The notes beneath the pieces were generated by a model. That model was not told where the DNA came from. It searched no databases and saw nothing but the letters and a program-made list of their open reading frames with translations. A DNA stretch of 60,601 nt, taken from positions 1 to 60,601 of IMG/VR virus record IMGVR_UViG_3300030012_003336; one strand, given 5' to 3'. Every line of letters begins with the position of its first letter. Position 1 is the first letter of the stretch. Below are positions 1 through 60,601 of this stretch, piece by piece. The translations under genes and the position numbers were made by a program. The DNA is from a virus.

Positions 1-3000
1 CGGATCTCACTGGCTGTCTGATCTGCCGTAGCACCAGACTCGATGCCGTCGAGCTTCGAGCCGTCAGTGGCTACGTCTCTGCCGTCAATCGTGCCGGTAG
101 TAGTTAGATTCTGAGCAAGGTCAATGGTCTGTGTGCCGCCGTTAATAGTCAGGTAATTCGTAACGCCACTCGATCCATCATAGGCTCTAAGGAATATATC
201 TCTCCCTGATGAATCTGAGTTCTGAATAACGAGGTCATCAGTCAAGGCAGAGATAACTGAATTACCGTCCGTAACTTGATTTATCCTCATCTTGCTCCCG
301 AACTGAGCAAAAAGTCCTTGGTTTAGAATGAGGTTTCCAGTCAGCGTGCCACCAGCGAGTGGTAGCTTGGTAGCTATACTATTAGTGATGGTCGTCGAGA
401 AGTTCGCGTCATCACCAATCGCAGCCGCCAACTCATTGAGCGTGTCGAGTGCTCCTGGTGCAGCGTCCACTAGGTTGGATACAGCCGTGCTAACAAAGGC
501 GGTGGTTGCAATGCGAGTGGAATCGTTTCCAGCACTCTGAGTCGGGGCGGTAGGATTCCCAGTCAGAGCTGCACTGGAGAACATCGTAGCCTTGGACTCA
601 TTCGTTACGTTGCCCAGTCCGATTGAGGAAGGTGTGACTGAGAAGTCCAACGTGCCATCACCATCTTGGTAAGTGACAGTAACGCCTGTTTCGGTGTTGC
701 TGCTGACCATCCCGCCCACGATGTCTTGGACCTGCTCAGTAGACAGTTGCGTGTTGGTGTCAGTAGCTGTGATAGTTCCGTCAGACCCTATCGAAATATT
801 TGATCCAGCAGTTAAGGCGGCAACCACATTTGCGGTGTCGGTTACGTCTGCGCTGGCCTCGATAGCGTTGAGCTTAGAATGATCTGCGTCAGTGAATACG
901 TTCGAGTCAGATGCTGATTCGACTAAAGTGCGGATCTCTGCGGCTGTTTGATCTGCTGTTGCCCCTGACTCGATACCGTCAAGCTTCGATCCGTCAGTAG
1001 CTACGTCCCTGCCATCTATAGTCGAAGTTGTTGTAAGAGGCTTACTAAGTAAGATGTCTTCTACATTACCCCTTAATTTAAGATACTGGGTGACTCCTCC
1101 AGAGCCGTTATCGCACTGGAACTCGATACTCTTAGAATCTGCATTTTGTGTGAAATACAAATCTCCGTTAGCGTTCTCGAAAAACGAATCCGTGCCATCG
1201 TGCGAAAGCTTAATATCAAACCCGCTTCCTACTCCTAGTGATGTTCCATCTGTAAACTTTGTGTTTGCAGAAATCGTGCCACCAGTATTTAGCATCAACG
1301 CACCCGCAGCAGCTACGTTGGTGGCGTCAGTTACATCGGCGCTGGCCTCTATTCCATCTAACTTACTGTGGTCGGCGTTGGTAAAGTTTTGGTCAGTCTG
1401 TGAAGCAACAGAGAAGTCCAACGTGCCATCACCGTCCTGATAGGTAACGGTGATCCCACTTTCAGTGTTGCTGCTTACCATCGCCCCCACGATGTCCTGA
1501 ACCTGCTCGCTTGATAGCTGCGTGTTCGTATCGGTAGACGAGATAGTTCCGTCCGATCCGATACTAATGTTCGATCCAGCCGACAGCGCGGCGACAACAT
1601 TGGCGGTGTCAGTTACGTCTGCCGAGGCTTCAATGTTATTTAGTTTTGTATGATCTGCATCAGTAAATACGTTCGAATCGGAGGCTGATTCGACCAAAGC
1701 GCGAATCTCACTGGCCGTTTGGTCCGCAGTAGCACCAGACTCAATACCATCTAGCTTTGCATGATCTGCTGTCGTAAAATTCTCGTCAGTCTGTGAAGCA
1801 ACAGAGAAGTCCAACGTGCCATCACCGTCTTGGTAAGTGACGGTAATACCACTCTCCGTGTTGCTGCTAACCATGCCGCCCACGATGTCCTGCACCTGCT
1901 CGTTCGAGAGTTGTGTGTTGGTATCCGTAGCCGCTATGGTTCCGTCACTGCCGATACTAATGTTTGATCCTGCGGATAGCGCAGCGACTACGTTTGCCGT
2001 ATCGGTTACGTCTGCACTAGCCTCAATCGCGTTGAGCTTAGAATGATCAGCGTCAGTGAATACATTCGAGTCGGAGGCTGACTCTACAAGTGCGCGGATC
2101 TCAGAGGCTGTTTGATCCGCTGTTGCCCCTGACTCAATGCCGTCTAATTTACTATGATCGGCATTGGTGAAGTTTTGATCAGTCTGAGAAGCTACGGCAA
2201 AGTCGATTGTTCCGTCGGCATCTTGATAGGTGACGGTGATACCAGACTCTGAGTTGCTACTGACCATAGCCCCCACGATGTCCTGAACTTGTTCGTCGGA
2301 AAGTTGGGTATTGGTATCAGTAGACGAGATAGTTCCGTCCGATCCGATGGAAATGTTGGAACCGGCAGATAGCGCGGCAACTACGTTTGCTGTGTCGGTT
2401 ACATCTGCATTAGCTTCTATACCGTCTAGCTTGGTAGAGGATGCATCGTTAAAGTTGTTTGTATTAGAATTGCTAAGGTAGAGCGTTCGTATCTCCGAAG
2501 CAGTCTGGTCGCCAGTTGCCCCTGCCTCTATACCATCTAACTTCGCATGATCTGCTGTCGTAAAGTTTTCGTCAGTCTGGGACGCAACAGCGAAGTCGAG
2601 CGTTCCGTCTCCGTCCTGATAAGTGACCGTAATCCCACTTTCAGTGTTACTACTGACCATTCCACCCACAATATCCTGAACCTGCTCGTTAGACAGTTGG
2701 GTATTAGTGTCGGTAGAAGAAATTGTTCCGTCAGTTCCTATCGAGATGTTTGACCCCGCAGACAAAGCAGCGACTACGTTTGCTGTATCGGTTACGTCCG
2801 CTGAAGCCTCGATGCCGTCCAGTTTAGAACCATCAGAAGATACGTCTCTGCCATCTACGTTACCAACATTCGTGATGGCGTTACCACCCATGTTCAGACC
2901 ACCCGACATTGTGCCTCCGGCAAGTGGTAACTTGGCGGCAATGCTATTTGTTATTGTAGTGGAGAAGTTCGCGTCATCACCAATAGCGGCGGCTAGTTCA

Positions 3001-6000
3001 TTCAACGTGTCGAGCGCAGCAGGTGCTGAGTCAACAAGATTGCTTACCTGGGTATTAACAAAAGACTGCGTAGCGTAACTAGGATCAGAATCAGGAACCC
3101 AAGACGGCGTAACGTCCGCTCCTGCCTCTATGCCATCCAGCTTCGCATGATCTGCTGTCGTAAAATTTTCGTCAGTCTGTGAAGCGACAACGAAGTCGAG
3201 CGTTCCGTCTCCATCTTGATAAGAGACTGTAATACCACTTTCGGTATTACTGCTGACCATGCCCCCCACGATGTCCTGAACCTGCTCGTTAGACAGTTGG
3301 GTGTTGGTATCTGTGGATGAAATCGTTCCGTCAGATCCAATAGATATGTTTGATCCCGCAGACAATGCAGCGACTACGTTGGCGGTATCCGTAACATCTG
3401 CACTGGCTTCTATAGCGTTGAGCTTAGAATGATCATCGTCAGTAAATACGTTAGAATCTGTAGCGGCGTCAACCAACGTGCGGATCTCACTGGCCGTTTG
3501 ATCAGCCGTAGCGTTAGCTTCTATACCGTCAAGCTTTGCATGATCTGCTGTCGTAAAGTTTTCGTCAGTCTGAGACGCAACAGAGAAGTCGATTGTTCCG
3601 TCTCCATCTTGGTAAGAGACGGTAATACCACTCTCTGTGTTACCAGAAAGCATCCCACCCACAATATCCTGAACCTGCTCGTTAGATAATTGGGTGTTGG
3701 TATTAGTAGCTGCTATGGTTCCGTCAGATCCAATAGATATGTTTGATCCTGCTGACAAAGCAGCAACTACGTTCGCGGTATCAGTCACATCGGCTGATGC
3801 CTCAACGCCAGACAGTTTTGTTTGCAGTGCGTCAGTAAACGCATTCGTGTCGCTGTTGCTCTCGTAGAGCGTTTTTATTTCACTGGCTGTCTGGTCAGCG
3901 GTAGCGCCGGATTCAATCCCGTCTAGCTTTGCATGATCTGCTGTCGTAAAGTTTTCGTCAGTCTGGGACGCAACAGCGAAGTCCAACGTGCCATCGGCAT
4001 CTTGATAAGTTACTGTGATTCCACTTTCAGTGTTACTACTGACCATTCCACCCACGATGTCCTGAACTTGCTCGTTAGACAGTTGAGTGTTGGTATCAGT
4101 AGCTGCAATGGTTCCGTCAGATCCAATAGATATGTTTGACCCAGCAGACAAGGCGGCGACTACGTTGGCCGTGTCGGTTACATCTGCTGAAGCTTCGATT
4201 CCATCCAGCTTTGCGTGATCCGCTGTTGTAAAATTTTCGTCAGTTTGAGATGCGACAGTGAAGTCAATCGTCCCATCAGCATCTTGATAAGCTACGGTGA
4301 TTCCGGTTTCGGTATTCCCCGAGAGCATCCCACCAACGATGTCCTGCACTTGCTCGTTCGAGAGTTGAGTATTCGTGTCGGTAGATGCGATAGTCCCGTC
4401 AGTTCCTATCGAAATATTAGAACCTGCGGATAGCGCCGCCACTACGTTTGCTGTATCGGTGACATCTGCCGAGGCTTCAATGCCGTCGAGCTTTGTGTGG
4501 TCGGCGTCAGTAAATACGTTAGAATCGGTAGCGGAATCGACTAAGGTTCGTATCTCGCTGGCCGTCTGGTCGGCTGTTGCCCCCGACTCGATTCCGTCTA
4601 GTTTTGAGTGATCAGCCGTTGTGAAATTTTCGTCAGTCTGGGACGCAACAGCGAAGTCGATTGTTCCATCTCCGTCTTCATAGCTGACGGTGATTCCACT
4701 CTCAGTGTTTCCAGACAGCATTCCACCAACAATATCCTGAACCTGCTCAGTCGTTAGCTGTGTGTTAGTGTCGGTAGAGCTAATCGTTCCGTCAGATCCA
4801 ATCGATATGTTTGAACCTGCTGATAGCGCAGCGACTACGTTTGCCGTATCGGTTACGTCCGCTGAAGCCTCAATACCGTCTAGCTTTGCTCCGTCTGCAC
4901 TAACGTCCCGCCCGTCTACAGTCTGACTGCCGGACATGACTATGTTGCCTGTCATGGTCCCGCCAGCAAGAGGCAGCTTGGTAGCGATGCTATTAGTTAC
5001 AGTTGTCGAGAAGTTTGCGTCGTCACCAATCGCAGCAGCTAATTCGTTCAGCGTGTCTAATGCACCCGGTGCAGAATCCACTAGGTTACTTACTTGTGTG
5101 GTGACAAACGATTGGGTTGCATAACTAGGGTCAGCGTCAGGAACCCAAGTGGGTGTTACGTCTGCTCCTGCTTCTATGCCGTCTAATTTAGCATGATCGG
5201 CAGTGGTAAAATTCTCGTCAGTCTGTGAAGCGACAGCGAAGTCGATTGTCCCATCGCTGTCTTCATAGGTGACTGTAATTCCAGACTCAGTGTTGCCAGA
5301 CAGCATTCCACCAACGATGTCCTGAACCTGCTCATTCGATAGTTGGGTATTCGTGTCTGTAGCCGCTATGGTTCCGTCAGTTCCTATCGAGATGTTTGAA
5401 CCTGCCGATAATGCTGCGACCACGTTTGCGGTGTCCGTAACATCTGCCAACGCTTCAATGCCGTCGAGCTTCGCATGGTCAGCCGTTGTGAAATTCTCAT
5501 CAGTCTGAGACGAAACAGCGAAATCGATTGTTCCATCGGCATCTTGATAAGTGACTGTTACCCCGCTCTCAGTGTTGCCCGTGAGCATACCACCCACGAT
5601 GTCCTGAACCTGCTCGTTCGAGAGTTGTGTGTTGGTATCTGTCGCAGAGATAGTTCCGTCCGTGCCGATGGAAATGTTCGACCCAGCGGACAATGCGGCT
5701 ACCACGTTGGCCGTGTCAGTTACATCTGCCGCCGCCTCGATGTTGTTTAATTTATTGTGGTCAGCATCCGTGAATACGTTGGAGTCGGAAGCGGCCTCAA
5801 CTAACGTGCGGATCTCCGCAGCAGTTTGATCAGCAGTTGCATTATCCTCAATGTTGTCGAGCTTTGCGTGATCCGCTGTTGTGAAGTTCTCGTCAGTCTG
5901 GGACGCAACAGCGAAGTCGATTGTCCCGTCACTGTCCTCATACGTGACTGTGATTCCTGATTCAGTGTTGCCCGTGAGCATACCACCCACGATGTCCTGA

Positions 6001-6650
6001 ACCTGTTCGTTCGATAGCTGTGTGTTGGTATCGGTAGCGGCAATAGTTCCATCAGTTCCTATGCTGATATTTGAACCTGCTGATAAAGCAGCGACTACGT
6101 TCGCGGTATCGGTTACGTCTGCGGAAGCTTCAATCCCATCCAGCTTACTGTGATCAGCATCCGTGAATACGTTAGAATCCGAAGCTGACTCAACGAGTGC
6201 TCTAATCTCTGCGGCTGTTTGATCTGCGGTCGCATTCGCTTCAATACCATCTAACTTACTGTGATCAGCGGTGGTAAAGTTTTCGTCGGTCTGAGACGCA
6301 ACCGCGAAGTCAATCGTTCCGTCACTGTCCTCGTAGGTGACGGTAATTCCAGACTCAGTATTGCTGGCGACCATTGCGCCAACGATGTCTTGAACTTGCT
6401 CAGTAGTCAGAGCAGCCGAAGTTGCCGAAATAGTTCCGTCGGATCCAATCGCTATGTTGGTGCCAGCGGTAAGTGCAGAGACTACGTTTGCGGTATCGGT
6501 TACGTCTGCGGAAGCTTCAATGGCATTGAGCTTAGTATGATCAGCGTCAGTAAAGACGTTGGAATCCGTAGCCGACTCAACAAGTGCTCGGATTTCCGCA
6601 GCGGTCTGATCTGCGGTAGCTGATGCTTCGATAGCATTCAGTTTGCTTAG
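1..6650. repeat. Degenerate tandem DNA repeats encoding fibre modules
   Basis: Protein modules repeat every roughly 75 to 130 residues. The DNA copies differ mostly at third codon positions but keep long identical stretches, for example the word encoding VASQTDENFTTADHSKL. Module order is mosaic, with ATADQTASEIRTLVES, SNVFTDADHSKL and SADVTDTANVVAAL units recombined in different orders. This matches copy-number change by recombination and explains why an assembly would break here. Confidence 0.85.
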
Positions 6651-7061
6651 TAATGCGTCAGTGAACGCATTTGACCCCGTGCCATTGATGGTCAGGGCGT
6701 CCGTCTCAAGAGTTCCGTCTACATCGACGTTACCCGAAATGTCCAGGGAAGCAGCAGAAAATTCGCCGGTAAGAGAAGCATTGCCAGATTTAAGAACTAT
6801 AAACTTAGAAGACCCACTAAGTTGTAGGTCTAAAAGTTCGCTAGTAGCTGCGCTAGAAGTGTCGGTCGCATTAACCAGTAAGCTGGTAAACTCAGTCCCA
6901 CTGGCGTTCCATGTTGGGGTGATCGTGAGATTACCGTCGATGTCTCCTCCAGAGCCGAGATTGGCACCAGAGTTAGTCGTTACTATGGAGGCTGAGTTGG
7001 TGGACTGAGTTACCGTTACTGAATTAGTTGCTTGGTTTACAGTTACGGTTTCGTTAGCCAT
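1..7061 (-). CDS. Giant repetitive tail fibre, N-terminal part (runs off left edge)
   Basis: Open on the minus strand from ATG at 7061 to the window edge, 2,353 codons with no stop. The N-terminus (MANETVTVNQ) is Thr/Val/Asn rich. After about residue 130 the protein becomes long tandem modules built from phrases such as SKLDGIEASADVTD, SNVFTDADHSKL, GSNISIGSDGTI, QVQDIVG and GITVTYQDGDGTLDF. I count 14 QVQDIVG-type blocks here. Such Asp/Thr/Ala-rich beta repeats are typical of trimeric phage fibres, so a receptor-binding or baseplate role is inferred. The C-terminal part of the same gene is at 55716-60601; with an inferred 23-base gap the whole protein would be about 3,989 residues. The start follows the upstream gene's stop by one base. 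Confidence 0.85.
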   Translation of the reverse strand, partial: MANETVTVNQATNSVTVTQSTNSASIVTTNSGANLGSGGDIDGNLTITPTWNASGTEFTSLLVNATDTSSAATSELLDLQLSGSSKFIVLKSGNASLTGEFSAASLDISGNVDVDGTLETDALTINGTGSNAFTDALLSKLNAIEASATADQTAAEIRALVESATDSNVFTDADHTKLNAIEASADVTDTANVVSALTAGTNIAIGSDGTISATSAALTTEQVQDIVGAMVASNTESGITVTYEDSDGTIDFAVASQTDENFTTADHSKLDGIEANATADQTAAEIRALVESASDSNVFTDADHSKLDGIEASADVTDTANVVAALSAGSNISIGTDGTIAATDTNTQLSNEQVQDIVGGMLTGNTESGITVTYEDSDGTIDFAVASQTDENFTTADHAKLDNIEDNATADQTAAEIRTLVEAASDSNVFTDADHNKLNNIEAAADVTDTANVVAALSAGSNISIGTDGTISATDTNTQLSNEQVQDIVGGMLTGNTESGVTVTYQDADGTIDFAVSSQTDENFTTADHAKLDGIEALADVTDTANVVAALSAGSNISIGTDGTIAATDTNTQLSNEQVQDIVGGMLSGNTESGITVTYEDSDGTIDFAVASQTDENFTTADHAKLDGIEAGADVTPTWVPDADPSYATQSFVTTQVSNLVDSAPGALDTLNELAAAIGDDANFSTTVTNSIATKLPLAGGTMTGNIVMSGSQTVDGRDVSADGAKLDGIEASADVTDTANVVAALSAGSNISIGSDGTISSTDTNTQLTTEQVQDIVGGMLSGNTESGITVSYEDGDGTIDFAVASQTDENFTTADHSKLDGIESGATADQTASEIRTLVDSATDSNVFTDADHTKLDGIEASADVTDTANVVAALSAGSNISIGTDGTIASTDTNTQLSNEQVQDIVGGMLSGNTETGITVAYQDADGTIDFTVASQTDENFTTADHAKLDGIEASADVTDTANVVAALSAGSNISIGSDGTIAATDTNTQLSNEQVQDIVGGMVSSNTESGITVTYQDADGTLDFAVASQTDENFTTADHAKLDGIESGATADQTASEIKTLYESNSDTNAFTDALQTKLSGVEASADVTDTANVVAALSAGSNISIGSDGTIAATNTNTQLSNEQVQDIVGGMLSGNTESGITVSYQDGDGTIDFSVASQTDENFTTADHAKLDGIEANATADQTASEIRTLVDAATDSNVFTDDDHSKLNAIEASADVTDTANVVAALSAGSNISIGSDGTISSTDTNTQLSNEQVQDIVGGMVSSNTESGITVSYQDGDGTLDFVVASQTDENFTTADHAKLDGIEAGADVTPSWVPDSDPSYATQSFVNTQVSNLVDSAPAALDTLNELAAAIGDDANFSTTITNSIAAKLPLAGGTMSGGLNMGGNAITNVGNVDGRDVSSDGSKLDGIEASADVTDTANVVAALSAGSNISIGTDGTISSTDTNTQLSNEQVQDIVGGMVSSNTESGITVTYQDGDGTLDFAVASQTDENFTTADHAKLDGIEAGATGDQTASEIRTLYLSNSNTNNFNDASSTKLDGIEANADVTDTANVVAALSAGSNISIGSDGTISSTDTNTQLSDEQVQDIVGAMVSSNSESGITVTYQDADGTIDFAVASQTDQNFTNADHSKLDGIESGATADQTASEIRALVESASDSNVFTDADHSKLNAIEASADVTDTANVVAALSAGSNISIGSDGTIAATDTNTQLSNEQVQDIVGGMVSSNTESGITVTYQDGDGTLDFSVASQTDENFTTADHAKLDGIESGATADQTASEIRALVESASDSNVFTDADHTKLNNIEASADVTDTANVVAALSAGSNISIGSDGTISSTDTNTQLSSEQVQDIVGAMVSSNTESGITVTYQDGDGTLDFSVASQTDQNFTNADHSKLDGIEASADVTDATNVAAAGALMLNTGGTISANTKFTDGTSLGVGSGFDIKLSHDGTDSFFENANGDLYFTQNADSKSIEFQCDNGSGGVTQYLKLRGNVEDILLSKPLTTTSTIDGRDVATDGSKLDGIESGATADQTAAEIRTLVESASDSNVFTDADHSKLNAIEASADVTDTANVVAALTAGSNISIGSDGTITATDTNTQLSTEQVQDIVGGMVSSNTETGVTVTYQDGDGTLDFSVTPSSIGLGNVTNESKATMFSSAALTGNPTAPTQSAGNDSTRIATTAFVSTAVSNLVDAAPGALDTLNELAAAIGDDANFSTTITNSIATKLPLAGGTLTGNLILNQGLFAQFGSKMRINQVTDGNSVISALTDDLVIQNSDSSGRDIFLRAYDGSSGVTNYLTINGGTQTIDLAQNLTTTGTIDGRDVATDGSKLDGIESGATADQTASEI

Positions 7062-7062
7062 T

Positions 7063-7446
7063 TTATTCTATAACTTCGGGTAAGATGTCAAAGGTGAGCC
7101 GAATGTGGTGAATTACTTCGGCGGACGAATTTAAAATTTTAAGATCTCCAATAACTGTGATCTTTTCGTTAGGTAGTGCGGTTGCTTGTGCCGTTGTCCA
7201 ATGAAGCCGGATGTTTGGCCCAGAGGACGGATTTAAAAAAGTAATACGAGAATCAGCGTCGCTTCGAGCTGGATTGGAAGTCCCGTGTCTCAGAGTATCA
7301 ACAATGGAACCTGTCAAAGAACGACGAATAACTAACTCGGCATCGTGGCTCCCACTCGTAAAGTCTTCGGCCGAACTCTGCCCTGCAAGAGTGTAGGTAA
7401 CATCTACATCTTGTTTTAAACCCCGCTGAAGCTGAATGTTAGCCAT
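7063..7446 (-). CDS. Small virion-associated protein, unknown function
   Basis: A 127-residue protein starting MANIQLQRGLKQDVDV. It is predicted beta-rich, with no signal peptide or membrane segment, and I recognise no family. It lies directly upstream of the giant fibre, whose ATG is one base past this gene's stop, and downstream of a similar-sized beta-rich protein. Position in the late operon between capsid and fibre suggests a minor head or tail component, such as a fibre attachment protein. This is inference from context only. Confidence 0.7.
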   Translation of the reverse strand: MANIQLQRGLKQDVDVTYTLAGQSSAEDFTSGSHDAELVIRRSLTGSIVDTLRHGTSNPARSDADSRITFLNPSSGPNIRLHWTTAQATALPNEKITVIGDLKILNSSAEVIHHIRLTFDILPEVIE

Positions 7447-7450
7447 GATC

Positions 7451-7834
7451 TTATGAATTAGCTCCGATTTGGACGGCCATGTAAGAAACGTCTACTGTTC
7501 CTGTGTGAGCCTTTAACTTAATGTTTGAAAGGTTTTCTGTGCTAAGAAGATTTGTCTGACCGTTTAGCAAGACAAGGTGAATTGCAGATGTTCCGTCTAC
7601 ACACACCTGTAATTCAGAATTACCTGTAGTGTTTTCGTTTTTAATTAGAAGCAAGACTTTTGAAGACGAGGCGTCTACATCCCCTGCTGGGATCGTGTCA
7701 AAACTAGTGTCTGCACGGAATGTCCCTAAAACAAAATCAGTAGGGTCGGCAGTAGCCGTAGAGGTGTCGCTCAACGCCAAGGCTACATCACCCAGTGAAA
7801 GCGATACGGAGTGGGTTACAGATTTAGCGGCCAT
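7451..7834 (-). CDS. Small beta-rich structural protein, unknown
   Basis: A 127-residue protein starting MAAKSVTHSVSLSLGD, rich in Ser, Thr, Ala, Val and Leu in an alternating pattern that suggests a beta sandwich. There is one Cys (in LQVCVDG) and no membrane segment. It is four bases from the next gene and ten bases from the previous one, so it is part of the same transcript. It could be a head decoration or fibre-base protein, but no family was recognised. Confidence 0.65.
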   Translation of the reverse strand: MAAKSVTHSVSLSLGDVALALSDTSTATADPTDFVLGTFRADTSFDTIPAGDVDASSSKVLLLIKNENTTGNSELQVCVDGTSAIHLVLLNGQTNLLSTENLSNIKLKAHTGTVDVSYMAVQIGANS

Positions 7835-7843
7835 AGCTAGAGT

Positions 7844-8125
7844 TTACTCTTCCATACGCCTTTCAACCATCACTAAAAATGGTGCAGACTTATCGGAATG
7901 CATTTTTTTATCGTGGCTACTCATCACGTAATCTCGAACGGAATCTACATAATCTGTAGCCAAAATAATTTTCTTCTTAACCCAGCTCTCTTTGAGGTGA
8001 GGCTCGGCGCACTCTTTGAAATGCTCAAGAAGATCGCAAGCGTTCTCATGCAGGTTGTTAAGCTGCCGCATGATCATCTTAGTCTCCTCGTCCATCTGAT
8101 GCATACCGGCATCAGAGTGCGCCAT
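7844..8125 (-). CDS. Small helical protein, unknown
   Basis: The reading frame opens at 8143 (MYGDKK), but the inner ATG at 8125 (MAHSDAGMHQ) is preferred because GGGGA sits six to seven bases before it. That gives 93 residues. The protein is predicted almost wholly helical, rich in His, Met, Lys and Glu (for example HLKESWVKKKIILATDYVD). No family was recognised. Its place between the Lys/Glu-rich protein and small beta proteins suggests a virion assembly role. Confidence 0.65.
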   Translation of the reverse strand: MAHSDAGMHQMDEETKMIMRQLNNLHENACDLLEHFKECAEPHLKESWVKKKIILATDYVDSVRDYVMSSHDKKMHSDKSAPFLVMVERRMEE

Positions 8126-8146
8126 TTTTTTATCCCCGTACATCGA

Positions 8147-8890
8147 CTACTGGCGGTAGAGCTTCAGAGCAAACCTCTCTTGATTTTCTTCCTTAGTCAA
8201 ATCACCAAAGCTTTGCCCGGACAAAAGAAGGCTTCTAAGCTTCTTCATCTTATCGCGGTCCATGCTAGACTTAGGATCAAAGTTCCCGCCATGCGCTGTT
8301 TTGAAGAGCTGCATTTCTAGATCTCCAGGGTCGCCGGACATTTCTTCCGCCATTTCAGGATTGAAAGCAACGTCGGGTTCTTCACCGGCAGGATTATCTA
8401 ATGCCGTAGGGGATCCTTCTTTAAGGCCAGCAAGCATTCGATCTTTGGCCGCTTGATCACGACTAGGAAGAGCATCTTTTGCTTTTTCCTTAGCAGCTTC
8501 CATTTCAGCTTCCGCATCTTCTGCTTCTTGTTCTTTTGCTTGTTCCGCTAGAGAAGCTTCGTATCTAGCCTCCATTGGATCGGGGGCAGACATTCGTTTT
8601 TCTTCAGCTTTGCGAGCTTTCCGTTCGGCTTTACGAGCCTTCCGTTCGGCTTTACGAGCTTTGTTGCCTAAAGGACCTTCTTCTTCTGAAGCAAGATTTC
8701 CCCTGTCCATTCGCGACTCCGGGAAAGGCCCGTCGCTCATTCTTGTCTCTCCCGGCTTGAGAGGATCTCCCGGAACAGGAGAAACAGGTTCTTTTGGACC
8801 GCGCCCAAAACTTGCTTCAATTTCAGCAATCTGGGCTCTCAGCCTCGCGATCATTTCTTCCTTCTCTTCTTGAGTGCGTGTATCGCTCAT
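8147..8890 (-). CDS. Low-complexity Lys/Glu/Ala-rich protein after the capsid gene
   Basis: A 247-residue, highly charged and probably largely disordered protein. Residues 1-30 form a helix (EEKEEMIARLRAQIAEIEAS). A Pro/Gly linker follows, then a short tandem repeat near residues 76-95 (KARKAERKARKAERK, encoded by 21-base repeats near 8605-8670), then Glu/Ala helices and a more ordered C-terminal 50 residues. It is separated from the capsid gene by a strong terminator. It may be a scaffold-like, head-associated or tail chaperone protein; function unknown. Confidence 0.65.
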   Translation of the reverse strand: MSDTRTQEEKEEMIARLRAQIAEIEASFGRGPKEPVSPVPGDPLKPGETRMSDGPFPESRMDRGNLASEEEGPLGNKARKAERKARKAERKARKAEEKRMSAPDPMEARYEASLAEQAKEQEAEDAEAEMEAAKEKAKDALPSRDQAAKDRMLAGLKEGSPTALDNPAGEEPDVAFNPEMAEEMSGDPGDLEMQLFKTAHGGNFDPKSSMDRDKMKKLRSLLLSGQSFGDLTKEENQERFALKLYRQ

Positions 8891-8911
8891 ATAATTAAGT
8901 AGGTAAAAGAA

Positions 8912-8947
8912 ATCCCGAACCCCGAAGGGCTCCTCAGGGTTCGGGAT
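8912..8947 (-). terminator. Rho-independent terminator after the capsid gene
   Basis: A perfect 11-bp stem (ATCCCGAACCC at 8912-8922 pairing with 8937-8947) with a 14-base loop. On the minus strand it is followed by TTTCTTTT. It lies 26 bases past the major capsid stop and before the next gene, so it would trim or partly stop the very abundant capsid message. Confidence 0.85.
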
Positions 8948-8972
8948 AACTATGTTAGGGTGCTATGAAACC

Positions 8973-10307
8973 TTATACCACAGAGGCAGTGTCAGTATCC
9001 CTCTTGAAGATAACTACGTAACCAAACTGAGTCTTAATCGGCTTGGATGCGCTAGCCATGATTCCCCGGAAGAAACCGATGTTTCCATCAGGATTATTTG
9101 TGGCGTCCGGGATGTTTCGGAACGCGAAGTCTCCAGTGTATTGGATGGGGTCAAACGTCATTCCAGGTGCGCTAGTAATAGGCTGTGGAACAAGTGACTC
9201 CATGACATCATCAACCAGAACGTAAGCGGCCTCAAACTCGGCACTTTCGTATGCTGGGTTTACGATAACTTTGTTACCGCTGACGATGTAGGGCTCAACC
9301 TTGACAAGGGTGTTCGCCTGTCCCGAACGACTCTTGTAGCGGGTGGTGAGATCATCAACCAAGTGGTAGAACCCACGGAAGGACTTCTCAACTCCAAGGG
9401 GTGCGATCAGCTCGCCAACCTTAGCGTTGTTGTAACGGATGTCGTCCCGGATCTTATCGTCCTCAGTAAGGAGCTGATGAGATGCCTCAGAGGAAAGAAC
9501 AACCGAAAAGATCGGGCGTCCGTTCTCGCGTCCGTAAGCCTTGAGACCTGCACCAGCGCGAATGAGCTGGAAGTAGATCTTGTCCATGACTGCGTTGGAG
9601 ATGTTGCCGCTAGGCTCAAGTTCTCCAGTTCCGTCGTCGTCGTCGTCGAGGTCTCCCGTCTTAACGGTCGTTCCTGCTTGAGCCAAACCATCGGAGTCGT
9701 CGATTACGAAGGACTGCTTGTTTTCGCCATCAGTAATGAAGGTCGTGCTCGCGGACTTACAAAGAACACAGTTGTCAGCCAAACGGTCGTACTCGTCACG
9801 ATAACGATTCTCCCAAGTGTTGCGGACAGACTCTTTCATCAGGTCCATGATGGCCCGGAGCTGCTCGGCGCGGTGAGCTGCGTAACGCAGGTCTTCGACG
9901 TTAATCCGAGGAGACTCAACGACCGCCTTACTCAGGGAGTAAGACTTGAGCACCCGTGTGAAGTCCAGTGTAGCTTTCTTCTCATCGGTAAGACCGGCGC
10001 TAGCCGTGGTCTGACCTGCGGTGAAACCAATGTCACTTCCTCCGGCAGAACCGGTTTGAAGTGCCGTCCAGTCAACACCAGTATTTCCACTAGCAAGACT
10101 GCCGCCATTCTTAATAGGAAGAGCGCGGTCGTAAATCAGCGTGTTGAGTTGATAGCCCATTCCCTCAGGGAATGCACTCTGTCTAATAAGGTCAATCCAC
10201 GGAGATGTGTGGAGGGTTGCCTTGTGAATGTCGGAACCGATACGATTAGCTTCCTGAGTCAGGATGTTGTTAATCGCAGCGGTACTATCTGTAAATGATC
10301 CAGCCAT
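8973..10307 (-). CDS. Major capsid protein
   Basis: A 444-residue protein starting MAGSFTDSTAAINNILTQEA. The N-terminal arm, a central region (VLKSYSLSKAVVESPRINVEDLRYAAHRAEQLRAIMD, seen in pieces), an acidic insertion (DLDDDDDGTGE near residue 220) and the ending GYVVIFKRD match podovirus-type HK97-fold coat proteins. The phrases SGNKVIVNPAYESAEFEAAYV and GIMASASKPIKTQFG are typical of their C-terminal half. The gene follows the scaffold gene and has its own 238-base upstream region with duplicated elements and a terminator behind it, as expected for the most abundant virion protein. The assignment rests on sequence style plus position; no exact family is claimed. Confidence 0.78.
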   Translation of the reverse strand: MAGSFTDSTAAINNILTQEANRIGSDIHKATLHTSPWIDLIRQSAFPEGMGYQLNTLIYDRALPIKNGGSLASGNTGVDWTALQTGSAGGSDIGFTAGQTTASAGLTDEKKATLDFTRVLKSYSLSKAVVESPRINVEDLRYAAHRAEQLRAIMDLMKESVRNTWENRYRDEYDRLADNCVLCKSASTTFITDGENKQSFVIDDSDGLAQAGTTVKTGDLDDDDDGTGELEPSGNISNAVMDKIYFQLIRAGAGLKAYGRENGRPIFSVVLSSEASHQLLTEDDKIRDDIRYNNAKVGELIAPLGVEKSFRGFYHLVDDLTTRYKSRSGQANTLVKVEPYIVSGNKVIVNPAYESAEFEAAYVLVDDVMESLVPQPITSAPGMTFDPIQYTGDFAFRNIPDATNNPDGNIGFFRGIMASASKPIKTQFGYVVIFKRDTDTASVV

Positions 10308-10545
10308 TGTAAAAAATAAGTAAGTAATTAATAGAATACGGACCCCTAACGTAGGGGCCTAAAAAGAAACAAAGAATGTGGTGAACCCGCTTAGAACTAA
10401 TCAATGGCTAGAGCAACCAGCAGTATTCTGTGATGGATGGAACAAAGCCCAAAAAGCAACCTTAGAACTAATTTTGGCTAGAGCAACCGGCTGCTATGGT
10501 GCGTAGCATATTACAAAATATGCCAGGATGTCAATACGCTAATAT
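10308..10545 (-). promoter_or_regulatory. Regulatory region upstream of the capsid gene
   Basis: A 238-base gene-free stretch. It holds two near-identical elements (10391-10421 and 10462-10491) and a hairpin at 10340-10359 (CCCCTA/TAGGGG core). An AT-rich leader of about 30 bases runs to the capsid ATG. No clear Shine-Dalgarno sequence precedes that ATG. It probably contains the capsid promoter and 5' leader; I could not place a convincing -35/-10 pair. Confidence 0.5.
10391..10491. repeat. Two copies of a 30-base element before the capsid gene
   Basis: Copy 1 is at 10391-10421 and copy 2 at 10462-10491, offset by 71 bases. Both begin TTAGAACTAAT and share TGGCTAGAGCAACC; they differ by a one-base length change and three or so substitutions. 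I did not see the element in the other intergenic regions I checked. Confidence 0.75.
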
Positions 10546-11746
<1,201 letters not shown>

Positions 11747-11769
<23 letters not shown>

Positions 11770-12046
11770 TTACGATTTCGTTCGGTTGGTTTTTAGTAGG
11801 AGTATTCGACAACTTGTAGAGGTCGTTCAGTGCGTCCCGGTAACCCGCATACCAAGCATGACGCATTGCATTACTTTCTGCATCTTGCAAAGTATTGTAC
11901 GACGGTCCAGCTAATTCTTTGAGGGTAGCCGCCGCTTTACGGAAAGTCTCGCTCGCCAATAAAGCTCTAAGCTCTTCAACAGTTTTTACATCCCGATACC
12001 AAGTATCAAGAGGGACCGGGGGCGTAATTGGTTTTTGTTTAGCCAT
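11747..12046 (-). CDS. Small helical protein upstream of the scaffold
   Basis: A 99-residue protein starting MAKQKPITPPVPLDTWYRDV, with a helical middle (VEELRALLASETFRKAAATL) and a Tyr/Ala-rich helix (RHAWYAGYRDALNDLY). Its start overlaps the methyltransferase stop (TAATG) and its end overlaps the scaffold start by 23 bases. No family was recognised. Tight coupling to the scaffold suggests a head assembly role, but this is not shown by the sequence. Confidence 0.65.
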
Positions 12047-12957
12047 TAGTTATGTAGTTCGCGTAGTAAATCGGAAAAAGCTTTGGCAACAACAGCAGGG
12101 ACACAACCATTACCCAGCATTCTCAGTCGGTCGGTGCGGTTCGCCACCGGGCACACAATTGTGTCCACCCAACCAGGGGGAGGCCCATCAACTGCTCCAC
12201 CCAATTCGGATTCAATCTCCCCGTTTCCCGATCCGGAATCCCGGTCCCGGTTTCCTGCAACCCGTGGGTGCTCCCACTCATGCTGGTCCTCTTCAGGTAA
12301 ACTAGGCCACCGTAGTTGTGGACTTCCCTCCCTAAAAGACAGTTTGACGGGACATTCCGACAACTCCCCGCCGTCCCGTCCTTCCAATCCCGACTCGTCG
12401 GCGTGGGCCAAGATGAAGACTCTTTTCCGCTGGTGGGGGCCCCCAACTTCGCTCGCCGTAAACATTCCGAACGAACATCGGTAATCTTCTCGCTCCAACT
12501 CTCGGAGGACATGCAACAATACCGGCGTCCCAGCCGGGTCTCCCCAGTGGTCTCCTTTGAGTTCGCTCGTAATGATTCCTTCGACGTTCTCGAGGAACAC
12601 GTAGCGAGGTCGAATAACTCTAATTGCATTCTTTATGTAGGGGAAGAGGTGCCGTCCGTCTGAATCCGCGTTCCGGCGTCCGGGGACAGAGAACGGGGTG
12701 CATGGGAAACCTCCGCTGATAATCTCAATGCCTTTTGGAAAGCATTCCAATGGCAGGGTTTTAATGTCCGTCCACAAAGGTGCCGGATCCAAGTAGCCCG
12801 CTTCCATCTTACTAACCAGGTTTGCGATGGCGAAGGCTTCGACCTCCACGTAAGCGAGTGTTCTGCAATTCGGGAGAACTCTTCGGAGTCCGAGGTCGAT
12901 TCCTCCATACCCAGTGCAGAGCGATAAGTGTCTAATAGTTCCTCGGGCAAAATCCAC
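12046..12957 (-). CDS. DNA (cytosine-5) methyltransferase
   Basis: A 303-residue protein with the ordered C5 methyltransferase motifs: I at about residues 11-20 (LSLCTGYGGI, the SAM site), IV with the nucleophile Cys86 (GGFPCTPFS), VI (ENVEG, 123-127), VIII (QRKRVFILA, about 176-184) and X (RMLGNGCVPA, from about 279). The target recognition segment between VIII and X is short, about 90 residues. The start is GTG; no in-frame ATG precedes it before a stop. It sits inside the late head operon with no endonuclease beside it, so it looks like an orphan that modifies phage DNA, perhaps against host restriction. Target sequence is unknown. Confidence 0.92.
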   Translation of the reverse strand: MDFARGTIRHLSLCTGYGGIDLGLRRVLPNCRTLAYVEVEAFAIANLVSKMEAGYLDPAPLWTDIKTLPLECFPKGIEIISGGFPCTPFSVPGRRNADSDGRHLFPYIKNAIRVIRPRYVFLENVEGIITSELKGDHWGDPAGTPVLLHVLRELEREDYRCSFGMFTASEVGGPHQRKRVFILAHADESGLEGRDGGELSECPVKLSFREGSPQLRWPSLPEEDQHEWEHPRVAGNRDRDSGSGNGEIESELGGAVDGPPPGWVDTIVCPVANRTDRLRMLGNGCVPAVVAKAFSDLLRELHN

Positions 12958-13024
12958 ACTACACCCACTAACTAAGTTTTAGCTTTTCGTTCAAGATTTT
13001 TATTCTAAAAAGCGAAGATATCCC

Positions 13025-13243
13025 ATGAGTAAAGCTAGCGCACCCATCAACGTAGCAAAATACTGGACTGAAATTCAAAGGGTCTCCACCAAAAAGGTAA
13101 TCGAGCTAAACCTTCAAGAAATAAAGGACGCCGCCAAAGAAGCTCAAAAGGTAAAACCTAAGCCAGCTCTAGCGTTAAACCTCAGTCGTCGTATCGAGGA
13201 ATTGGCTCAAGAAACTGAACTCCTTGTTCGTCGGCTACGTTAG
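13025..13243 (+). CDS. Possible small plus-strand protein within the late minus-strand region
   Basis: A 72-residue reading frame, MSKASAPINVAKYWTEIQRV onward, Lys/Ala/Glu rich, helical, pI basic. It fills the only gap in the minus-strand head operon (12958-13181) and overlaps the 3' end of the convergent DUF1599-like gene by 62 bases. A weak GAAG precedes the ATG. Composition looks like real protein rather than an antisense shadow, but there is no family match to confirm it. Confidence 0.45.
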   Translation: MSKASAPINVAKYWTEIQRVSTKKVIELNLQEIKDAAKEAQKVKPKPALALNLSRRIEELAQETELLVRRLR

Positions 13244-13556
13244 CACGCTCCTCCATCAGGAGCCCCTTACCCAGAATCATGTAGTTGATAATGTCGTTAA
13301 AGGCATCCTCAACACTCTCGTCCGGAACCTGTAACTCCGAATCGTTCACAAACGAACGAATCCGCTGAATCTTATCCAGCACCCGCATCAGGAGTCCTAA
13401 TACCGGATGCACGCCCAAGACAGTGCTGCTTTTAAAATTGGCAAATGGATCTGTGGCATTTTTGCCGCCAGTATAATCCGAGTTTTTGGTTTGCATGATT
13501 TGCTTGCATTCAATGCAAGTCGAGTCATGCAGGGCTAGAAGTTCTTTAGAGGTCAC
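13182..13556 (-). CDS. DUF1599-like (nucleotide-modification-associated) protein
   Basis: A 124-residue protein. The phrases KNSDYTGGKNATDPFANFKS, RVLDKIQRIRSFV and VEDAFNDIINYMILGKGLL follow the layout of the DUF1599 / MazG-like helical family found in many phages: a DPFANF motif, a DKI-R motif and an acidic ED...D helix pair. Members are linked to nucleotide or modified-base metabolism, but the reaction is not established. It starts at GTG and overlaps the portal stop by 11 bases. Its proximity to the methyltransferase may matter. Two Cys (ECKQ, near residues 15-18) are extra to the usual core. Confidence 0.7.
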   Translation of the reverse strand: MTSKELLALHDSTCIECKQIMQTKNSDYTGGKNATDPFANFKSSTVLGVHPVLGLLMRVLDKIQRIRSFVNDSELQVPDESVEDAFNDIINYMILGKGLLMEERANVADEQGVQFLEPIPRYDD

Positions 13557-15756
13557 CTTGGCGGAACTCTAACGCCGCTTTGGCGTCACGTATAGCCATT
13601 TCTTGGTCATGTTTTTTCTGCTTAATAGCCATGTCCAACTCGGCTTTCTCTTGGGCAATCTGCATCTTTATCTGATGCTCGGCCAGTTTAGCGTCAGGCT
13701 GCTGCGGCATCTGCCCACCTTGAGCTTGAGCCGCTTCCGCTTGCTCCCGCTGAATCTTCTGAGCCGCTTTCGCAGTGTTGTTGATGACCTCTTCGGCAAA
13801 GTTCAACGTCTGCTTGGTCTGACCAACAATGCCCTCGAGGGCCGGATCGCCCGCTGCGAACTGAACTGTCTGACTGATATGCTGGTAGAATGCTTGCAAC
13901 ACCGGCAACGACTGCATCGGATCTGCCTCGCCAACATTCAACTGCTCCAAAAGCTGATTCAATACCGGAACATGAACCTCGAGGTGGGTGCCATGTAACT
14001 CGTTAGCGACAACAGGAACTTGTTGCCCGGCCATCAACTGCTGATTCTCGAAGAACGCAATCTTAACATCTACCGTCGGACGCTTCTGAACTTCCGCTGG
14101 CACATACCGGTCGGCAAGATCATGCCCAACACGGGTGGAAACAATGTCCCTGGTAAGATTGCGACGGCCGACATCGTCGAACTGGCCGCTGATCCCCTGA
14201 AGCTCGCGCAAGGCAACCATCCTATTGGCGTGGCTACCGTTACCAATAGAACGGACAGCCTTGGTGCGGTCAACATCCAGCGTCTGAATAAACTCTTTGG
14301 AAACTCCACGGGCTTCGCACCGCGCAAAGAAATCTTTAACCGCCGCGTCAGGTCGCTTGGTAGTAGCAATCCGACGAACAATCTCGCGGAGAAGACGCCC
14401 CCAGCTCGAATAGAACAAGTTCAGGCTAGCCCCAGACAAACGGGTCGTGACATCCATGTCCGCCACAACCTGCATCTGATTCCGGTATGGGGAACTCTGA
14501 GTCGGGCCGTAGGTGCTGACGGTGTCGGTATTGAGTTGCAACTGCTGAGTAAGGTCCTGCAAGGCAGGCTGAACCGCAGTTCCAAGATTCGGGATCGCTT
14601 TCTCGACGATTTTGACATTCGGGGACATCACCGCGTAAGCCCCATAGAATGTAAACTGCAACTCGTCCAAAGAACGCTGGTTCTCCGGCTGAATCATTAT
14701 TGCAGAAGCCAGCATGGCCCCGTCGATCTGCTGGCAGCGGAGACGGTTGCTCGTCTGGACATGGGAAAAGATACGCTGACCTAGACCCCGGATAGAATGA
14801 TAAGTGCCATTCGACCCCACGCCGTAAGTAAACATGACATACGCCTGCTCTGCTTTTTGATAGCGGGATACTTTCTTATACAGAAAGTCTTTGGGGCTGT
14901 CTTCGGCCGCGATGTAATGGCTAACACTACCGTCCATCTCCTTGACCCAGAAGTGCAGGACTGCAACCGAGGGATTCTGGATCCCGGTATACAGATCATT
15001 GTTCTTCAACTCGGCTTGGACTTCCTCGTAATCCCGATACGTCTGACGCTGCCGCGTAGTCGCATTACTTTTTATGACACGTTTTACCTCCTCAACATTC
15101 CAGCCCACCTTAGCCGCAGCCTTAGGGTCCTTGATGTATGAGTGCAATTCGTGCAGCAGGTAGTTTCGGCGACCAATCGCAATATCAATTGCCTCCTCAC
15201 TAGATGCTGTTTGTCTAGGAATCAGGATGTCTGTAAAACCGCCGACTCGAAATCGCCAGTCATCCGGCGAATCAAAGTAAGCTACAGCTACCCCGTGTTT
15301 AATAAATGTTGTGCAAAGCCGTAAATAGGCGCTGTGGAACTCGGGCCAACTCCGCATCAAGTGCGTGAGTTCTTCTGCAACGATTTCCTCATTCGGTTTA
15401 ATTTCGCTTCCTTCACCCTGAGTTCCCTTAACTTCAACGAGTCTCTCCAAAGAAGAATACAAGTCAACGTAAGCAGACAGAGAGATATCCAAGAGTCGTT
15501 GTGCATCTCCAAAATTTAAATTTGTTTTGAGTCCTTGCCCACTAGTCTGGAGCTGAGTCGCATTGTACGGAGCAGCTCCGTCAAACATTGCATCGATCCG
15601 TGCGCGGTTGATAGCAGATTTTTCATCCGCTCGCCGTAGGGTTCCAAATATGGAAATCGCGCTTTTTACGTCTTTCAGACGGGTTTCAACTGGGGCCCCC
15701 GCATCATCAAGCGATCCAAGATTTAAACCGTCGAGATAACTCGGGGTGTCACTCAT
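13546..15756 (-). CDS. Portal protein
   Basis: The open frame reaches 15792, but the ATG at 15756 (MSDTPSYLDGLNLG) is the likeliest start, giving 736 residues. This is the size class of large podovirus portals. The N-terminal half contains VETRLKDVKSAISIF and NLNFGDAQRLLDISLSAYVD, as in portal clip/wing regions; the middle has SGASLNLFYSSWGRLLREIV. The last 100 residues are Gln/Ala/Lys-rich helix (EHQIKMQIAQEKAELDMAIK), like the barrel of large portals. It heads the late operon: portal, DUF1599, methyltransferase, scaffold, capsid. An alternative start is ATG 15768. Confidence 0.8.
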   Translation of the reverse strand: MSDTPSYLDGLNLGSLDDAGAPVETRLKDVKSAISIFGTLRRADEKSAINRARIDAMFDGAAPYNATQLQTSGQGLKTNLNFGDAQRLLDISLSAYVDLYSSLERLVEVKGTQGEGSEIKPNEEIVAEELTHLMRSWPEFHSAYLRLCTTFIKHGVAVAYFDSPDDWRFRVGGFTDILIPRQTASSEEAIDIAIGRRNYLLHELHSYIKDPKAAAKVGWNVEEVKRVIKSNATTRQRQTYRDYEEVQAELKNNDLYTGIQNPSVAVLHFWVKEMDGSVSHYIAAEDSPKDFLYKKVSRYQKAEQAYVMFTYGVGSNGTYHSIRGLGQRIFSHVQTSNRLRCQQIDGAMLASAIMIQPENQRSLDELQFTFYGAYAVMSPNVKIVEKAIPNLGTAVQPALQDLTQQLQLNTDTVSTYGPTQSSPYRNQMQVVADMDVTTRLSGASLNLFYSSWGRLLREIVRRIATTKRPDAAVKDFFARCEARGVSKEFIQTLDVDRTKAVRSIGNGSHANRMVALRELQGISGQFDDVGRRNLTRDIVSTRVGHDLADRYVPAEVQKRPTVDVKIAFFENQQLMAGQQVPVVANELHGTHLEVHVPVLNQLLEQLNVGEADPMQSLPVLQAFYQHISQTVQFAAGDPALEGIVGQTKQTLNFAEEVINNTAKAAQKIQREQAEAAQAQGGQMPQQPDAKLAEHQIKMQIAQEKAELDMAIKQKKHDQEMAIRDAKAALEFRQGDL

Positions 15757-15763
15757 CAACAAG

Positions 15764-15792
15764 TTCATACCTTTTTGAAAGCGTATAGTCAA
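15764..15792 (-). promoter_or_regulatory. Candidate promoter directly before the portal gene
   Basis: On the minus strand TTGACT (15792-15787) is followed after 17 bases by TATGAA (15769-15764). This resembles a sigma70 promoter. Transcription would begin about at the ATG 15756, giving a leaderless or near-leaderless message. The -10 match is only fair. Confidence 0.35.
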
Positions 15793-15845
15793 TTATGTAG
15801 TTTTATCTGGACACTCAGACAGCGCCTGAATAAAAGAATCAAGTT

Positions 15846-16067
15846 ATGAAAGGTTATTTCCTATACATGCACTTAATTATGGTCGCAGGATTCTTCACAG
15901 TTTCTTGTTCTACAGCAGACCTCGGCGGACAAGTTCCACTGCCGTTCACCTCGCCATCTACTAGTGCAAAGCTGGACCTCGAACTCCGGCCTATGCCACC
16001 AAAATTCTGTATCGGGCTTGATCTAGTTCCGACTGAGCCCGAAGCAGGGACTACAGCAGACAAGTAG
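15846..16067 (+). CDS. Small lipoprotein
   Basis: A 73-residue protein with an N-terminal hydrophobic segment (YFLYMHLIMVAGFF) ending in TVSC at residue 21, a passable lipobox, then a Pro-rich tail (VPLPFTSPSTS; LRPMPPK). A lipid-anchored outer-membrane or periplasmic protein is expected in a Gram-negative host. It could be an o-spanin-like or host-surface protein. It is divergent from the portal gene and followed by the structured element at 16075-16130 and a 25-codon gene. There is no paired i-spanin next to it. Confidence 0.6.
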   Translation: MKGYFLYMHLIMVAGFFTVSCSTADLGGQVPLPFTSPSTSAKLDLELRPMPPKFCIGLDLVPTEPEAGTTADK

Positions 16068-16074
16068 GGAATAC

Positions 16075-16130
16075 TGTGCGGGGGAACCCTACTTAGAAAC
16101 AGACTGCCAGGCAACCAGTCCCCCCGCACA
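16075..16130 (+). ncRNA. Candidate structured RNA element
   Basis: Outer stem of 10 bp (TGTGCGGGGG at 16075-16084 with CCCCCGCACA at 16121-16130). Inside it a second stem, GACTG 16102-16106 with CAGTC 16116-16120, stacks directly on the 3' side of the outer stem. A 17-base single-stranded segment lies on the 5' side. There is no U-run after it, so it is not an ordinary terminator. It ends eight bases before the ATG of a 25-codon gene, so it could control its translation or be a stable small RNA. The ends and function are inferred from pairing only. Confidence 0.45.
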
Positions 16131-16137
16131 ACTCTTT

Positions 16138-16215
16138 ATGCCAAAGCATACAACAAAAAAGCCTAAGCCATATGGTGGTGGTAAGCCGAAGCCGATGGTT
16201 AAACGGCCCAAATAA
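16138..16215 (+). CDS. 25-residue Lys/Pro-rich peptide
   Basis: ATG 16138 to TAA 16213 encodes MPKHTTKKPKPYGGGKPKPM then VKRPK. Very short basic MPK...GGGK...K peptides recur in aquatic phage genomes as stand-alone genes of unknown function, from memory. It lies between the structured element and a clean terminator, so it has the layout of a complete small transcription unit. A nucleic-acid-binding role is plausible from charge only. Confidence 0.55.
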   Translation: MPKHTTKKPKPYGGGKPKPMVKRPK

Positions 16216-16223
16216 ATAAAATC

Positions 16224-16259
16224 AAGCCCGCCTTGGAGTAGCTGCCGAGGCGGGCTTTT
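16224..16259 (+). terminator. Terminator, probably bidirectional
   Basis: Ten-bp stem AAGCCCGCCT (16224-16233) with AGGCGGGCTT (16248-16257) and a 14-base loop, followed by TTTT on the plus strand. On the minus strand it is followed by TGATTTTATTTATTT, so it can also end the minus-strand genes that precede it (16278-17443). Confidence 0.85.
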
Positions 16260-16277
16260 CCGTGACACTCAAGGTTT

Positions 16278-16556
16278 TCACGGGGGTGGGTTGGGGGAAC
16301 CTCTAGTATAAATCGTGTTGCCCGAAGGGTGCGAATTCTGGGGGTCGTAGATGTGTTGTTCTTTCTTCACATTGGTGAAACTCTCGTAAACTCGAAATGC
16401 GGCTTCGATTACAAGGCCGGTCAAAACCATCGTAATCGCCACAACCACAAGGGTTTCCATGAATGTGGACGCCTTTTTCACGCCCTCGCATAGTAACACG
16501 GGCGGTATAGGCAAGAAAGACACCATTAGGGTGAGGGCATCGACACAACCTAGCAA
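16278..16556 (-). CDS. Small membrane protein, unknown
   Basis: A frame of 92 codons from TTG 16556, with two hydrophobic stretches: LMVSFLPIPPVLLC and METLVVVAITMVLTGLVIEA. The second is a convincing membrane helix, followed by a charged tail (YESFTNVKKEQHIYDPQN). An inner start (ATG near 16526, or GTG before KKASTF) may be the real one. It could be a holin-like or superinfection-exclusion protein; no family was recognised. It lies ten bases after the NUMOD-like gene. Confidence 0.5.
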   Translation of the reverse strand: MLGCVDALTLMVSFLPIPPVLLCEGVKKASTFMETLVVVAITMVLTGLVIEAAFRVYESFTNVKKEQHIYDPQNSHPSGNTIYTRGSPNPPP

Positions 16557-16565
16557 AGTGTCGAT

Positions 16566-17051
16566 TTAAGGGCCTATATTCGACAGGTCCCCCCAGACCT
16601 CATGCAAAAGTTTGTCAACCCGAGCAAAAACTTGCCGTTTGTCGTAGCCCCTCAGGCGGACGCACTCATGTCCTTGGTGATCAACGGCAGTTACAACGTG
16701 TATACGTCCCGCGTTGGGACCCCGCTCATGGGGCTCTATACAGTAAACAAGACCATAGACAGTAATCGCATATCGGGTATTTGAAGGAATTACCCGTGCC
16801 TTTTCTGTGTGTAAGACATAATCCACAGACAACTCGGGCAATTTTTCGTCGTCGATAGCATCGTGACGAAATTTAAATGATTTCCCATTTTTATCTACAA
16901 CGGCTGTTCTTATGGCACCCCCGATATAACTAGGCGTTAACGCGCGGCCCGTCTTCAAGTTCATAACAAGACCGGTCTCTTCACAGAGGGCATAGTGGTT
17001 TGTGTCTGGAACACGCTTAAATCCGGTCGGTATCTGCATATCGCTACTCAA
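16566..17051 (-). CDS. NUMOD4-like protein lacking a nuclease domain
   Basis: A 161-residue protein that seems to hold two copies of the NUMOD/HNH-associated sheet motif: HYALCEETGLVMNLKTGRAL (about residues 19-38) and RYAITVYGLVYCIEP (about 94-108), the second closing with VRLRGYDKRQVFARVDKLLH and EVWG, as in the 'vhrLVaeaF' end of these domains. In homing endonucleases such modules bind DNA. No HNH or GIY-YIG catalytic motif is present, so this is likely a DNA-binding remnant or regulator. The start ATG follows an AT-rich region. Confidence 0.55.
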   Translation of the reverse strand: MSSDMQIPTGFKRVPDTNHYALCEETGLVMNLKTGRALTPSYIGGAIRTAVVDKNGKSFKFRHDAIDDEKLPELSVDYVLHTEKARVIPSNTRYAITVYGLVYCIEPHERGPNAGRIHVVTAVDHQGHECVRLRGYDKRQVFARVDKLLHEVWGDLSNIGP

Positions 17052-17188
17052 AAAGTTTTCTATAGACTATATATCTTATATTCCAGAATAAAAGATATAT
17101 CTATATTAGAAAAGTTTTCATTCTGGGTTTTGCATAAACACGCATCCACCTTAGGGCTAATCCCTGTTCAACGCCTTTTATTTTAACG
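17052..17188. promoter_or_regulatory. AT-rich intergenic region
   Basis: A 137-base AT-rich gap between two minus-strand genes. It contains the word AAAAGTTTTC twice (near 17051 and 17112) and a short palindrome AGATATATCT. It probably carries the promoter for the NUMOD-like gene; no definite -35/-10 pair was assigned. Confidence 0.4.
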
Positions 17189-17443
17189 CTATTCAGCGGT
17201 AGAGTCGCTTGCCTGCGCTTTTTTTAAATCTTGGTATCTCTCGGCTCTACGCTTCAAAAGACGCTCTCTGTTCTTGAGGTAATACTCGCGGTTGTATTTT
17301 AGCCTGCGCTCTATTTTTTCTGGGTCAACCGCCTCCTCAATTTGCCGTTTACGGTTAATCTTGTCTTTGTTTTTCTGGTAGTATTTACGCTGATACTCGC
17401 ACCTGGCCTGCTTATTTCTGTCGTAATAGGATGGCTGCTCCAT
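17189..17443 (-). CDS. Small basic coiled-coil protein
   Basis: An 84-residue protein with repeated Tyr/Asn/Lys/Arg helices: YQRKYYQKNKDKINRKR and KYNREYYLKNRERLLKRR. Such tandem 'YYxKNxxxxxxRR' helices occur in small phage proteins near HNH/NUMOD genes and are presumed nucleic-acid binding. The ATG is preceded immediately by GAGGA with almost no spacing, and a promoter-like TTGACA lies 29 bases upstream, so the message may be leaderless. Confidence 0.6.
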   Translation of the reverse strand: MEQPSYYDRNKQARCEYQRKYYQKNKDKINRKRQIEEAVDPEKIERRLKYNREYYLKNRERLLKRRAERYQDLKKAQASDSTAE

Positions 17444-17931
17444 TCCTCAATTAATGGAATTGATGGTATTTTGTCAAATTTTTTCATACACACTGATATA
17501 TATGAGTAGCGTGCCGCAGAAAAACGGCAGGGTGGGGGGTGGCGTGTCAACACGTAGCACACAACACACTGTATCCAGCTCGCTTCGCTCGTCGTATTTT
17601 TTGGGGGGAAAAGCTACCCGGGCCCGGGGCCCGGCAGCATGTTTGCAATCTACCCGGGCCCGGAGGCCCGGCAGCAGGCCACAGGCTCCCGGCTCCCGGT
17701 TCCCGGGTTCCGGCTCCCGCCATCATCCGCCGGTTGCACGGTTCCGGGTGCCGGATTCCGGGGGCCGGGATCATTTTACTAGGACCCCGCACCCCCGTGG
17801 AACGCGTGGAACAATCCAGCCTTTCCCGTGGAACACGCGTGGAACCCGGAGCCCGGAACCCGGAAAAAAGATTCAATTGTTCAATCCTTTTTACTTGTCA
17901 AAGGTGCCGGTTGCCGGTAGCTTCCAACCGT
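17444..17931. repeat. GC-rich, CCGG-saturated non-coding spacer
   Basis: A 488-base stretch without a convincing gene. The first 60 bases are AT-rich and likely hold divergent promoters. From about 17611 to 17940 it turns very GC-rich, with 20 CCGG sites by direct count in about 330 bases. A 26-27 base direct repeat (17614-17639 and 17650-17676) carries the palindrome CCGGGCCCGG, and the spacer ends with three CCCGGA words near 17842-17865. Open frames crossing it are low-complexity by-products of this composition. It precedes the plus-strand early operon. Confidence 0.7.
17449..17477 (-). promoter_or_regulatory. Candidate promoter for the basic coiled-coil gene
   Basis: On the minus strand TTGACA (17477-17472), a perfect -35 consensus, is followed after 17 bases by TTAATT (17454-17449), a weak -10. 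The predicted start of transcription is at or next to the ATG at 17443. Confidence 0.4.
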
Positions 17932-18162
17932 ATGCAATTCTTACCCACTATTGAAGTCACGGGCGCGGTTTCCCTCGCCCTCAGTAAAGGCGCTTTAACA
18001 CTTCAGCCGGGCCAATGGATCCGGATTCACAAGGATTCCCCGCCCTCCCGTTTCGTACGCGTGAAGCCGAATGGAGTGATTTACGCAGTCCACCCGCACG
18101 GGAAAGAAGGCGTATCAAATGAGCGATTCCAAGAGGCTCTCACCTGCTGGCCCGTAAAGTAG
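17932..18162 (+). CDS. Small protein, first gene of the plus-strand operon
   Basis: The open frame extends back to 17539, but that part only reads through the GC-rich repeat spacer; the ATG at 17932 (MQFLPTIEVTGAVSLALSKG) begins the protein-like part, giving 76 residues. It looks like a small beta-barrel (LTLQPGQWIRIHKDSPPSRF, then VRVKPNGVIYAVHP). No Shine-Dalgarno sequence is evident. Unknown function. Confidence 0.55.
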   Translation: MQFLPTIEVTGAVSLALSKGALTLQPGQWIRIHKDSPPSRFVRVKPNGVIYAVHPHGKEGVSNERFQEALTCWPVK

Positions 18163-18185
18163 TAACCCCACACCATCCAAACAAT

Positions 18186-18683
18186 ATGAAAAGACAATTC
18201 CACATTACCACCGGCCGCAATCGCTCTGTTGAGAGAGTTTGGATTGAGGGCTCTGCCAATCTTCCCGGCTGGCGTCCGGGAGATAGATTCGACGCGCTAT
18301 TTCACAAGGGCGGTTTGATCTACCAAAAAAACCCCGCCGGAAAGCGGAAAGTTTCCGGAAAGAATGGAGAGCCCGTTCTGGACACGAACTCGAAAAAACT
18401 CGCGACGGTTTGCGGGTTCTCTACCGGTGACCGGCTCCCGGTGCAAGTCTCCCCGGATCATATCGCGATAGGGTGCCCTGATCAGTTAAACCGCTGGCGC
18501 GGGATAACGGAAACCGTAGACAGCGTCACGGCCGCCCGCAATCTTGAAAAGCTCCGGGCAATCGATCCCGCGCACGCGGCAAGGATTGAGGAACTCGAGT
18601 TGCAGCTTGCCAATTTGAAAGCCCTACGAGCGAACGCTCCGCGCGGGTGGGATATGGCTGAAACCTCAACCCCCAACGGATAG
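18186..18683 (+). CDS. Unknown protein with AbrB-like N-terminus
   Basis: A 165-residue protein. The first 100 residues look beta-rich (VWIEGSANLPGWRPGDRFDA; FSTGDRLPVQVSPDHIAIGC), vaguely like swapped-hairpin DNA-binding or beta-barrel folds. Residues about 115-155 form a Leu/Glu/Ala coiled coil (ARIEELELQLANLKALRA). I recognise no family. It is in the high-GC early region, five bases before the next gene. A small regulator is a guess only. Confidence 0.6.
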   Translation: MKRQFHITTGRNRSVERVWIEGSANLPGWRPGDRFDALFHKGGLIYQKNPAGKRKVSGKNGEPVLDTNSKKLATVCGFSTGDRLPVQVSPDHIAIGCPDQLNRWRGITETVDSVTAARNLEKLRAIDPAHAARIEELELQLANLKALRANAPRGWDMAETSTPNG

Positions 18684-18687
18684 ACCC

Positions 18688-19143
18688 ATGATGCGACTAG
18701 AAACCGTAAACGAGACGCGCCAGCTATTACGCGGGCGGTTGCTCTCGATTGAGAACCGGCTCCGGAATTGGGAAGACACGGCCCCGCACGGGCTACGGCT
18801 GACTTATTTCATAGAGGGCTTCGAGGGGTGGATTTCCCGCGAAGTTTTGCCGGGCGATTTCTTCCCTAGCCATGGGATCCCTACCGGCCGGGATGCGTTA
18901 GACTTTGCTGAATACTGCTGCCCTTCCCTCGCCACTTGGTGCCGGTTTTTACGGCTCCGGGATCCTCGAGCGGATGCGATTGACTACGGCATTTCCTGCC
19001 GGGTGGAAAAGCTCCCGGCTCCAGAGGAGGTTTATGACGAGTTCGGAGTTAACACCTGTAACACATTCAACACCCCGGCCCCGGCCCCGGCTCCGGGGGA
19101 TCCTCAATTTTGGGGGATAGATCACGACGGGGTTCCCTACTAA
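18688..19143 (+). CDS. Unknown early protein
   Basis: A 151-residue protein starting MMRLETVNETRQLLRGRLLS. An N-terminal helix is followed by an aromatic, Cys-containing middle (YFIEGFEGWISREVLPGDFF; FAEYCCPSLATWCRFLRL) and an Ala-Pro linker (TPAPAPAPGDP) before a short C-terminal patch. The methionine pair offers two starts, 18688 and 18691. No known domain was seen. A strong terminator follows at 19171. Confidence 0.6.
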   Translation: MMRLETVNETRQLLRGRLLSIENRLRNWEDTAPHGLRLTYFIEGFEGWISREVLPGDFFPSHGIPTGRDALDFAEYCCPSLATWCRFLRLRDPRADAIDYGISCRVEKLPAPEEVYDEFGVNTCNTFNTPAPAPAPGDPQFWGIDHDGVPY

Positions 19144-19170
19144 CGGAGCCCGGAACCCGGAACCCGGAAG

Positions 19171-19200
19171 CCTCGCCCCTGCCACGGGGGCGGGGTTTTC
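19171..19200 (+). terminator. Rho-independent terminator in the early region
   Basis: Nine-bp GC stem (CCTCGCCCC 19171-19179 with GGGGCGGGG 19187-19195, one G-T pair), seven-base loop, then TTTTCTTTT. It is preceded by three tandem CCCGGAA words (about 19150-19168). It ends the first three-gene block of the plus-strand operon. Confidence 0.85.
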
Positions 19201-19295
19201 TTTTGGGGCACGCGCGGGCCGTGAGCCTGGCAAATGCCTGGCGCGTTGCGCTTTTTGCTTGTTCAATTCTTTCCTGGCGGGTATAGTTCCCGCGT

Positions 19296-19508
19296 ATGAA
19301 TGACATGACCCTACTCCCGGCATACGGGAGAGATTACACAAGCCGGGCAAAAGTTCTGGCAGATTGGAACGCGGAAAAGGATTTTATCATTGCGGATATT
19401 TCCTCCCCGTATGATGGGAAGCCAGTTAATAAACAACAACTCGCCAAGGGAACGCGGGTGCAATTTCGCTACGCTCGGAATCTGAAAACATTTGTCCTTG
19501 CCATATGA
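19296..19508 (+). CDS. Small conserved phage protein
   Basis: A 70-residue protein, MNDMTLLPAYGRDYTSRAKV onward, with the phrase DWNAEKDFIIADISSPYDGK. From memory, short proteins with the 'PAYGRDY...DWNAxKDFxIxDxSSPYxGK' layout recur in many unrelated phages, usually in early clusters; their function is unknown. It overlaps the next gene by four bases (ATGA). Confidence 0.75.
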   Translation: MNDMTLLPAYGRDYTSRAKVLADWNAEKDFIIADISSPYDGKPVNKQQLAKGTRVQFRYARNLKTFVLAI

Positions 19509-20386
19509 AAATTACCCAAAAGGTTTTACTTTCCGTCGCCCGGGAATTGATACGGGGAAAAACTAAACGCGCGGAAAAAATAGTTGCCAGCCTGCCGGCC
19601 GGTAGTTCCGCGTCGTGGTCTGGAGTATTTCAGAAGCTGATAAACCAAGCGAAGGCGCTTGAATCCGGCACCCTTGAACGGGGCGCATTCTCGATATTCG
19701 CAAAGGGAAACAGTAAGCTTCCGTTCTGGAGCTTTTCAAGCATGGCGGTTCTCGACTGTCCCGGCCGGGGAGATTGCGCGGGGTGGTGTTACAGTCTGAA
19801 ATCATGGCGCAACCCCAACGCAGCCGGGCGGCAAATCTCCAATAGCATGATTTTGCGCTACGCGTGCGGCCGGGATTTGATCCGGCGAGAGTTTGCCAAG
19901 CTGAAAACGGAGACGGTTCGCCTGTATGTCGACGGAGATTTCCCGGATAAAGAAACCCTCGCCTTTTGGATGGACACCATACGCACGCGCCCCGAGGTGT
20001 CCGTCTATGGCTATTCGAAAAGCTGGGTTGAGTTTATGGCATTACAGCTTTCCGGTTTCGATTGGCCTGCCAACTATCTACTGAATCTTTCCGGCGGATC
20101 CCGGCACCCGGAGCCCCTACGCGCGGCAATGGAATCTTTACCCGTAACACGCGGGGAATTCTTAGCCGTGCCAGTGGACCGGGAGCATCTTAAAAACCAC
20201 GCTTACCAATCCCGCCGGAACGTGGGTTTCCGGTCCTATGCAAAGCAGGTGCGGGAAAACTCCCCGCGTTCCGTCTTTGTATGCTCCGGAACTTGTGGCG
20301 ATTGTCTCACCATCCGCGGGGAGAATGTCCACGCGTGCGGATTTGAAGGCATGAGAGGGAAGGCAATCGCAATCGGAACCCATTGA
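19505..20386 (+). CDS. GP88-like cysteine-cluster protein
   Basis: A 293-residue protein. Cys85, Cys91 and Cys95 (CPGRGDCAGWC) precede YSLKSWRNPNAAGRQ. A core follows with YVDGDFPDKETLAFWMDTIR (141-160) and VYGYSKSW (167-174). A second cluster is Cys260, Cys264, Cys267 and Cys278. This layout, with a CPGA-type cysteine cluster, a GDF motif and a Y-x-YTKS-like strand, matches mycobacteriophage 'gene product 88' proteins, which are uncharacterised. Two Cys clusters suggest an iron-sulfur or zinc site. It is co-translated with the small conserved protein before it. Confidence 0.6.
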   Translation: MKITQKVLLSVARELIRGKTKRAEKIVASLPAGSSASWSGVFQKLINQAKALESGTLERGAFSIFAKGNSKLPFWSFSSMAVLDCPGRGDCAGWCYSLKSWRNPNAAGRQISNSMILRYACGRDLIRREFAKLKTETVRLYVDGDFPDKETLAFWMDTIRTRPEVSVYGYSKSWVEFMALQLSGFDWPANYLLNLSGGSRHPEPLRAAMESLPVTRGEFLAVPVDREHLKNHAYQSRRNVGFRSYAKQVRENSPRSVFVCSGTCGDCLTIRGENVHACGFEGMRGKAIAIGTH

Positions 20387-20390
20387 TTAA

Positions 20391-20480
20391 ATGAGAATCC
20401 TTAGCTTTCTGATTTCCCTTTTCTTTCTCCTGTTTGCTTTTCACATTGGGATTTCCTTTCTGTCATGGCTGTGGAATTGA
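20391..20480 (+). CDS. 29-residue hydrophobic membrane peptide
   Basis: ATG 20391 to TGA 20478 encodes MRILSFLISLFFLLFAFHIG then ISFLSWLWN, a single membrane helix. It starts four bases after the GP88-like gene's stop and overlaps the next gene's start by 16 bases. Such micro-proteins may affect host membranes or serve only to couple translation. No homolog is known to me; support is the clean hydrophobic profile and the tight spacing. Confidence 0.45.
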   Translation: MRILSFLISLFFLLFAFHIGISFLSWLWN

Positions 20481-20770
20481 CAACCGCTGCCGCTATCCTC
20501 GAGGCTATGAATATTGACACGGGCGACGTTGCGCGTGTCCACTTGGGGCGCGGGGAAATGGCATTGGCGGAAATCTGGCAACCGCTCCCGGAAGACTGGA
20601 CACGGCCCCCGGCGGAATGGCGGGGAGATACCCCAGAGGATCCGCTCGGAAAAACCCCGCCGGAAAAAATGGTCATGATCCGCTTTGAGGGCTCCCGGGA
20701 TTGGGAGCCTTGCTCTGTGCATGATGTCTCGCCATACGATCCGGTCTGGCATGATCGCCCCGCCTGGTAA
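20465..20770 (+). CDS. Unknown acidic early protein
   Basis: A 101-residue protein starting MAVELTTAAAILEAMNIDTG, Pro/Trp/Glu rich in the C-terminal half (EIWQPLPEDWTRPPAEW; WEPCSVHDVSPYDPVW). No domain was recognised. A possible start upstream is blocked by the overlapping hydrophobic peptide frame. It is followed by the GC-rich spacer with the tandem array. Confidence 0.55.
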   Translation: MAVELTTAAAILEAMNIDTGDVARVHLGRGEMALAEIWQPLPEDWTRPPAEWRGDTPEDPLGKTPPEKMVMIRFEGSRDWEPCSVHDVSPYDPVWHDRPAW

Positions 20771-21002
20771 TCCTGGCACCCTGCACCCGGAAGCCGGGCT
20801 CCGGACTCCGGGCCCTGGCATTCCTGGCCCCGCCGCTGGTGGGCACCCGCGCGATGACCGGCGCGATGACCGGCGCATGACCGGCGCATGACCGGCGCAT
20901 GACCGGCGCATGACCGGCGGACCACTCGCCTGGCAAGCCTGGAAAAAAAAGATGCAGAAAGAAATGGACAACACCTTATGGGCACGGTAGCGTCTTCCCC
21001 GT
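20771..21002. other. GC-rich spacer with tandem array
   Basis: A 232-base gene-free stretch. It begins with CCTGG and CCGG-rich sequence (20771-20840), holds the tandem array at 20853-20920, and ends with a run of A (20942-20950) and AT-richer DNA before the next gene's ATG. Minus-strand frames across it (repeating MRRSCAGHAPV) are artefacts of the repeats. An origin, operator cluster or transcription control site is possible. Confidence 0.55.
20853..20920. repeat. Tandem iteron-like array, six units
   Basis: Two 12-base units GATGACCGGCGC (20853-20864 and 20865-20876) are followed by four 11-base units ATGACCGGCGC/G (20877-20920). All share ATGACCGGCG. The 12-to-11 base change of period and near-perfect identity point to recent expansion or to selection for phased protein-binding sites. 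Confidence 0.9.
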
Positions 21003-21377
21003 ATGAAAGACCAACCACCGGCCATCGGCCACAAGCAGGCGACCCTTCGCACCCCCATCGTTCTCCCCCTCATCCATCCCAACGGTAATGATCGGGAGAC
21101 TCTCCGCGCCCAATACGCGAAAGCCGACAACCACCTAGCCGACGCTCGCGAGGCCTTCAACAAAATCGAATTCCACCCGCGCGACTACTACCCGCTAGGG
21201 CAAGATGCCATCGCGGTAAGTAGCGCAGCACGCGCCGCAATCCATGCCGCCTTCGACATTATCGAAGCGTATCTGGAAGAGCACACTCTGGCCCTCACCC
21301 TGCCTGAGGAACCCCGCACCATCAAAGAGATGCGCGTGGGATATGCCCTGCCGGAAGACGAGCCTGCTACCCTCTAG
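21003..21377 (+). CDS. Small conserved phage protein, unknown
   Basis: A 124-residue protein. The phrases LPLIHPNGNDRETLRAQY, DAREAFNKIEFHPRDYYPLG and AAFDIIEAYLEEHTLALTL follow a pattern I recall from many phage early proteins ('iHlNGtsre.Ll......A...a...l......P..RDYYp...'). Function is unknown. Mostly helical, with no Cys. It ends five bases before the next ATG. Confidence 0.7.
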   Translation: MKDQPPAIGHKQATLRTPIVLPLIHPNGNDRETLRAQYAKADNHLADAREAFNKIEFHPRDYYPLGQDAIAVSSAARAAIHAAFDIIEAYLEEHTLALTLPEEPRTIKEMRVGYALPEDEPATL

Positions 21378-21381
21378 TTTC

Positions 21382-21627
21382 ATGGACTCTTACAGTGAGA
21401 ACCAAGTTTACATCCGGACAGCGGACAAGATCGTTAATCGTGTTCGCGTATGGCAGGCCAACCAAGGCAGAGCTAATGAGCGTGCCGCTCGCGAGGTCAA
21501 GCTGGACGCATCCGCCGAGCTATATCAGGAGATACGGAATCACATTAGATCTCTCGACGTTCCCGTGGTGGACCGCTTCGCTCTGCTTACCCAAGTGAAA
21601 AAGCTAGTAGAACTCGCCAACCTCTAA
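21382..21627 (+). CDS. Small helical protein, unknown
   Basis: An in-frame ATG at 21244 exists, but it lies inside the previous gene; ATG 21382 (MDSYSENQVYIRTADKIVNR) is preferred, giving 81 residues. Mostly helical and basic in the first half. No known domain. It is the second of four closely spaced small genes (21003-21814). Confidence 0.6.
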   Translation: MDSYSENQVYIRTADKIVNRVRVWQANQGRANERAAREVKLDASAELYQEIRNHIRSLDVPVVDRFALLTQVKKLVELANL

Positions 21628-21631
21628 ACCA

Positions 21632-21814
21632 ATGCCCCGCGACAGCGAATCTTTCAGCCAGTTCTTTGCCGATGTCGTCTATCAAGACGAGCGGACGAGG
21701 ACAAACCGGCTCCCGGATGAGGAGCGCACGACCGAGGCGCTCGTAGAAATCGGCTCCGCGTGCAAGATCCTGCCTAGTGCGGCCCCGCAACAATTATCCC
21801 GTGCAGTAGATTAA
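21632..21814 (+). CDS. Small protein, unknown
   Basis: A 60-residue protein starting MPRDSESFSQFFADVVYQDE, acidic and helical with one Cys. Four bases separate it from the previous stop. Its codon use resembles its neighbours. No family was recognised. Confidence 0.5.
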   Translation: MPRDSESFSQFFADVVYQDERTRTNRLPDEERTTEALVEIGSACKILPSAAPQQLSRAVD

Positions 21815-21833
21815 ACCACCAACACCATATAGA

Positions 21834-22478
21834 ATGATACCACCAATACCTGACATAGAAGAAAGCGCCGAAGGCGTTAAGAAATATCTAGCGTGGCTCT
21901 GGAAGAGCCCGTTTCAATACCACCTCGACGATGACCCTATGGATATAGAATTCAATGCCCTCGGCGTTCATAATTCTCGATCCGTGGATCCGTGGCGGCG
22001 GCGGTTGTCAGAGAATCACACGGCTCTGAATTCCCTCGCTAAGATTCACGGCATTGATTTGTGGGCACACTACGCCAAGACCGTGACTCCGGCCACGTTC
22101 AGCTTAGGCGATGGGCCTGATAGGCTAATCGTTAACGGCTACCACCAGCCGGAGGTCAAGTGGAATGGGTGGGAGTGTCCCTACTTTACCAAGGAAGATG
22201 CCGACAAGATCGTGGAGAGCATGGGGCATAGTGGATTGTGGTTCGATGGCAACTACGACAGTGGATCCGGACTCCGGATCAGGGCATACGTGTCCTTGAT
22301 CGGGATCGAAGAAGATGATCTAGCGGTTGAAGGTCCTGACCTTTACGAGGGCGAAGATGTTCTGACACCGGACGGCCTGCGAGAAGTATTCCCAGTAGGC
22401 TCACAGTGGTGGACATGGGAGCTTGCCGGTCAAGATGAAGAGGCTATCCGCCGCCGTGGAATCCAGAACCAAGCGTGA
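21834..22478 (+). CDS. Unknown early protein
   Basis: A 214-residue acidic protein starting MIPPIPDIEESAEGVKKYLA. Trp-rich (KWNGWECPYF; QWWTWELAGQDEEAI), with a central region (GLWFDGNYDSGSGLRIRAYV) of beta character. It has no obvious catalytic motif. The end, RRRGIQNQA, runs to two bases before the next small gene. No function is assigned. Confidence 0.65.
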   Translation: MIPPIPDIEESAEGVKKYLAWLWKSPFQYHLDDDPMDIEFNALGVHNSRSVDPWRRRLSENHTALNSLAKIHGIDLWAHYAKTVTPATFSLGDGPDRLIVNGYHQPEVKWNGWECPYFTKEDADKIVESMGHSGLWFDGNYDSGSGLRIRAYVSLIGIEEDDLAVEGPDLYEGEDVLTPDGLREVFPVGSQWWTWELAGQDEEAIRRRGIQNQA

Positions 22479-22480
22479 TC

Positions 22481-22651
22481 ATGTTTGATATCAGAGATCT
22501 ATTTGAACAGGCACGCCCCAAGGATATGCCCAGTGCTGAGAAGATTCGTCGTGTCCTTCAGGACATCCGCGAATCCCAGCACGACGGCCCTCGTTCCGGG
22601 ATCCTCAATGCCGACGAACTTGAAGACCAAATCCAAGACCATGACAGTTAA
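22481..22651 (+). CDS. 56-residue acidic protein
   Basis: ATG 22481 to TAA 22649 encodes MFDIRDLFEQARPKDMPSAE, then KIRRVLQDIRESQHDGPRSG and an acidic tail ILNADELEDQIQDHDS. It begins two bases after the previous gene's stop and overlaps the next gene's ATG by 11 bases, the packing seen throughout this operon. No family was recognised. Confidence 0.6.
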   Translation: MFDIRDLFEQARPKDMPSAEKIRRVLQDIRESQHDGPRSGILNADELEDQIQDHDS

Positions 22652-23486
22652 AGAACGCTACGAAGAATTCATTGGCGGCGCGGCCCACGTTACCCTGCCT
22701 GAATTGATGACCCTCCTCAGACTCCCTGGCGATAAGCTAGCTGACCTGGAAAGCGAACTGTTCGCAGACTTCCAGCCGGGCGAGATTGATTCCGCGTATA
22801 TGTATCCCGGCAACTATTACTTGTTGGGTAACCACAACCCGCCACTATGGGTGGCGCATATTGACAACGCGATCTACAAATCCAAGAAGTTCTCAGACCT
22901 CGAGCCTATGCTCTTCGAGCATTCGCGCGAGGATGGCTACGACATACCCATGGAGTTCCTGCACAAATATGCCGTGCGGGAGATTCACAAATGGGAAGAC
23001 TGGCAGGAGGAACCGGGCAACAGTCCGTGCCTTCTTTATTTCCCCAACAAGAATAACTTCCACGGCTTGGAAGCATTTCAATACTGGGAGGATCGCCATG
23101 TCGCAATCGGCGGGCTCAACGAGCGCACCGAGTATGTCCTACTTGACGGGCCCCGTGACCTACGCAATGTCGTGACAAGGGAACACGTTCGTCCGGGCAA
23201 CAAGCCAACCCGCCAGCTAATCTGGGTGTCGTCATGCGCGGATGTCTTCAAGGGCTACGGGCTGACGGCTACAGGGTATACGCAAGAAGAAGCGGAAGAC
23301 GCTTTGTGGTTTGAGTATATGCGTAAGGCCCCCAGCCGGAATGAAAAGTTCCCCAACATCGAGCGCCTACGCGAATACTATGGGATCCACACTCGAGCCT
23401 ACGAGATTGGCAAAGGGTATATGGGAGACGACGACTTCGACGTTAAGGACAACGAAATCAAATCAATTGGCAAAAGTTATGTCTAA
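22641..23486 (+). CDS. Unknown early protein
   Basis: The frame is open from 22485, but the ATG at 22641 (MTVKERYEEFIGGAAHVTLP) fits the operon spacing and gives 281 residues. The protein is aromatic and acidic (YMYPGNYYLLGNHNPPLWVA; WVSSCADVFKGYGLTATGYT), with no catalytic motif that I recognise. It overlaps both neighbours slightly. Late in the protein the phrase YTQEEAEDALWFEYMRKA is a clear helix. Confidence 0.65.
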   Translation: MTVKERYEEFIGGAAHVTLPELMTLLRLPGDKLADLESELFADFQPGEIDSAYMYPGNYYLLGNHNPPLWVAHIDNAIYKSKKFSDLEPMLFEHSREDGYDIPMEFLHKYAVREIHKWEDWQEEPGNSPCLLYFPNKNNFHGLEAFQYWEDRHVAIGGLNERTEYVLLDGPRDLRNVVTREHVRPGNKPTRQLIWVSSCADVFKGYGLTATGYTQEEAEDALWFEYMRKAPSRNEKFPNIERLREYYGIHTRAYEIGKGYMGDDDFDVKDNEIKSIGKSYV

Positions 23487-23787
23487 AGGATCGAAACTGG
23501 ACACCCATCTGGTCTACACCTACGTCTTTTGTATTGGCAGATACAAACCCCAGCGAGTGGAAGTTTACCGAGACACTCCAGAGCAGAAGTGCTACACTGA
23601 GGACGACGGCTTCCGGCTCTCTGAGCCTCTCGAGGTTATCGAGCATTCTCGTAAGGATGTTATTCTCAAGCGTCTCAGGGAACTGGATGTTCCACGGGAT
23701 CAGCTCAAGGATCTCAGTTGGATGATGTCTCAAAAGGAGGCCGCCATCATCCACCCTGACAAAATCGTGCAAACAAGATTCTTGTAG
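23479..23787 (+). CDS. Small early protein, unknown
   Basis: ATG 23479 (MSKGSKLDTHLVYTYVFCIG) gives 102 residues; an earlier in-frame ATG at 23311 lies inside the previous gene and is not preferred. It overlaps the previous stop by eight bases. Predicted alpha/beta, ending in DKIVQTRFL. Unknown function. Confidence 0.6.
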   Translation: MSKGSKLDTHLVYTYVFCIGRYKPQRVEVYRDTPEQKCYTEDDGFRLSEPLEVIEHSRKDVILKRLRELDVPRDQLKDLSWMMSQKEAAIIHPDKIVQTRFL

Positions 23788-23888
23788 ATCGTGAGTAAAT
23801 TTGCCGGTGGTCCGGGCATGGTGTGCAGGGAGATCCTGCAACGGGTTTGCAATGCCTATATGAAACACCCGGTCCACCGGCTCTTGAT

Positions 23889-25196
23889 ATGAAGACACTA
23901 TTCCCCAAGCAACAGGGGGCGCTTGACTTCTTTGATCGCGCCCACGACAACGGGCACAATACGCTAGATCAATCTGACACCGGCACTGGTAAGACAGTGG
24001 TGGCTGTGAAGCTGGCGAAGCGCCAAGGGAAACCCCTCGCCGTCATATGCCCGAAGGCTGTCATCCCTGCATGGAGGCAGGAGCTAGCAGAAGAGGGCAT
24101 CGAGGCAACCTTCATCCTGAATCTGGAAGCTCTACGCGGTGGCCGGAAGCAGTGGGTAACTAAGACCGGCAAGAAAACATACCGCTGGAATCTGGAACCC
24201 GGAACCCTGGTCTTTGTAGACGAGATCCATAAATGCAAAGGCCCGTTCTCGCAAGCCGCTGGCCTGCTGGTGGCCTTGGTGAAGCAGGGCTACAGCATAC
24301 ATGGCATGAGCGGGACAAGCTGCGAGGATCCGACTGAGATGCGTCCGTTGGGTTTGATGCTCAAGCTCCACTCTGGTGACCAGCGCAAGGAAGGATATAA
24401 GATGTGGTGGCCGTGGATGCAGGAGTATGGATGCCGCCGCAATCACTTCAAATCGTGGGAGCTAGCAGACCGCAGTAAGCTGAAGTATCTGCGACAGATC
24501 ATGTATGCGACGACTACGCACCGGCTATCGGTGGATGACTTCCCGGACTCATTCAAGCTGAACAGGATATTCGTTCAGCCGATGGAGTTCAAAGAGAATA
24601 AGAAGATTGTAAAAGCCTACGAGGAACTGGGGCTCACCGCCGAGATCATCGAAGACTACATCGAGAACGGAACCGTGACTGACACGGGGCATATTCTCTC
24701 GGACATAACGCGAGCCCGGCGGCTGGCAGAGGCCCTGAAGGTCCCGGACATATGCGACCTTGCCAAAGATTTGCGAGATGAAGGCAACTCGATAGTCATA
24801 TTTGTTAACTATTCAGAAACCATCGACGGCATACAGGACATCCTTGAGTGCCCTAAGATCGACGGGCGGCAAGACGCGGAGGAACGTCAGCGAACAATCG
24901 AGGCTTTCCAAGCCGACGAAGAGCACTGCATCGTGGTTAACTCGGCCGCTGGGGGCACGGGGATATCGCTCCACGACACGCACGGTAACCGGCCTCGGAT
25001 CTCTTTGATAACGCCCTCGTTCTCCTGCAAGACATATATGCAGGTCCTCGGAAGGATCCACCGCAATGGTGGCAAGACCGACGCCATTCAATATGTATTG
25101 GTATCCGAAGGATCTATCGAACAGCAAGTGATGCGCTCAGTAAACCGACGCTTGCAGAATCTAAAAGAATTGCACAATATAGACCCCCATGCCTAA
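23889..25196 (+). CDS. SF2 (SNF2/DEAD-like) helicase
   Basis: A 435-residue protein from ATG 23889; an earlier ATG at 23823 would add 22 residues but reads like leader sequence. Motif I is DTGTGKT (30-36), motif Ia CPKAVIPAW, motif II DEIH (111-114), motif III SGTS (141-144) and motif VI QVLGRIHRNGG (about 385). These define a compact superfamily 2 ATPase with two RecA-like domains, close to phage SNF2-type helicases. It probably remodels replication or recombination intermediates, in line with the SNF2 helicase of DUF2800-polA-VapE modules in other phages, though here it sits in the early operon 15 kb away. Confidence 0.85.
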   Translation: MKTLFPKQQGALDFFDRAHDNGHNTLDQSDTGTGKTVVAVKLAKRQGKPLAVICPKAVIPAWRQELAEEGIEATFILNLEALRGGRKQWVTKTGKKTYRWNLEPGTLVFVDEIHKCKGPFSQAAGLLVALVKQGYSIHGMSGTSCEDPTEMRPLGLMLKLHSGDQRKEGYKMWWPWMQEYGCRRNHFKSWELADRSKLKYLRQIMYATTTHRLSVDDFPDSFKLNRIFVQPMEFKENKKIVKAYEELGLTAEIIEDYIENGTVTDTGHILSDITRARRLAEALKVPDICDLAKDLRDEGNSIVIFVNYSETIDGIQDILECPKIDGRQDAEERQRTIEAFQADEEHCIVVNSAAGGTGISLHDTHGNRPRISLITPSFSCKTYMQVLGRIHRNGGKTDAIQYVLVSEGSIEQQVMRSVNRRLQNLKELHNIDPHA

Positions 25197-25434
25197 GAAT
25201 ATTGTCAGAGATGTACAACCGAAGGGAATGCCCTTGTTGACTCAAGGAGAGATTGACCCGGAAGACGGACTCCTGATCTACCATCAGACTGCTGTATATC
25301 CGATCACCCCAGAAGGAACTGTAGGGGCCCGGCTCCCTATGTTTAGAACATTCCCCCCGAACGATTTAGAGCAGGCGATAATGAACCGCCTATCTAATAT
25401 TTACCACGGCAAACCTGTGACCGATGACTGTTGA
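25189..25434 (+). CDS. Small protein, unknown
   Basis: An 81-residue protein starting MPKNIVRDVQPKGMPLLTQG. It overlaps the helicase stop by eight bases and the next gene by 11 bases. Contains a short beta stretch (GLLIYHQTAVYPITPEGT). No family was recognised; tight coupling suggests a helicase-associated role only by position. Confidence 0.55.
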   Translation: MPKNIVRDVQPKGMPLLTQGEIDPEDGLLIYHQTAVYPITPEGTVGARLPMFRTFPPNDLEQAIMNRLSNIYHGKPVTDDC

Positions 25435-25603
25435 AGAAAAAGAATACCTGGAAGCTAGACTTGAGACATTGAAGTCTTTCTCTGCGGACACGACGAATCG
25501 CATCAAGATCCTGCAAGAGCGCCGCAAGGAAATCAACCGCGAGTATCGAGGCATCCGGGCCCGGCTCGTCCGCTCAGAGATCGAAGAGGTCGCTGACTGG
25601 TAA
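25424..25603 (+). CDS. Small coiled-coil protein, last gene of the early operon
   Basis: ATG 25424 to TAA 25601, 59 residues: MTVEEKEYLEARLETLKSFS, then NRIKILQERRKEINREYRGI, ending RSEIEEVADW. A two-heptad-class coiled coil. It ends two bases from the stop of the convergent giant gene, leaving no room for a terminator between them. Function unknown. Confidence 0.6.
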   Translation: MTVEEKEYLEARLETLKSFSADTTNRIKILQERRKEINREYRGIRARLVRSEIEEVADW

Positions 25604-25605
25604 GC

Positions 25606-28600
25606 TTACTGGTCAATCTCTATAAACCTTGGATCCTGCATTGCAGCTTCCGACAGCGTCCTAAGCCTAGCTTCTCCATTAGGAGTCTGCATTAGATCTC
25701 GTCTCAAGGGTAACGATGGCAGGTATCTTTCTTGAAACCCCTGCCCTGTGAACAATAGCTGTGATCTGGTCTCGCCATACTTTGCTTTCCGCATGGCTCG
25801 ATACATCTCGCCCTCAGACATAAAGGATCCGAACCCACGTATGGCGGTCCTCAGTGCGGAATTGATTTCCAGCATCCGTTCTTTTGTGTCCTTGTAGAGA
25901 TTCACGATTTCTCTATCGGACATTGCTTCGTCCTGTCTTAGCCTATTATACATCCGCCTTGCCCGGCTGTATTCATCCCGGAGGGCGTAGAGGGTTCTTT
26001 CAAACTGTCTCTTAGGATCAACCGGGCGGGATGTAACTGGCATTGCTTCTTGGAATATAAGCCCCATAGGCGAATCTAAGAAGTGCGACTCACCTCCTTC
26101 GACAGCCGTGCGATATGCCTCCATAACTTTCTTAGGAGTTCTTCCCCCGTAGGCTTCCCGTAGAATGTAGCCTAGAGACTTACCAATCTTGCTGTTAAAG
26201 TCTTCAGACTCTTCGTAAATCGGCGCGTCGTTTGAGGCTTGCCTGTTTTCTAAGACATCAAATACAGCTCCCGATAGTATCTGTTGCCCTAAGAATGGGG
26301 CGAACACTCCAGTCATCACGGCCTTCTGCATACCTTCAACTGGCTCTCCTCGGAACAAGTGCTCCATGAATCGGAGCGAGGGATCCGCGATCATGCTAAA
26401 CGGATTCATGTAAGTCAGGTCAAGAGATCTTAGCTGATCTGATCCTGGTCGCTTGAAGTAGAAGAACGTGTGGTTTCTCAGGTAGACGGGAAGAGATGCT
26501 CGTATTGCTTCGTCTTCGTCTTTACCGATCCCGCCGACTACTGCTCTCAGCAATGTAGGAAGGACCATGCTTACTAGACCCACGGTCCCTATAAATCCTG
26601 TTATTCTCTTCCTCCCCCGTGCCCGGATGACCGGGTTATCCGACTTCATTTCCTTCCGCGCGAGACGAATTGTATTCGCGGTGATGCGGGGGATCTCTGC
26701 GGTGAATCGAATGAACGGAGCAAACAGCAATCCAAAATTAGTCTCCGTAGTTATTTTCTTAATAATCGGAAGAGCCCGATCATAGGATTGCGCGGTAGCA
26801 CTTACGATGTCGGCAGCGTCCTGCTCTATCTGAGTATCAGAGGGCGGCGGGTTCTCTTTGTTGAACTTGCCTGTTTTTATATCGTGTGCGCGTGCTTCAA
26901 GCAGGACTTTCTTTTCATGCTCGAAGTAAGCAATCTTGTAGAAAGAATCCATTGCCGATGCGATCCGCCCGAGGTTATCTCTGATTTGTCGTAAAGCGGA
27001 CCCCGTTACGTTAGGGTTCTTGGCCTGCTCCGATAGCTCACTCAGTTTAGCTTGCAAGCTGTTCATGGATTCCTCTCCGCGCATCAGGCGGATCATAATC
27101 TGAGAACGAATCTCGTTGCCGAATACTCCAGTAGCTTCGAGCCGAGATAGGTAAGCGTCCGTATCTCTTACGCTGCCACTGCCGATAGCTCGTCTGAACA
27201 TATCGCCTGCCCCATACTTGCCTCCGATCTTGAGCAATCTAAAGGATCCATAGAATCCTTGGGCGGGACCAAAGAACATAATGTTCGACAGTGCGTTACG
27301 CAGATAGAATCCGAAAGACAGTAGGGTCTTAGCCCCCATTGAATAGCCCGTGAACTTATGCGCGTAACCCATGATGTTGTTCAGGGTCTGCGAGGTGGCG
27401 TCACTCCCTGTCCGGGAGATGGGCTGCATGAGAACTTTGAGTTCTTCTATGATGTCTTCTTTTGCGTAAAGACCTGCAAGGGGGTTGTTACCCATGTCGG
27501 CCTTATCGCTCTTCACTCTTCTATACTTACTGCCTTCGGCAAAGTTATCTTCTTTAAGATCTTCGACTTGTTTCGCGGTGAGCAACCATCCCCCCGCTTG
27601 ACCTTGTGCCTTCAGCTTCTGAAGAAATGACTGGTGCGCGGCGATACGGCTCACCATACCCAACGAGTAAACGAGGTCGTTGACGCTATCTTCTTTGATG
27701 TTGTTTGCCCCCATCAAGTTAGCCAGTGCCTCGGGTAGCTCTCTTCTTTTCTTCAGGTTATCTACAAGAGCTTTGAGACCATCTGATGTACCCTCGATCC
27801 GGATTGCGGAACCCTCTGCCAGGTCAAAGGCATCCGCGAAGTCTCGAGCTGAGTTCGCGCTGCCATAAGCATCGAGGAACTCAATCATCATCTGGTGCCC
27901 TTTGCTAGCGCCCCCGACTTCAGCTTCATCATACAACTGCTTGGCTTGCTGCTCGGCTTCCGAAACAGTGGCTCCCTCTGTGATCAGCCTTTGAGTTTCT
28001 TGAGAGATAAAGACATCCCGCATGAACTGGATTGCAGCCTGTCGTATATTGACGGCCTCCGCTGAATCCGAAGTCTTGATCATCTCAATGTAATCCGGAT
28101 TCATAAACATCTGGTAAGTCCGCGTGATGTAGACCCCCATCTGGTTATCAAACCTCAAATCAACTCCGTCTCCCCCGAACAAAACCTTTGCGGAGGCGGA
28201 CATCTTATCTGTTAAATTACGAAGGTTAAGCACTACGGTGTACACCGATCTGTGCGTATCCTTTAGATATTGTAGTCCTTCATTTCTCTCGGCTTTCGCT
28301 TTCTCTCGAGCTTGCACTCTGAGGTCTTGCATCCCCTCCGCTTGTCGAGTCCTGAGAGCTTCGCGTTGAGTCTCGGCTTCAGCATCATCTATAATGCCTT
28401 GGTCTCTGTTAATTGTTATGACCGCTCTCGCTTGAGCGATGCTATCTTCTAACTCTTTGACACGAGCTTCGTCCGGGACGACGGTTCTGGAACCAGTGGC
28501 CTGTTGCAGCATAGTCCAGAACTTATCGTCAGACGGGGGCACGTTGTCCCCGAACTCTTCTTTCATCGCCTCTTTGTAGCTCTGATAGAAGCGGCCAATC

Positions 28601-31600
28601 AGATTGTCGTTAGCCTTGATAAAGTTATCACGCTCACGCAAGAACCTGACCACCGTAGGATCCGCTGTCCTTACAAATAACTTCGAGAACAGGCTCTTCG
28701 ATTTTTCATACGCGGCGTCTGTTTTAGCAATGACAGGGATCTCTAAGAGTTCCATGTGATTGAAGTCGATCAGGTCGTCATCTACATCCAAGGACTCAGG
28801 AAAATCTGAGGCCCGTTCAGTCTGTGCGTTGATTCCAAGGCCGCTAGCCGCTCTTGCCGGGGCGGTTTGATCTTCTTCTGGTTGTGGGGCGTCTATGCCT
28901 GCGGATAATCGACCGTTGATATCAAGTTGCCGCATGAACTCTTCTATCGTGGCCGCAGGATTTTCTGGGTCGAACTGCAATACGCGGGACTTATAGACAT
29001 AACCGGTTTGTAACGCTCTAAGCTGTATCCTAGTCCGTTCGATAGCCGTTCTCACTTTTGGAGACAGGTTCTTCATGTTCCTCTCAAACTTCTTACGCCT
29101 AAAGTGGCCCTTGAGATACCGCATCAAAATGTCTTTGTTACTCGGATTCCGGGACAGGAATTCTGCTTGCTCTTCAGTTGTGAATCCCATCCGGGACCGT
29201 TGCCCGAACATCCGAAGCATCTCCTCGGCTATAGTGAGTCTGGCATCCGGATCTCCTTCAAGGAACCGGGCTTTCAGATCCTCTCGGATTGAATCTTGGT
29301 TGCCGTATTGCGCTAAGACTTCATTAACATCTGACAAGCTTAACGCGGACGCAATAGCCTCTATCTCACTTTTAGATAAAGCCGCCACGGATGCTGCGTG
29401 GGAAATCTCTTCGTCGATTACAATCTCAACTATTTCTCGAACGGGGACTGGTTCGCCACCGTTCTTTTGTACAAGCGACTGCAAGTACTCAAGGATCTTG
29501 TCCGGGTTGATCGTCATTACGCCGGTCTCTTGATCGACTTCCGCCATCCCGTCGATAGTTTCGTCCACCTGCACTTCAATATCGGGAGGAACAATACGCC
29601 TTACGAGATCCGCATACTCTTGCTTGCGCCGTTCATGTTCTTGCGTTGCAGTTCTTTCGGTTCCCGTTGCTCCTTCCAAACCAGAGGCTAACCCCACTGA
29701 GGACCGACGATCCGAAGAAACTTTTTCGGCAGCATTGGTTGCCAGCGAACTGGAAGTAAGGGGGACTGCCAAGCTTGGTTGTGAGGTCGTGGCCTTAGTC
29801 TTGAAGACCCTGTCCGCAATATACTTCTTTGCCCTTGGTGGAATTACTTTTGTCGCCGTCATTCCATCTCTTTGCAAACTAGCGAAGTCTTGCGTAGACA
29901 TTGCCGCAGCTCGTCGTGGCTTAGGGAGCCCTGCAAACACCGAAGTGTGCGCGAGGTCTAGGACTGCGGAAAATGCTTTCCTGAACTTAGGGTATTGTGC
30001 TCGAGCAAGGTTAGGGAAGAGCCCCAAGATTGCGTCGATGATCACTTCAAACACGTTGCGCTTACGGACACCAACTGCTCGAGAGGGGTCAGATAGAACT
30101 TTGACGGCCTGTTGAAACTTGATGTTTGTCAGAAAGTGCGCGATAAACTCGTCAACATTCTCTAGAGCTTCATACATTCTAGAGTCGTGGTTATCATATC
30201 CCGTGCTGACAAATGTCGCACCTCCAAAGCCCCCCATTGACTGATTGGAAAACTGTTCTCTGACTTGATTTATAACATTGTCGAGGACTGCCAAAGCGGA
30301 ACGCTCGCGTCTAGTCAGTTCTGCCTTGGGTTTCCTTGTTATGTTCGAGACATAAGCATGAGTCACTTCGTGTAAAAGTGTGTCCGCCACACCTCTAGGG
30401 TTTCTACCGTTGATGTTGATCGATATTGCCCGAGTCCCGTCGTCTTGAATACGCATACGTCCCGCGTAGTCCAAGTTTGTTTGATCGATTGTAAACGACA
30501 AGTCTGTCAAGAAGCTGGGGTTCTGAATGAGCAACCTTGCCAAGACAACTAGATGCTGGTCGTATTCAGACTCTGCTTCTGAAGACGATTCGATAATTCG
30601 CCGTAGCGCCTCGAGGATGCTGTCCGGGTTGTTGTTTTCTAAACCGAGCGCCAATATCTCTTCGAGGTTAGCTTCCTGTATCTCCTCGAGACTAAAGTCC
30701 GCGTTCTCTGATCTCAGGTATAGGTCAGACTTTGCTTTTTCAATCGACGCAATGAATGCGTTTATCTCTGGAGGGGTCGGAGTTCTCCCCAGTAGTTGCT
30801 GCAAGCTAACTTCAAAGGTTTGCCGGTATCCGGAATCCTGCATCGGGTCTCCTTCAACAGACTTCGCTGACAGGGACAATATGTTTAGGGCCTTACGAAC
30901 AGGGGCCCCCATCTCAAACAAGTCTGTCTTCAGGGCCTGCTGGAAATCTAAGCTAACAACATTAGATTGATTGTTGCCTTGTGCCATCCAGTTAGTGAAG
31001 AGCCCCCAAGCTTCTTTGTTTGTCATCTTTGAAAAGTTAATCGACGACGACTGATAAACTTCTTGCTCGAGGATATTAAGAACAGCCGCGCGGATTTCTG
31101 GGTCTGCCGCCATTGCTTCAATAGCTTGGTCTTGGGCATCCTTGATCGTTGAAGCAATCTTACGTGTAGGTAGTTGCTCCGCAGGTAGCACGGGGAACGG
31201 CTGATACGGATCTGATATTTCCTGTTCAGGTGAGAAGTTTTCGTTCTGCTCGAGTGCGGGGACGGCATCTACAGGAATGGTCGCAATATACGACTGCTTC
31301 AGATGCTCTGAACGGGCATCTTGCATCTTCGTATACTCTTGCGTTATCTCACGACCTAGGGATATCAGCGATGGCTCTTGCCCCCGCATCAACGCATTCA
31401 TTGCCCTTAGTTGCAAATCGAGAAGGGCTGTTTGCTGGACAGTAGGAGTCAAGCTTTCGGGGATAAATCTGCGGAGATTTTCTTCATTGGAGACAAGATC
31501 AAGTGCCTCCTCGATTGTGATCTCTCTGTCTTCACTGTTAGTTCGATCAAGGTCGAACGGATCTCGTATTAAGGTAGTGGCTTCTAATTCCTCGGGAGTC

Positions 31601-34600
31601 GGGGTGGCGAACCTCGACTCGTCTTCTGGATCAATGTCAGAAAGAGATCGAGCCTGTCTAAGCTCGGCCACTTGCTCGATTAGACCTTGGAGCATGGAGT
31701 AGTCTTCGCGGAGCGTAAGAACTTTGTCGGAAGGCGTGAGGGCGGAGACTTGTCCTCCGGACTCTGATAGAACTATATCCGACACAACGAATTGATCTCC
31801 AATCTGAGCAAACCTAAACGACGGGTTTGTTGTCGTAGCATTGATTACGGATTCCGGAACCCGGATTGGGGTTCCTTGCTCCATCAACGCAGCCATGCTT
31901 TGTGGGTCGTTGTTGAAAATGCCTACTTGGTCGGGGCCTACTTTTGCTTTTACATCAGTAAGCGTAGTCACCGCGTAGCCACCTTCGGGAGTTTTGACAT
32001 CCGTCACAGGAAACCTTCTAGAAGTTTCTCTTTGGATCTTGGCGTTGCTATCTTCAATAAACTTCTTTGACAAAGTCCTTTCTGAAACCGGCACCCCAAG
32101 CCTGGCTAACTTAGCTGGAGTGAGAACATACGGGAACCCTGTTGCAATAAGCCGATCCACGGCAGCATCTTCTTCCGGATCAACTTCTTCATTCGACTCA
32201 ACGGTGCGAGTCACGCGCAGGGCATTTAGAGATTCGTTTCTCTCTCGGAACGCTTGACGTTTTTGAGCAAGTCCATCCTCGGGACTGAGTGTTCCGGCTT
32301 CCTCTTCTCTTTTTACCTCGTTTACTTTGTCGGTAAAAGTCTGCTCTATCTGTTCCGCTTGCTCAGACTTCTCGGGGTCTTGCTCTAGTCTAGTCGAAGG
32401 TTCTGCTTCAGAATAAACTATGCCTTCTAACCCTGCGGCGGTGTCTCTAAACGCTTGGTGGTCTGATCCTTCGACCGCACTGTTTTGTACAGGATCTGCC
32501 CCCAGACCACTAGCAAGCCCCCGCTTTCTAGCCAATACTCGGGGACTAACGGTCTCAGAATCAACTGTTGCACTTGAGGTGACGGCAGCTAAGGCGGACC
32601 TAATAGACTTGGGACTAGCTTCGTCCTTTAGATTTAACTCGAGTTGCTCCCGAGGCGGAGCCGCTGCTTGCTCTTTGTTGGTAAACAACGCAGGAATTTC
32701 CAATACGGTCCCACCCTCGGCGGCTCTATTCGCAATATAGATATTAACTTCGTCCCCGTGCTGCCGAACTTGTTGTTCGGTCATTCCTGATTGTTGCATT
32801 GCATAGTTCAAAAAAGCATCAAAGTTTTTTGATCTATTCTTGCTACTACGGCGGACGATATATGCGGCCTTATCTAGCAAACTTGCGAATCTAACTTCTC
32901 GTTGTAGCCCATTGTGAACCGGCTTGGGAGCTGCTTTTGCGAGCTTACTTTCTACGTCGGCTAATTGAGGGATGGCACCCCTTTGAGGGGCCGGTGCTTT
33001 ACTCGGGGTCTCCGGCACAGACTCCGCATTCACTTCAGGCGCTACAGGAGAAGTCGTGTCCTCCGGAGTAGGAGTAACTGTCGGCACGGGCTCTGATAAA
33101 TTTTCAGCGGACTGTTCGACGGGCGTTGCCGTGTCACTTACAGGAAGAGGAGGAGGAGTAGCTGCGCGAGTCGTGTTGGCTTGACCAATAGCCTCGTCCA
33201 CTCGAGCGTCTCTCTTTGTGTCGTCGAACCGTGTAGGATCCCCTATGGCCTCTCTAAGAGCCTTAGCGGCTTCTTTGCTATTGCTAGCCTCAAGCCTAGC
33301 CACAGCGCCTGCGATTATAGAATCCTGTGCGGACATCTTAGAGTCCTGAAAATTTCGACCCCCTATAAGTTTCTTACCGGCTCGAATTGCTGGGACGGCT
33401 CCACCTAATGCACCCCCCATCAGTGCCGCCATATACCCCTGCTTTAGTTGTTGTTCTATAGGAGTATTCTCATTTAAGGCGGCATCTGCAAACAGCCCTG
33501 TGACCAGCTCATCGATGCCCTCTTCGAGCGCCTCTGATCCGGCGGGGATACCTAATGTCACCACTGGTCTGAATATCCCTTTTACTTTTGCCGGTAGCCC
33601 CACAGACCTCTTTAGATTTTCTTTCAGCTCTGCCTCAAGCAAGTCTGCGAACTTCACTTGTTGACCGGTCGTAGTTTTAAACGTCCTGTCTCCTAGTTGT
33701 CTAGCTTTGCTAATTAGAAAATCTCCGGCTTCATTTAACTGCTTATAAGTAAGCCCCCTACCAAGAACACTTTCAAAACCACCAAAGCCTATACGAGAAA
33801 ACGATGCGGTTAATATACCTGTAAATGCTGCGGCTTGTATACTTGCCCCTAAGGCTTTGTCGTGAGCCTCTTCTCTTGTAACTCCTTCGTCGATCAATTG
33901 CCCGTATACCTGGCCATAGGTGGCTGACCCTGACCGCGTTCCGGCCGTTGCAATTAAGGGCAGCGTGGAAGGACCAATTGCATCAGCCATAACCCGACCT
34001 ATGTGTTTCTTATTGAAGTCGTCTAAGAACCCAGTCAACTGAGATGCCGCTTTGTCTGGGTCGGACACCATGATTAGCTTTTTAGTGAGGCTATCGCTGG
34101 CCTCATCAATACCGTCTTTAGTGACTGTTTTGACGCCGGTCCTTGTTTTGGTGCCCACTAGGCCCGCCTTTAAAAGCTCGTCCGCAAGAGTCCTGCTATC
34201 TTTGGTGCGTCCTACGGCTACCGTTTTAAACGTATTGCCTACAGCCGCTTTACCAAACCCGGACAATGTAAATTTTGCTCCGGACTTAGCGGCGGATCTA
34301 GCCGCAAACAAAGCTACGCCCGCTCCCGCCCCGGCACCTCCTGAAACAGACGTTATCAAAGCAGTCGCTGCAACATCCCCCACCATCGGAAGTGCTGTTT
34401 CTCCCAGCTCAGAGAAAAATCCATACTCGTCACCAAACATACCCGCAACTCTCCTGCGTTTAGCCCGCTCCGCAGCCATGCCTGAAAAGTATTCGGCCGC
34501 AGCTTCTTTATCAAATAGACCTCCTATTGCCATAGGAAGAGCAGCAATCGTATCAAGTGCGGCAAAACCTAATCCTAAAGCCCTGTTTGCAAACTGACTA

Positions 34601-36066
34601 TAATTGTCGTTATCGGCTAAGTAGTCTTCTAATATTTGATAGTCTTCCAACCCCGCTTGTTTCCCCGCAGCTAAGGCACTAGACCACTCACCAGACTTGT
34701 AAGTGGTCAGAAGAAAATCACTACTATCTTGAAAGCCTGCTTTTAAGCGTTCGATTCTTTGTTCGTTTAGTAAGACTTTAGCTTCAGAACTTAGATCTTT
34801 TCTATCCGCAAGAGCTTTCTCAAAGAGATCTTTTTTAAACGCCAGTTTAGATGGTACATACGGCAGACCGAACCCCCCTTTGCGTATATTCTTAGCTAAG
34901 TCCTCATCATCATCATGGAATCTGTAAAAGCCCTGCTCAGTTCCAAACTCGAGTAACGATTGTTTTAAAGCTGGTAATATGTCTGTTGGGTTGAACCCAA
35001 GCTTGTCCGCATATTCGTCAGCTAAATCGTCAATGTTTGTATTTTTTGCCCTGTCTACGGCCTGTAACCGTTTTTCGGCATCGCTAACTTCGTACTCATC
35101 AAATTCTTCTCCAAGTGCCTCTCGTATTTTTTTTATAGGGGCCGTGATAGCAAAAGGATTTTCCCCGTGATATACAGAGTGAACATATTTTTTAACTTTT
35201 CTATATATCCCTGAAGAAAACTTCAAGGCTTTGTCCCCAAATCCCATCTCCTCTTTGTCCCCTTCTCGGCGCGTTATACCTTCCGCAATAATCCGAAACT
35301 CTTCATTTTGACGCAGTTCATCATCTATTGCTTGTTTGGCCTCGATGACTTTAAGAACCTTATACAACGGCATATCATAATGCTCGGGGTTCTGACGGAG
35401 CTGCTGTAATTTTAAAGCGTCACGCATGGTGACCCCAGTCATGGCTCCTTGTTTAAGAGCATCAACAGGGTTCATTGTTTCAACAGAATCCCCGACGTAT
35501 AACTCTCCGGAAGAAAGTTTTGCGACAGCCATTTCTCCCGAATCGACTTTCCGTTCTAAGAGACTGTCGTAATTTCCTCCCCCTATACCACTAAACATTA
35601 TCGACGATACCTCATCCCGCAGGTTAGCTACCGTTGTGTTAAGGTAGTCTTCTGTAGGATTAGCTACCTCGGTAGCTGCAATATAATTAGTAAGTGTTTT
35701 CCAATCTTCAGATCTAGAATCAAGAGAGTCTCTGTAAAACTTTACTTGGTCATCAAAGGATCCGCGTGAGTCGTAGCTACCAGCTAGGACATCAATTTCT
35801 TCTGCGTTCGATCCATCAGGCAAAAGAATCCCATCATTGATTAGCGACTGGGTGTAGCCCTCAAAAATCTGGGATTCTATCTCACCGTTATAGGCGTTGT
35901 TAGCAACGTGCTCTTCTCGAAGGTAATCTGAATATCGAACCCTACTCTCGAGTTGATCTTCAAAGGTGTTTTCCTGAGTCCATTCCGAATATGGTTTCGG
36001 TTGTACTAATTCTGCCAGCCCTTCGGCGGCTTCAACGCGGTTAAGAAAATCAAGAGTCTCAGACAT
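25606..36066 (-). CDS. Giant polyvalent internal virion protein with metallopeptidase motif
   Basis: A 3,486-residue protein, ATG 36066. Visible parts: a charged N-terminus; hydrophobic patches near residues 500-600 (ALGLGFAALDTIAALPMAIG); Pro/Ser/Thr-rich linkers near 1000-1200 and 2080-2150; a zinc-peptidase-like HEVTHAYV at about 1896, with a downstream MYEALENVDEFIAHFL that can supply the third ligand; and a C-terminal third containing MSMVLPTLLRAVVGG-type membrane-like helices and LDLTYMNPFSMIADP, similar to large polyvalent-protein domains (LPD38 type). Large internal proteins of this kind are ejected with DNA and cross the host envelope. It is the last gene of the terminase operon. The phrase LASGLG, LASGLE or AASGLG recurs at about residues 1181, 2123 and 2405. 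Confidence 0.85.
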   Translation of the reverse strand: MSETLDFLNRVEAAEGLAELVQPKPYSEWTQENTFEDQLESRVRYSDYLREEHVANNAYNGEIESQIFEGYTQSLINDGILLPDGSNAEEIDVLAGSYDSRGSFDDQVKFYRDSLDSRSEDWKTLTNYIAATEVANPTEDYLNTTVANLRDEVSSIMFSGIGGGNYDSLLERKVDSGEMAVAKLSSGELYVGDSVETMNPVDALKQGAMTGVTMRDALKLQQLRQNPEHYDMPLYKVLKVIEAKQAIDDELRQNEEFRIIAEGITRREGDKEEMGFGDKALKFSSGIYRKVKKYVHSVYHGENPFAITAPIKKIREALGEEFDEYEVSDAEKRLQAVDRAKNTNIDDLADEYADKLGFNPTDILPALKQSLLEFGTEQGFYRFHDDDEDLAKNIRKGGFGLPYVPSKLAFKKDLFEKALADRKDLSSEAKVLLNEQRIERLKAGFQDSSDFLLTTYKSGEWSSALAAGKQAGLEDYQILEDYLADNDNYSQFANRALGLGFAALDTIAALPMAIGGLFDKEAAAEYFSGMAAERAKRRRVAGMFGDEYGFFSELGETALPMVGDVAATALITSVSGGAGAGAGVALFAARSAAKSGAKFTLSGFGKAAVGNTFKTVAVGRTKDSRTLADELLKAGLVGTKTRTGVKTVTKDGIDEASDSLTKKLIMVSDPDKAASQLTGFLDDFNKKHIGRVMADAIGPSTLPLIATAGTRSGSATYGQVYGQLIDEGVTREEAHDKALGASIQAAAFTGILTASFSRIGFGGFESVLGRGLTYKQLNEAGDFLISKARQLGDRTFKTTTGQQVKFADLLEAELKENLKRSVGLPAKVKGIFRPVVTLGIPAGSEALEEGIDELVTGLFADAALNENTPIEQQLKQGYMAALMGGALGGAVPAIRAGKKLIGGRNFQDSKMSAQDSIIAGAVARLEASNSKEAAKALREAIGDPTRFDDTKRDARVDEAIGQANTTRAATPPPLPVSDTATPVEQSAENLSEPVPTVTPTPEDTTSPVAPEVNAESVPETPSKAPAPQRGAIPQLADVESKLAKAAPKPVHNGLQREVRFASLLDKAAYIVRRSSKNRSKNFDAFLNYAMQQSGMTEQQVRQHGDEVNIYIANRAAEGGTVLEIPALFTNKEQAAAPPREQLELNLKDEASPKSIRSALAAVTSSATVDSETVSPRVLARKRGLASGLGADPVQNSAVEGSDHQAFRDTAAGLEGIVYSEAEPSTRLEQDPEKSEQAEQIEQTFTDKVNEVKREEEAGTLSPEDGLAQKRQAFRERNESLNALRVTRTVESNEEVDPEEDAAVDRLIATGFPYVLTPAKLARLGVPVSERTLSKKFIEDSNAKIQRETSRRFPVTDVKTPEGGYAVTTLTDVKAKVGPDQVGIFNNDPQSMAALMEQGTPIRVPESVINATTTNPSFRFAQIGDQFVVSDIVLSESGGQVSALTPSDKVLTLREDYSMLQGLIEQVAELRQARSLSDIDPEDESRFATPTPEELEATTLIRDPFDLDRTNSEDREITIEEALDLVSNEENLRRFIPESLTPTVQQTALLDLQLRAMNALMRGQEPSLISLGREITQEYTKMQDARSEHLKQSYIATIPVDAVPALEQNENFSPEQEISDPYQPFPVLPAEQLPTRKIASTIKDAQDQAIEAMAADPEIRAAVLNILEQEVYQSSSINFSKMTNKEAWGLFTNWMAQGNNQSNVVSLDFQQALKTDLFEMGAPVRKALNILSLSAKSVEGDPMQDSGYRQTFEVSLQQLLGRTPTPPEINAFIASIEKAKSDLYLRSENADFSLEEIQEANLEEILALGLENNNPDSILEALRRIIESSSEAESEYDQHLVVLARLLIQNPSFLTDLSFTIDQTNLDYAGRMRIQDDGTRAISININGRNPRGVADTLLHEVTHAYVSNITRKPKAELTRRERSALAVLDNVINQVREQFSNQSMGGFGGATFVSTGYDNHDSRMYEALENVDEFIAHFLTNIKFQQAVKVLSDPSRAVGVRKRNVFEVIIDAILGLFPNLARAQYPKFRKAFSAVLDLAHTSVFAGLPKPRRAAAMSTQDFASLQRDGMTATKVIPPRAKKYIADRVFKTKATTSQPSLAVPLTSSSLATNAAEKVSSDRRSSVGLASGLEGATGTERTATQEHERRKQEYADLVRRIVPPDIEVQVDETIDGMAEVDQETGVMTINPDKILEYLQSLVQKNGGEPVPVREIVEIVIDEEISHAASVAALSKSEIEAIASALSLSDVNEVLAQYGNQDSIREDLKARFLEGDPDARLTIAEEMLRMFGQRSRMGFTTEEQAEFLSRNPSNKDILMRYLKGHFRRKKFERNMKNLSPKVRTAIERTRIQLRALQTGYVYKSRVLQFDPENPAATIEEFMRQLDINGRLSAGIDAPQPEEDQTAPARAASGLGINAQTERASDFPESLDVDDDLIDFNHMELLEIPVIAKTDAAYEKSKSLFSKLFVRTADPTVVRFLRERDNFIKANDNLIGRFYQSYKEAMKEEFGDNVPPSDDKFWTMLQQATGSRTVVPDEARVKELEDSIAQARAVITINRDQGIIDDAEAETQREALRTRQAEGMQDLRVQAREKAKAERNEGLQYLKDTHRSVYTVVLNLRNLTDKMSASAKVLFGGDGVDLRFDNQMGVYITRTYQMFMNPDYIEMIKTSDSAEAVNIRQAAIQFMRDVFISQETQRLITEGATVSEAEQQAKQLYDEAEVGGASKGHQMMIEFLDAYGSANSARDFADAFDLAEGSAIRIEGTSDGLKALVDNLKKRRELPEALANLMGANNIKEDSVNDLVYSLGMVSRIAAHQSFLQKLKAQGQAGGWLLTAKQVEDLKEDNFAEGSKYRRVKSDKADMGNNPLAGLYAKEDIIEELKVLMQPISRTGSDATSQTLNNIMGYAHKFTGYSMGAKTLLSFGFYLRNALSNIMFFGPAQGFYGSFRLLKIGGKYGAGDMFRRAIGSGSVRDTDAYLSRLEATGVFGNEIRSQIMIRLMRGEESMNSLQAKLSELSEQAKNPNVTGSALRQIRDNLGRIASAMDSFYKIAYFEHEKKVLLEARAHDIKTGKFNKENPPPSDTQIEQDAADIVSATAQSYDRALPIIKKITTETNFGLLFAPFIRFTAEIPRITANTIRLARKEMKSDNPVIRARGRKRITGFIGTVGLVSMVLPTLLRAVVGGIGKDEDEAIRASLPVYLRNHTFFYFKRPGSDQLRSLDLTYMNPFSMIADPSLRFMEHLFRGEPVEGMQKAVMTGVFAPFLGQQILSGAVFDVLENRQASNDAPIYEESEDFNSKIGKSLGYILREAYGGRTPKKVMEAYRTAVEGGESHFLDSPMGLIFQEAMPVTSRPVDPKRQFERTLYALRDEYSRARRMYNRLRQDEAMSDREIVNLYKDTKERMLEINSALRTAIRGFGSFMSEGEMYRAMRKAKYGETRSQLLFTGQGFQERYLPSLPLRRDLMQTPNGEARLRTLSEAAMQDPRFIEIDQ

Positions 36067-36102
36067 AGCTGTAGCTCGGGTTGGATATGTGGGTTGTGGG
36101 AA

Positions 36103-37071
36103 TTACTGATCGTAAAGGTCAGACAGATTTGGAGCTTTAGAAGTAGAGGGGGCCAGTTGATCGCGTCTTATTTTGTCGAGCAAAGCCGCTTGAATAGCAT
36201 TTCCATTTTCGAATTGACTAACAACCGCAAGAGCCTGTGGCTCATTTCTAAACACCATCTGAGCATACTTTTTAAGTCGAGCTATTTGGTCTGCTGAATG
36301 TATTTTTTGCACTTTGTCGGCGTCAACAAGACTTGAAAGATCTTTCTCGTCCATTTCAGGAAGTTCAGACGGCTGTATTGCTTTAATGTCAGTCACAAGT
36401 GAGTTAAGGACTTTATCAGTCCTAGCTTTTTCTTCTGCTTGAGCTTGAATTTGTTCTTGGGATTGTTTTTGACTTGCTGCCGCTTTATTTTTTGCCTCTA
36501 CGGCCGTAGAGTAATCAATCGCGGCTGCTTCTTGTGCAGAAATATTACCATCCTTCATAGCTTCCCGCATGACAAAGCTCGTCATGCCCTGCTGCACCGC
36601 ATTAAAAGCAAACGGACTAAGTTTACCTGCGGCCTCTTGCCCTGAAACAGTTTTGTACGCGCTATCAAACAGAGTTTTTGTTGCTGTAGAAGTTAGACCC
36701 CCCGCAGCAGCAATTTCCATTTGCTTTCTTGCTAGCTCCTGACTCTTTTGAATCGGGGTTGTGTTTTCGTTTTCAGTAATGCTACGCAAACCGTCAGCAA
36801 GTTCTCCAAGTTTTGATATCTCTTCTCTTCTTTTTCTAGCACGATCTTTTTTCTCTTCTAAGTCTAAAAGACCAGATTCGTAAGCAAGATCTGCGGCTCG
36901 CATTCTATTCCTAGCCGTTTGTAGTTGGATTATATCGGCTGCAATCTTGTCATTTTGTGAGCCAAACTGCCGTCTGATAAAATCGCTCTCGCGATTAGAC
37001 AAGGGTCTAGTGTTAAAAAAGTCCCCTTTGATCGGGGCAATATCATTTGAGTAAGAAAATTCTTCGGCCAT
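36103..37071 (-). CDS. Internal virion or DNA ejection protein, coiled coil
   Basis: A 322-residue protein, helical and Gln/Ala/Lys/Glu rich (ADLAYESGLLDLEEKKDRAR; SQKQSQEQIQAQAEEKARTD). It lies 36 bases upstream of the giant virion protein and just after another coiled-coil gene. This trio, located downstream of the terminase, resembles the internal core/ejection protein sets of podoviruses. No family was recognised from sequence. Confidence 0.6.
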   Translation of the reverse strand: MAEEFSYSNDIAPIKGDFFNTRPLSNRESDFIRRQFGSQNDKIAADIIQLQTARNRMRAADLAYESGLLDLEEKKDRARKRREEISKLGELADGLRSITENENTTPIQKSQELARKQMEIAAAGGLTSTATKTLFDSAYKTVSGQEAAGKLSPFAFNAVQQGMTSFVMREAMKDGNISAQEAAAIDYSTAVEAKNKAAASQKQSQEQIQAQAEEKARTDKVLNSLVTDIKAIQPSELPEMDEKDLSSLVDADKVQKIHSADQIARLKKYAQMVFRNEPQALAVVSQFENGNAIQAALLDKIRRDQLAPSTSKAPNLSDLYDQ

Positions 37072-37077
37072 CTTACT

Positions 37078-38253
37078 TTATATTCTAGTTCCTCGACCCG
37101 CTCCCGGTGTCGCGTTTTTATTTACGGTCTTTTGAGACCGATCCTTACCCTCCTGCACCATTGCTGCTATTTGTTTTCGTTTCTCTTCTTCGAGTTTCTC
37201 TTGCTGCTCTCGAGCGGCTTTTTCTGCGGCCCTTGCCGCCTGAGTGCGAATGCCTGGCCTGCCCATAGCTTCGGCTGCGGCCCGTGCTTCTCCGGCTTCT
37301 TTTTTATTACCGGCTCTCTCGAGGGCTCTAGCAGCTCTATTCAGTCTTCCTTTTTCTGATTCTAAGCTGCGATTAGCGTCTCCTAATCCTCCTACAGACC
37401 CCTCTAATGCTGTAGAAGTTCCGAATGCCCTTCCTTGCATGGCCTCCTGTCTATCCAAACCCGGCGTTTTGGTAACTGCGCTACGGGCTGGGTCAGTCAA
37501 AGAATCTTTAAATCTTTGAGCCTCGAGGTTTTTCATCATGCGGCGGCCAGTCCGATTGAACTGTTCAGCCGACACAAGACCTTGGCTAACCATAGCCTCT
37601 CTCAGGCCACTCATATTAGCTTTCAGCGCGTCCCCTGAGAGATTCTCTAGCCCGGTTTGCATTGCCTGCCCGAAATCAATTCTAGCTTTTCTTTTTTGAA
37701 AAGCGTCTCCTATCGCAGCGATTCCTTTTCTAGCCAGTTCAGCTTTCTCCGCAGCATCTTTATTTTTTCGATCTCTATCCGCATCGCGACGAGCAGTTAT
37801 CTCGGCGAGTTTAGCTTCTGCGGCTTGTTGTCTTTCTTTAAAACCTGTTAGCTTTTCTTCTCTAAGAAGTGCAGGATCTTTTGGCGTATTAAATTGACCA
37901 GAATAATTAACGTCCTCCGCATCTTCTGGAAATGCTTCGACTTTACTAAACCGTGGATCAACCTCGAGAGTAGTAAGCTCCGGAGTCTTGTTCTCATTTA
38001 AAGGGAACACCGTCGCTTTAGGTGGGTCGTCTGAAGCCACATCAGCCGCTTCGTCTTCATCGGCGGCAATGACGGCGGTAAGAGCTTTTTGCTTTGTGTC
38101 GCCAACACGGTCTAGACGCCCCTGCAACGCAGCTAGCTTATCGCTTTGAGCTTTAGTAGGTTTCTTGCCACCTATTTTTTTTAAAAGCTTTTGAATCTTA
38201 TCTCCAAGCGCCTCTTCTTTTTCTTGGAGCTTTTTTAGCTGTTCAGGATCCAT
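37078..38253 (-). CDS. Internal virion protein, coiled coil
   Basis: A 391-residue protein starting MDPEQLKKLQEKEEALGDKI. The N-terminal 65 residues are coiled coil and the middle is acidic (VIAADEDEAADVASDD). Then come long Lys/Glu/Arg/Ala helices (QQAAEAKLAEITARRDADRD; RLNRAARALERAGNKKEAGE) and a Gly/Arg-rich basic end (GAGRGTRI). It lies between the terminase and the second coiled-coil protein. Probably a core or ejection protein; alternatively a tail-needle-associated factor. Confidence 0.6.
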   Translation of the reverse strand: MDPEQLKKLQEKEEALGDKIQKLLKKIGGKKPTKAQSDKLAALQGRLDRVGDTKQKALTAVIAADEDEAADVASDDPPKATVFPLNENKTPELTTLEVDPRFSKVEAFPEDAEDVNYSGQFNTPKDPALLREEKLTGFKERQQAAEAKLAEITARRDADRDRKNKDAAEKAELARKGIAAIGDAFQKRKARIDFGQAMQTGLENLSGDALKANMSGLREAMVSQGLVSAEQFNRTGRRMMKNLEAQRFKDSLTDPARSAVTKTPGLDRQEAMQGRAFGTSTALEGSVGGLGDANRSLESEKGRLNRAARALERAGNKKEAGEARAAAEAMGRPGIRTQAARAAEKAAREQQEKLEEEKRKQIAAMVQEGKDRSQKTVNKNATPGAGRGTRI

Positions 38254-38293
38254 GATTTAGAGATTGCAAGTGTCTAATTTTTAAGGGTCAAAG

Positions 38294-40081
38294 TCAATCC
38301 AGCAAAACCGCATCGTTGTTTTGTAAGGCCCCCCTGAGAGATTTAATTGTTCGGCGTTGGCGCGGGTTGTTTTTCTCCGCTTCATTCGGTGGATCCACGG
38401 CGACTAACCCAAGACGTTGCCTAGCTAAATCCAAAGCCAGAAACGCGGCGTCTGCTAAATCAGGGCTTTTTCCAAAGCGAGATTTGAATTCTTGTTTAGA
38501 CTCTATTTTGACCCGAAGAGTTCCGCTTTTGACTAAATCGTAGTTTCTGCTGGTAATTTCTTGGGCTAAATCGTGCTTGATGCCAAATACTTGACGAGTT
38601 CGCATCAGCTCTTTTCCTACAAACCAAAGCTCCGAGACTCGATTAACATACAATTCTTCTCCAATTGCTTTGCTATTCGCACTAACCCGCCGGTCACTCG
38701 CTTTGCCCCCAAAGCTAACCCTTAAAAATCGATCCGACCACTCACCAGCCAATACATCACAAAAAGGTGCTCCGGCTCCAGTGGCGTCTACGGCCACGTT
38801 CTCAGGTAGAATATTTCTTCTAGTGCAGTGCTCTTTGATTTGTCTCACTATTTGATATGTGCGGGGAACAGCCTTGTTCGACGCATCATCGTTAAGATGT
38901 ATCGACTCCCCAAACTCGATTACAAATTGCCCCGTCGAGTCGTAGCCAACAGCCGCCGTGAACAAAATGGTTCGGTCACCGCCGTTGGTAAAAGCGGGAT
39001 CAATACCAGCCAAATAGATTGGTTGCCCTTTCCACGATACCTGGCTCATAGCCTTACTTATGGTTAGCTCGTTTTCTCCGTATATGCCTTGTGTCTCATC
39101 GCTGTCGAAGAAAACCGCGCGGACCATCCGCATGTAGCCTCGGGACTCAGGCCCTAGCAACGCCTTGTCCTCATTAATCTTTTCTTCTGTAGGTAACCAC
39201 GGATACAAGACCTCTCCGGCCAGTATGTTGGGGGATCTTTCTCCATCTAATCGGATGTAGTCCCCGCCCCATTTAGTTGTCCAGTCGTCTTGATTGTTTG
39301 TGTCCACTGAGTCCCACCCATTAATAGGTTCGGACCACACTCCAAAAGCATCAAACCTGCTGTTGGGATTGCTCATGCCTATGAGCTGAAACTCAGGGTT
39401 CTTCGACAGGTTGGTCAATCCGGCTTGCAGAATACTTTCTGACAACTCAGATAGCTCGTCTGCAATGAGCAGCGTTCTACGAGCCTTAATACCGATTAGC
39501 TTGCCTACAGCCTCGCGTGTCTTAGACCGCTCCGACGCAATCAACGATAGGCCCGCCCGCTCTATCAAAGTACCCTTTTCAGAAACATAAGCAGCCGATC
39601 CGATTGAATCCCGAATCTTGATCGGGGCACCCTCAACCACTGACAGTAAAGACATGACAGAACCCCAAATCCTTTTACGGGCTTCCCGTAAAGTAGTCGA
39701 GGTCATCAAGACTAGTGTGTCTTTGGGCTGGGACAGCCAATTAACAATACCCCATGCCGCCATAGTGTGACTCTTACCAGATGATGCGCTGCCCCCGATT
39801 GCTAAATACTTGTTATTCAAAGCAGCCCAAATCATTTGCTCCGCCCAAGGATGACGAACCATTAAAGGTTCCGGCAATTCATCATGATTCCATAGCTCGT
39901 CACAAATGCGCCAAAAGTAGTATTCCTTCGCACGTAAATTTTCATGGTGTGCAAATCCATAAAGCAAGCCAGTTAACGGACTCGTAGGTGGTATCATTAA
40001 CCCACCTACGTCCATCTTCTTAGTCTCCGCATCGATGTGCGGTTCTAGTATCTGCTTGATGGATTTCTTTGAAACGGACAT
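38294..40081 (-). CDS. Terminase large subunit
   Basis: A 595-residue protein with the two-domain terminase layout. ATPase: Walker A GGSASSGKS (96-104), Walker B LLIADE (204-209), coupling motif SNPN (237-240). RNase H-like nuclease: AGIDPAF (Asp361), AVDATGAG (Asp432) and PDLADAAFLAL (Asp541 and Asp544). It is the packaging motor. Unusually, it is transcribed away from the HTH/small-terminase candidate, with only 29 bases between start codons, and it leads the operon of internal virion proteins. Confidence 0.95.
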   Translation of the reverse strand: MSVSKKSIKQILEPHIDAETKKMDVGGLMIPPTSPLTGLLYGFAHHENLRAKEYYFWRICDELWNHDELPEPLMVRHPWAEQMIWAALNNKYLAIGGSASSGKSHTMAAWGIVNWLSQPKDTLVLMTSTTLREARKRIWGSVMSLLSVVEGAPIKIRDSIGSAAYVSEKGTLIERAGLSLIASERSKTREAVGKLIGIKARRTLLIADELSELSESILQAGLTNLSKNPEFQLIGMSNPNSRFDAFGVWSEPINGWDSVDTNNQDDWTTKWGGDYIRLDGERSPNILAGEVLYPWLPTEEKINEDKALLGPESRGYMRMVRAVFFDSDETQGIYGENELTISKAMSQVSWKGQPIYLAGIDPAFTNGGDRTILFTAAVGYDSTGQFVIEFGESIHLNDDASNKAVPRTYQIVRQIKEHCTRRNILPENVAVDATGAGAPFCDVLAGEWSDRFLRVSFGGKASDRRVSANSKAIGEELYVNRVSELWFVGKELMRTRQVFGIKHDLAQEITSRNYDLVKSGTLRVKIESKQEFKSRFGKSPDLADAAFLALDLARQRLGLVAVDPPNEAEKNNPRQRRTIKSLRGALQNNDAVLLD

Positions 40082-40110
40082 ACTAAACTCACAGCCTACG
40101 CCTAAGAAAA
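40082..40110. promoter_or_regulatory. Divergent intergenic gap between terminase genes
   Basis: Only 29 bases separate the ATG of the large terminase (minus) and the GTG of the HTH protein (plus). Any promoters must overlap the coding regions. The sequence AAGAAAA before the GTG is the only ribosome-site-like feature. I could not place a -35/-10 pair. Confidence 0.4.
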
Positions 40111-40674
40111 GTGTCTGACAAACCTAAACCCGATAGCTTACAACATAGAGCCCTTGCTATGTACAAGGACAACTGGAAGACCGTTTCGATTGCTAAAGAA
40201 CTGGGAGTCCATCCGGGAACGGTGCGGCGGTGGTTTAAAAAGATGGGGATGCCTGCAAAGAAAAACGGGCTGCAACCAAATCCTATACAGGAAGTATCTG
40301 AGGAAACCGACGCCATCGAAGCACACTTGGAGAACACTACCGACGAGGCGATTAAAAGAGCGCAGCACGACGAGAGGCAAAGAGAAGATGCTTCGATTAT
40401 AGACATCGCCGCAAGCCAAGCATCTCCGGCCGAAAAGTATCAGCACTACATTGCGGCTACGGGCATTAAACTGATGCGGGATGGAGTCAAAAACCTCCGC
40501 CCCCCTAAGACCGTGCGGGAGCTTTCTGAGTTAGATCAGATCGTGCGGCGTAATCTAGGTCTGAATTCCAAGAGTGGTGCGCCTGCAAAGATGCAGATCG
40601 ATATTTCTATTCTTAACAACACAAAAGCGGACAGGGGCGGCGGCGCAGTAAAACCTATTATTGACGTTGAATAA
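40111..40674 (+). CDS. HTH protein, candidate terminase small subunit
   Basis: A 187-residue protein from a GTG start. A helix-turn-helix is clear at about residues 20-45 (WKTVSIAKELGVHPGTVRRW). A helical middle and a short C-terminal end follow (MQIDISILNNTKADRGGG). Size, the N-terminal HTH and position beside the large terminase fit a small terminase, which marks the packaging site; a transcription regulator of the replication operon is the main alternative. It overlaps the next ATG by one base. Confidence 0.6.
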   Translation: MSDKPKPDSLQHRALAMYKDNWKTVSIAKELGVHPGTVRRWFKKMGMPAKKNGLQPNPIQEVSEETDAIEAHLENTTDEAIKRAQHDERQREDASIIDIAASQASPAEKYQHYIAATGIKLMRDGVKNLRPPKTVRELSELDQIVRRNLGLNSKSGAPAKMQIDISILNNTKADRGGGAVKPIIDVE

Positions 40675-41057
40675 TGAGCTACTTTTTTAATTTTGATTCC
40701 GGAGCACCAGAATTTGATGGATCTCACTACGATCCAGACAACGACCCATATATTTTTAGGCAGGAAAATCCTGTGTATATGGAGTTCACAGAAACAAAAA
40801 AATACTCAGCAGGCAAGTCAACTACAGGGCCCAAAGGAGTAATCCTGTATAGCGAACTACGTGATGCTTTTCTGGGTATTGTTGAACACGCCTCCAAGCC
40901 ACCTGTTGCTTGTTACTCGACCTCGGGGACGTTGTCCATTCTACAGACTAAGCATGGGCTTAACTCTACAGAAGCTGAACTAGCTCTGGATCAATTGAAA
41001 TCGTGCAACCTCGGTCCAGAGACTCCTTGTTTTTTAGACTCAAGTTCGATTGAGTAA
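40674..41057 (+). CDS. Unknown protein of the replication operon
   Basis: A 127-residue protein starting MSYFFNFDSGAPEFDGSHYD, aromatic and acidic at the start, then a winged-helix-like segment (LRDAFLGIVEHASKPPVACY; LQTKHGLNSTEAELALDQL). The stop of the previous gene and this ATG overlap (TAATG). It could be a small DNA-binding protein; the fold guess is weak. Confidence 0.55.
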   Translation: MSYFFNFDSGAPEFDGSHYDPDNDPYIFRQENPVYMEFTETKKYSAGKSTTGPKGVILYSELRDAFLGIVEHASKPPVACYSTSGTLSILQTKHGLNSTEAELALDQLKSCNLGPETPCFLDSSSIE

Positions 41058-41305
41058 TGGACTCTATTTTCAAAGATAGGGAGGTAGAAATCAACCCTAC
41101 CGTCTTGATCAGAGAAGACGACAAAAGTAAAAACGATTTTACTTTTTACCGGAAACAACTGTTCGGTGTCTACTATCGAGTCACTCCTAAGACGCCGAAA
41201 GAAATATTCTTTATCCAAAGGCTAACTAAGAATTCTGTCCTGTTCACTCCTGACGCTGGCGACGGGCTTATTGTCGCTCCTTCTTGTTTCAAGCATCTTC
41301 AATGA
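41057..41305 (+). CDS. Unknown small protein of the replication operon
   Basis: An 82-residue protein starting MDSIFKDREVEINPTVLIRE, with beta-like strands (FGVYYRVTPKTPKEIFFIQR). TAATG overlaps on both sides bind it into the operon. No family was recognised. Confidence 0.6.
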   Translation: MDSIFKDREVEINPTVLIREDDKSKNDFTFYRKQLFGVYYRVTPKTPKEIFFIQRLTKNSVLFTPDAGDGLIVAPSCFKHLQ

Positions 41306-41793
41306 TCATTGGAATTGACAACGGGTTGGCTGGAGGTCTTTGTGCGATCTCAGATTTCAATGGTGTAATCATAGACAAGATTGCGATGCCAACACTTCAG
41401 CGATCTAAAAAGAAAGAGGTCTGCATTGATTCTATATCCAACTGGTTGACGCAATTTGATTCTCGCTTCACGTTAGCAATCGAGGAGCCCTTGGCACACG
41501 CCAAAAGTTCACAGGCAGTTCGCTCGATGGCACTTAGCTTTGGAAAACTGTTGGGTATGGCCGAGGTCAAAGGCTGGGCGCATAACAGGATCTCTGTCCA
41601 TAAATGGCAAAAAGAAATGCTCGGTAGGACTCCCAAGGGTATGACCAAAATAGCAGCCCTCAACACCGCTGAACGATTAGCGCCACAGGAGAACTGGTTG
41701 AAAAACAAACGCTGCCGGACACCGCACGACGGGATGATCGATGCGTTCTTGATAGCCCGATATTATTTGACAAAGGCTAACAAGAATCTATAA
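41302..41793 (+). CDS. RuvC-like Holliday junction resolvase
   Basis: ATG 41302 gives 163 residues; the preceding in-frame start lies inside the previous gene. RuvC-fold landmarks are visible: IIGIDNGLAGG with Asp6, LAIEEP with Glu61/62, and PHDGMIDAFLIARYY with His142/Asp143 and Asp147. These correspond to the four acidic or His metal ligands of RuvC-type resolvases. In phages such enzymes resolve branched replication DNA before packaging. It lies directly before the RecB-like nuclease. Confidence 0.85.
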   Translation: MIIGIDNGLAGGLCAISDFNGVIIDKIAMPTLQRSKKKEVCIDSISNWLTQFDSRFTLAIEEPLAHAKSSQAVRSMALSFGKLLGMAEVKGWAHNRISVHKWQKEMLGRTPKGMTKIAALNTAERLAPQENWLKNKRCRTPHDGMIDAFLIARYYLTKANKNL

Positions 41794-41801
41794 GGCCCGC
41801 T

Positions 41802-42920
41802 ATGCCTGACAGTCACTCTGACCGCGACCACGCGGAATTCAGTCCGTCGTCCCTTAAATATGTAGCCGGATGTCCTGGCTATGAGGGCCGCAGTGGAACT
41901 AGCGCGGCGGCTGAAAAAGGAACCCGGATCCATGAAGCCTTAGAAATCGAAGATCCTTCAAACCTTGAAAGCGAGGAAGAGGTAGACATCTACAACCAGA
42001 TCATGGTTCAGGAATCCGGATTCCTGAAAGAGTTTACGGATCAAGGAGTTACGGTTCTGGAAGACCTAAAGGAGATTCAGCTTAACGTAGAGCTGACAGG
42101 AACCGAAACGTGGGGGACCTGTGACCGGTTAAGTATCTTCGATAATCAGACAGCCGTTCTTGGGGACTACAAAACCGGTATCTCAGTCATAGACTCGCCA
42201 GAGATCAATAGGCAGGCTCAAGCATACACAGTAGGAGCTTTTCAAAAGTATCCCGACATCACAGAGATCACCTTTGTTTTCTATGTTCCTGTGAGGAACG
42301 AGGTGCTATCGCACAAGTTTCATAGAGACGATTTGCCTGGTCTTGTAGCCCAGCTATCCAAAATCATTAAGGATGGAGAAAGAATACGCCCCCGATGGAA
42401 ATTGGGGGAACAGGACCTCTCCGACCTATCTCCCACAGTCAATTGCAGGTTCTGCAAACACGAGGAGACTTGCCCAGCACTCGGGTATCTAGTCATCTCG
42501 GTCGCTAAAAAAATAAATCCAGACCTCCCCGAGGTGGACTTTGATAGCACGGAAAATCCTGAGATTGTCGAACAACTGTGGGTGATTGCTAAGATCGTAT
42601 CAAACTGGTCAGACAGACTGAAAAAAAGAGCGATTAAAATGGCGCAAGAGGGCGTGGAGTTTCCCACCTTGAAACTCAAAAGCATGGGCTCTCCTAGAAA
42701 AATTTCGGATAATGAAGCGATGCTTAAAGTAGCCGAAGGCTATGGTATGAGCCTAGAAACTATCTTAGGACTCGCCAGCATACCCCTTGGAAAGCTGTCA
42801 AAAGAAGCGGCAGCAAACGCTGAAAGAGGAAGCAAGAAGAAAATTTCTGACGAATTTCTTGACGACTTAGAAAGCCAAGGCATTATCGAAACCTCAAATC
42901 CAAGATTTACTCTTGGATAG
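41802..42920 (+). CDS. RecB/Cas4-like PD-(D/E)XK nuclease (DUF2800 type)
   Basis: A 372-residue protein. Motifs: GTRIHEAL with His44 and Glu45, GTCDRL with Asp108, GDYKTG with Asp122 and Lys124, and QAQAY (138-142) as in RecB-family motif III. Cys24 plus Cys215, Cys218 and Cys224 (CRFCKHEETC) match the four ligands of the AddB/Cas4-type iron-sulfur cluster. This is the layout of phage DUF2800 proteins, which precede a DUF2815 protein and a family A polymerase, exactly as here. Probable role: exonuclease in replication or recombination. Confidence 0.85.
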   Translation: MPDSHSDRDHAEFSPSSLKYVAGCPGYEGRSGTSAAAEKGTRIHEALEIEDPSNLESEEEVDIYNQIMVQESGFLKEFTDQGVTVLEDLKEIQLNVELTGTETWGTCDRLSIFDNQTAVLGDYKTGISVIDSPEINRQAQAYTVGAFQKYPDITEITFVFYVPVRNEVLSHKFHRDDLPGLVAQLSKIIKDGERIRPRWKLGEQDLSDLSPTVNCRFCKHEETCPALGYLVISVAKKINPDLPEVDFDSTENPEIVEQLWVIAKIVSNWSDRLKKRAIKMAQEGVEFPTLKLKSMGSPRKISDNEAMLKVAEGYGMSLETILGLASIPLGKLSKEAAANAERGSKKKISDEFLDDLESQGIIETSNPRFTLG

Positions 42921-42960
42921 AACAGAGAAAATAGAACAGAGAAAATAGAACAGAGAAATA
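42921..42960 (+). repeat. Three 14-base tandem repeats before the ssDNA-binding candidate
   Basis: AACAGAGAAAATAG occurs at 42921-42934 and 42935-42948, and a truncated third copy starts at 42949. The array fills the whole gap between the nuclease stop and the next ATG. Each unit carries a weak AGAG ribosome-site-like core. Confidence 0.85.
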
Positions 42961-42962
42961 AG

Positions 42963-43613
42963 ATGAGTAGTACTAAGCTAGCTAAAATCAGTGAGACACA
43001 GAAAGCGATTGTTGCCCAGTTGCAGCAAAACATGATGGTCGATGCAGGCGATTTGGAAATACCAAGACTCAACGTCGTGCAGAAAACCTCAAACATCGAT
43101 GCCCCTTTTGGGTCGTTGGTAATCGACAAGCAATTTGTGCTTGCTGATCCCGGTCAGAAAATAAGCTGTATCCCAATCAACACCATGAAAGGGTGGGTCG
43201 AAGACGTTCCTTTTGGTGAGGGCGATGCTCGAAGGGCTTACAATGAGGCCGATAAGGATGCGCTGCAAAACGATTCCAAGTTTAAGATCTTGGAGTTTGC
43301 AGAAGTCGTGTTGGGCTTTCCGCAGCCCGAAGAGTCTGAAACAGCCGATGAAGCCTACCCCCACATCGTTGGAGGTAAGAACTACGCAATCGGTAAAATC
43401 TACGTGCAAAAAGGAGCGTATAGATTTGTGTTCAAAAAACTCGCGACGTTCTTGCAATGTAACCCAACTTTACCCTTATTCTGGGTGAATTGGTCTATCA
43501 CTACGATGGAGAAAACCGCAGGTATGAACACATGGTTTGAACCGATGCTTTCAAATAGCACCAGTGAAACCACTGAAGCCGAGCGGGATTGGGCTACAAA
43601 GTTTGTGATTTAA
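42963..43613 (+). CDS. Probable ssDNA-binding protein (DUF2815 position)
   Basis: A 216-residue protein. N-terminal helical (ISETQKAIVAQLQQNMM), then beta-rich (IPRLNVVQKTSNI; FVLADPGQKISCIPINTMKG; KNYAIGKIYVQKGAYRFVFK), ending in acidic residues (STSETTEAERDWATKF). In DUF2800-DUF2815-polA modules the gene here encodes a ssDNA-binding-like protein, and the fold and acidic tail fit that. I cannot claim direct sequence similarity to DUF2815. Confidence 0.55.
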   Translation: MSSTKLAKISETQKAIVAQLQQNMMVDAGDLEIPRLNVVQKTSNIDAPFGSLVIDKQFVLADPGQKISCIPINTMKGWVEDVPFGEGDARRAYNEADKDALQNDSKFKILEFAEVVLGFPQPEESETADEAYPHIVGGKNYAIGKIYVQKGAYRFVFKKLATFLQCNPTLPLFWVNWSITTMEKTAGMNTWFEPMLSNSTSETTEAERDWATKFVI

Positions 43614-43855
43614 TGAGTGATCCAAACTTTGACGCTGGGGTCGTCCGCAAAGAGATCGATAATCTTAACGAGATGATCGGCCAGGCTAACGAGCAAATAA
43701 AAGTGAGCAAGTCTGCTCTGTCTACTTTTTACCACGTTCGGAGCGCACTGGCTCATTCCATTGGAGAGCGCATTGACATCCCTGATGACAATCAGCTTAA
43801 CCTTTCTCTCGTCATTGACGAGGTGATTACCGAGACATCGCTGGGTGATAAATAG
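43613..43855 (+). CDS. Small helical protein, unknown
   Basis: An 80-residue protein starting MSDPNFDAGVVRKEIDNLNE, mostly helical with coiled-coil character (NEQIKVSKSALSTFYHVR). Its ATG overlaps the preceding stop (TAATG). It is the last gene before the 133-base leader and terminator hairpin ahead of the polymerase. Confidence 0.6.
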   Translation: MSDPNFDAGVVRKEIDNLNEMIGQANEQIKVSKSALSTFYHVRSALAHSIGERIDIPDDNQLNLSLVIDEVITETSLGDK

Positions 43856-43988
43856 GTAATGTGGCGGATCAATAAGACGGGGCACGGCTTATTGGTCTGG
43901 TCAATTGCATGGCCTTTAGGGTAACCACATAAAACCCTAAAATCATACCCCCACAGGTAGTCTCGGGCCTGTGGGGGTATTTTTAGAT
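43856..43988 (+). promoter_or_regulatory. Structured leader before the polymerase gene
   Basis: A 133-base gap. It contains a 7-bp hairpin (CAATAAG 43870-43876 with CTTATTG 43888-43894) and, at its end, the strong terminator-like hairpin 43945-43980. No open frame of note. The polymerase must be read either from a promoter inside this leader with read-through, or from upstream with read-through. That suggests attenuation. Confidence 0.5.
43945..43985 (+). terminator. Terminator-like hairpin abutting the polymerase start
   Basis: Perfect 13-bp stem (ATACCCCCACAGG 43945-43957 with CCTGTGGGGGTAT 43968-43980), ten-base loop, then TTTT. It ends four bases before the ATG at 43989. The GGGGG of the 3' arm is the only ribosome-site-like sequence, so the stem would also hide it. 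Confidence 0.85.
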
Positions 43989-45764
43989 ATGACTGTTTAC
44001 GCAATAGATTTTGAGACCTACTACGACAAAGATTGTTCTATCCGGACTCTCGGACCTCTAGGGTATTTTGCTCACCCAGATTTTGACGCCTACATGGTTA
44101 CGGTTGTCGGGGACGATGGGACTGAGTTTGTTGGTCACCCTAAAGATTTTGATTGGTCTCTGATAACGGGAAACATAGCCCTTTCCCACAACGCTACTTT
44201 TGATGAAACCTTATATTTATATGGAATTAGGCAAGGATGGTGGGAAGAAGCCACGCCAGAACACTGGCACTGTACGGCGGATATGGCCGCGTATGTGCGG
44301 CTTCCTCGCTCGCTTAAAGCATCTACTAAAGCGGCCTTTGGACTAGAAGTTGATAAGTCCACACGGGACAACATGAGTGGAAAGAAATGGGAGTCGATGG
44401 ATGAAGACTTCAAGACGGAAGTTAGTGAATACGCCCTCAAAGACTCTGAGCTATGCTTACAGCTTTGGGACACTTTCAGCGAACAATGGCCCGAAAGAGA
44501 GCGTGTCATAAGCACACTGAACCGAAGAATTTGTCAGGGCGGGATTCCTATCGACACTGATTTACTGAAGACACAACTTGAAACCATAGCTGGTTATTTG
44601 TTTGAAGCAGAAAATGCAATCCCGTGGATGGGGTCTAAACCTCTCTTGAGCCGGGCAGCATTTGACGAACACTGTCAAAATTTAGGCTTAGAGCCGCCTG
44701 CCAGTCTGGCAGCAACAGATCCCGAGGCTAAAAAATGGTTGGAATATCACGGAAAGAAACATTCTTGGATCAACGCCGTGCAAAACTGGAGACGTATAAA
44801 TGCATTAAAGAAAAAGGTCGAAAGCTTTGATGTAGCGACAATGCCTGATGGCCGTTACTACGGCGGCTTTATGTATTTTGGAGCGCACACTGGACGATTT
44901 AGTGGGAGCGGAGGAAATCTTAATCTACAGAATTTACCACGGGACGAGATGTTCGGGGTCAATCTTCGGCACCTTATACGGGCTAAACAAGGAACGAAGC
45001 TAGTCGTTGTAGATCTTAGCCAGATCGAAGTAAGAACTTTATGCTGGCTTGCTAAGGATAGTCAGATGATGGAGGAAATCGCTTCTTGCGAAGACATTTA
45101 TGAGGCGTTTGCAATCCGCTTCAACCTTTGGCAAAAGGAATCCGGATCCCTGAAACAGGACCCCAAGCTCCGGCACAAAGTAAAAGCCATGGTGCTAGGA
45201 TGCGGATACGGGGCAGGCAAGAAACGCTTCGCAGAAATGTCCGGCATGAAGCGTTCAGAAGCTGACGCAGCCGTGGATATGTATCGAGACTCGATGAGGA
45301 GCGTGACTCAATTATGGCAAAAATATAATATGACAATCTCGTCGTCGCACGAACTGACACAACAGGGATACCCCACAAAGTTTGTCGTGCCCTTACCAAG
45401 TGGCCGGGTTCTGGATTACGGTTACATCAGAGAAGACTATGTCGAGAACAAAGGGAGTCAGTACACAGCTTACTTTCCTAAAGGTACAAAAATGGTTCCT
45501 ACAAGATTGTGGGGAGGGTTTGTGGCTGAGAACGCCTCTCAAGCATTAGCGCGGGATATTTTTTCAGACATGCTTGTCCGGGTATCGGAAGCCGGTCACA
45601 AAATAATTATGCACGTTCACGATGAAATCGTCGTGGAGACCGAGAAAAACTGTGCCGAGCAAACTCTTTCTGAGATGATTGAAATTATGACGACACCCCC
45701 GGAATGGATTCCGGATATACCCTTAGATGCAGATGGTTCTGTAGTAGAGAAATACACTAAATGA
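43989..45764 (+). CDS. Family A DNA polymerase
   Basis: A 591-residue protein from ATG 43989 (an in-frame GTG at 43971 lies inside the hairpin). 3'-5' exonuclease: YAIDFET with Asp7 and Glu9, HNATFDE (67-73) and YALKDSELC with Asp152. Polymerase: HTGRFSG (300-306), motif A VVDLSQIEVRT with Asp342, motif B RHKVKAMVLGCGYGAGKK (395-412), and motif C HVHDE with Asp545. It is compact, with no 5' nuclease domain, like other phage replicative family A enzymes. The stop overlaps the primase-helicase start (ATGA). Confidence 0.95.
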   Translation: MTVYAIDFETYYDKDCSIRTLGPLGYFAHPDFDAYMVTVVGDDGTEFVGHPKDFDWSLITGNIALSHNATFDETLYLYGIRQGWWEEATPEHWHCTADMAAYVRLPRSLKASTKAAFGLEVDKSTRDNMSGKKWESMDEDFKTEVSEYALKDSELCLQLWDTFSEQWPERERVISTLNRRICQGGIPIDTDLLKTQLETIAGYLFEAENAIPWMGSKPLLSRAAFDEHCQNLGLEPPASLAATDPEAKKWLEYHGKKHSWINAVQNWRRINALKKKVESFDVATMPDGRYYGGFMYFGAHTGRFSGSGGNLNLQNLPRDEMFGVNLRHLIRAKQGTKLVVVDLSQIEVRTLCWLAKDSQMMEEIASCEDIYEAFAIRFNLWQKESGSLKQDPKLRHKVKAMVLGCGYGAGKKRFAEMSGMKRSEADAAVDMYRDSMRSVTQLWQKYNMTISSSHELTQQGYPTKFVVPLPSGRVLDYGYIREDYVENKGSQYTAYFPKGTKMVPTRLWGGFVAENASQALARDIFSDMLVRVSEAGHKIIMHVHDEIVVETEKNCAEQTLSEMIEIMTTPPEWIPDIPLDADGSVVEKYTK

Positions 45765-47923
45765 CTTACCGATATATAAAAAACCTTAGGGATGCTTCAG
45801 CGCAAAAGTGCTCTGACCTGTCGTCTCTAAAAACACAAAAACCTGGATTCCAAAACAAGGCTGACTACAGAGCATGGTGCGCCACAGATACCACCAATCA
45901 TGTATTCTACACAGCCCTAGAAGGTAGAGCCCCGTCGAAAAGAATATCGGCCGACAATCCCGTCAACGTAGCGCACGGCATGGTGATTGACTACGATGCC
46001 CCGGTAGATTGGAACTTGGTAGAACTCAAAATAAAAACGGTGTGCAAAGATAAACTTCCGACATGGAGGTCTAGGACGCACTCGGGATACATAAGACTAG
46101 TATGGGAGTTTGACACACCCGTCCCTATTAGTCCTGATATGTTTTCTGCTTTCTTTAACGAGTTAAAAAATATTCTCCAAGCGCATAAAGTCTTCGCGGG
46201 GTTTGACAACACTTCTTTAAACGCGGCTCAATATTTCGAGCTTGGAGAAGACTGGACAAAGATAGGAGACCCCTTGCCAGACAGTGTGATACAGACGGCG
46301 CTGTTGAAAGCAGCGAATGTAGCGCCTCCTCAGAGTAAAGACACCGCGATCCCCATCGAGGTCATTGCAGCTAAGGTAGCCGAAACCTATGGTCATCGTT
46401 GGCGAGGAGAATTTGAAGTAGGGTGCCGAGGTCCTTTGTTTTGGATTGATGATGGTATCGATAGAGAGGGGGCTCAAGTCTCGGAGGATGGGATGATTTG
46501 TTACAGCGACCGTGCTGGTAGGGGATTCGTAACATGGAGGGATATCTTTGGAGCCGAATTTGTATCTGACTACGAACAAAAGAAAATGGGGAATCTTTTG
46601 GATGAGTATTGGTTCAATGGAAAAACATTTTTTAAACTGCTCAACAATATCGCGGTTCAAATTCCCAGAGACCAAATAATACTAGAGCTAAGACAACTGG
46701 GATTTAGTCCCAAGAAGAAGAAAGGTGTTCCTTTGTCTGAAGTAGAGTCGGCCCTTCTTGTCATCAGCAATCAAAATAGAATCCACGAAATCGCCCCCGT
46801 AGTGTTTTCAAAAGAGAGAATTGTAGAATGTAGTGGGAACAGGATTCTTAATACATCTATGATTGAGCCTGTAGAACCGGCTGAAAGCGGTGCTAAAGAA
46901 CACTGGCCTTTCTTATACGGGTGGCTTACCCAACTATTCGAGAACTCTACTGACAGGCCCACTGTCGAATATTTCTTTGCGTGGATGAAGAGATTTTATG
47001 AGGCTGTTTTGGAAAGAGAACCGAAGCAGGGCCAGGCACTTATTCTTGTGGGCCCGACCAACAAAGGCAAAAGCTTACTATCAAACAGGGTCATCTCTGG
47101 ATTGGTCGGAGGATTCTCTGACGCTTCGGATTACTTATCGGGGCACACCAAGTTTAACAAAGATCTTGGCCGAGTAGCTGCTTGGGTAATCGACGACACG
47201 ACAAGTGCAAGTTCTTTCCAAGACCAGCGAAAAGCTACTGAGTTGATAAAAAGGGCGGTCGCTAATCCACGAATTGAATACATGGCTAAGTATGCGGATG
47301 CCCTGTCTATTCCTTGGGCAGGTAGAGTTATTATGTCCTTAAACATGGACGCAAATAGCTTGTCTGTGATACCGGCCTTGGACAGCAGTAACAGGGATAA
47401 GCTCATAGCGTTGAAAGTAAGGGATGACGCTACGAGTAAGTTTCCAGCGAATAAAATTCTAGAAGAGACTATTTGGAGAGAATTACCCCACTTTGGAAAG
47501 TGGCTTATGGATTGGCAAGTACCACAAGAAATAGAATCTTACGGCCGTTTCGGCGTTAACAGCTTCATCGACATAGCGGTTGCATCTGCGGCTTACGACA
47601 ATTCAAGCAGGTCTTCGGTGGCAGAACTAGTTGAGTTCTTTGCCAAGAGATGTCGTTCAATGAACGACTCAATAAAGCAATGGGAAGGAACTCTTACAGA
47701 GTTTCAAGTAACTCTGCACGATTTTAACAACGGAAGAAACGTGGGAATGTCGAACAACTTAGAGTTCGTTCGGCGGGGTATGTCAGCGTTAGAAGAAGCA
47801 GGCAAAGCAAACCCAAACGTAAGACCAGTTAAATCTGTGGGGCACGGCGGAGGTAAGGTCTGGTCAATCAGTATTGACGAAAAGTATGATATTACTCCGG
47901 CCTTAGTGTCACTTCCAACTTAA
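45761..47923 (+). CDS. Primase-helicase (VapE/SF3 type)
   Basis: A 720-residue protein. N-terminal third: VIDYDAP with Asp77 and Asp79, then SRTHSGYIRLVWEF (104-117) and NAAQYFELGEDW, which look like the acidic and Ser/His motifs of archaeo-eukaryotic-type primases. C-terminal part: Walker A GPTNKGKS (about 431-438), Walker B AWVIDDTTS (about 475) and RVIMSLNMD as the SF3 motif C. This is the arrangement of phage VapE/virulence-associated-E helicases, which follow polA in the same module. It probably primes and unwinds at the fork. Primase activity is inferred from motif pattern only. Confidence 0.8.
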   Translation: MTYRYIKNLRDASAQKCSDLSSLKTQKPGFQNKADYRAWCATDTTNHVFYTALEGRAPSKRISADNPVNVAHGMVIDYDAPVDWNLVELKIKTVCKDKLPTWRSRTHSGYIRLVWEFDTPVPISPDMFSAFFNELKNILQAHKVFAGFDNTSLNAAQYFELGEDWTKIGDPLPDSVIQTALLKAANVAPPQSKDTAIPIEVIAAKVAETYGHRWRGEFEVGCRGPLFWIDDGIDREGAQVSEDGMICYSDRAGRGFVTWRDIFGAEFVSDYEQKKMGNLLDEYWFNGKTFFKLLNNIAVQIPRDQIILELRQLGFSPKKKKGVPLSEVESALLVISNQNRIHEIAPVVFSKERIVECSGNRILNTSMIEPVEPAESGAKEHWPFLYGWLTQLFENSTDRPTVEYFFAWMKRFYEAVLEREPKQGQALILVGPTNKGKSLLSNRVISGLVGGFSDASDYLSGHTKFNKDLGRVAAWVIDDTTSASSFQDQRKATELIKRAVANPRIEYMAKYADALSIPWAGRVIMSLNMDANSLSVIPALDSSNRDKLIALKVRDDATSKFPANKILEETIWRELPHFGKWLMDWQVPQEIESYGRFGVNSFIDIAVASAAYDNSSRSSVAELVEFFAKRCRSMNDSIKQWEGTLTEFQVTLHDFNNGRNVGMSNNLEFVRRGMSALEEAGKANPNVRPVKSVGHGGGKVWSISIDEKYDITPALVSLPT

Positions 47924-48448
47924 AGGAGATCGCAAGCTTTTTAGAGGGATGTGATAGCCGCTGGCTCGATACATAAAACCACTAGAATCTTCGTCGCCGC
48001 GCTTCTTAAACTCACCTTCAGTGAGCAAAGCTTTCCTAGTTACCCACCCCAACAGCCACGCTTTTGTTAAGTCTTTGTCTACACGGACAAAGTAGTAGTA
48101 ACTGGCTTTTGGAGTTACTTTGGCCGCACAGTTAACAGAAGCCGTGTAGTGCGGCAAGGGAGGTGATCCGCAGGTTTTTGACTTAACGTCTATCTTGCGG
48201 CGACCGAGAACAAAATCATGGTCTAAACTTGTCCCACCGACGTACGACGCTTCAGGATACAAATGTTCAAACGCAAGCTCCCCTAAGAAACCGGTCATGC
48301 GGCCAGCCCCATAGGTAAACGAGTTGGGTAACACCCCCTGTCGTTTACTCCGCTGAAAAGCAATTTTTATGTCTTCTGGCGCGGGCTCAAAAACCACAAA
48401 CTTGCACCCCTTTTCCTTTGAGAATTGAGGGGGCAAGGGGCGTTTCAT
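47909..48448 (-). CDS. PD-(D/E)XK nuclease-like protein
   Basis: A 179-residue protein. GFLGELAFEHLY has Glu57, and SLDHDFVLGRRKIDVKSKT has Asp76/78 with Asp87-Val-Lys89, the core of a restriction-endonuclease-like fold. Two Cys follow (KTCG, VNCA). A nuclease degrading host DNA or trimming ends is inferred. It is the last gene of the late operon and converges with the primase-helicase, overlapping it by 15 bases. Confidence 0.65.
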   Translation of the reverse strand: MKRPLPPQFSKEKGCKFVVFEPAPEDIKIAFQRSKRQGVLPNSFTYGAGRMTGFLGELAFEHLYPEASYVGGTSLDHDFVLGRRKIDVKSKTCGSPPLPHYTASVNCAAKVTPKASYYYFVRVDKDLTKAWLLGWVTRKALLTEGEFKKRGDEDSSGFMYRASGYHIPLKSLRSPLSWK

Positions 48449-48745
48449 TTACCAGAGGTGTTTACAGGCCCAATATCGAGCCGTAGTTTTATCTTTAGCT
48501 GTTGAACACCGCATCCTTGATCTAAAGTTGGCGCGGCGTTTGGGGTCTTTGTGCGTTCTAAAATCTTCGTAATCGCGATGCCCGTAAGATATTTTGCGGA
48601 TTTTATTTCCCTGTTTTGCAAGAACTATGAACTTCTTCTTGCTACCTTTAGGGGCTCGCTTTGGTTTGTTTATACCAGGAAAAGTCTCGCCTCGATACGA
48701 GATCTTTCCTGAAGGTAATCTTTTGAATTGTCTTTTAGTAGCCAC
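48449..48745 (-). CDS. Basic DUF5754-like protein
   Basis: A 98-residue, strongly basic protein. The sequence FKRLPSGKISYRGETFPG, the phrase KKKFIVLAKQGNKIRKISYG and the end HKDPKRRANFRSRMRC...SAKDKT-like...ARYWACKHLW follow a family (DUF5754) found in algal large DNA viruses and some phages. Its function is unknown; the charge suggests DNA or capsid contact. It lies one base from the nuclease-like gene and overlaps the next upstream gene by 11 bases. Confidence 0.7.
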   Translation of the reverse strand: MATKRQFKRLPSGKISYRGETFPGINKPKRAPKGSKKKFIVLAKQGNKIRKISYGHRDYEDFRTHKDPKRRANFRSRMRCSTAKDKTTARYWACKHLW

Positions 48746-49007
48746 GAGGAACTTCTTTCTTCATTCGGGCTTCAACGGCCTTTTCAAAAGGAGCGTCATC
48801 CTTTTCTGACTTTTTATTAGCCGTTTTTTTCTTTGCCGTTTTCTTCTTAGCTTTTTTCTGAGCCTCTTTAGAAAGCTCATCAAAATGAAAAAGTTTTTGG
48901 CTGTTTTTGTTATGAGATGAACCTGTATGGACCTCTCCATTTGGCATCTTATGAGTGCCCCCCTTATGAAGGGTTCCGTCTTTTAGGTAATGTGCTACAC
49001 CTTTCAT
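48735..49007 (-). CDS. Small basic protein with MKGVxHYLKDGT start
   Basis: A 90-residue protein: MKGVAHYLKDGTLHKGGTHK opening, MPNGEVHTGSSHNKNS, then FHFDELSKEAQKKAKKKTAK and further Lys tracts. The short 'HYLKDGT...HKMPNG..HTG..H' opening recurs, from memory, in aquatic phage and some virus genomes. It has a Lys-rich tail like a DNA-condensing protein. No function is known. Confidence 0.65.
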   Translation of the reverse strand: MKGVAHYLKDGTLHKGGTHKMPNGEVHTGSSHNKNSQKLFHFDELSKEAQKKAKKKTAKKKTANKKSEKDDAPFEKAVEARMKKEVPRGY

Positions 49008-49015
49008 GGTTATTG

Positions 49016-49417
49016 TTATCTAGTTGCTTTTATAAATGCTCTTCTTTCAGCCTTGGTATACTTAGCCCGTTGTTTTCCAGCCCGGGTCGCTTTTCTTTTA
49101 GCTCTGTTACCTGCTGCTCGCTGTGACTTAGTTAACATCTTGCGAGCTTTTCTTGGCAAATAACGCTCGCCCGTTTCTGATGATTTTTTACCGGAACTGG
49201 TTCCCCAATCTTGTTTAGACCACTTGCGTAATTTATTTCCGGATTTTCTTTTACCTTTATAACGACCCCCTCTTTTCTTGTAAATTTTAGTCGCGAGCTG
49301 CATTGCTCGAGCAGAATGCTTCCCTCCCATTCTTCGTTTAGCTTCAGCTTTAGCTTGAGCCCAAAGTTTTGGATTGGACTTAGTCGCAGTCCCTGAAGTT
49401 TTCTTTTTTCTACTCAT
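49016..49417 (-). CDS. Highly basic DUF5872-like protein
   Basis: A 133-residue protein with about a third Lys/Arg. The core matches DUF5872 layout: NPKLWAQAKAEAKRRMGG, KHSARAMQLATKIYKKRGGR, WSKQDWGTSSGKKS and RYLPRKARKMLTKSQR. The family occurs in algal giant viruses and phages; function is not established. Its ATG overlaps the stop of the metallopeptidase-like gene by four bases. A packaged, DNA-binding virion protein is inferred from charge and late position. Confidence 0.75.
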   Translation of the reverse strand: MSRKKKTSGTATKSNPKLWAQAKAEAKRRMGGKHSARAMQLATKIYKKRGGRYKGKRKSGNKLRKWSKQDWGTSSGKKSSETGERYLPRKARKMLTKSQRAAGNRAKRKATRAGKQRAKYTKAERRAFIKATR

Positions 49418-49725
49418 GCTTTAAATCGCTTACAAAATCTTTCCCAAGGTCCAAAAAATAATTCTTCCAAACATACTACTACAGATTCTTCGGCGAATGT
49501 GTCTAGACGATCTAAACCGGAAAAAGCAAAGCAAGCGTGCAGCATTTCATGCCTTACAGTCGCTTTGACCTCTGCTGGTTTTAAATTAGAATCTACGACA
49601 ATAGTTTTTCGTTCGTGTGAGTAATACCCAAAATATCCCTTTGAACGGCCGTTCTCATCGCTCAAATCTTCCCGGACTATCTTAACAGGAACTCCTGCTA
49701 TATGGACTGATTTGGGGAGAGTCAT
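49414..49725 (-). CDS. Small zinc metallopeptidase-like protein
   Basis: A 103-residue protein with HEMLH (His59, Glu60, His63) and a downstream acidic FAEESV that may give the third zinc ligand. The strand before it (KTIVVDSNLKPAEVKATV) is as in minimal SprT/ImmA-type peptidases. It lies in the late operon between the amidase and basic proteins, with four-base overlaps on both sides. It may process virion proteins or aid lysis; substrate unknown. Confidence 0.75.
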   Translation of the reverse strand: MTLPKSVHIAGVPVKIVREDLSDENGRSKGYFGYYSHERKTIVVDSNLKPAEVKATVRHEMLHACFAFSGLDRLDTFAEESVVVCLEELFFGPWERFCKRFKA

Positions 49726-50279
49726 CCGTCTGCGAATTTATTTATAGCTCTGGCAAATACTCCGGCGAGTTTGCCCCTATTATTATTAATTTTCTGCCAC
49801 TCGTCGCAGTTACTTCCGAAGAATGGCTCGGCCAAAACGCACGGGACCGGAGTCTTGCGAAGAGCGTAACTGCCCCTCTGATTTTTGGCTCTAGGTTTAG
49901 CCCCCCTAGATTTCATCTCAGGGTATGTAATCTGCATTTCGTCCCTTAAAGCGTAAGCTAACCGTGCCCCTTCTTTGCTCGTGTGCCAATACAACCACTC
50001 ATGCCCCTCGGCCTTAGGACCTGCTGAATTGAAATGAAATTCAACGACCGCATCGACTTTGTCTTCAGTTAACTTCCGAGACAGGTAATTTATTCCTCCA
50101 ACATAACTACGGGCTACATAGTCATCGTAAATTACATAATCTACTTGTAAGCCTGGCAAAATCCTACGGACTAAATCGCAATTAAACTGCCACTCAGAAA
50201 TAGAGTAACCTGACTCCCTTGAAGTCATAGCTCCTTCATCTCCTTTGCGAGAGTGTCCTACAGCCAAACCAATTTTCAT
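49722..50279 (-). CDS. Endolysin: N-acetylmuramoyl-L-alanine amidase (amidase_3 type)
   Basis: A 185-residue protein. Zinc ligands and catalytic Glu of the amidase_3 fold are visible: LAVGHS with His9, SEWQ with Glu29, VEFHFNS with His82, and VLAEPFF with Glu151. It cuts the peptide stem from peptidoglycan. There is no signal peptide, so it relies on a holin. Its ATG overlaps the stop of a small membrane protein (ATGA). Confidence 0.88.
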   Translation of the reverse strand: MKIGLAVGHSRKGDEGAMTSRESGYSISEWQFNCDLVRRILPGLQVDYVIYDDYVARSYVGGINYLSRKLTEDKVDAVVEFHFNSAGPKAEGHEWLYWHTSKEGARLAYALRDEMQITYPEMKSRGAKPRAKNQRGSYALRKTPVPCVLAEPFFGSNCDEWQKINNNRGKLAGVFARAINKFADG

Positions 50280-50440
50280 TTCTTAATGATCCTGTAAAGA
50301 GATGCTAGCCCAACCGCTATACCCACTACTAAAGACCCTACCCGTAACCAATACTCGAATTGCTCCTGCATACTTGTAACCAGCCCTATGACGGGGGCGG
50401 CCATGCCTATCAACGAATCAAATATTCTAGTGTTGATCAT
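50276..50440 (-). CDS. 54-residue membrane protein, holin candidate
   Basis: ATG 50440 to TGA 50276, 54 residues: MINTRIFDSLIGMAAPVIGL, VTSMQEQFEYW, then VGSLVVGIAVGLASLYRIIKK. One clear and one shorter hydrophobic segment. It overlaps the lipoprotein stop by four bases and the amidase ATG by four. Size, position and topology suit a small holin or antiholin. Confidence 0.6.
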   Translation of the reverse strand: MINTRIFDSLIGMAAPVIGLVTSMQEQFEYWLRVGSLVVGIAVGLASLYRIIKK

Positions 50441-50673
50441 TTTCCGCCAATAATAATTGCTCGTTGATAACTGTAATCAGAATGAAATTTATGATTTTTT
50501 CGTCCGATTAAAGTTCCTTCTACAAAAGAATAAGGAACCCCCTCTACTAGAGTAATCGTTGGGGGATCATAAAGAGCGGAGTCGTTTACGCTCTCTGCGA
50601 ATTCTTCGTGCCATACGTTCGAGGAGCAGCTTACTAGAAGGACTACCGTCAGCAGCCAAACGAGCAAGCTCAT
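50437..50673 (-). CDS. Lipoprotein, o-spanin candidate
   Basis: The frame is open from 50730, but the inner ATG at 50673 begins a classic lipoprotein signal: MSLLVWLLTVVLLVSCSS, lipobox LVSC with Cys16. The mature part is about 63 residues. The gene overlaps the coiled-coil gene 50567-50767 in another frame, the Rz/Rz1-type arrangement of spanins, and ends on the holin-candidate ATG. An outer-membrane lipoprotein completing lysis is inferred. Mature sequence is not Pro-rich as in Rz1. Confidence 0.6.
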   Translation of the reverse strand: MSLLVWLLTVVLLVSCSSNVWHEEFAESVNDSALYDPPTITLVEGVPYSFVEGTLIGRKNHKFHSDYSYQRAIIIGGK

Positions 50674-50767
50674 CTTCCAGCTCGTCAATGCGCCGGTCTC
50701 TTTTGAACCTGACACTTTCGATGTAAGCATTGAGTGCAGCAGTTAAAAGTTGAACAAAGGATTTCAC
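50567..50767 (-). CDS. Small coiled-coil lysis-cassette protein
   Basis: A 66-residue protein from GTG 50767: MKSFVQLLTAALNAYIESVR then KRDRRIDELEDELARLAADG and a basic end (RMARRIRRERKRLRSL). From memory, proteins with the 'LTAALNAYI...IDELEDEL.RLAADGSP..KL..ERLA.R' pattern occur beside holin and Rz1-like genes in many phages. The N-terminus is only weakly hydrophobic, so it may not be a true i-spanin. GTGA overlap with the holin candidate stop. Confidence 0.65.
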   Translation of the reverse strand: MKSFVQLLTAALNAYIESVRFKRDRRIDELEDELARLAADGSPSSKLLLERMARRIRRERKRLRSL

Positions 50768-50943
50768 TTGCTCTTAGCTTTGCCCACATTGAGCGCAAGC
50801 CATGAAATGACTGCTGAAGCGCGGGAAACCCACTTATTGTCGCTTTCGTTCGGAGTCAATGTAGCAACAAGAGAAGCTACGGCGATTACACTCGCTGCGA
50901 TTTGAAGCAGGGTGTCTACGTTTGCTGTAATGTATTCGATCAT
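50764..50943 (-). CDS. 59-residue holin-like membrane protein
   Basis: ATG 50943 to TGA 50764, 59 residues: MIEYITANVDTLLQIAASVI, AVASLVATLTPNESDNKWVS, then SAVISWLALNVGKAKSK. This matches the small phage holin pattern of one strong helix, a 'TPxxxDdxwv' turn and a second amphipathic helix with 'LALNVGKAK'. It leads the lysis cassette and overlaps the coiled-coil gene (GTGA). Confidence 0.7.
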   Translation of the reverse strand: MIEYITANVDTLLQIAASVIAVASLVATLTPNESDNKWVSRASAVISWLALNVGKAKSK

Positions 50944-50954
50944 ATAATTGGGGG

Positions 50955-52307
50955 TTACATCATGTTAAGTAAAACTCCCCCAGAGCCTGAGGGATCAATC
51001 CGCACTGCGGGTTTGGCTGCTCCACGGTGAGCATCAAGTTGTTCATCAAGGACCGCCCGGCACACTCCCCAATGGTAGTTAGCTCGCTCAAGGTCTGCAT
51101 TCTCCTCCGCCGTGTTTCCTAGCAGCGCATGTTTGATAGCGTTCAAACTAGATATGTGAACTAGATCATCTTGATCTAAGAAAGGAATAAATTTACGCTT
51201 CAACAAAAGTCGCAAGTTTGATTTTTGATTTTCGAGCGTATCTACGCGGTACCTTCGATAACGACTCACTTTGTTTGGTTGACGAACGGTAGCGAGCTGC
51301 GTCGTGGCGTAATGATATATTTTATTAGGTAAGGGGTTGCCTGAACTATCTGTCCCTCCGGTTGACCAAGTTATTGCGGCTGAAGTTGCCCTAGCCAAAT
51401 ATATGTTGTGTGGCGTAGATGTTGTGTCTACGCCGCCTACCGCAAACAAACTGGGGACAGCATCTAAGTCTACGCCGCCTTGCTCCTGCCACCCAACAAA
51501 CGACAAAAAATCCCCTTCTTTAACAGACGAGGCATCGGTCACAGGGACAGTTATTGTTGTTGAAGAACTAAATGAACCTGTGCCACCTCCTTGTTTAATT
51601 GTAGTCCCACTGAGAGTTAATTCTTGGTCAGCAGGATTAGTCGTTACATAATATGCAACAACCTTCACTTCTTGCCCAAGATCGAGCCCTTGTGTTTTAA
51701 CCTCTAAAATCTCAGAAACATCTGAGTCGGCTCCCGCTAAAAATTGTTGGCCGTTAAGATTAAATGTTTCTGTTTTAATCCCCGCTTTTACCTTAAACAC
51801 AACAGTTATTTTACGAGAATCTGATACAGTGGGGGGAAGAGAAAGATCAGGGAAAGATGGGGTGATGATTAGATAATAACCTTGAGAGGCCGGAGTGATA
51901 TCTGAAATAGGCTTTAATTCATTCTGCGTAGAGGTGTATCCGTCATCAACAATCCCGAACGATGATAGAGTGTTTTCCCCAGTCTTATCATTCCTACCGA
52001 CGATATTGTAATCGTGGAACTGAGACCTAATTCGTTGAGGATACGAATGATCCACGGTATCTCCGGTCGGATCGAGTAATGCCGCAACAATTGACTCAGC
52101 ATGATCCGGAATAGTAAAAGTTCCGTCCTCAGTAGAAACTGTATGCTCGAATAATAAATCTCTCCACATCCCCATATTATACAAACGGGGGAGCGCAAGG
52201 TTCAGTTCTTCCCTAAAAATAGGTGCGCCTTCAATGCCTTGTGCGGCAGGAGACCCACATACAGATCGGAGAGCTTCGGTTACGCCCTGGACGGTAAGGG
52301 TAGCCAT
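50955..52307 (-). CDS. Head-tail connector or tail structural protein, unassigned
   Basis: The frame opens at 52334, but ATG 52307 (MATLTVQGVTEALRSVCGSP) is the likely start, 450 residues. The N-terminal 60 residues are helical and resemble podovirus head-tail adaptors (LNLALPRLYNMGMWRDLLFE). The rest is beta-rich with Gly/Ser/Thr (GTIKQGGGTGSF-type loops). The C-terminal portion is helical (LRLLLKRKFIPFLDQDDLVH; LNAIKHALLGNTAEE). Position between the tail genes and lysis cassette supports a connector or tube protein. No family is claimed. Confidence 0.55.
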   Translation of the reverse strand: MATLTVQGVTEALRSVCGSPAAQGIEGAPIFREELNLALPRLYNMGMWRDLLFEHTVSTEDGTFTIPDHAESIVAALLDPTGDTVDHSYPQRIRSQFHDYNIVGRNDKTGENTLSSFGIVDDGYTSTQNELKPISDITPASQGYYLIITPSFPDLSLPPTVSDSRKITVVFKVKAGIKTETFNLNGQQFLAGADSDVSEILEVKTQGLDLGQEVKVVAYYVTTNPADQELTLSGTTIKQGGGTGSFSSSTTITVPVTDASSVKEGDFLSFVGWQEQGGVDLDAVPSLFAVGGVDTTSTPHNIYLARATSAAITWSTGGTDSSGNPLPNKIYHYATTQLATVRQPNKVSRYRRYRVDTLENQKSNLRLLLKRKFIPFLDQDDLVHISSLNAIKHALLGNTAEENADLERANYHWGVCRAVLDEQLDAHRGAAKPAVRIDPSGSGGVLLNMM

Positions 52308-52368
52308 GCCCAAACCTATCAAATATAGGGTCAAGGGTCAAGATTGCGCCCCCTTACAAAGTATTGAA

Positions 52369-53502
52369 TTATGAGTGTGTTCTATCAAGGACGACAGGTC
52401 GCCAACAAACATCTGAAGACACTTCTTGTTTGATCCTATTATCATTGGTTACCGACCCGAGCTTTACGCGGTAGGTCCCTTCCGTGCTACTATTTTCAGG
52501 ATCATCATCAAGCCTATCAGTAATTGCACTGCCAATCCCTATACCAGATATGGGGGAGGTGCCGGGATCACCTACTTGCACCCAACATTTTTGCACTACA
52601 GGACTTAATTCAAGGTCCACTTTCCAAACCAAATAAATGTCCCCGTAACCAGTAAGTTGGAAATATTCGTTTGGTATCTCACTAGTCATAGGATTTCCAT
52701 CTTCTGTATCTATATTGGGAACTTGCTGCGTTATCTCAGGAATCGCCTGCTGCCCCATCGAATCAACGTGCTCTATTGTAGCACTGCTACCAATCCCCGA
52801 AGCAACTCCGTCTATGGTAAGGCTATGTTTAAGAACACAATCAGGGGCCGTGGTTGTACCATCGGTGTCTTTGACACCTGAGTGATCCGTGTGCCCTAAA
52901 ACAGTTCCCGCCGCAGCATCAGTCCCATTTGGGGCTTTTACACCTGAATGCGTGAGTGCTGCATTAGGCCCATCTGTTACAGTCCCAATTTGGGATACCG
53001 TCGTGTGGCTATGCTGAGATATGCTGTGATCGTGAGAATGAGGATGCACATGGCCGTCGCTAGTATAAGTAGTGCCGATGCCAGAACTAGATGCGGTAGC
53101 CGCGCTCGTATTTATAGGATTAGCTATTCCTGTAGTAGTAGCCCCATTTAAATCAGTTGTATGTGAATGAGTATAGACATGAGTATGAGAATCATGTGGC
53201 GCATGAGAGTGATCCGTGTGATCCTCGTGAGGTTCATGGGAGTGATCGCAATGGTCGTTAACAGAAATGGTCGTTGTCTTGAAATTAGCGATCAAGACAT
53301 CAATCGCCCAGTGGAGTTCCCCGTAGGCAACTTTGGCTCCGGTCTCCCCTCCGTGCATCAACGCGAACGCATGGGGCCGGTGCAACAACGGTCCCGGTGG
53401 GCCGTCATTCTCTGGAGCTTCACTAGAAGCGTCTACAGAACCGTCTGAATAGTTAGTGTTCGATTCCGGCGCGGGGCCTGCGGACTCAATTTCTACCGGC
53501 AT
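52369..53502 (-). CDS. Histidine-rich tail protein
   Basis: A 377-residue protein. Residues 84-114 hold 12 His (e.g. DHCDHSHEPHEDHTDHSH), and residues 151-166 hold seven more (HVHPHSHDHS). The rest is Gly/Thr/Ser beta-like with repeating phrases (GVKAPNGTDAAAGTVLGH; TDHSGVKDTDGTTTAP). Clusters of HxH in phage short fibres chelate metal ions along the trimer axis, so metal-stabilised fibre or needle is inferred. The C-terminal 100 residues (EYFQLTGYGDIYLVWKVDLE) look like a globular domain. Confidence 0.6.
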   Translation of the reverse strand: MPVEIESAGPAPESNTNYSDGSVDASSEAPENDGPPGPLLHRPHAFALMHGGETGAKVAYGELHWAIDVLIANFKTTTISVNDHCDHSHEPHEDHTDHSHAPHDSHTHVYTHSHTTDLNGATTTGIANPINTSAATASSSGIGTTYTSDGHVHPHSHDHSISQHSHTTVSQIGTVTDGPNAALTHSGVKAPNGTDAAAGTVLGHTDHSGVKDTDGTTTAPDCVLKHSLTIDGVASGIGSSATIEHVDSMGQQAIPEITQQVPNIDTEDGNPMTSEIPNEYFQLTGYGDIYLVWKVDLELSPVVQKCWVQVGDPGTSPISGIGIGSAITDRLDDDPENSSTEGTYRVKLGSVTNDNRIKQEVSSDVCWRPVVLDRTHS

Positions 53503-53507
53503 AATCT

Positions 53508-54791
53508 TTAGGGAATCTCACCTGTTACAGTCTCGACAAGAAAACCCCCTCTGAATGGTCGTGAGCTAGCCGCTACGTTTACCGTGCCCGTAGGCTGGGC
53601 GGTGGGGGTGCTGCCTTGTTCAAAGAAATTTGATGCGTATGCGCCAGGCTTAAAGGTCGGATGATTCGTCCCGACAGTATCAATCAGAGTAAACGGGCGG
53701 GTCAAAACATTCGAGTAACTCAAACGAAATAACGCACCAGAGTAACTACCACTGCGAGGCTTATACGTATCAACGTCACCGAAAGCCGTAAGGGCTGCGT
53801 CCGCGTCAGTCGAATCCTTATACCAGCGTCGATTCACTGTCATTTTTATCGGCCCTGAAAAAGCGTCTTTCTCTTGGGCAGTAACAGAGTTCTGAGTAGC
53901 CCCGTCTCTACGGCTGATAGTCGTGAACTTAAATCCAATCAGTTCTGCGGGGTAAGAGTAATTTTGATTCGTTTTGTACTGATACCCAGCAAGTAAATTT
54001 GATCCTACAATCTGCTGCTTGGTAATCTTCCACCAATCATTAGATAACCGGACTACCTCGTAGTTATATACGCCGTCTTCTGTCTCAGGACTAGATGCTG
54101 TTTCTACTTTTACCCCCCAGTTCGCTCTAGTGGACGCCGAGTCAGCCGCCCATGTAATCGGGTTTGGCGCGGCCGTAGGCACATTGGCCTTAGTAACGAA
54201 GGCTAAAATCTCAGTCGTTTTTAGCTCATCATTGAATTCTAAGTCCGTGTTAAACGAGACCTTGTCCTCGTATTTAATGTAGACCCGCTGCTCAACAACA
54301 AACACCGCGTCGAGCTGCTGCTCTCCGATCCGGCGCTGCTGCCGGGTCATCAAGATATAGTCATCCGAAAACTTGTTCTCGGCATCCGGCATCGGGGTTC
54401 CGGCAGTGTGTGCCGTGTCCGTGTCAGAAAAATCTGACCGCAGGGTAACGTAAGTTCTTACTACCGAATCATAGTCGTTTCCTCCGAGATCGGCCTGGCT
54501 AAACTCAAAGTTGTATTTGTCCTGCTCAGTGCGTTTGGCCGCATAGTAATACTCGTAAAACAATCCGTTCGCGTCGGATTGACGAACGAAGCACAAGATG
54601 TGGTCTGGGTAGCTGTCGGAATCCGGATGCGAGGTTCCGTATGCAGGTATATTCGCAATTATTTCTGTAGGAGTCTTACCAATTTTTTGAGCATCTACGG
54701 TCTCAAAAAATAATAAATCCGATACCTTTGGAGAAACAAAGGTAAGAGCAGATTGCCTCTGTGGGCTGGGCTGGTTCCTCGATACAGGCAC
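53508..54791 (-). CDS. Structural tail protein, unassigned
   Basis: A 427-residue protein from GTG 54791: MPVSRNQPSPQRQSALTFVS. Beta-rich throughout, with Tyr/Phe/Thr-rich strands (NGLFYEYYYAAKRTEQDKYN; LAGYQYKTNQNYSYPAELIG). It ends RPFRGGFLVETVTGEIP, five bases before the His-rich gene. It probably forms part of the tail tube, nozzle or fibre base. No domain was recognised. Confidence 0.6.
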   Translation of the reverse strand: MPVSRNQPSPQRQSALTFVSPKVSDLLFFETVDAQKIGKTPTEIIANIPAYGTSHPDSDSYPDHILCFVRQSDANGLFYEYYYAAKRTEQDKYNFEFSQADLGGNDYDSVVRTYVTLRSDFSDTDTAHTAGTPMPDAENKFSDDYILMTRQQRRIGEQQLDAVFVVEQRVYIKYEDKVSFNTDLEFNDELKTTEILAFVTKANVPTAAPNPITWAADSASTRANWGVKVETASSPETEDGVYNYEVVRLSNDWWKITKQQIVGSNLLAGYQYKTNQNYSYPAELIGFKFTTISRRDGATQNSVTAQEKDAFSGPIKMTVNRRWYKDSTDADAALTAFGDVDTYKPRSGSYSGALFRLSYSNVLTRPFTLIDTVGTNHPTFKPGAYASNFFEQGSTPTAQPTGTVNVAASSRPFRGGFLVETVTGEIP

Positions 54792-54829
54792 CCGTCGAGT
54801 ATATTCAAACGGGTATGGATTTCAAGCGG

Positions 54830-55021
54830 TTAAGAGGCGTCTTCAACGTCCTCATCCTCTACTTCTTCAGAAGCTTCCGCAGGATAATCCGCAAATTTAG
54901 AGGCAAGGATAGCGGCTGGTTGCGCGATTCTCACCCCACCAGCAGGAGACTTAACGGCCATGTCGATCAGAGCGACGACCGCGCGGCATTCTTCATCAGT
55001 GAATTCAATAGTTTTGCTCAT
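54830..55021 (-). CDS. Small acidic protein, unknown
   Basis: ATG 55021 (MSKTIEFTDEECRAVVALID) gives 63 residues; a TTG one codon earlier is less likely. A helix followed by a Pro/Ala segment and an acidic end (EEVEDEDVEDAS). Such acidic-tail proteins are often assembly chaperones or interaction hubs, but none was recognised. Confidence 0.55.
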   Translation of the reverse strand: MSKTIEFTDEECRAVVALIDMAVKSPAGGVRIAQPAAILASKFADYPAEASEEVEDEDVEDAS

Positions 55022-55029
55022 CAAAAGAA

Positions 55030-55719
55030 CTAAATAATAAAAGATTTGAGATGTCCAACACGAAGTTTGGGGACTACTAGAGGCTTAATACCAGTGACTT
55101 TGTAGCAATTATTGCAGAAACTTACGTCCTCAAAAGACAGGTCTTCTACGTCAAATATCCTATCTTTGTTATTAGGGTCCACGCATCCCTTCACGCTAAC
55201 GTGATTCAGGGGGTAGTATGGGTATTTCATCTTCTCATAAATAGAACGATGAACTCTGGTAAACCCAAACCCACACCAGTCAACTCGCAACAGCTTGTCG
55301 GATTCTTCCGCTTTCTCCTTCAAAAACTTGGCCGAAGTGAACGGCATATGTAGGTGTTTGCGAAAGTGTTTTTTGTCCCACAGGCCCACCATAGCTGCAT
55401 CAGTGAAGTTGCTTTGATACCACCCCGTAACGAATTTATGTTTATCTTTGATACCGTGTAGGTGCTTAATCTGATCAAGCGTAAATTGAATATCGGAGTC
55501 GATCCAAAACAACCACTCAGCCTCGATCGGTGTGGGGTCCATATAACCTGACCCGCCAGTAGCCAGATGATTCCTAGCAAAGTTGAGAAACATTCCCTGG
55601 CACGTAACAATCTGAGAATTGTTCTCTTCGCACCAAGTATGTAACTCTAAGTATTGCTCGAAAAGCAACCCGTGGATTCCGCGATGATCAATCGGTATTA
55701 AGAAAGCAGTGTCAATCAC
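55030..55719 (-). CDS. Glycosyltransferase (GT-A fold)
   Basis: A 229-residue protein from GTG 55719. ARNHLATGGSGYM and EAEWLFWIDSDIQFTLDQI (DxD motif Asp74-Ser-Asp76) mark a GT-A nucleotide-sugar transferase. Later landmarks are VDWCGFGFTRVHRSIYEKM and FEDVSFCNNCYKV. Its GTG overlaps the stop of the fibre gene (GTGA), so the two are translationally coupled; it may glycosylate the Ser/Thr-rich fibre or alter host surface sugars. Sugar donor and target are unknown. Confidence 0.82.
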   Translation of the reverse strand: MIDTAFLIPIDHRGIHGLLFEQYLELHTWCEENNSQIVTCQGMFLNFARNHLATGGSGYMDPTPIEAEWLFWIDSDIQFTLDQIKHLHGIKDKHKFVTGWYQSNFTDAAMVGLWDKKHFRKHLHMPFTSAKFLKEKAEESDKLLRVDWCGFGFTRVHRSIYEKMKYPYYPLNHVSVKGCVDPNNKDRIFDVEDLSFEDVSFCNNCYKVTGIKPLVVPKLRVGHLKSFII

Positions 55720-58700
55720 TCCGGTGACAATGCCACTTCAATGTCGTCGTCGTCAACTGGTTCCGGTCCATCATCCCCAGATTCTTGCTCTGGCTCAGGT
55801 TCTGGCTCAGGCTCAACATCAGGCTCTAGCGTAATCTTCTCAATATCCTTACGCTCTCCATAGATCGTGTAGAAGTAGTCTTCACCACCCTCGACCTCCA
55901 CGTTGCCATCTTCGTCGATGCTCTTAACAACCAGATCCTGTTTTGCTCCATATGGGGTCAGGTCCACCGTCATTGTCGAAACATCAACTAAACCGGCCCA
56001 GTAATCTGGGACAGGAATAGTCGATTCAGTAGTCCGGCCACGATAGTAAACAGCGTGTTCTGGACCCTCAAGGCAACCGTGAACAAGGTGCTTGTCTTCC
56101 TTCGTCGGGTGCTCGATGCGGAATGATTTTGAGTTCGCTACAAACGAACCATTCACTTGAAGCGCGTAGCTACCCAAGCCAGATGATGTTCCGATACCGA
56201 CGACCCCTTGGATCATCATGCCGTTGGAAGGAGCTGCGCCACCTACATAACTTGCACCAACAGCAACGCCGCCGGATACTGCCATCTTGCTGCCCGGACT
56301 GGTGGTCCCCACACCCAGTCTACCGGCGCTGGTAATCGTTACGCCGCCGCTGGCAGAACTGGTGCCGCCGTTAGGCCTGAACCTAAATCCTTTGCTGGTC
56401 GATGCAGCAAAATACATGTGGTCCGAGCTGTTAGCAAAGATCCTATGATGACCGTTAGTTAAGTTGGTGGTGCCAATACCAATCGCTCCGTAGTCTGACC
56501 CAAAAGTCCCATCAGCGTCGATCTTGGTCGTAGCATCCGTGACAGTAAGCTCAGAGAATGAAACGGAGCTTCCCGATGCTACAAAATTAGAGCCGTTGGT
56601 TAGCTGGTTGGTATTGGTAGGAATCGTAGTAGAGTTATAAGCATTCGACCCAAATATCTCACTGAACCTCTTTCTTCTTTGCGCTCCATTATCAAGAAGA
56701 ACTAATTCATCTTGAGATGTGTTGACGGAAGAAGTCATATCAGTCAACTCACTGAGATCAACATTAACAGTCGGAGTAGCTGTGCCACTATCATCAACAT
56801 CTATTAAAGTGCCAGCATCAATCCCTGTTACTGTTCCAGTATTAGCAGTGGCACCACTTGCAATCCCATCTAGCTTCGCTCCGTCAGATGCTACGTCCCT
56901 GCCGTCAACGGTGCCGCTTACAGTGATGTTAGTGAAGTCACCCGCACCATCTACTTTAATACCCCCAACTACAGTTCCGCTACGATCTACCCTGTAGGCG
57001 TATTCGGCGGTAGTTTTATTAGTAGTGCTAACATTAAAGTTAGGGCCATCAACATTCAGGTTATTAGTATTATTGACTACGCCGGTTAGTGTTAGGTCTC
57101 CAGCAACAGTGTCATCGACATCACTTCTTACAAATGCACTACCAGCAATACCGTCAAGAGTATCCGCATCTAAGCCCGACCCGCCACCGTCAACAGTCTT
57201 GATAAGCGTGAGAATCTCACTAGCGGTCTGGTCTGCCGTAGCACCAGACTCAATGCCGTCGAGCTTCGAGCCGTCCGCAGAAACATCACGCCCGTCTACT
57301 GTATTGCCTCCCCCTAAGGTAAGGTTCCCAGCAATATTTGTATCTTGGTTTATCTGTATTTCTTCGGAGCCATTAGTGGTTACAAAACGAAGATAAAGAT
57401 TACTTCCTTCTTTTACTTCAAGAGCTGCGCCCTGATTGTCAGTAAGAAGAATATCACTGTTATTAACTTCTAAGTTATGTCCACTCTGAAGTGTGAGATC
57501 GCCGTCGATGCTCAAGTCCCCTGTCAAGGTATCACTCGTGTCTGATCTCAAGAATGAGGCAGAGCTAATCCCGTCGAGGGTGTCGGCGTCTAGTCCAGAT
57601 CCAGATCCATCAACAGTCTTGATAAGCGTGAGAATCTCACTGGCTGTCTGATCTGCCGTAGCACCAGACTCAATGCCGTCGAGCTTCGAGCCGTCAGATG
57701 CTACGTCCCTGCCGTCAACCGTTCCAGCGAGTGTGACGTTACCATTTTCCCCATCAACTTTAAATAGCTCGCTGCTGATTGTGCCCGTCCCTTCTCCATG
57801 TCTTCCGATAAGGAAATCAGCACCTGAGCTATTATTGTTGTTCGAGTCGAGGTCAATATAGAGTGCTCCGAAACTGCTGATTCTAATATCATCATTAGCA
57901 TTTCCGTTCTGATCCCTTGATTGGATTGAGTGTCGGACGTTGCCGTCACCATAGAAGGTGATAGCTTTGTCCCGCTCCAAGTCAATATCCCCATCCATTG
58001 TTATAGACCCCGTCATCGTTCCACCAGACAAAGGCAGCTTGGTAGCGATGCTGTTGGTAACAGTGGTCGAGAAGTTGGCGTCATCGCCAAGAGCTGCGGC
58101 CAGCTCGTTCAGCGTGTTGAGCGCGGACGGTGCAGAGTCTACAATAGCTGCGGCAGCAGCGTCTGCGTAAGCCGTGGTCGCAATGCGAGTTGAGTTGTTA
58201 CCGGCGCTTTGAGTCGGAGCAGTTGGGTTGCCCGTCAACGCCGCGCTGGAAAACATCGTAGCCTTGGACTCGTTAGTGACGTTGCCTAAGCCGATAGAAG
58301 ATGGAGTGACAGAGAAGTCCAACGTCCCATCTCCGTCTTGATAGGTCACGGTAATACCTGTCTCAGTATTACTAGAAACCATCCCACCGACGATGTCCTG
58401 GACTTGCTCGTTTGAAAGTTGGGTATTAGTGTCAGTAGCGGCAATAGTTCCGTCGGTTCCTATACTAATGTTGCTGCCAGCGGTTAGAGCTGCTACCACA
58501 TTGGCTGTGTCGGTTACGTCCGCACTGGCTTCTATCCCGTCGAGTTTCGATCCGTCCGAAGAGACATCACGCCCGTCTACATTTCCAACATTGGTTATCG
58601 CAAAACCACCAGCATTAAGAGAACCAGACAGAGTTACTTGTGCGGTTTCCCCATCAACTTTAAACAAAGTGCTGCTGATTGTGCCTGTCGAATCCCCGTG

Positions 58701-60601
58701 TCTTCCGACAATAAAATCAGCGGATGAACTGTTGTTACTGTTTGAGTCGAGGTTAATTAATAGCGACCCGTAACTGTTAATTCTAAGATCGTCGGCAGTG
58801 CTACCATCAATACCCCTAGACTGAATTGAGTGGCGTAGACTGGAATCACCGAAGAAGGTGATAGCTTTGTCCTGTGCCATATCAATATCACCAGAAGGCA
58901 CTAAACGTCCGCAGATAATTTCTGAATCAGAATTCTTTAGTTGAATCCCCCCACTATTCAGATTGATATTACCGGTCATCGTGCCGCCGGTCTTCATCAG
59001 CGCACCGGCTGCGGACACGTTGGTCGCATCAGTTACGTCCGCACTAGCTTCGATAGCGTTTAACTTCGAGTGATCGGCGTCAGTGAATACGTTCGAGTCC
59101 GATGCAGACTCTACTAGCGTGCGTATCTCACTAGCAGTCTGATCAGCGGTAGCTCCAGTCTCAATCCCGTCGAGCTTACTGTGATCAGCATTTGTAAAAT
59201 TGTTATCTGTTTGCGAAGCGACAGCGAAGTCGAGCGTTCCGTCTCCATCTCGATACGTTACGGTGATGCCGGTCTCAGTGTTGCTCGACACCATCGCGCC
59301 GACGATATCTTGGACCTGCTCATCACTGAGCGAGATAGTTCCATCACCCGCAATAGTAATGTTACTACCCGCAGTCAGCGCAGCTACTACGTTGGTCGTA
59401 TCGGTTACGTCCGCGCTCGCTTCGATGCCATCCAACTTACTGTGGTCGGCGGTAGTGAAGTTCTCGTCTGTTTGAGATGCAACACTGAAGTCAATCGTGC
59501 CATCTCCATCTCGATACGTTACGGTAATACCAGATTCAGTGTTGCTCGACACCATCGCGCCAACGATATCTTGGACCTGCTCGTCAGACAGTTGGGTGTT
59601 AGTGTCAGTGGCAGCAATAGTTCCGTCGGACCCTATCGAAATATTAGAACCCGCAGTTAGAGCTGCTACCACATTGGCTGTATCGGTTACGTCCGCACTA
59701 GCCTCAATACCATTCAGCTTTGAATGATCAGCATCGGTAAACACATTTGAGTCGGAAGCTGATTCAACCAACGTGCGGATCTCGCTCGCGGTCTGGTCAG
59801 CAGTAGCCCCAGTCTCGATGCCATTTAGCTTTGTGTGGTCAGCATCGGTGAAGTTCTGATCCGTCTGAGAAGCAACGCTGAAGTCCAACGTGCCATCTGC
59901 ATCTTGATAAGTGACGGTGATTCCACTCTCAGAGTTGCTGCTCACCATCGCCCCAACAATGTCCTGCACCTGCTCGTTAGACAGTTGGGTGTTCGTGTCA
60001 GTAGCGGAAATAGTTCCGTCAGATCCTATCGAAATATTAGAACCTGCGGATAACGCTGCGACCACATTCGCTGTATCAGTAACGTCTGCACTGGCTTCGA
60101 TCGCATTTAACTTCGAGTGATCGGCGTCAGTGAATACATTGGAGTCGGAGGCTGACTCTACTAACGTGCGGATCTCACTAGCGGTCTGATCGGCTGTAGC
60201 ACCAGATTCGATCCCGTCGAGTTTAGAACCGTCAGATGCTACGTCCCTGCCATCAACGGTGCCAGTTACACTAATATTACCGAGGACTGACAGAGGGGTG
60301 CCAGTGTCTCTATGGATGTAAACAAGATCGACTCCAAAATCAGATGCAATTCTTCCCTTGAACTCTAGTCTATCGTTAGCGCCGTTGTAATCTATTTGAA
60401 AATGAGGATCGGTGCCTGTTTCACTAAATATAATTGAACCATTAGGATCAGTGTTTGCCCCAGAATTATCAAACAGAGTTATGGTAGGGTCAGTTTTAGC
60501 AATCGTTAGATCGCCGGACGTTGTGTCATTTGCGTCTGACCTCAAGAACGAGGCAGAACTAATCCCGTCGAGGGTGTCGGCGTCTAACCCTGATCCAGCG
60601 C
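55716..60601 (-). CDS. Giant repetitive tail fibre, C-terminal part (runs off right edge)
   Basis: Open from the right edge to the stop at 55716, 1,627 codons in the frame inferred for the left-edge segment. It continues the same modules (four more QVQDIVG blocks) plus GNINLNSGGIQLKNSD-type and HSIQSRGIDGST units. The C-terminal 150 residues change: KSFRIEHPTKEDKHLVHG, CLEGPEHAVYYRGRTTES and DYFYTIYGERKDIEKI resemble a conserved phage fibre end that folds or attaches the tip. A Glu-Pro tract precedes the final VALSPE. It is joined to the left segment by about 23 missing bases. Confidence 0.85.
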   Translation of the reverse strand, partial: AGSGLDADTLDGISSASFLRSDANDTTSGDLTIAKTDPTITLFDNSGANTDPNGSIIFSETGTDPHFQIDYNGANDRLEFKGRIASDFGVDLVYIHRDTGTPLSVLGNISVTGTVDGRDVASDGSKLDGIESGATADQTASEIRTLVESASDSNVFTDADHSKLNAIEASADVTDTANVVAALSAGSNISIGSDGTISATDTNTQLSNEQVQDIVGAMVSSNSESGITVTYQDADGTLDFSVASQTDQNFTDADHTKLNGIETGATADQTASEIRTLVESASDSNVFTDADHSKLNGIEASADVTDTANVVAALTAGSNISIGSDGTIAATDTNTQLSDEQVQDIVGAMVSSNTESGITVTYRDGDGTIDFSVASQTDENFTTADHSKLDGIEASADVTDTTNVVAALTAGSNITIAGDGTISLSDEQVQDIVGAMVSSNTETGITVTYRDGDGTLDFAVASQTDNNFTNADHSKLDGIETGATADQTASEIRTLVESASDSNVFTDADHSKLNAIEASADVTDATNVSAAGALMKTGGTMTGNINLNSGGIQLKNSDSEIICGRLVPSGDIDMAQDKAITFFGDSSLRHSIQSRGIDGSTADDLRINSYGSLLINLDSNSNNSSSADFIVGRHGDSTGTISSTLFKVDGETAQVTLSGSLNAGGFAITNVGNVDGRDVSSDGSKLDGIEASADVTDTANVVAALTAGSNISIGTDGTIAATDTNTQLSNEQVQDIVGGMVSSNTETGITVTYQDGDGTLDFSVTPSSIGLGNVTNESKATMFSSAALTGNPTAPTQSAGNNSTRIATTAYADAAAAAIVDSAPSALNTLNELAAALGDDANFSTTVTNSIATKLPLSGGTMTGSITMDGDIDLERDKAITFYGDGNVRHSIQSRDQNGNANDDIRISSFGALYIDLDSNNNNSSGADFLIGRHGEGTGTISSELFKVDGENGNVTLAGTVDGRDVASDGSKLDGIESGATADQTASEILTLIKTVDGSGSGLDADTLDGISSASFLRSDTSDTLTGDLSIDGDLTLQSGHNLEVNNSDILLTDNQGAALEVKEGSNLYLRFVTTNGSEEIQINQDTNIAGNLTLGGGNTVDGRDVSADGSKLDGIESGATADQTASEILTLIKTVDGGGSGLDADTLDGIAGSAFVRSDVDDTVAGDLTLTGVVNNTNNLNVDGPNFNVSTTNKTTAEYAYRVDRSGTVVGGIKVDGAGDFTNITVSGTVDGRDVASDGAKLDGIASGATANTGTVTGIDAGTLIDVDDSGTATPTVNVDLSELTDMTSSVNTSQDELVLLDNGAQRRKRFSEIFGSNAYNSTTIPTNTNQLTNGSNFVASGSSVSFSELTVTDATTKIDADGTFGSDYGAIGIGTTNLTNGHHRIFANSSDHMYFAASTSKGFRFRPNGGTSSASGGVTITSAGRLGVGTTSPGSKMAVSGGVAVGASYVGGAAPSNGMMIQGVVGIGTSSGLGSYALQVNGSFVANSKSFRIEHPTKEDKHLVHGCLEGPEHAVYYRGRTTESTIPVPDYWAGLVDVSTMTVDLTPYGAKQDLVVKSIDEDGNVEVEGGEDYFYTIYGERKDIEKITLEPDVEPEPEPEPEQESGDDGPEPVDDDDIEVALSPE
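57150..60601. repeat. Fibre-module repeats, second block
   Basis: The modules here share DNA words with those of 1-6650. The sequence at 57640-57700 is almost identical to that at 1-60 (one substitution in about 50 bases). This supports one continuous gene. Confidence 0.85.

Follow-up and report, generated by a model that had tools for sequence, protein, structure and literature searches.

A recurrent clade-specific motif at the module borders of a giant polyvalent phage protein: candidate processing sites and a candidate zincin

The giant open reading frame of the window (the whole stretch of DNA analysed, a 60,601-base IMG/VR record of an uncultured marine virus that infects bacteria) is reasonably likely to encode a polyvalent ejection-type cassette protein in which motifs in the linkers serve as processing sites, with the protein's own zincin domain as the leading candidate enzyme. 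The reading frame is real, as the original prediction had claimed, occupying 25606-36066 on the minus strand and running for 3486 codons from ATG to stop. The sequences themselves show the motif, its recurrence, its clade-specific forms and its place in linkers, the gain of a motif along with a cassette, and the conserved zincin, whereas packaging and injection, cleavage, the enzyme and the scissile bond are inferred. In this reading the protein consists of constant parts (an N-terminal core or N-core, the zincin region, a module of about 280 aa and a C-terminal core or C-core), and cargo modules are added after the 280-aa module and ahead of the C-core. The linker at every module border is disordered and carries six residues that serve for recognition, L-x-S-[G or R]-hydrophobic-[G/T]; proteolysis at this motif, either before packaging or after injection, would free the modules. 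The enzyme would most likely be a zincin, the protein's own domain being the first candidate, and the cut is predicted to fall before the hydrophobic residue at motif position 5. Zincins usually prefer a hydrophobic residue at P1', which the conserved hydrophobic position 5 fits. That such zincins process polyvalent proteins is a prediction of Iyer et al. 2017 (PMC5512222). Against processing, the N4 virion RNA polymerase (vRNAP), which has a homologous zincin, is packaged unprocessed (PMC5512222), and PhiM1 gp48 has been modelled as an ejectosome subunit within the particle (PMC11440229). As N4 vRNAP is packaged whole, cutting may come after injection. The features of the window giant are:

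25606..36066, minus strand: giant polyvalent virion-type protein, 3486 aa, ATG to stop
32587..36066, minus strand: N-terminal core and long linker, residues 1-1160 (alignment A6, 13 sequences; kept in both clades)
32500..32517, minus strand: site 1, LASGLG, residues 1184-1189 (pLDDT <50, model 105-174)
29797..31149, minus strand: zincin-containing region, residues 1640-2090 (alignment A1; PDB and PHROG matches)
30358..30372, minus strand: HEVTH zinc-binding motif, residues 1899-1903 (conserved in 18 relatives)
29674..29691, minus strand: site 2, LASGLE, residues 2126-2131 (low pLDDT, model 452-499; doubtful copy)
28885..29673, minus strand: module of about 280 aa between sites 2 and 3 (constant length, conserved in both clades)
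28834..28851, minus strand: site 3, the last site, AASGLG, residues 2406-2411 (disordered model tail 744-795)
25609..28767, minus strand: C-terminal core, residues 2434-3486 (alignment A5, 15 sequences)

The giant gene adjoins a terminase gene (PHROG 2), and a family A DNA polymerase is encoded further along the window (Pfam scan). Megablast and tblastn searches of cultured phages with the giant, the terminase and the portal gave no match, and a host search of bacterial genomes returned only scattered contigs of metagenome bins from organisms unlike one another. What bears on virion carriage and injection of the window giant is its adjacency to the terminase together with homology to ejection proteins. 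Pfam and PHROG scans of the whole giant found no clear domain, and the zincin is the sole domain recognised in it, several unrelated effector domains being found in the chains of its relatives. Neither the N-core nor the C-core had a relative in the PDB by sequence profile; the C-core has distant matches in cultured phages, annotated as virion structural protein. In Pseudoalteromonas phage Y3 (L198, OR779980.1) the C-core lies in a separate gene, which might have been taken as support for its being a polypeptide in its own right. In that record, however, one sequence is found both at the end of the 3421-aa gene and at the start of the gene that follows, through either duplication or faulty assembly, and it was left unused on account of this suspect repeat at the gene boundary. 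The module of about 280 aa is folded (pLDDT about 80 in the AlphaFold model), and each of the 13 members compared has [DN]EExxH without variation, a sequence that differs from HEXXH by the lack of a single histidine. It was considered as a second, degenerate zincin, an identity that is not claimed because profile comparison with the zincin showed no relation and no PDB relative was found. Comparison of the giant with that of its nearest relative (L001) shows strong mosaicism, the middle parts being nearly identical and the N-core and other stretches far more diverged. Elsewhere on the minus strand of the window, 12046-12957 resembles a C5 cytosine DNA methyltransferase (GGFPCTPFS, recognised by eye only), and 10546-11769, upstream of a capsid-like gene, encodes a long Glu-Pro repeat, possibly a scaffold.

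The metallopeptidase motif HEVTHAYV was confirmed, starting at residue 1899 (it had been placed at about 1896). In the alignment of 18 relatives (A1) H260, E261 and H264 are invariant and E334 is nearly so, and the candidate for the third ligand is the Glu of NVDEF at about residue 1973, so that the window giant has the HEXXH plus downstream Glu that is a feature of the polyvalent-type metallopeptidase (MPTase). A profile of the region matched 9sfn_G (an internal virion protein, E 1.4e-10) and 8vb2_A (PhiM1 gp48, E 1.7e-8) in the PDB. Foldseek of the model against the PDB gave no match below E 0.001; the structural match to PhiM1 came from VIA-align, in which the PhiM1 tetrameric ejection protein (TEP, 8vb2_A) was the top row (Z 9.5, 155 residues, rmsd 3.2) and the further fold matches were SPRTN and lethal-factor zincins. 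PHROG 2206 (N4 vRNAP) was matched at its MPTase part by 14 of 18 members, the matches being confined to profile positions 2102-2250, and Pfam and PHROG scans of both the whole protein and the zincin region found no T7-like RNA polymerase domain. As the homologs of the zincin are ejection proteins, a virion role is supported, the support being one of homology. The domain of PhiM1 described as endolysin-like in PMC11440229 (8vb2 chain A, residues 268-528) is probably itself a zincin, because it aligns with the window zincin and holds HEAAHA. Members of one subclade (L026/L118 and L030/L127) have RSFLH or RSFAH in place of HEXXH and are likely pseudoenzymes; in L118 and L127 the HE of the zincin is lost and LYSGF is kept at the last site, which speaks against the protein's own zincin as the enzyme.

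All three predicted copies of the short repeat are present in the window giant, LASGLG at 1184, LASGLE at 2126 and AASGLG at 2406, within 1-3 residues of the positions first given. AlphaFold models, which cover residues 1640-2434 and 1050-1560, place all three at pLDDT <50 between folded parts, bearing out their location in linkers; none lies within a folded domain. ASGL alone occurs three times against about 0.15 expected by composition (an expectation computed on the near-identical L001 protein). When all 4-mers are considered, four words occur at least three times in the window giant compared with 2.85 in shuffles (maximum 9), and one 6-mer is repeated (GLASGL) compared with 0.4 in shuffles. 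The repeat in the window sequence alone is thus at chance level once all words are counted, and it is comparison with the relatives that raises it far above chance.

A terminase search of viral contigs gave 506 relatives, in nearly all of which the giant gene lies downstream of the terminase where the contig is long enough. Full-length giants were taken from 30 related records and compared along with that of L001. In the window's clade the giants have 3258-5402 aa and lie directly downstream of the terminase; their ends are constant, and they differ in length through the cargo that follows the 280-aa module and precedes the C-core. Among 14 giants of this clade there are 69 copies of [LIVA]xSG[LIV][GTFQ], where shuffles give 4, and among nine giants of a sister group there are 25 copies of L[QE][ST]RxG, where shuffles give 0.2, although these ratios overstate significance because the patterns were defined on the same proteins and the proteins are related. 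Independent of the choice of pattern are the mutual exclusion of the two forms, neither group carrying the G or R form of the other, and a search for repeated words made with no prior motif, which found LQSRYG four times in one protein of the sister clade. Other members of that clade have LESRFG or LQSRIG, and L156/L157 have the form LETRFG. The frame that all these forms share is L-x-S-[G or R]-hydrophobic-[G or T]. In other genes only one match to the motif was found in 38,872 aa. The original proposal is thus supported in part: a short motif is real, lies in linkers, is conserved in homologs, where a single protein may have as many as about seven copies, and is found at the borders of modules, contrary to the refuting case named beforehand (unconserved motifs within folded domains). 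The cutting of the chain, and the own zincin as the enzyme that does it, stand as proposals, and the repeat is wider than ASGL itself.

Within single proteins the six motif residues are 69% identical between copies (a value biased upward because the sites were picked by pattern), compared with 8.5% for 24 flanking residues and 6.5% for random pairs. The flanks are disorder-prone (median disorder-propensity rank 0.87). Both TCN and AGY codons are used for the motif serine, and this switching indicates that selection acts on the protein. The number of motifs rises with protein length (rho 0.81, r 0.91, relatedness uncorrected). Some giants (L116, L121 and L122) have an intact zincin and show no clear motif sites, which counts against the processing reading. 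In two members of subclades that lack the motif (L109/L111) the word VFNPDATP is repeated, partly within conserved cores, and [KR][FY]S motifs were not in excess when first counted in freshwater relatives.

Of the three near-copies in the window, sites 1 and 3 stand, lying in linkers where relatives have the motif, and site 2 is doubtful. In the region of site 1 the relatives carry L[PAG]SGI[TN] about 45 residues upstream and nothing at the place of the window's copy, with the exception of L098/L130, which have LMSGLG there. The window and L098 lack the upstream copy (LPSGIT or similar elsewhere) and have one some 45 residues downstream in its stead, a shift that looks like the turnover of a functional short motif. 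The position of site 3 is occupied in relatives by LGSGLG, IHSGIT, LESGIT, IFSGVF, LRSGIT, LQSRYG, LESRFG or LYSGFG. Site 2 probably does not belong with the true copies, since its homologue in the sister clade stays LASSIG-like and does not change to the QSR (R) form that the other sites there take.

The cargo in the relatives comprises GNAT, ART-PolyVal, methyltransferase, DUF7178 and 2H-type phosphodiesterase domains (Pfam; L105 and others), the ART-PolyVal match being above its curated cut-off, and these domains fall between motif sites. Two pairs of close relatives differ by single cassettes. L100 and L101 are 96-100% identical in each 100-aa block save for one extra cassette of about 275 aa in L101, which brings with it one extra SGIT motif. 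L106 and L107 (97% identical) likewise differ by one cassette and one motif, and this cassette lies directly before the C-core and is 77% identical to that of L100/L101. The DUF7178 module has SGIT motifs around it in L099, L101 and L103 and QSR motifs in L114 and L119. Between clades, then, the form of the motif goes with the protein that receives the cargo rather than with the cargo itself, and this points to a recogniser belonging to the recipient.

The main rival to processing sites sees in the motif a tag for docking or packaging, by which each linker would bind a repeated virion receptor (the inner face of the capsid, scaffold, portal or ejectosome ring) and nothing would be cut. Encapsulin cargo peptides, which bind an HK97-fold shell, provide a model for such a tag. 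Several copies per chain, a disordered context and a hydrophobic-small-hydrophobic pattern would fit one binding partner equally, a clade-wide change of all copies at once suits one partner as well as one protease, and the relatives that bear the zincin belong to ejectosomes. For packaging, however, one or two tags would be enough, whereas here every added cassette brings a border copy and motif number tracks protein length, and we consider a docking tag rather unlikely. It is also unlikely that the sites are cut in trans, whether by a host protease after injection or by another phage peptidase, for which the window offers a 103-aa SprT-like metallopeptidase with HEMLHA (49414-49725, minus strand) adjoining the endolysin. 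This small zincin is encoded in 17 of 18 related genomes, and giants with a dead zincin retain one site, both of which agree with cutting in trans; against this, the small zincin occurs with or without the motif and does not track its form, the window copy being 84% identical to that of G019 (a genome without the repeated motif) but about 48-52% identical to those of same-clade genomes.

Two further readings dispense with function. In the first, module shuffling left the motif behind as a recombination seam or duplicated linker, functionless itself. The movement of cassettes together with their 3' motif within one clade would agree with this, but the reading is already disfavoured and scarcely credible given that the flanks of different copies show no homology (8.5% vs 6.5%), that codons differ between copies, that the same cargo bears the other motif form in the other clade and that the site has shifted by about 45 residues in the window lineage. 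It is very improbable, too, that the three ASGL copies in the window itself are due to chance: the number of repeated 4-mers does not exceed that in shuffles and site 2 behaves unlike the other sites, as chance would allow, but sites 1 and 3 sit in the very linkers where the relatives have the motif.

Similar repeats were found in other polyvalent proteins. The last site is often preceded by an ART-PolyVal tail (IPLSxRF...), and this tail is also found in unrelated viral contigs, where it ends in DIRFS (61 exact matches). In 48 non-redundant ORFs of that set, after the selected tails were masked, [DEGNQS][IV][RK][FY]S occurred in 28 further copies against 2.6 in shuffles, while scrambled patterns gave 1 and 0 copies on the same ORFs; it should be noted that these ORFs were chosen for having one such tail and that some copies may be ART-tail repeats outside the mask. 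Repeats of the [IV][RK][FY]S type are often protein-specific, as with DIRFSR, DIRFSL and DIRYST (L205-L265, e.g. L215, L265, L207, L241 and L227). This suggests that module-border linker motifs may be widespread among polyvalent proteins. FSLGRTP is repeated after ART-like tails in giants of other viruses that came from the zincin search (L180 (L232) and L187). A tentative generalization, which we hold to be possible but somewhat less than probable, is that polyvalent proteins in general carry a lineage-specific processing code of border motifs, read by their own co-evolving zincin, which would let cassettes join by recombination and later be released singly. The lineage forms in such a code might be LASGI[TG], LQSR[YFW]GA, LETRFGA, DIRFSR, DIRFSL and DIRYST.

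With a polyvalent protein a phage delivers many effectors as a single chain, and built-in processing by the zincin has so far been an idea without known cut sites. If the processing reading is right, the motif supplies candidate cut sites and makes this idea, which has been difficult to test, testable for these phage weapon proteins. It would also give a rule for dividing giant phage proteins of unknown function into modules, an aid to effector discovery, and would show how cargo can be swapped between phages with no change of processing enzyme.

Neither this class of protein nor processing by a zincin as an idea is new, autoprocessing of polyvalent proteins by the MPTase having been proposed by Iyer et al. 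2017 (PMC5512222). A recurrent module-border motif with clade-specific forms was not found in the literature searched (most subscription journals lying outside its scope). The phage-type polyvalent proteins of PMC5512222 are likewise very large multidomain chains with a zincin MPTase having HEXXH and a downstream Glu, and with ART-PolyVal and other effector modules (present here in the window's relatives); they differ in that here a clade-specific motif marks the borders and the window giant itself shows only the zincin and unknown modules. N4 vRNAP (PHROG 2206) is alike in size (about 3400-3500 aa) and in its homologous zincin, but no RNA polymerase domain was matched in the window giant, and N4 vRNAP is packaged unprocessed (PMC5512222). 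The PhiM1 tetrameric ejection protein gp48 (8vb2) and 9sfn share a homologous zincin by profile and fold, but have 1263-1337 aa. DdrB of phage P1 is a zincin-bearing virion protein reported to be processed (PMC5512222), although no cleavage site or repeated motif is described for it there. A parallel for the use of several short sites is provided by the prohead-protease substrates of SPN3US (PMC10052503, PMC5694885), internal head proteins in which a single phage protease cuts at a short motif that occurs more than once; there the motif is a different one and a dedicated prohead protease removes propeptides, whereas here the motif borders enzymatic modules.
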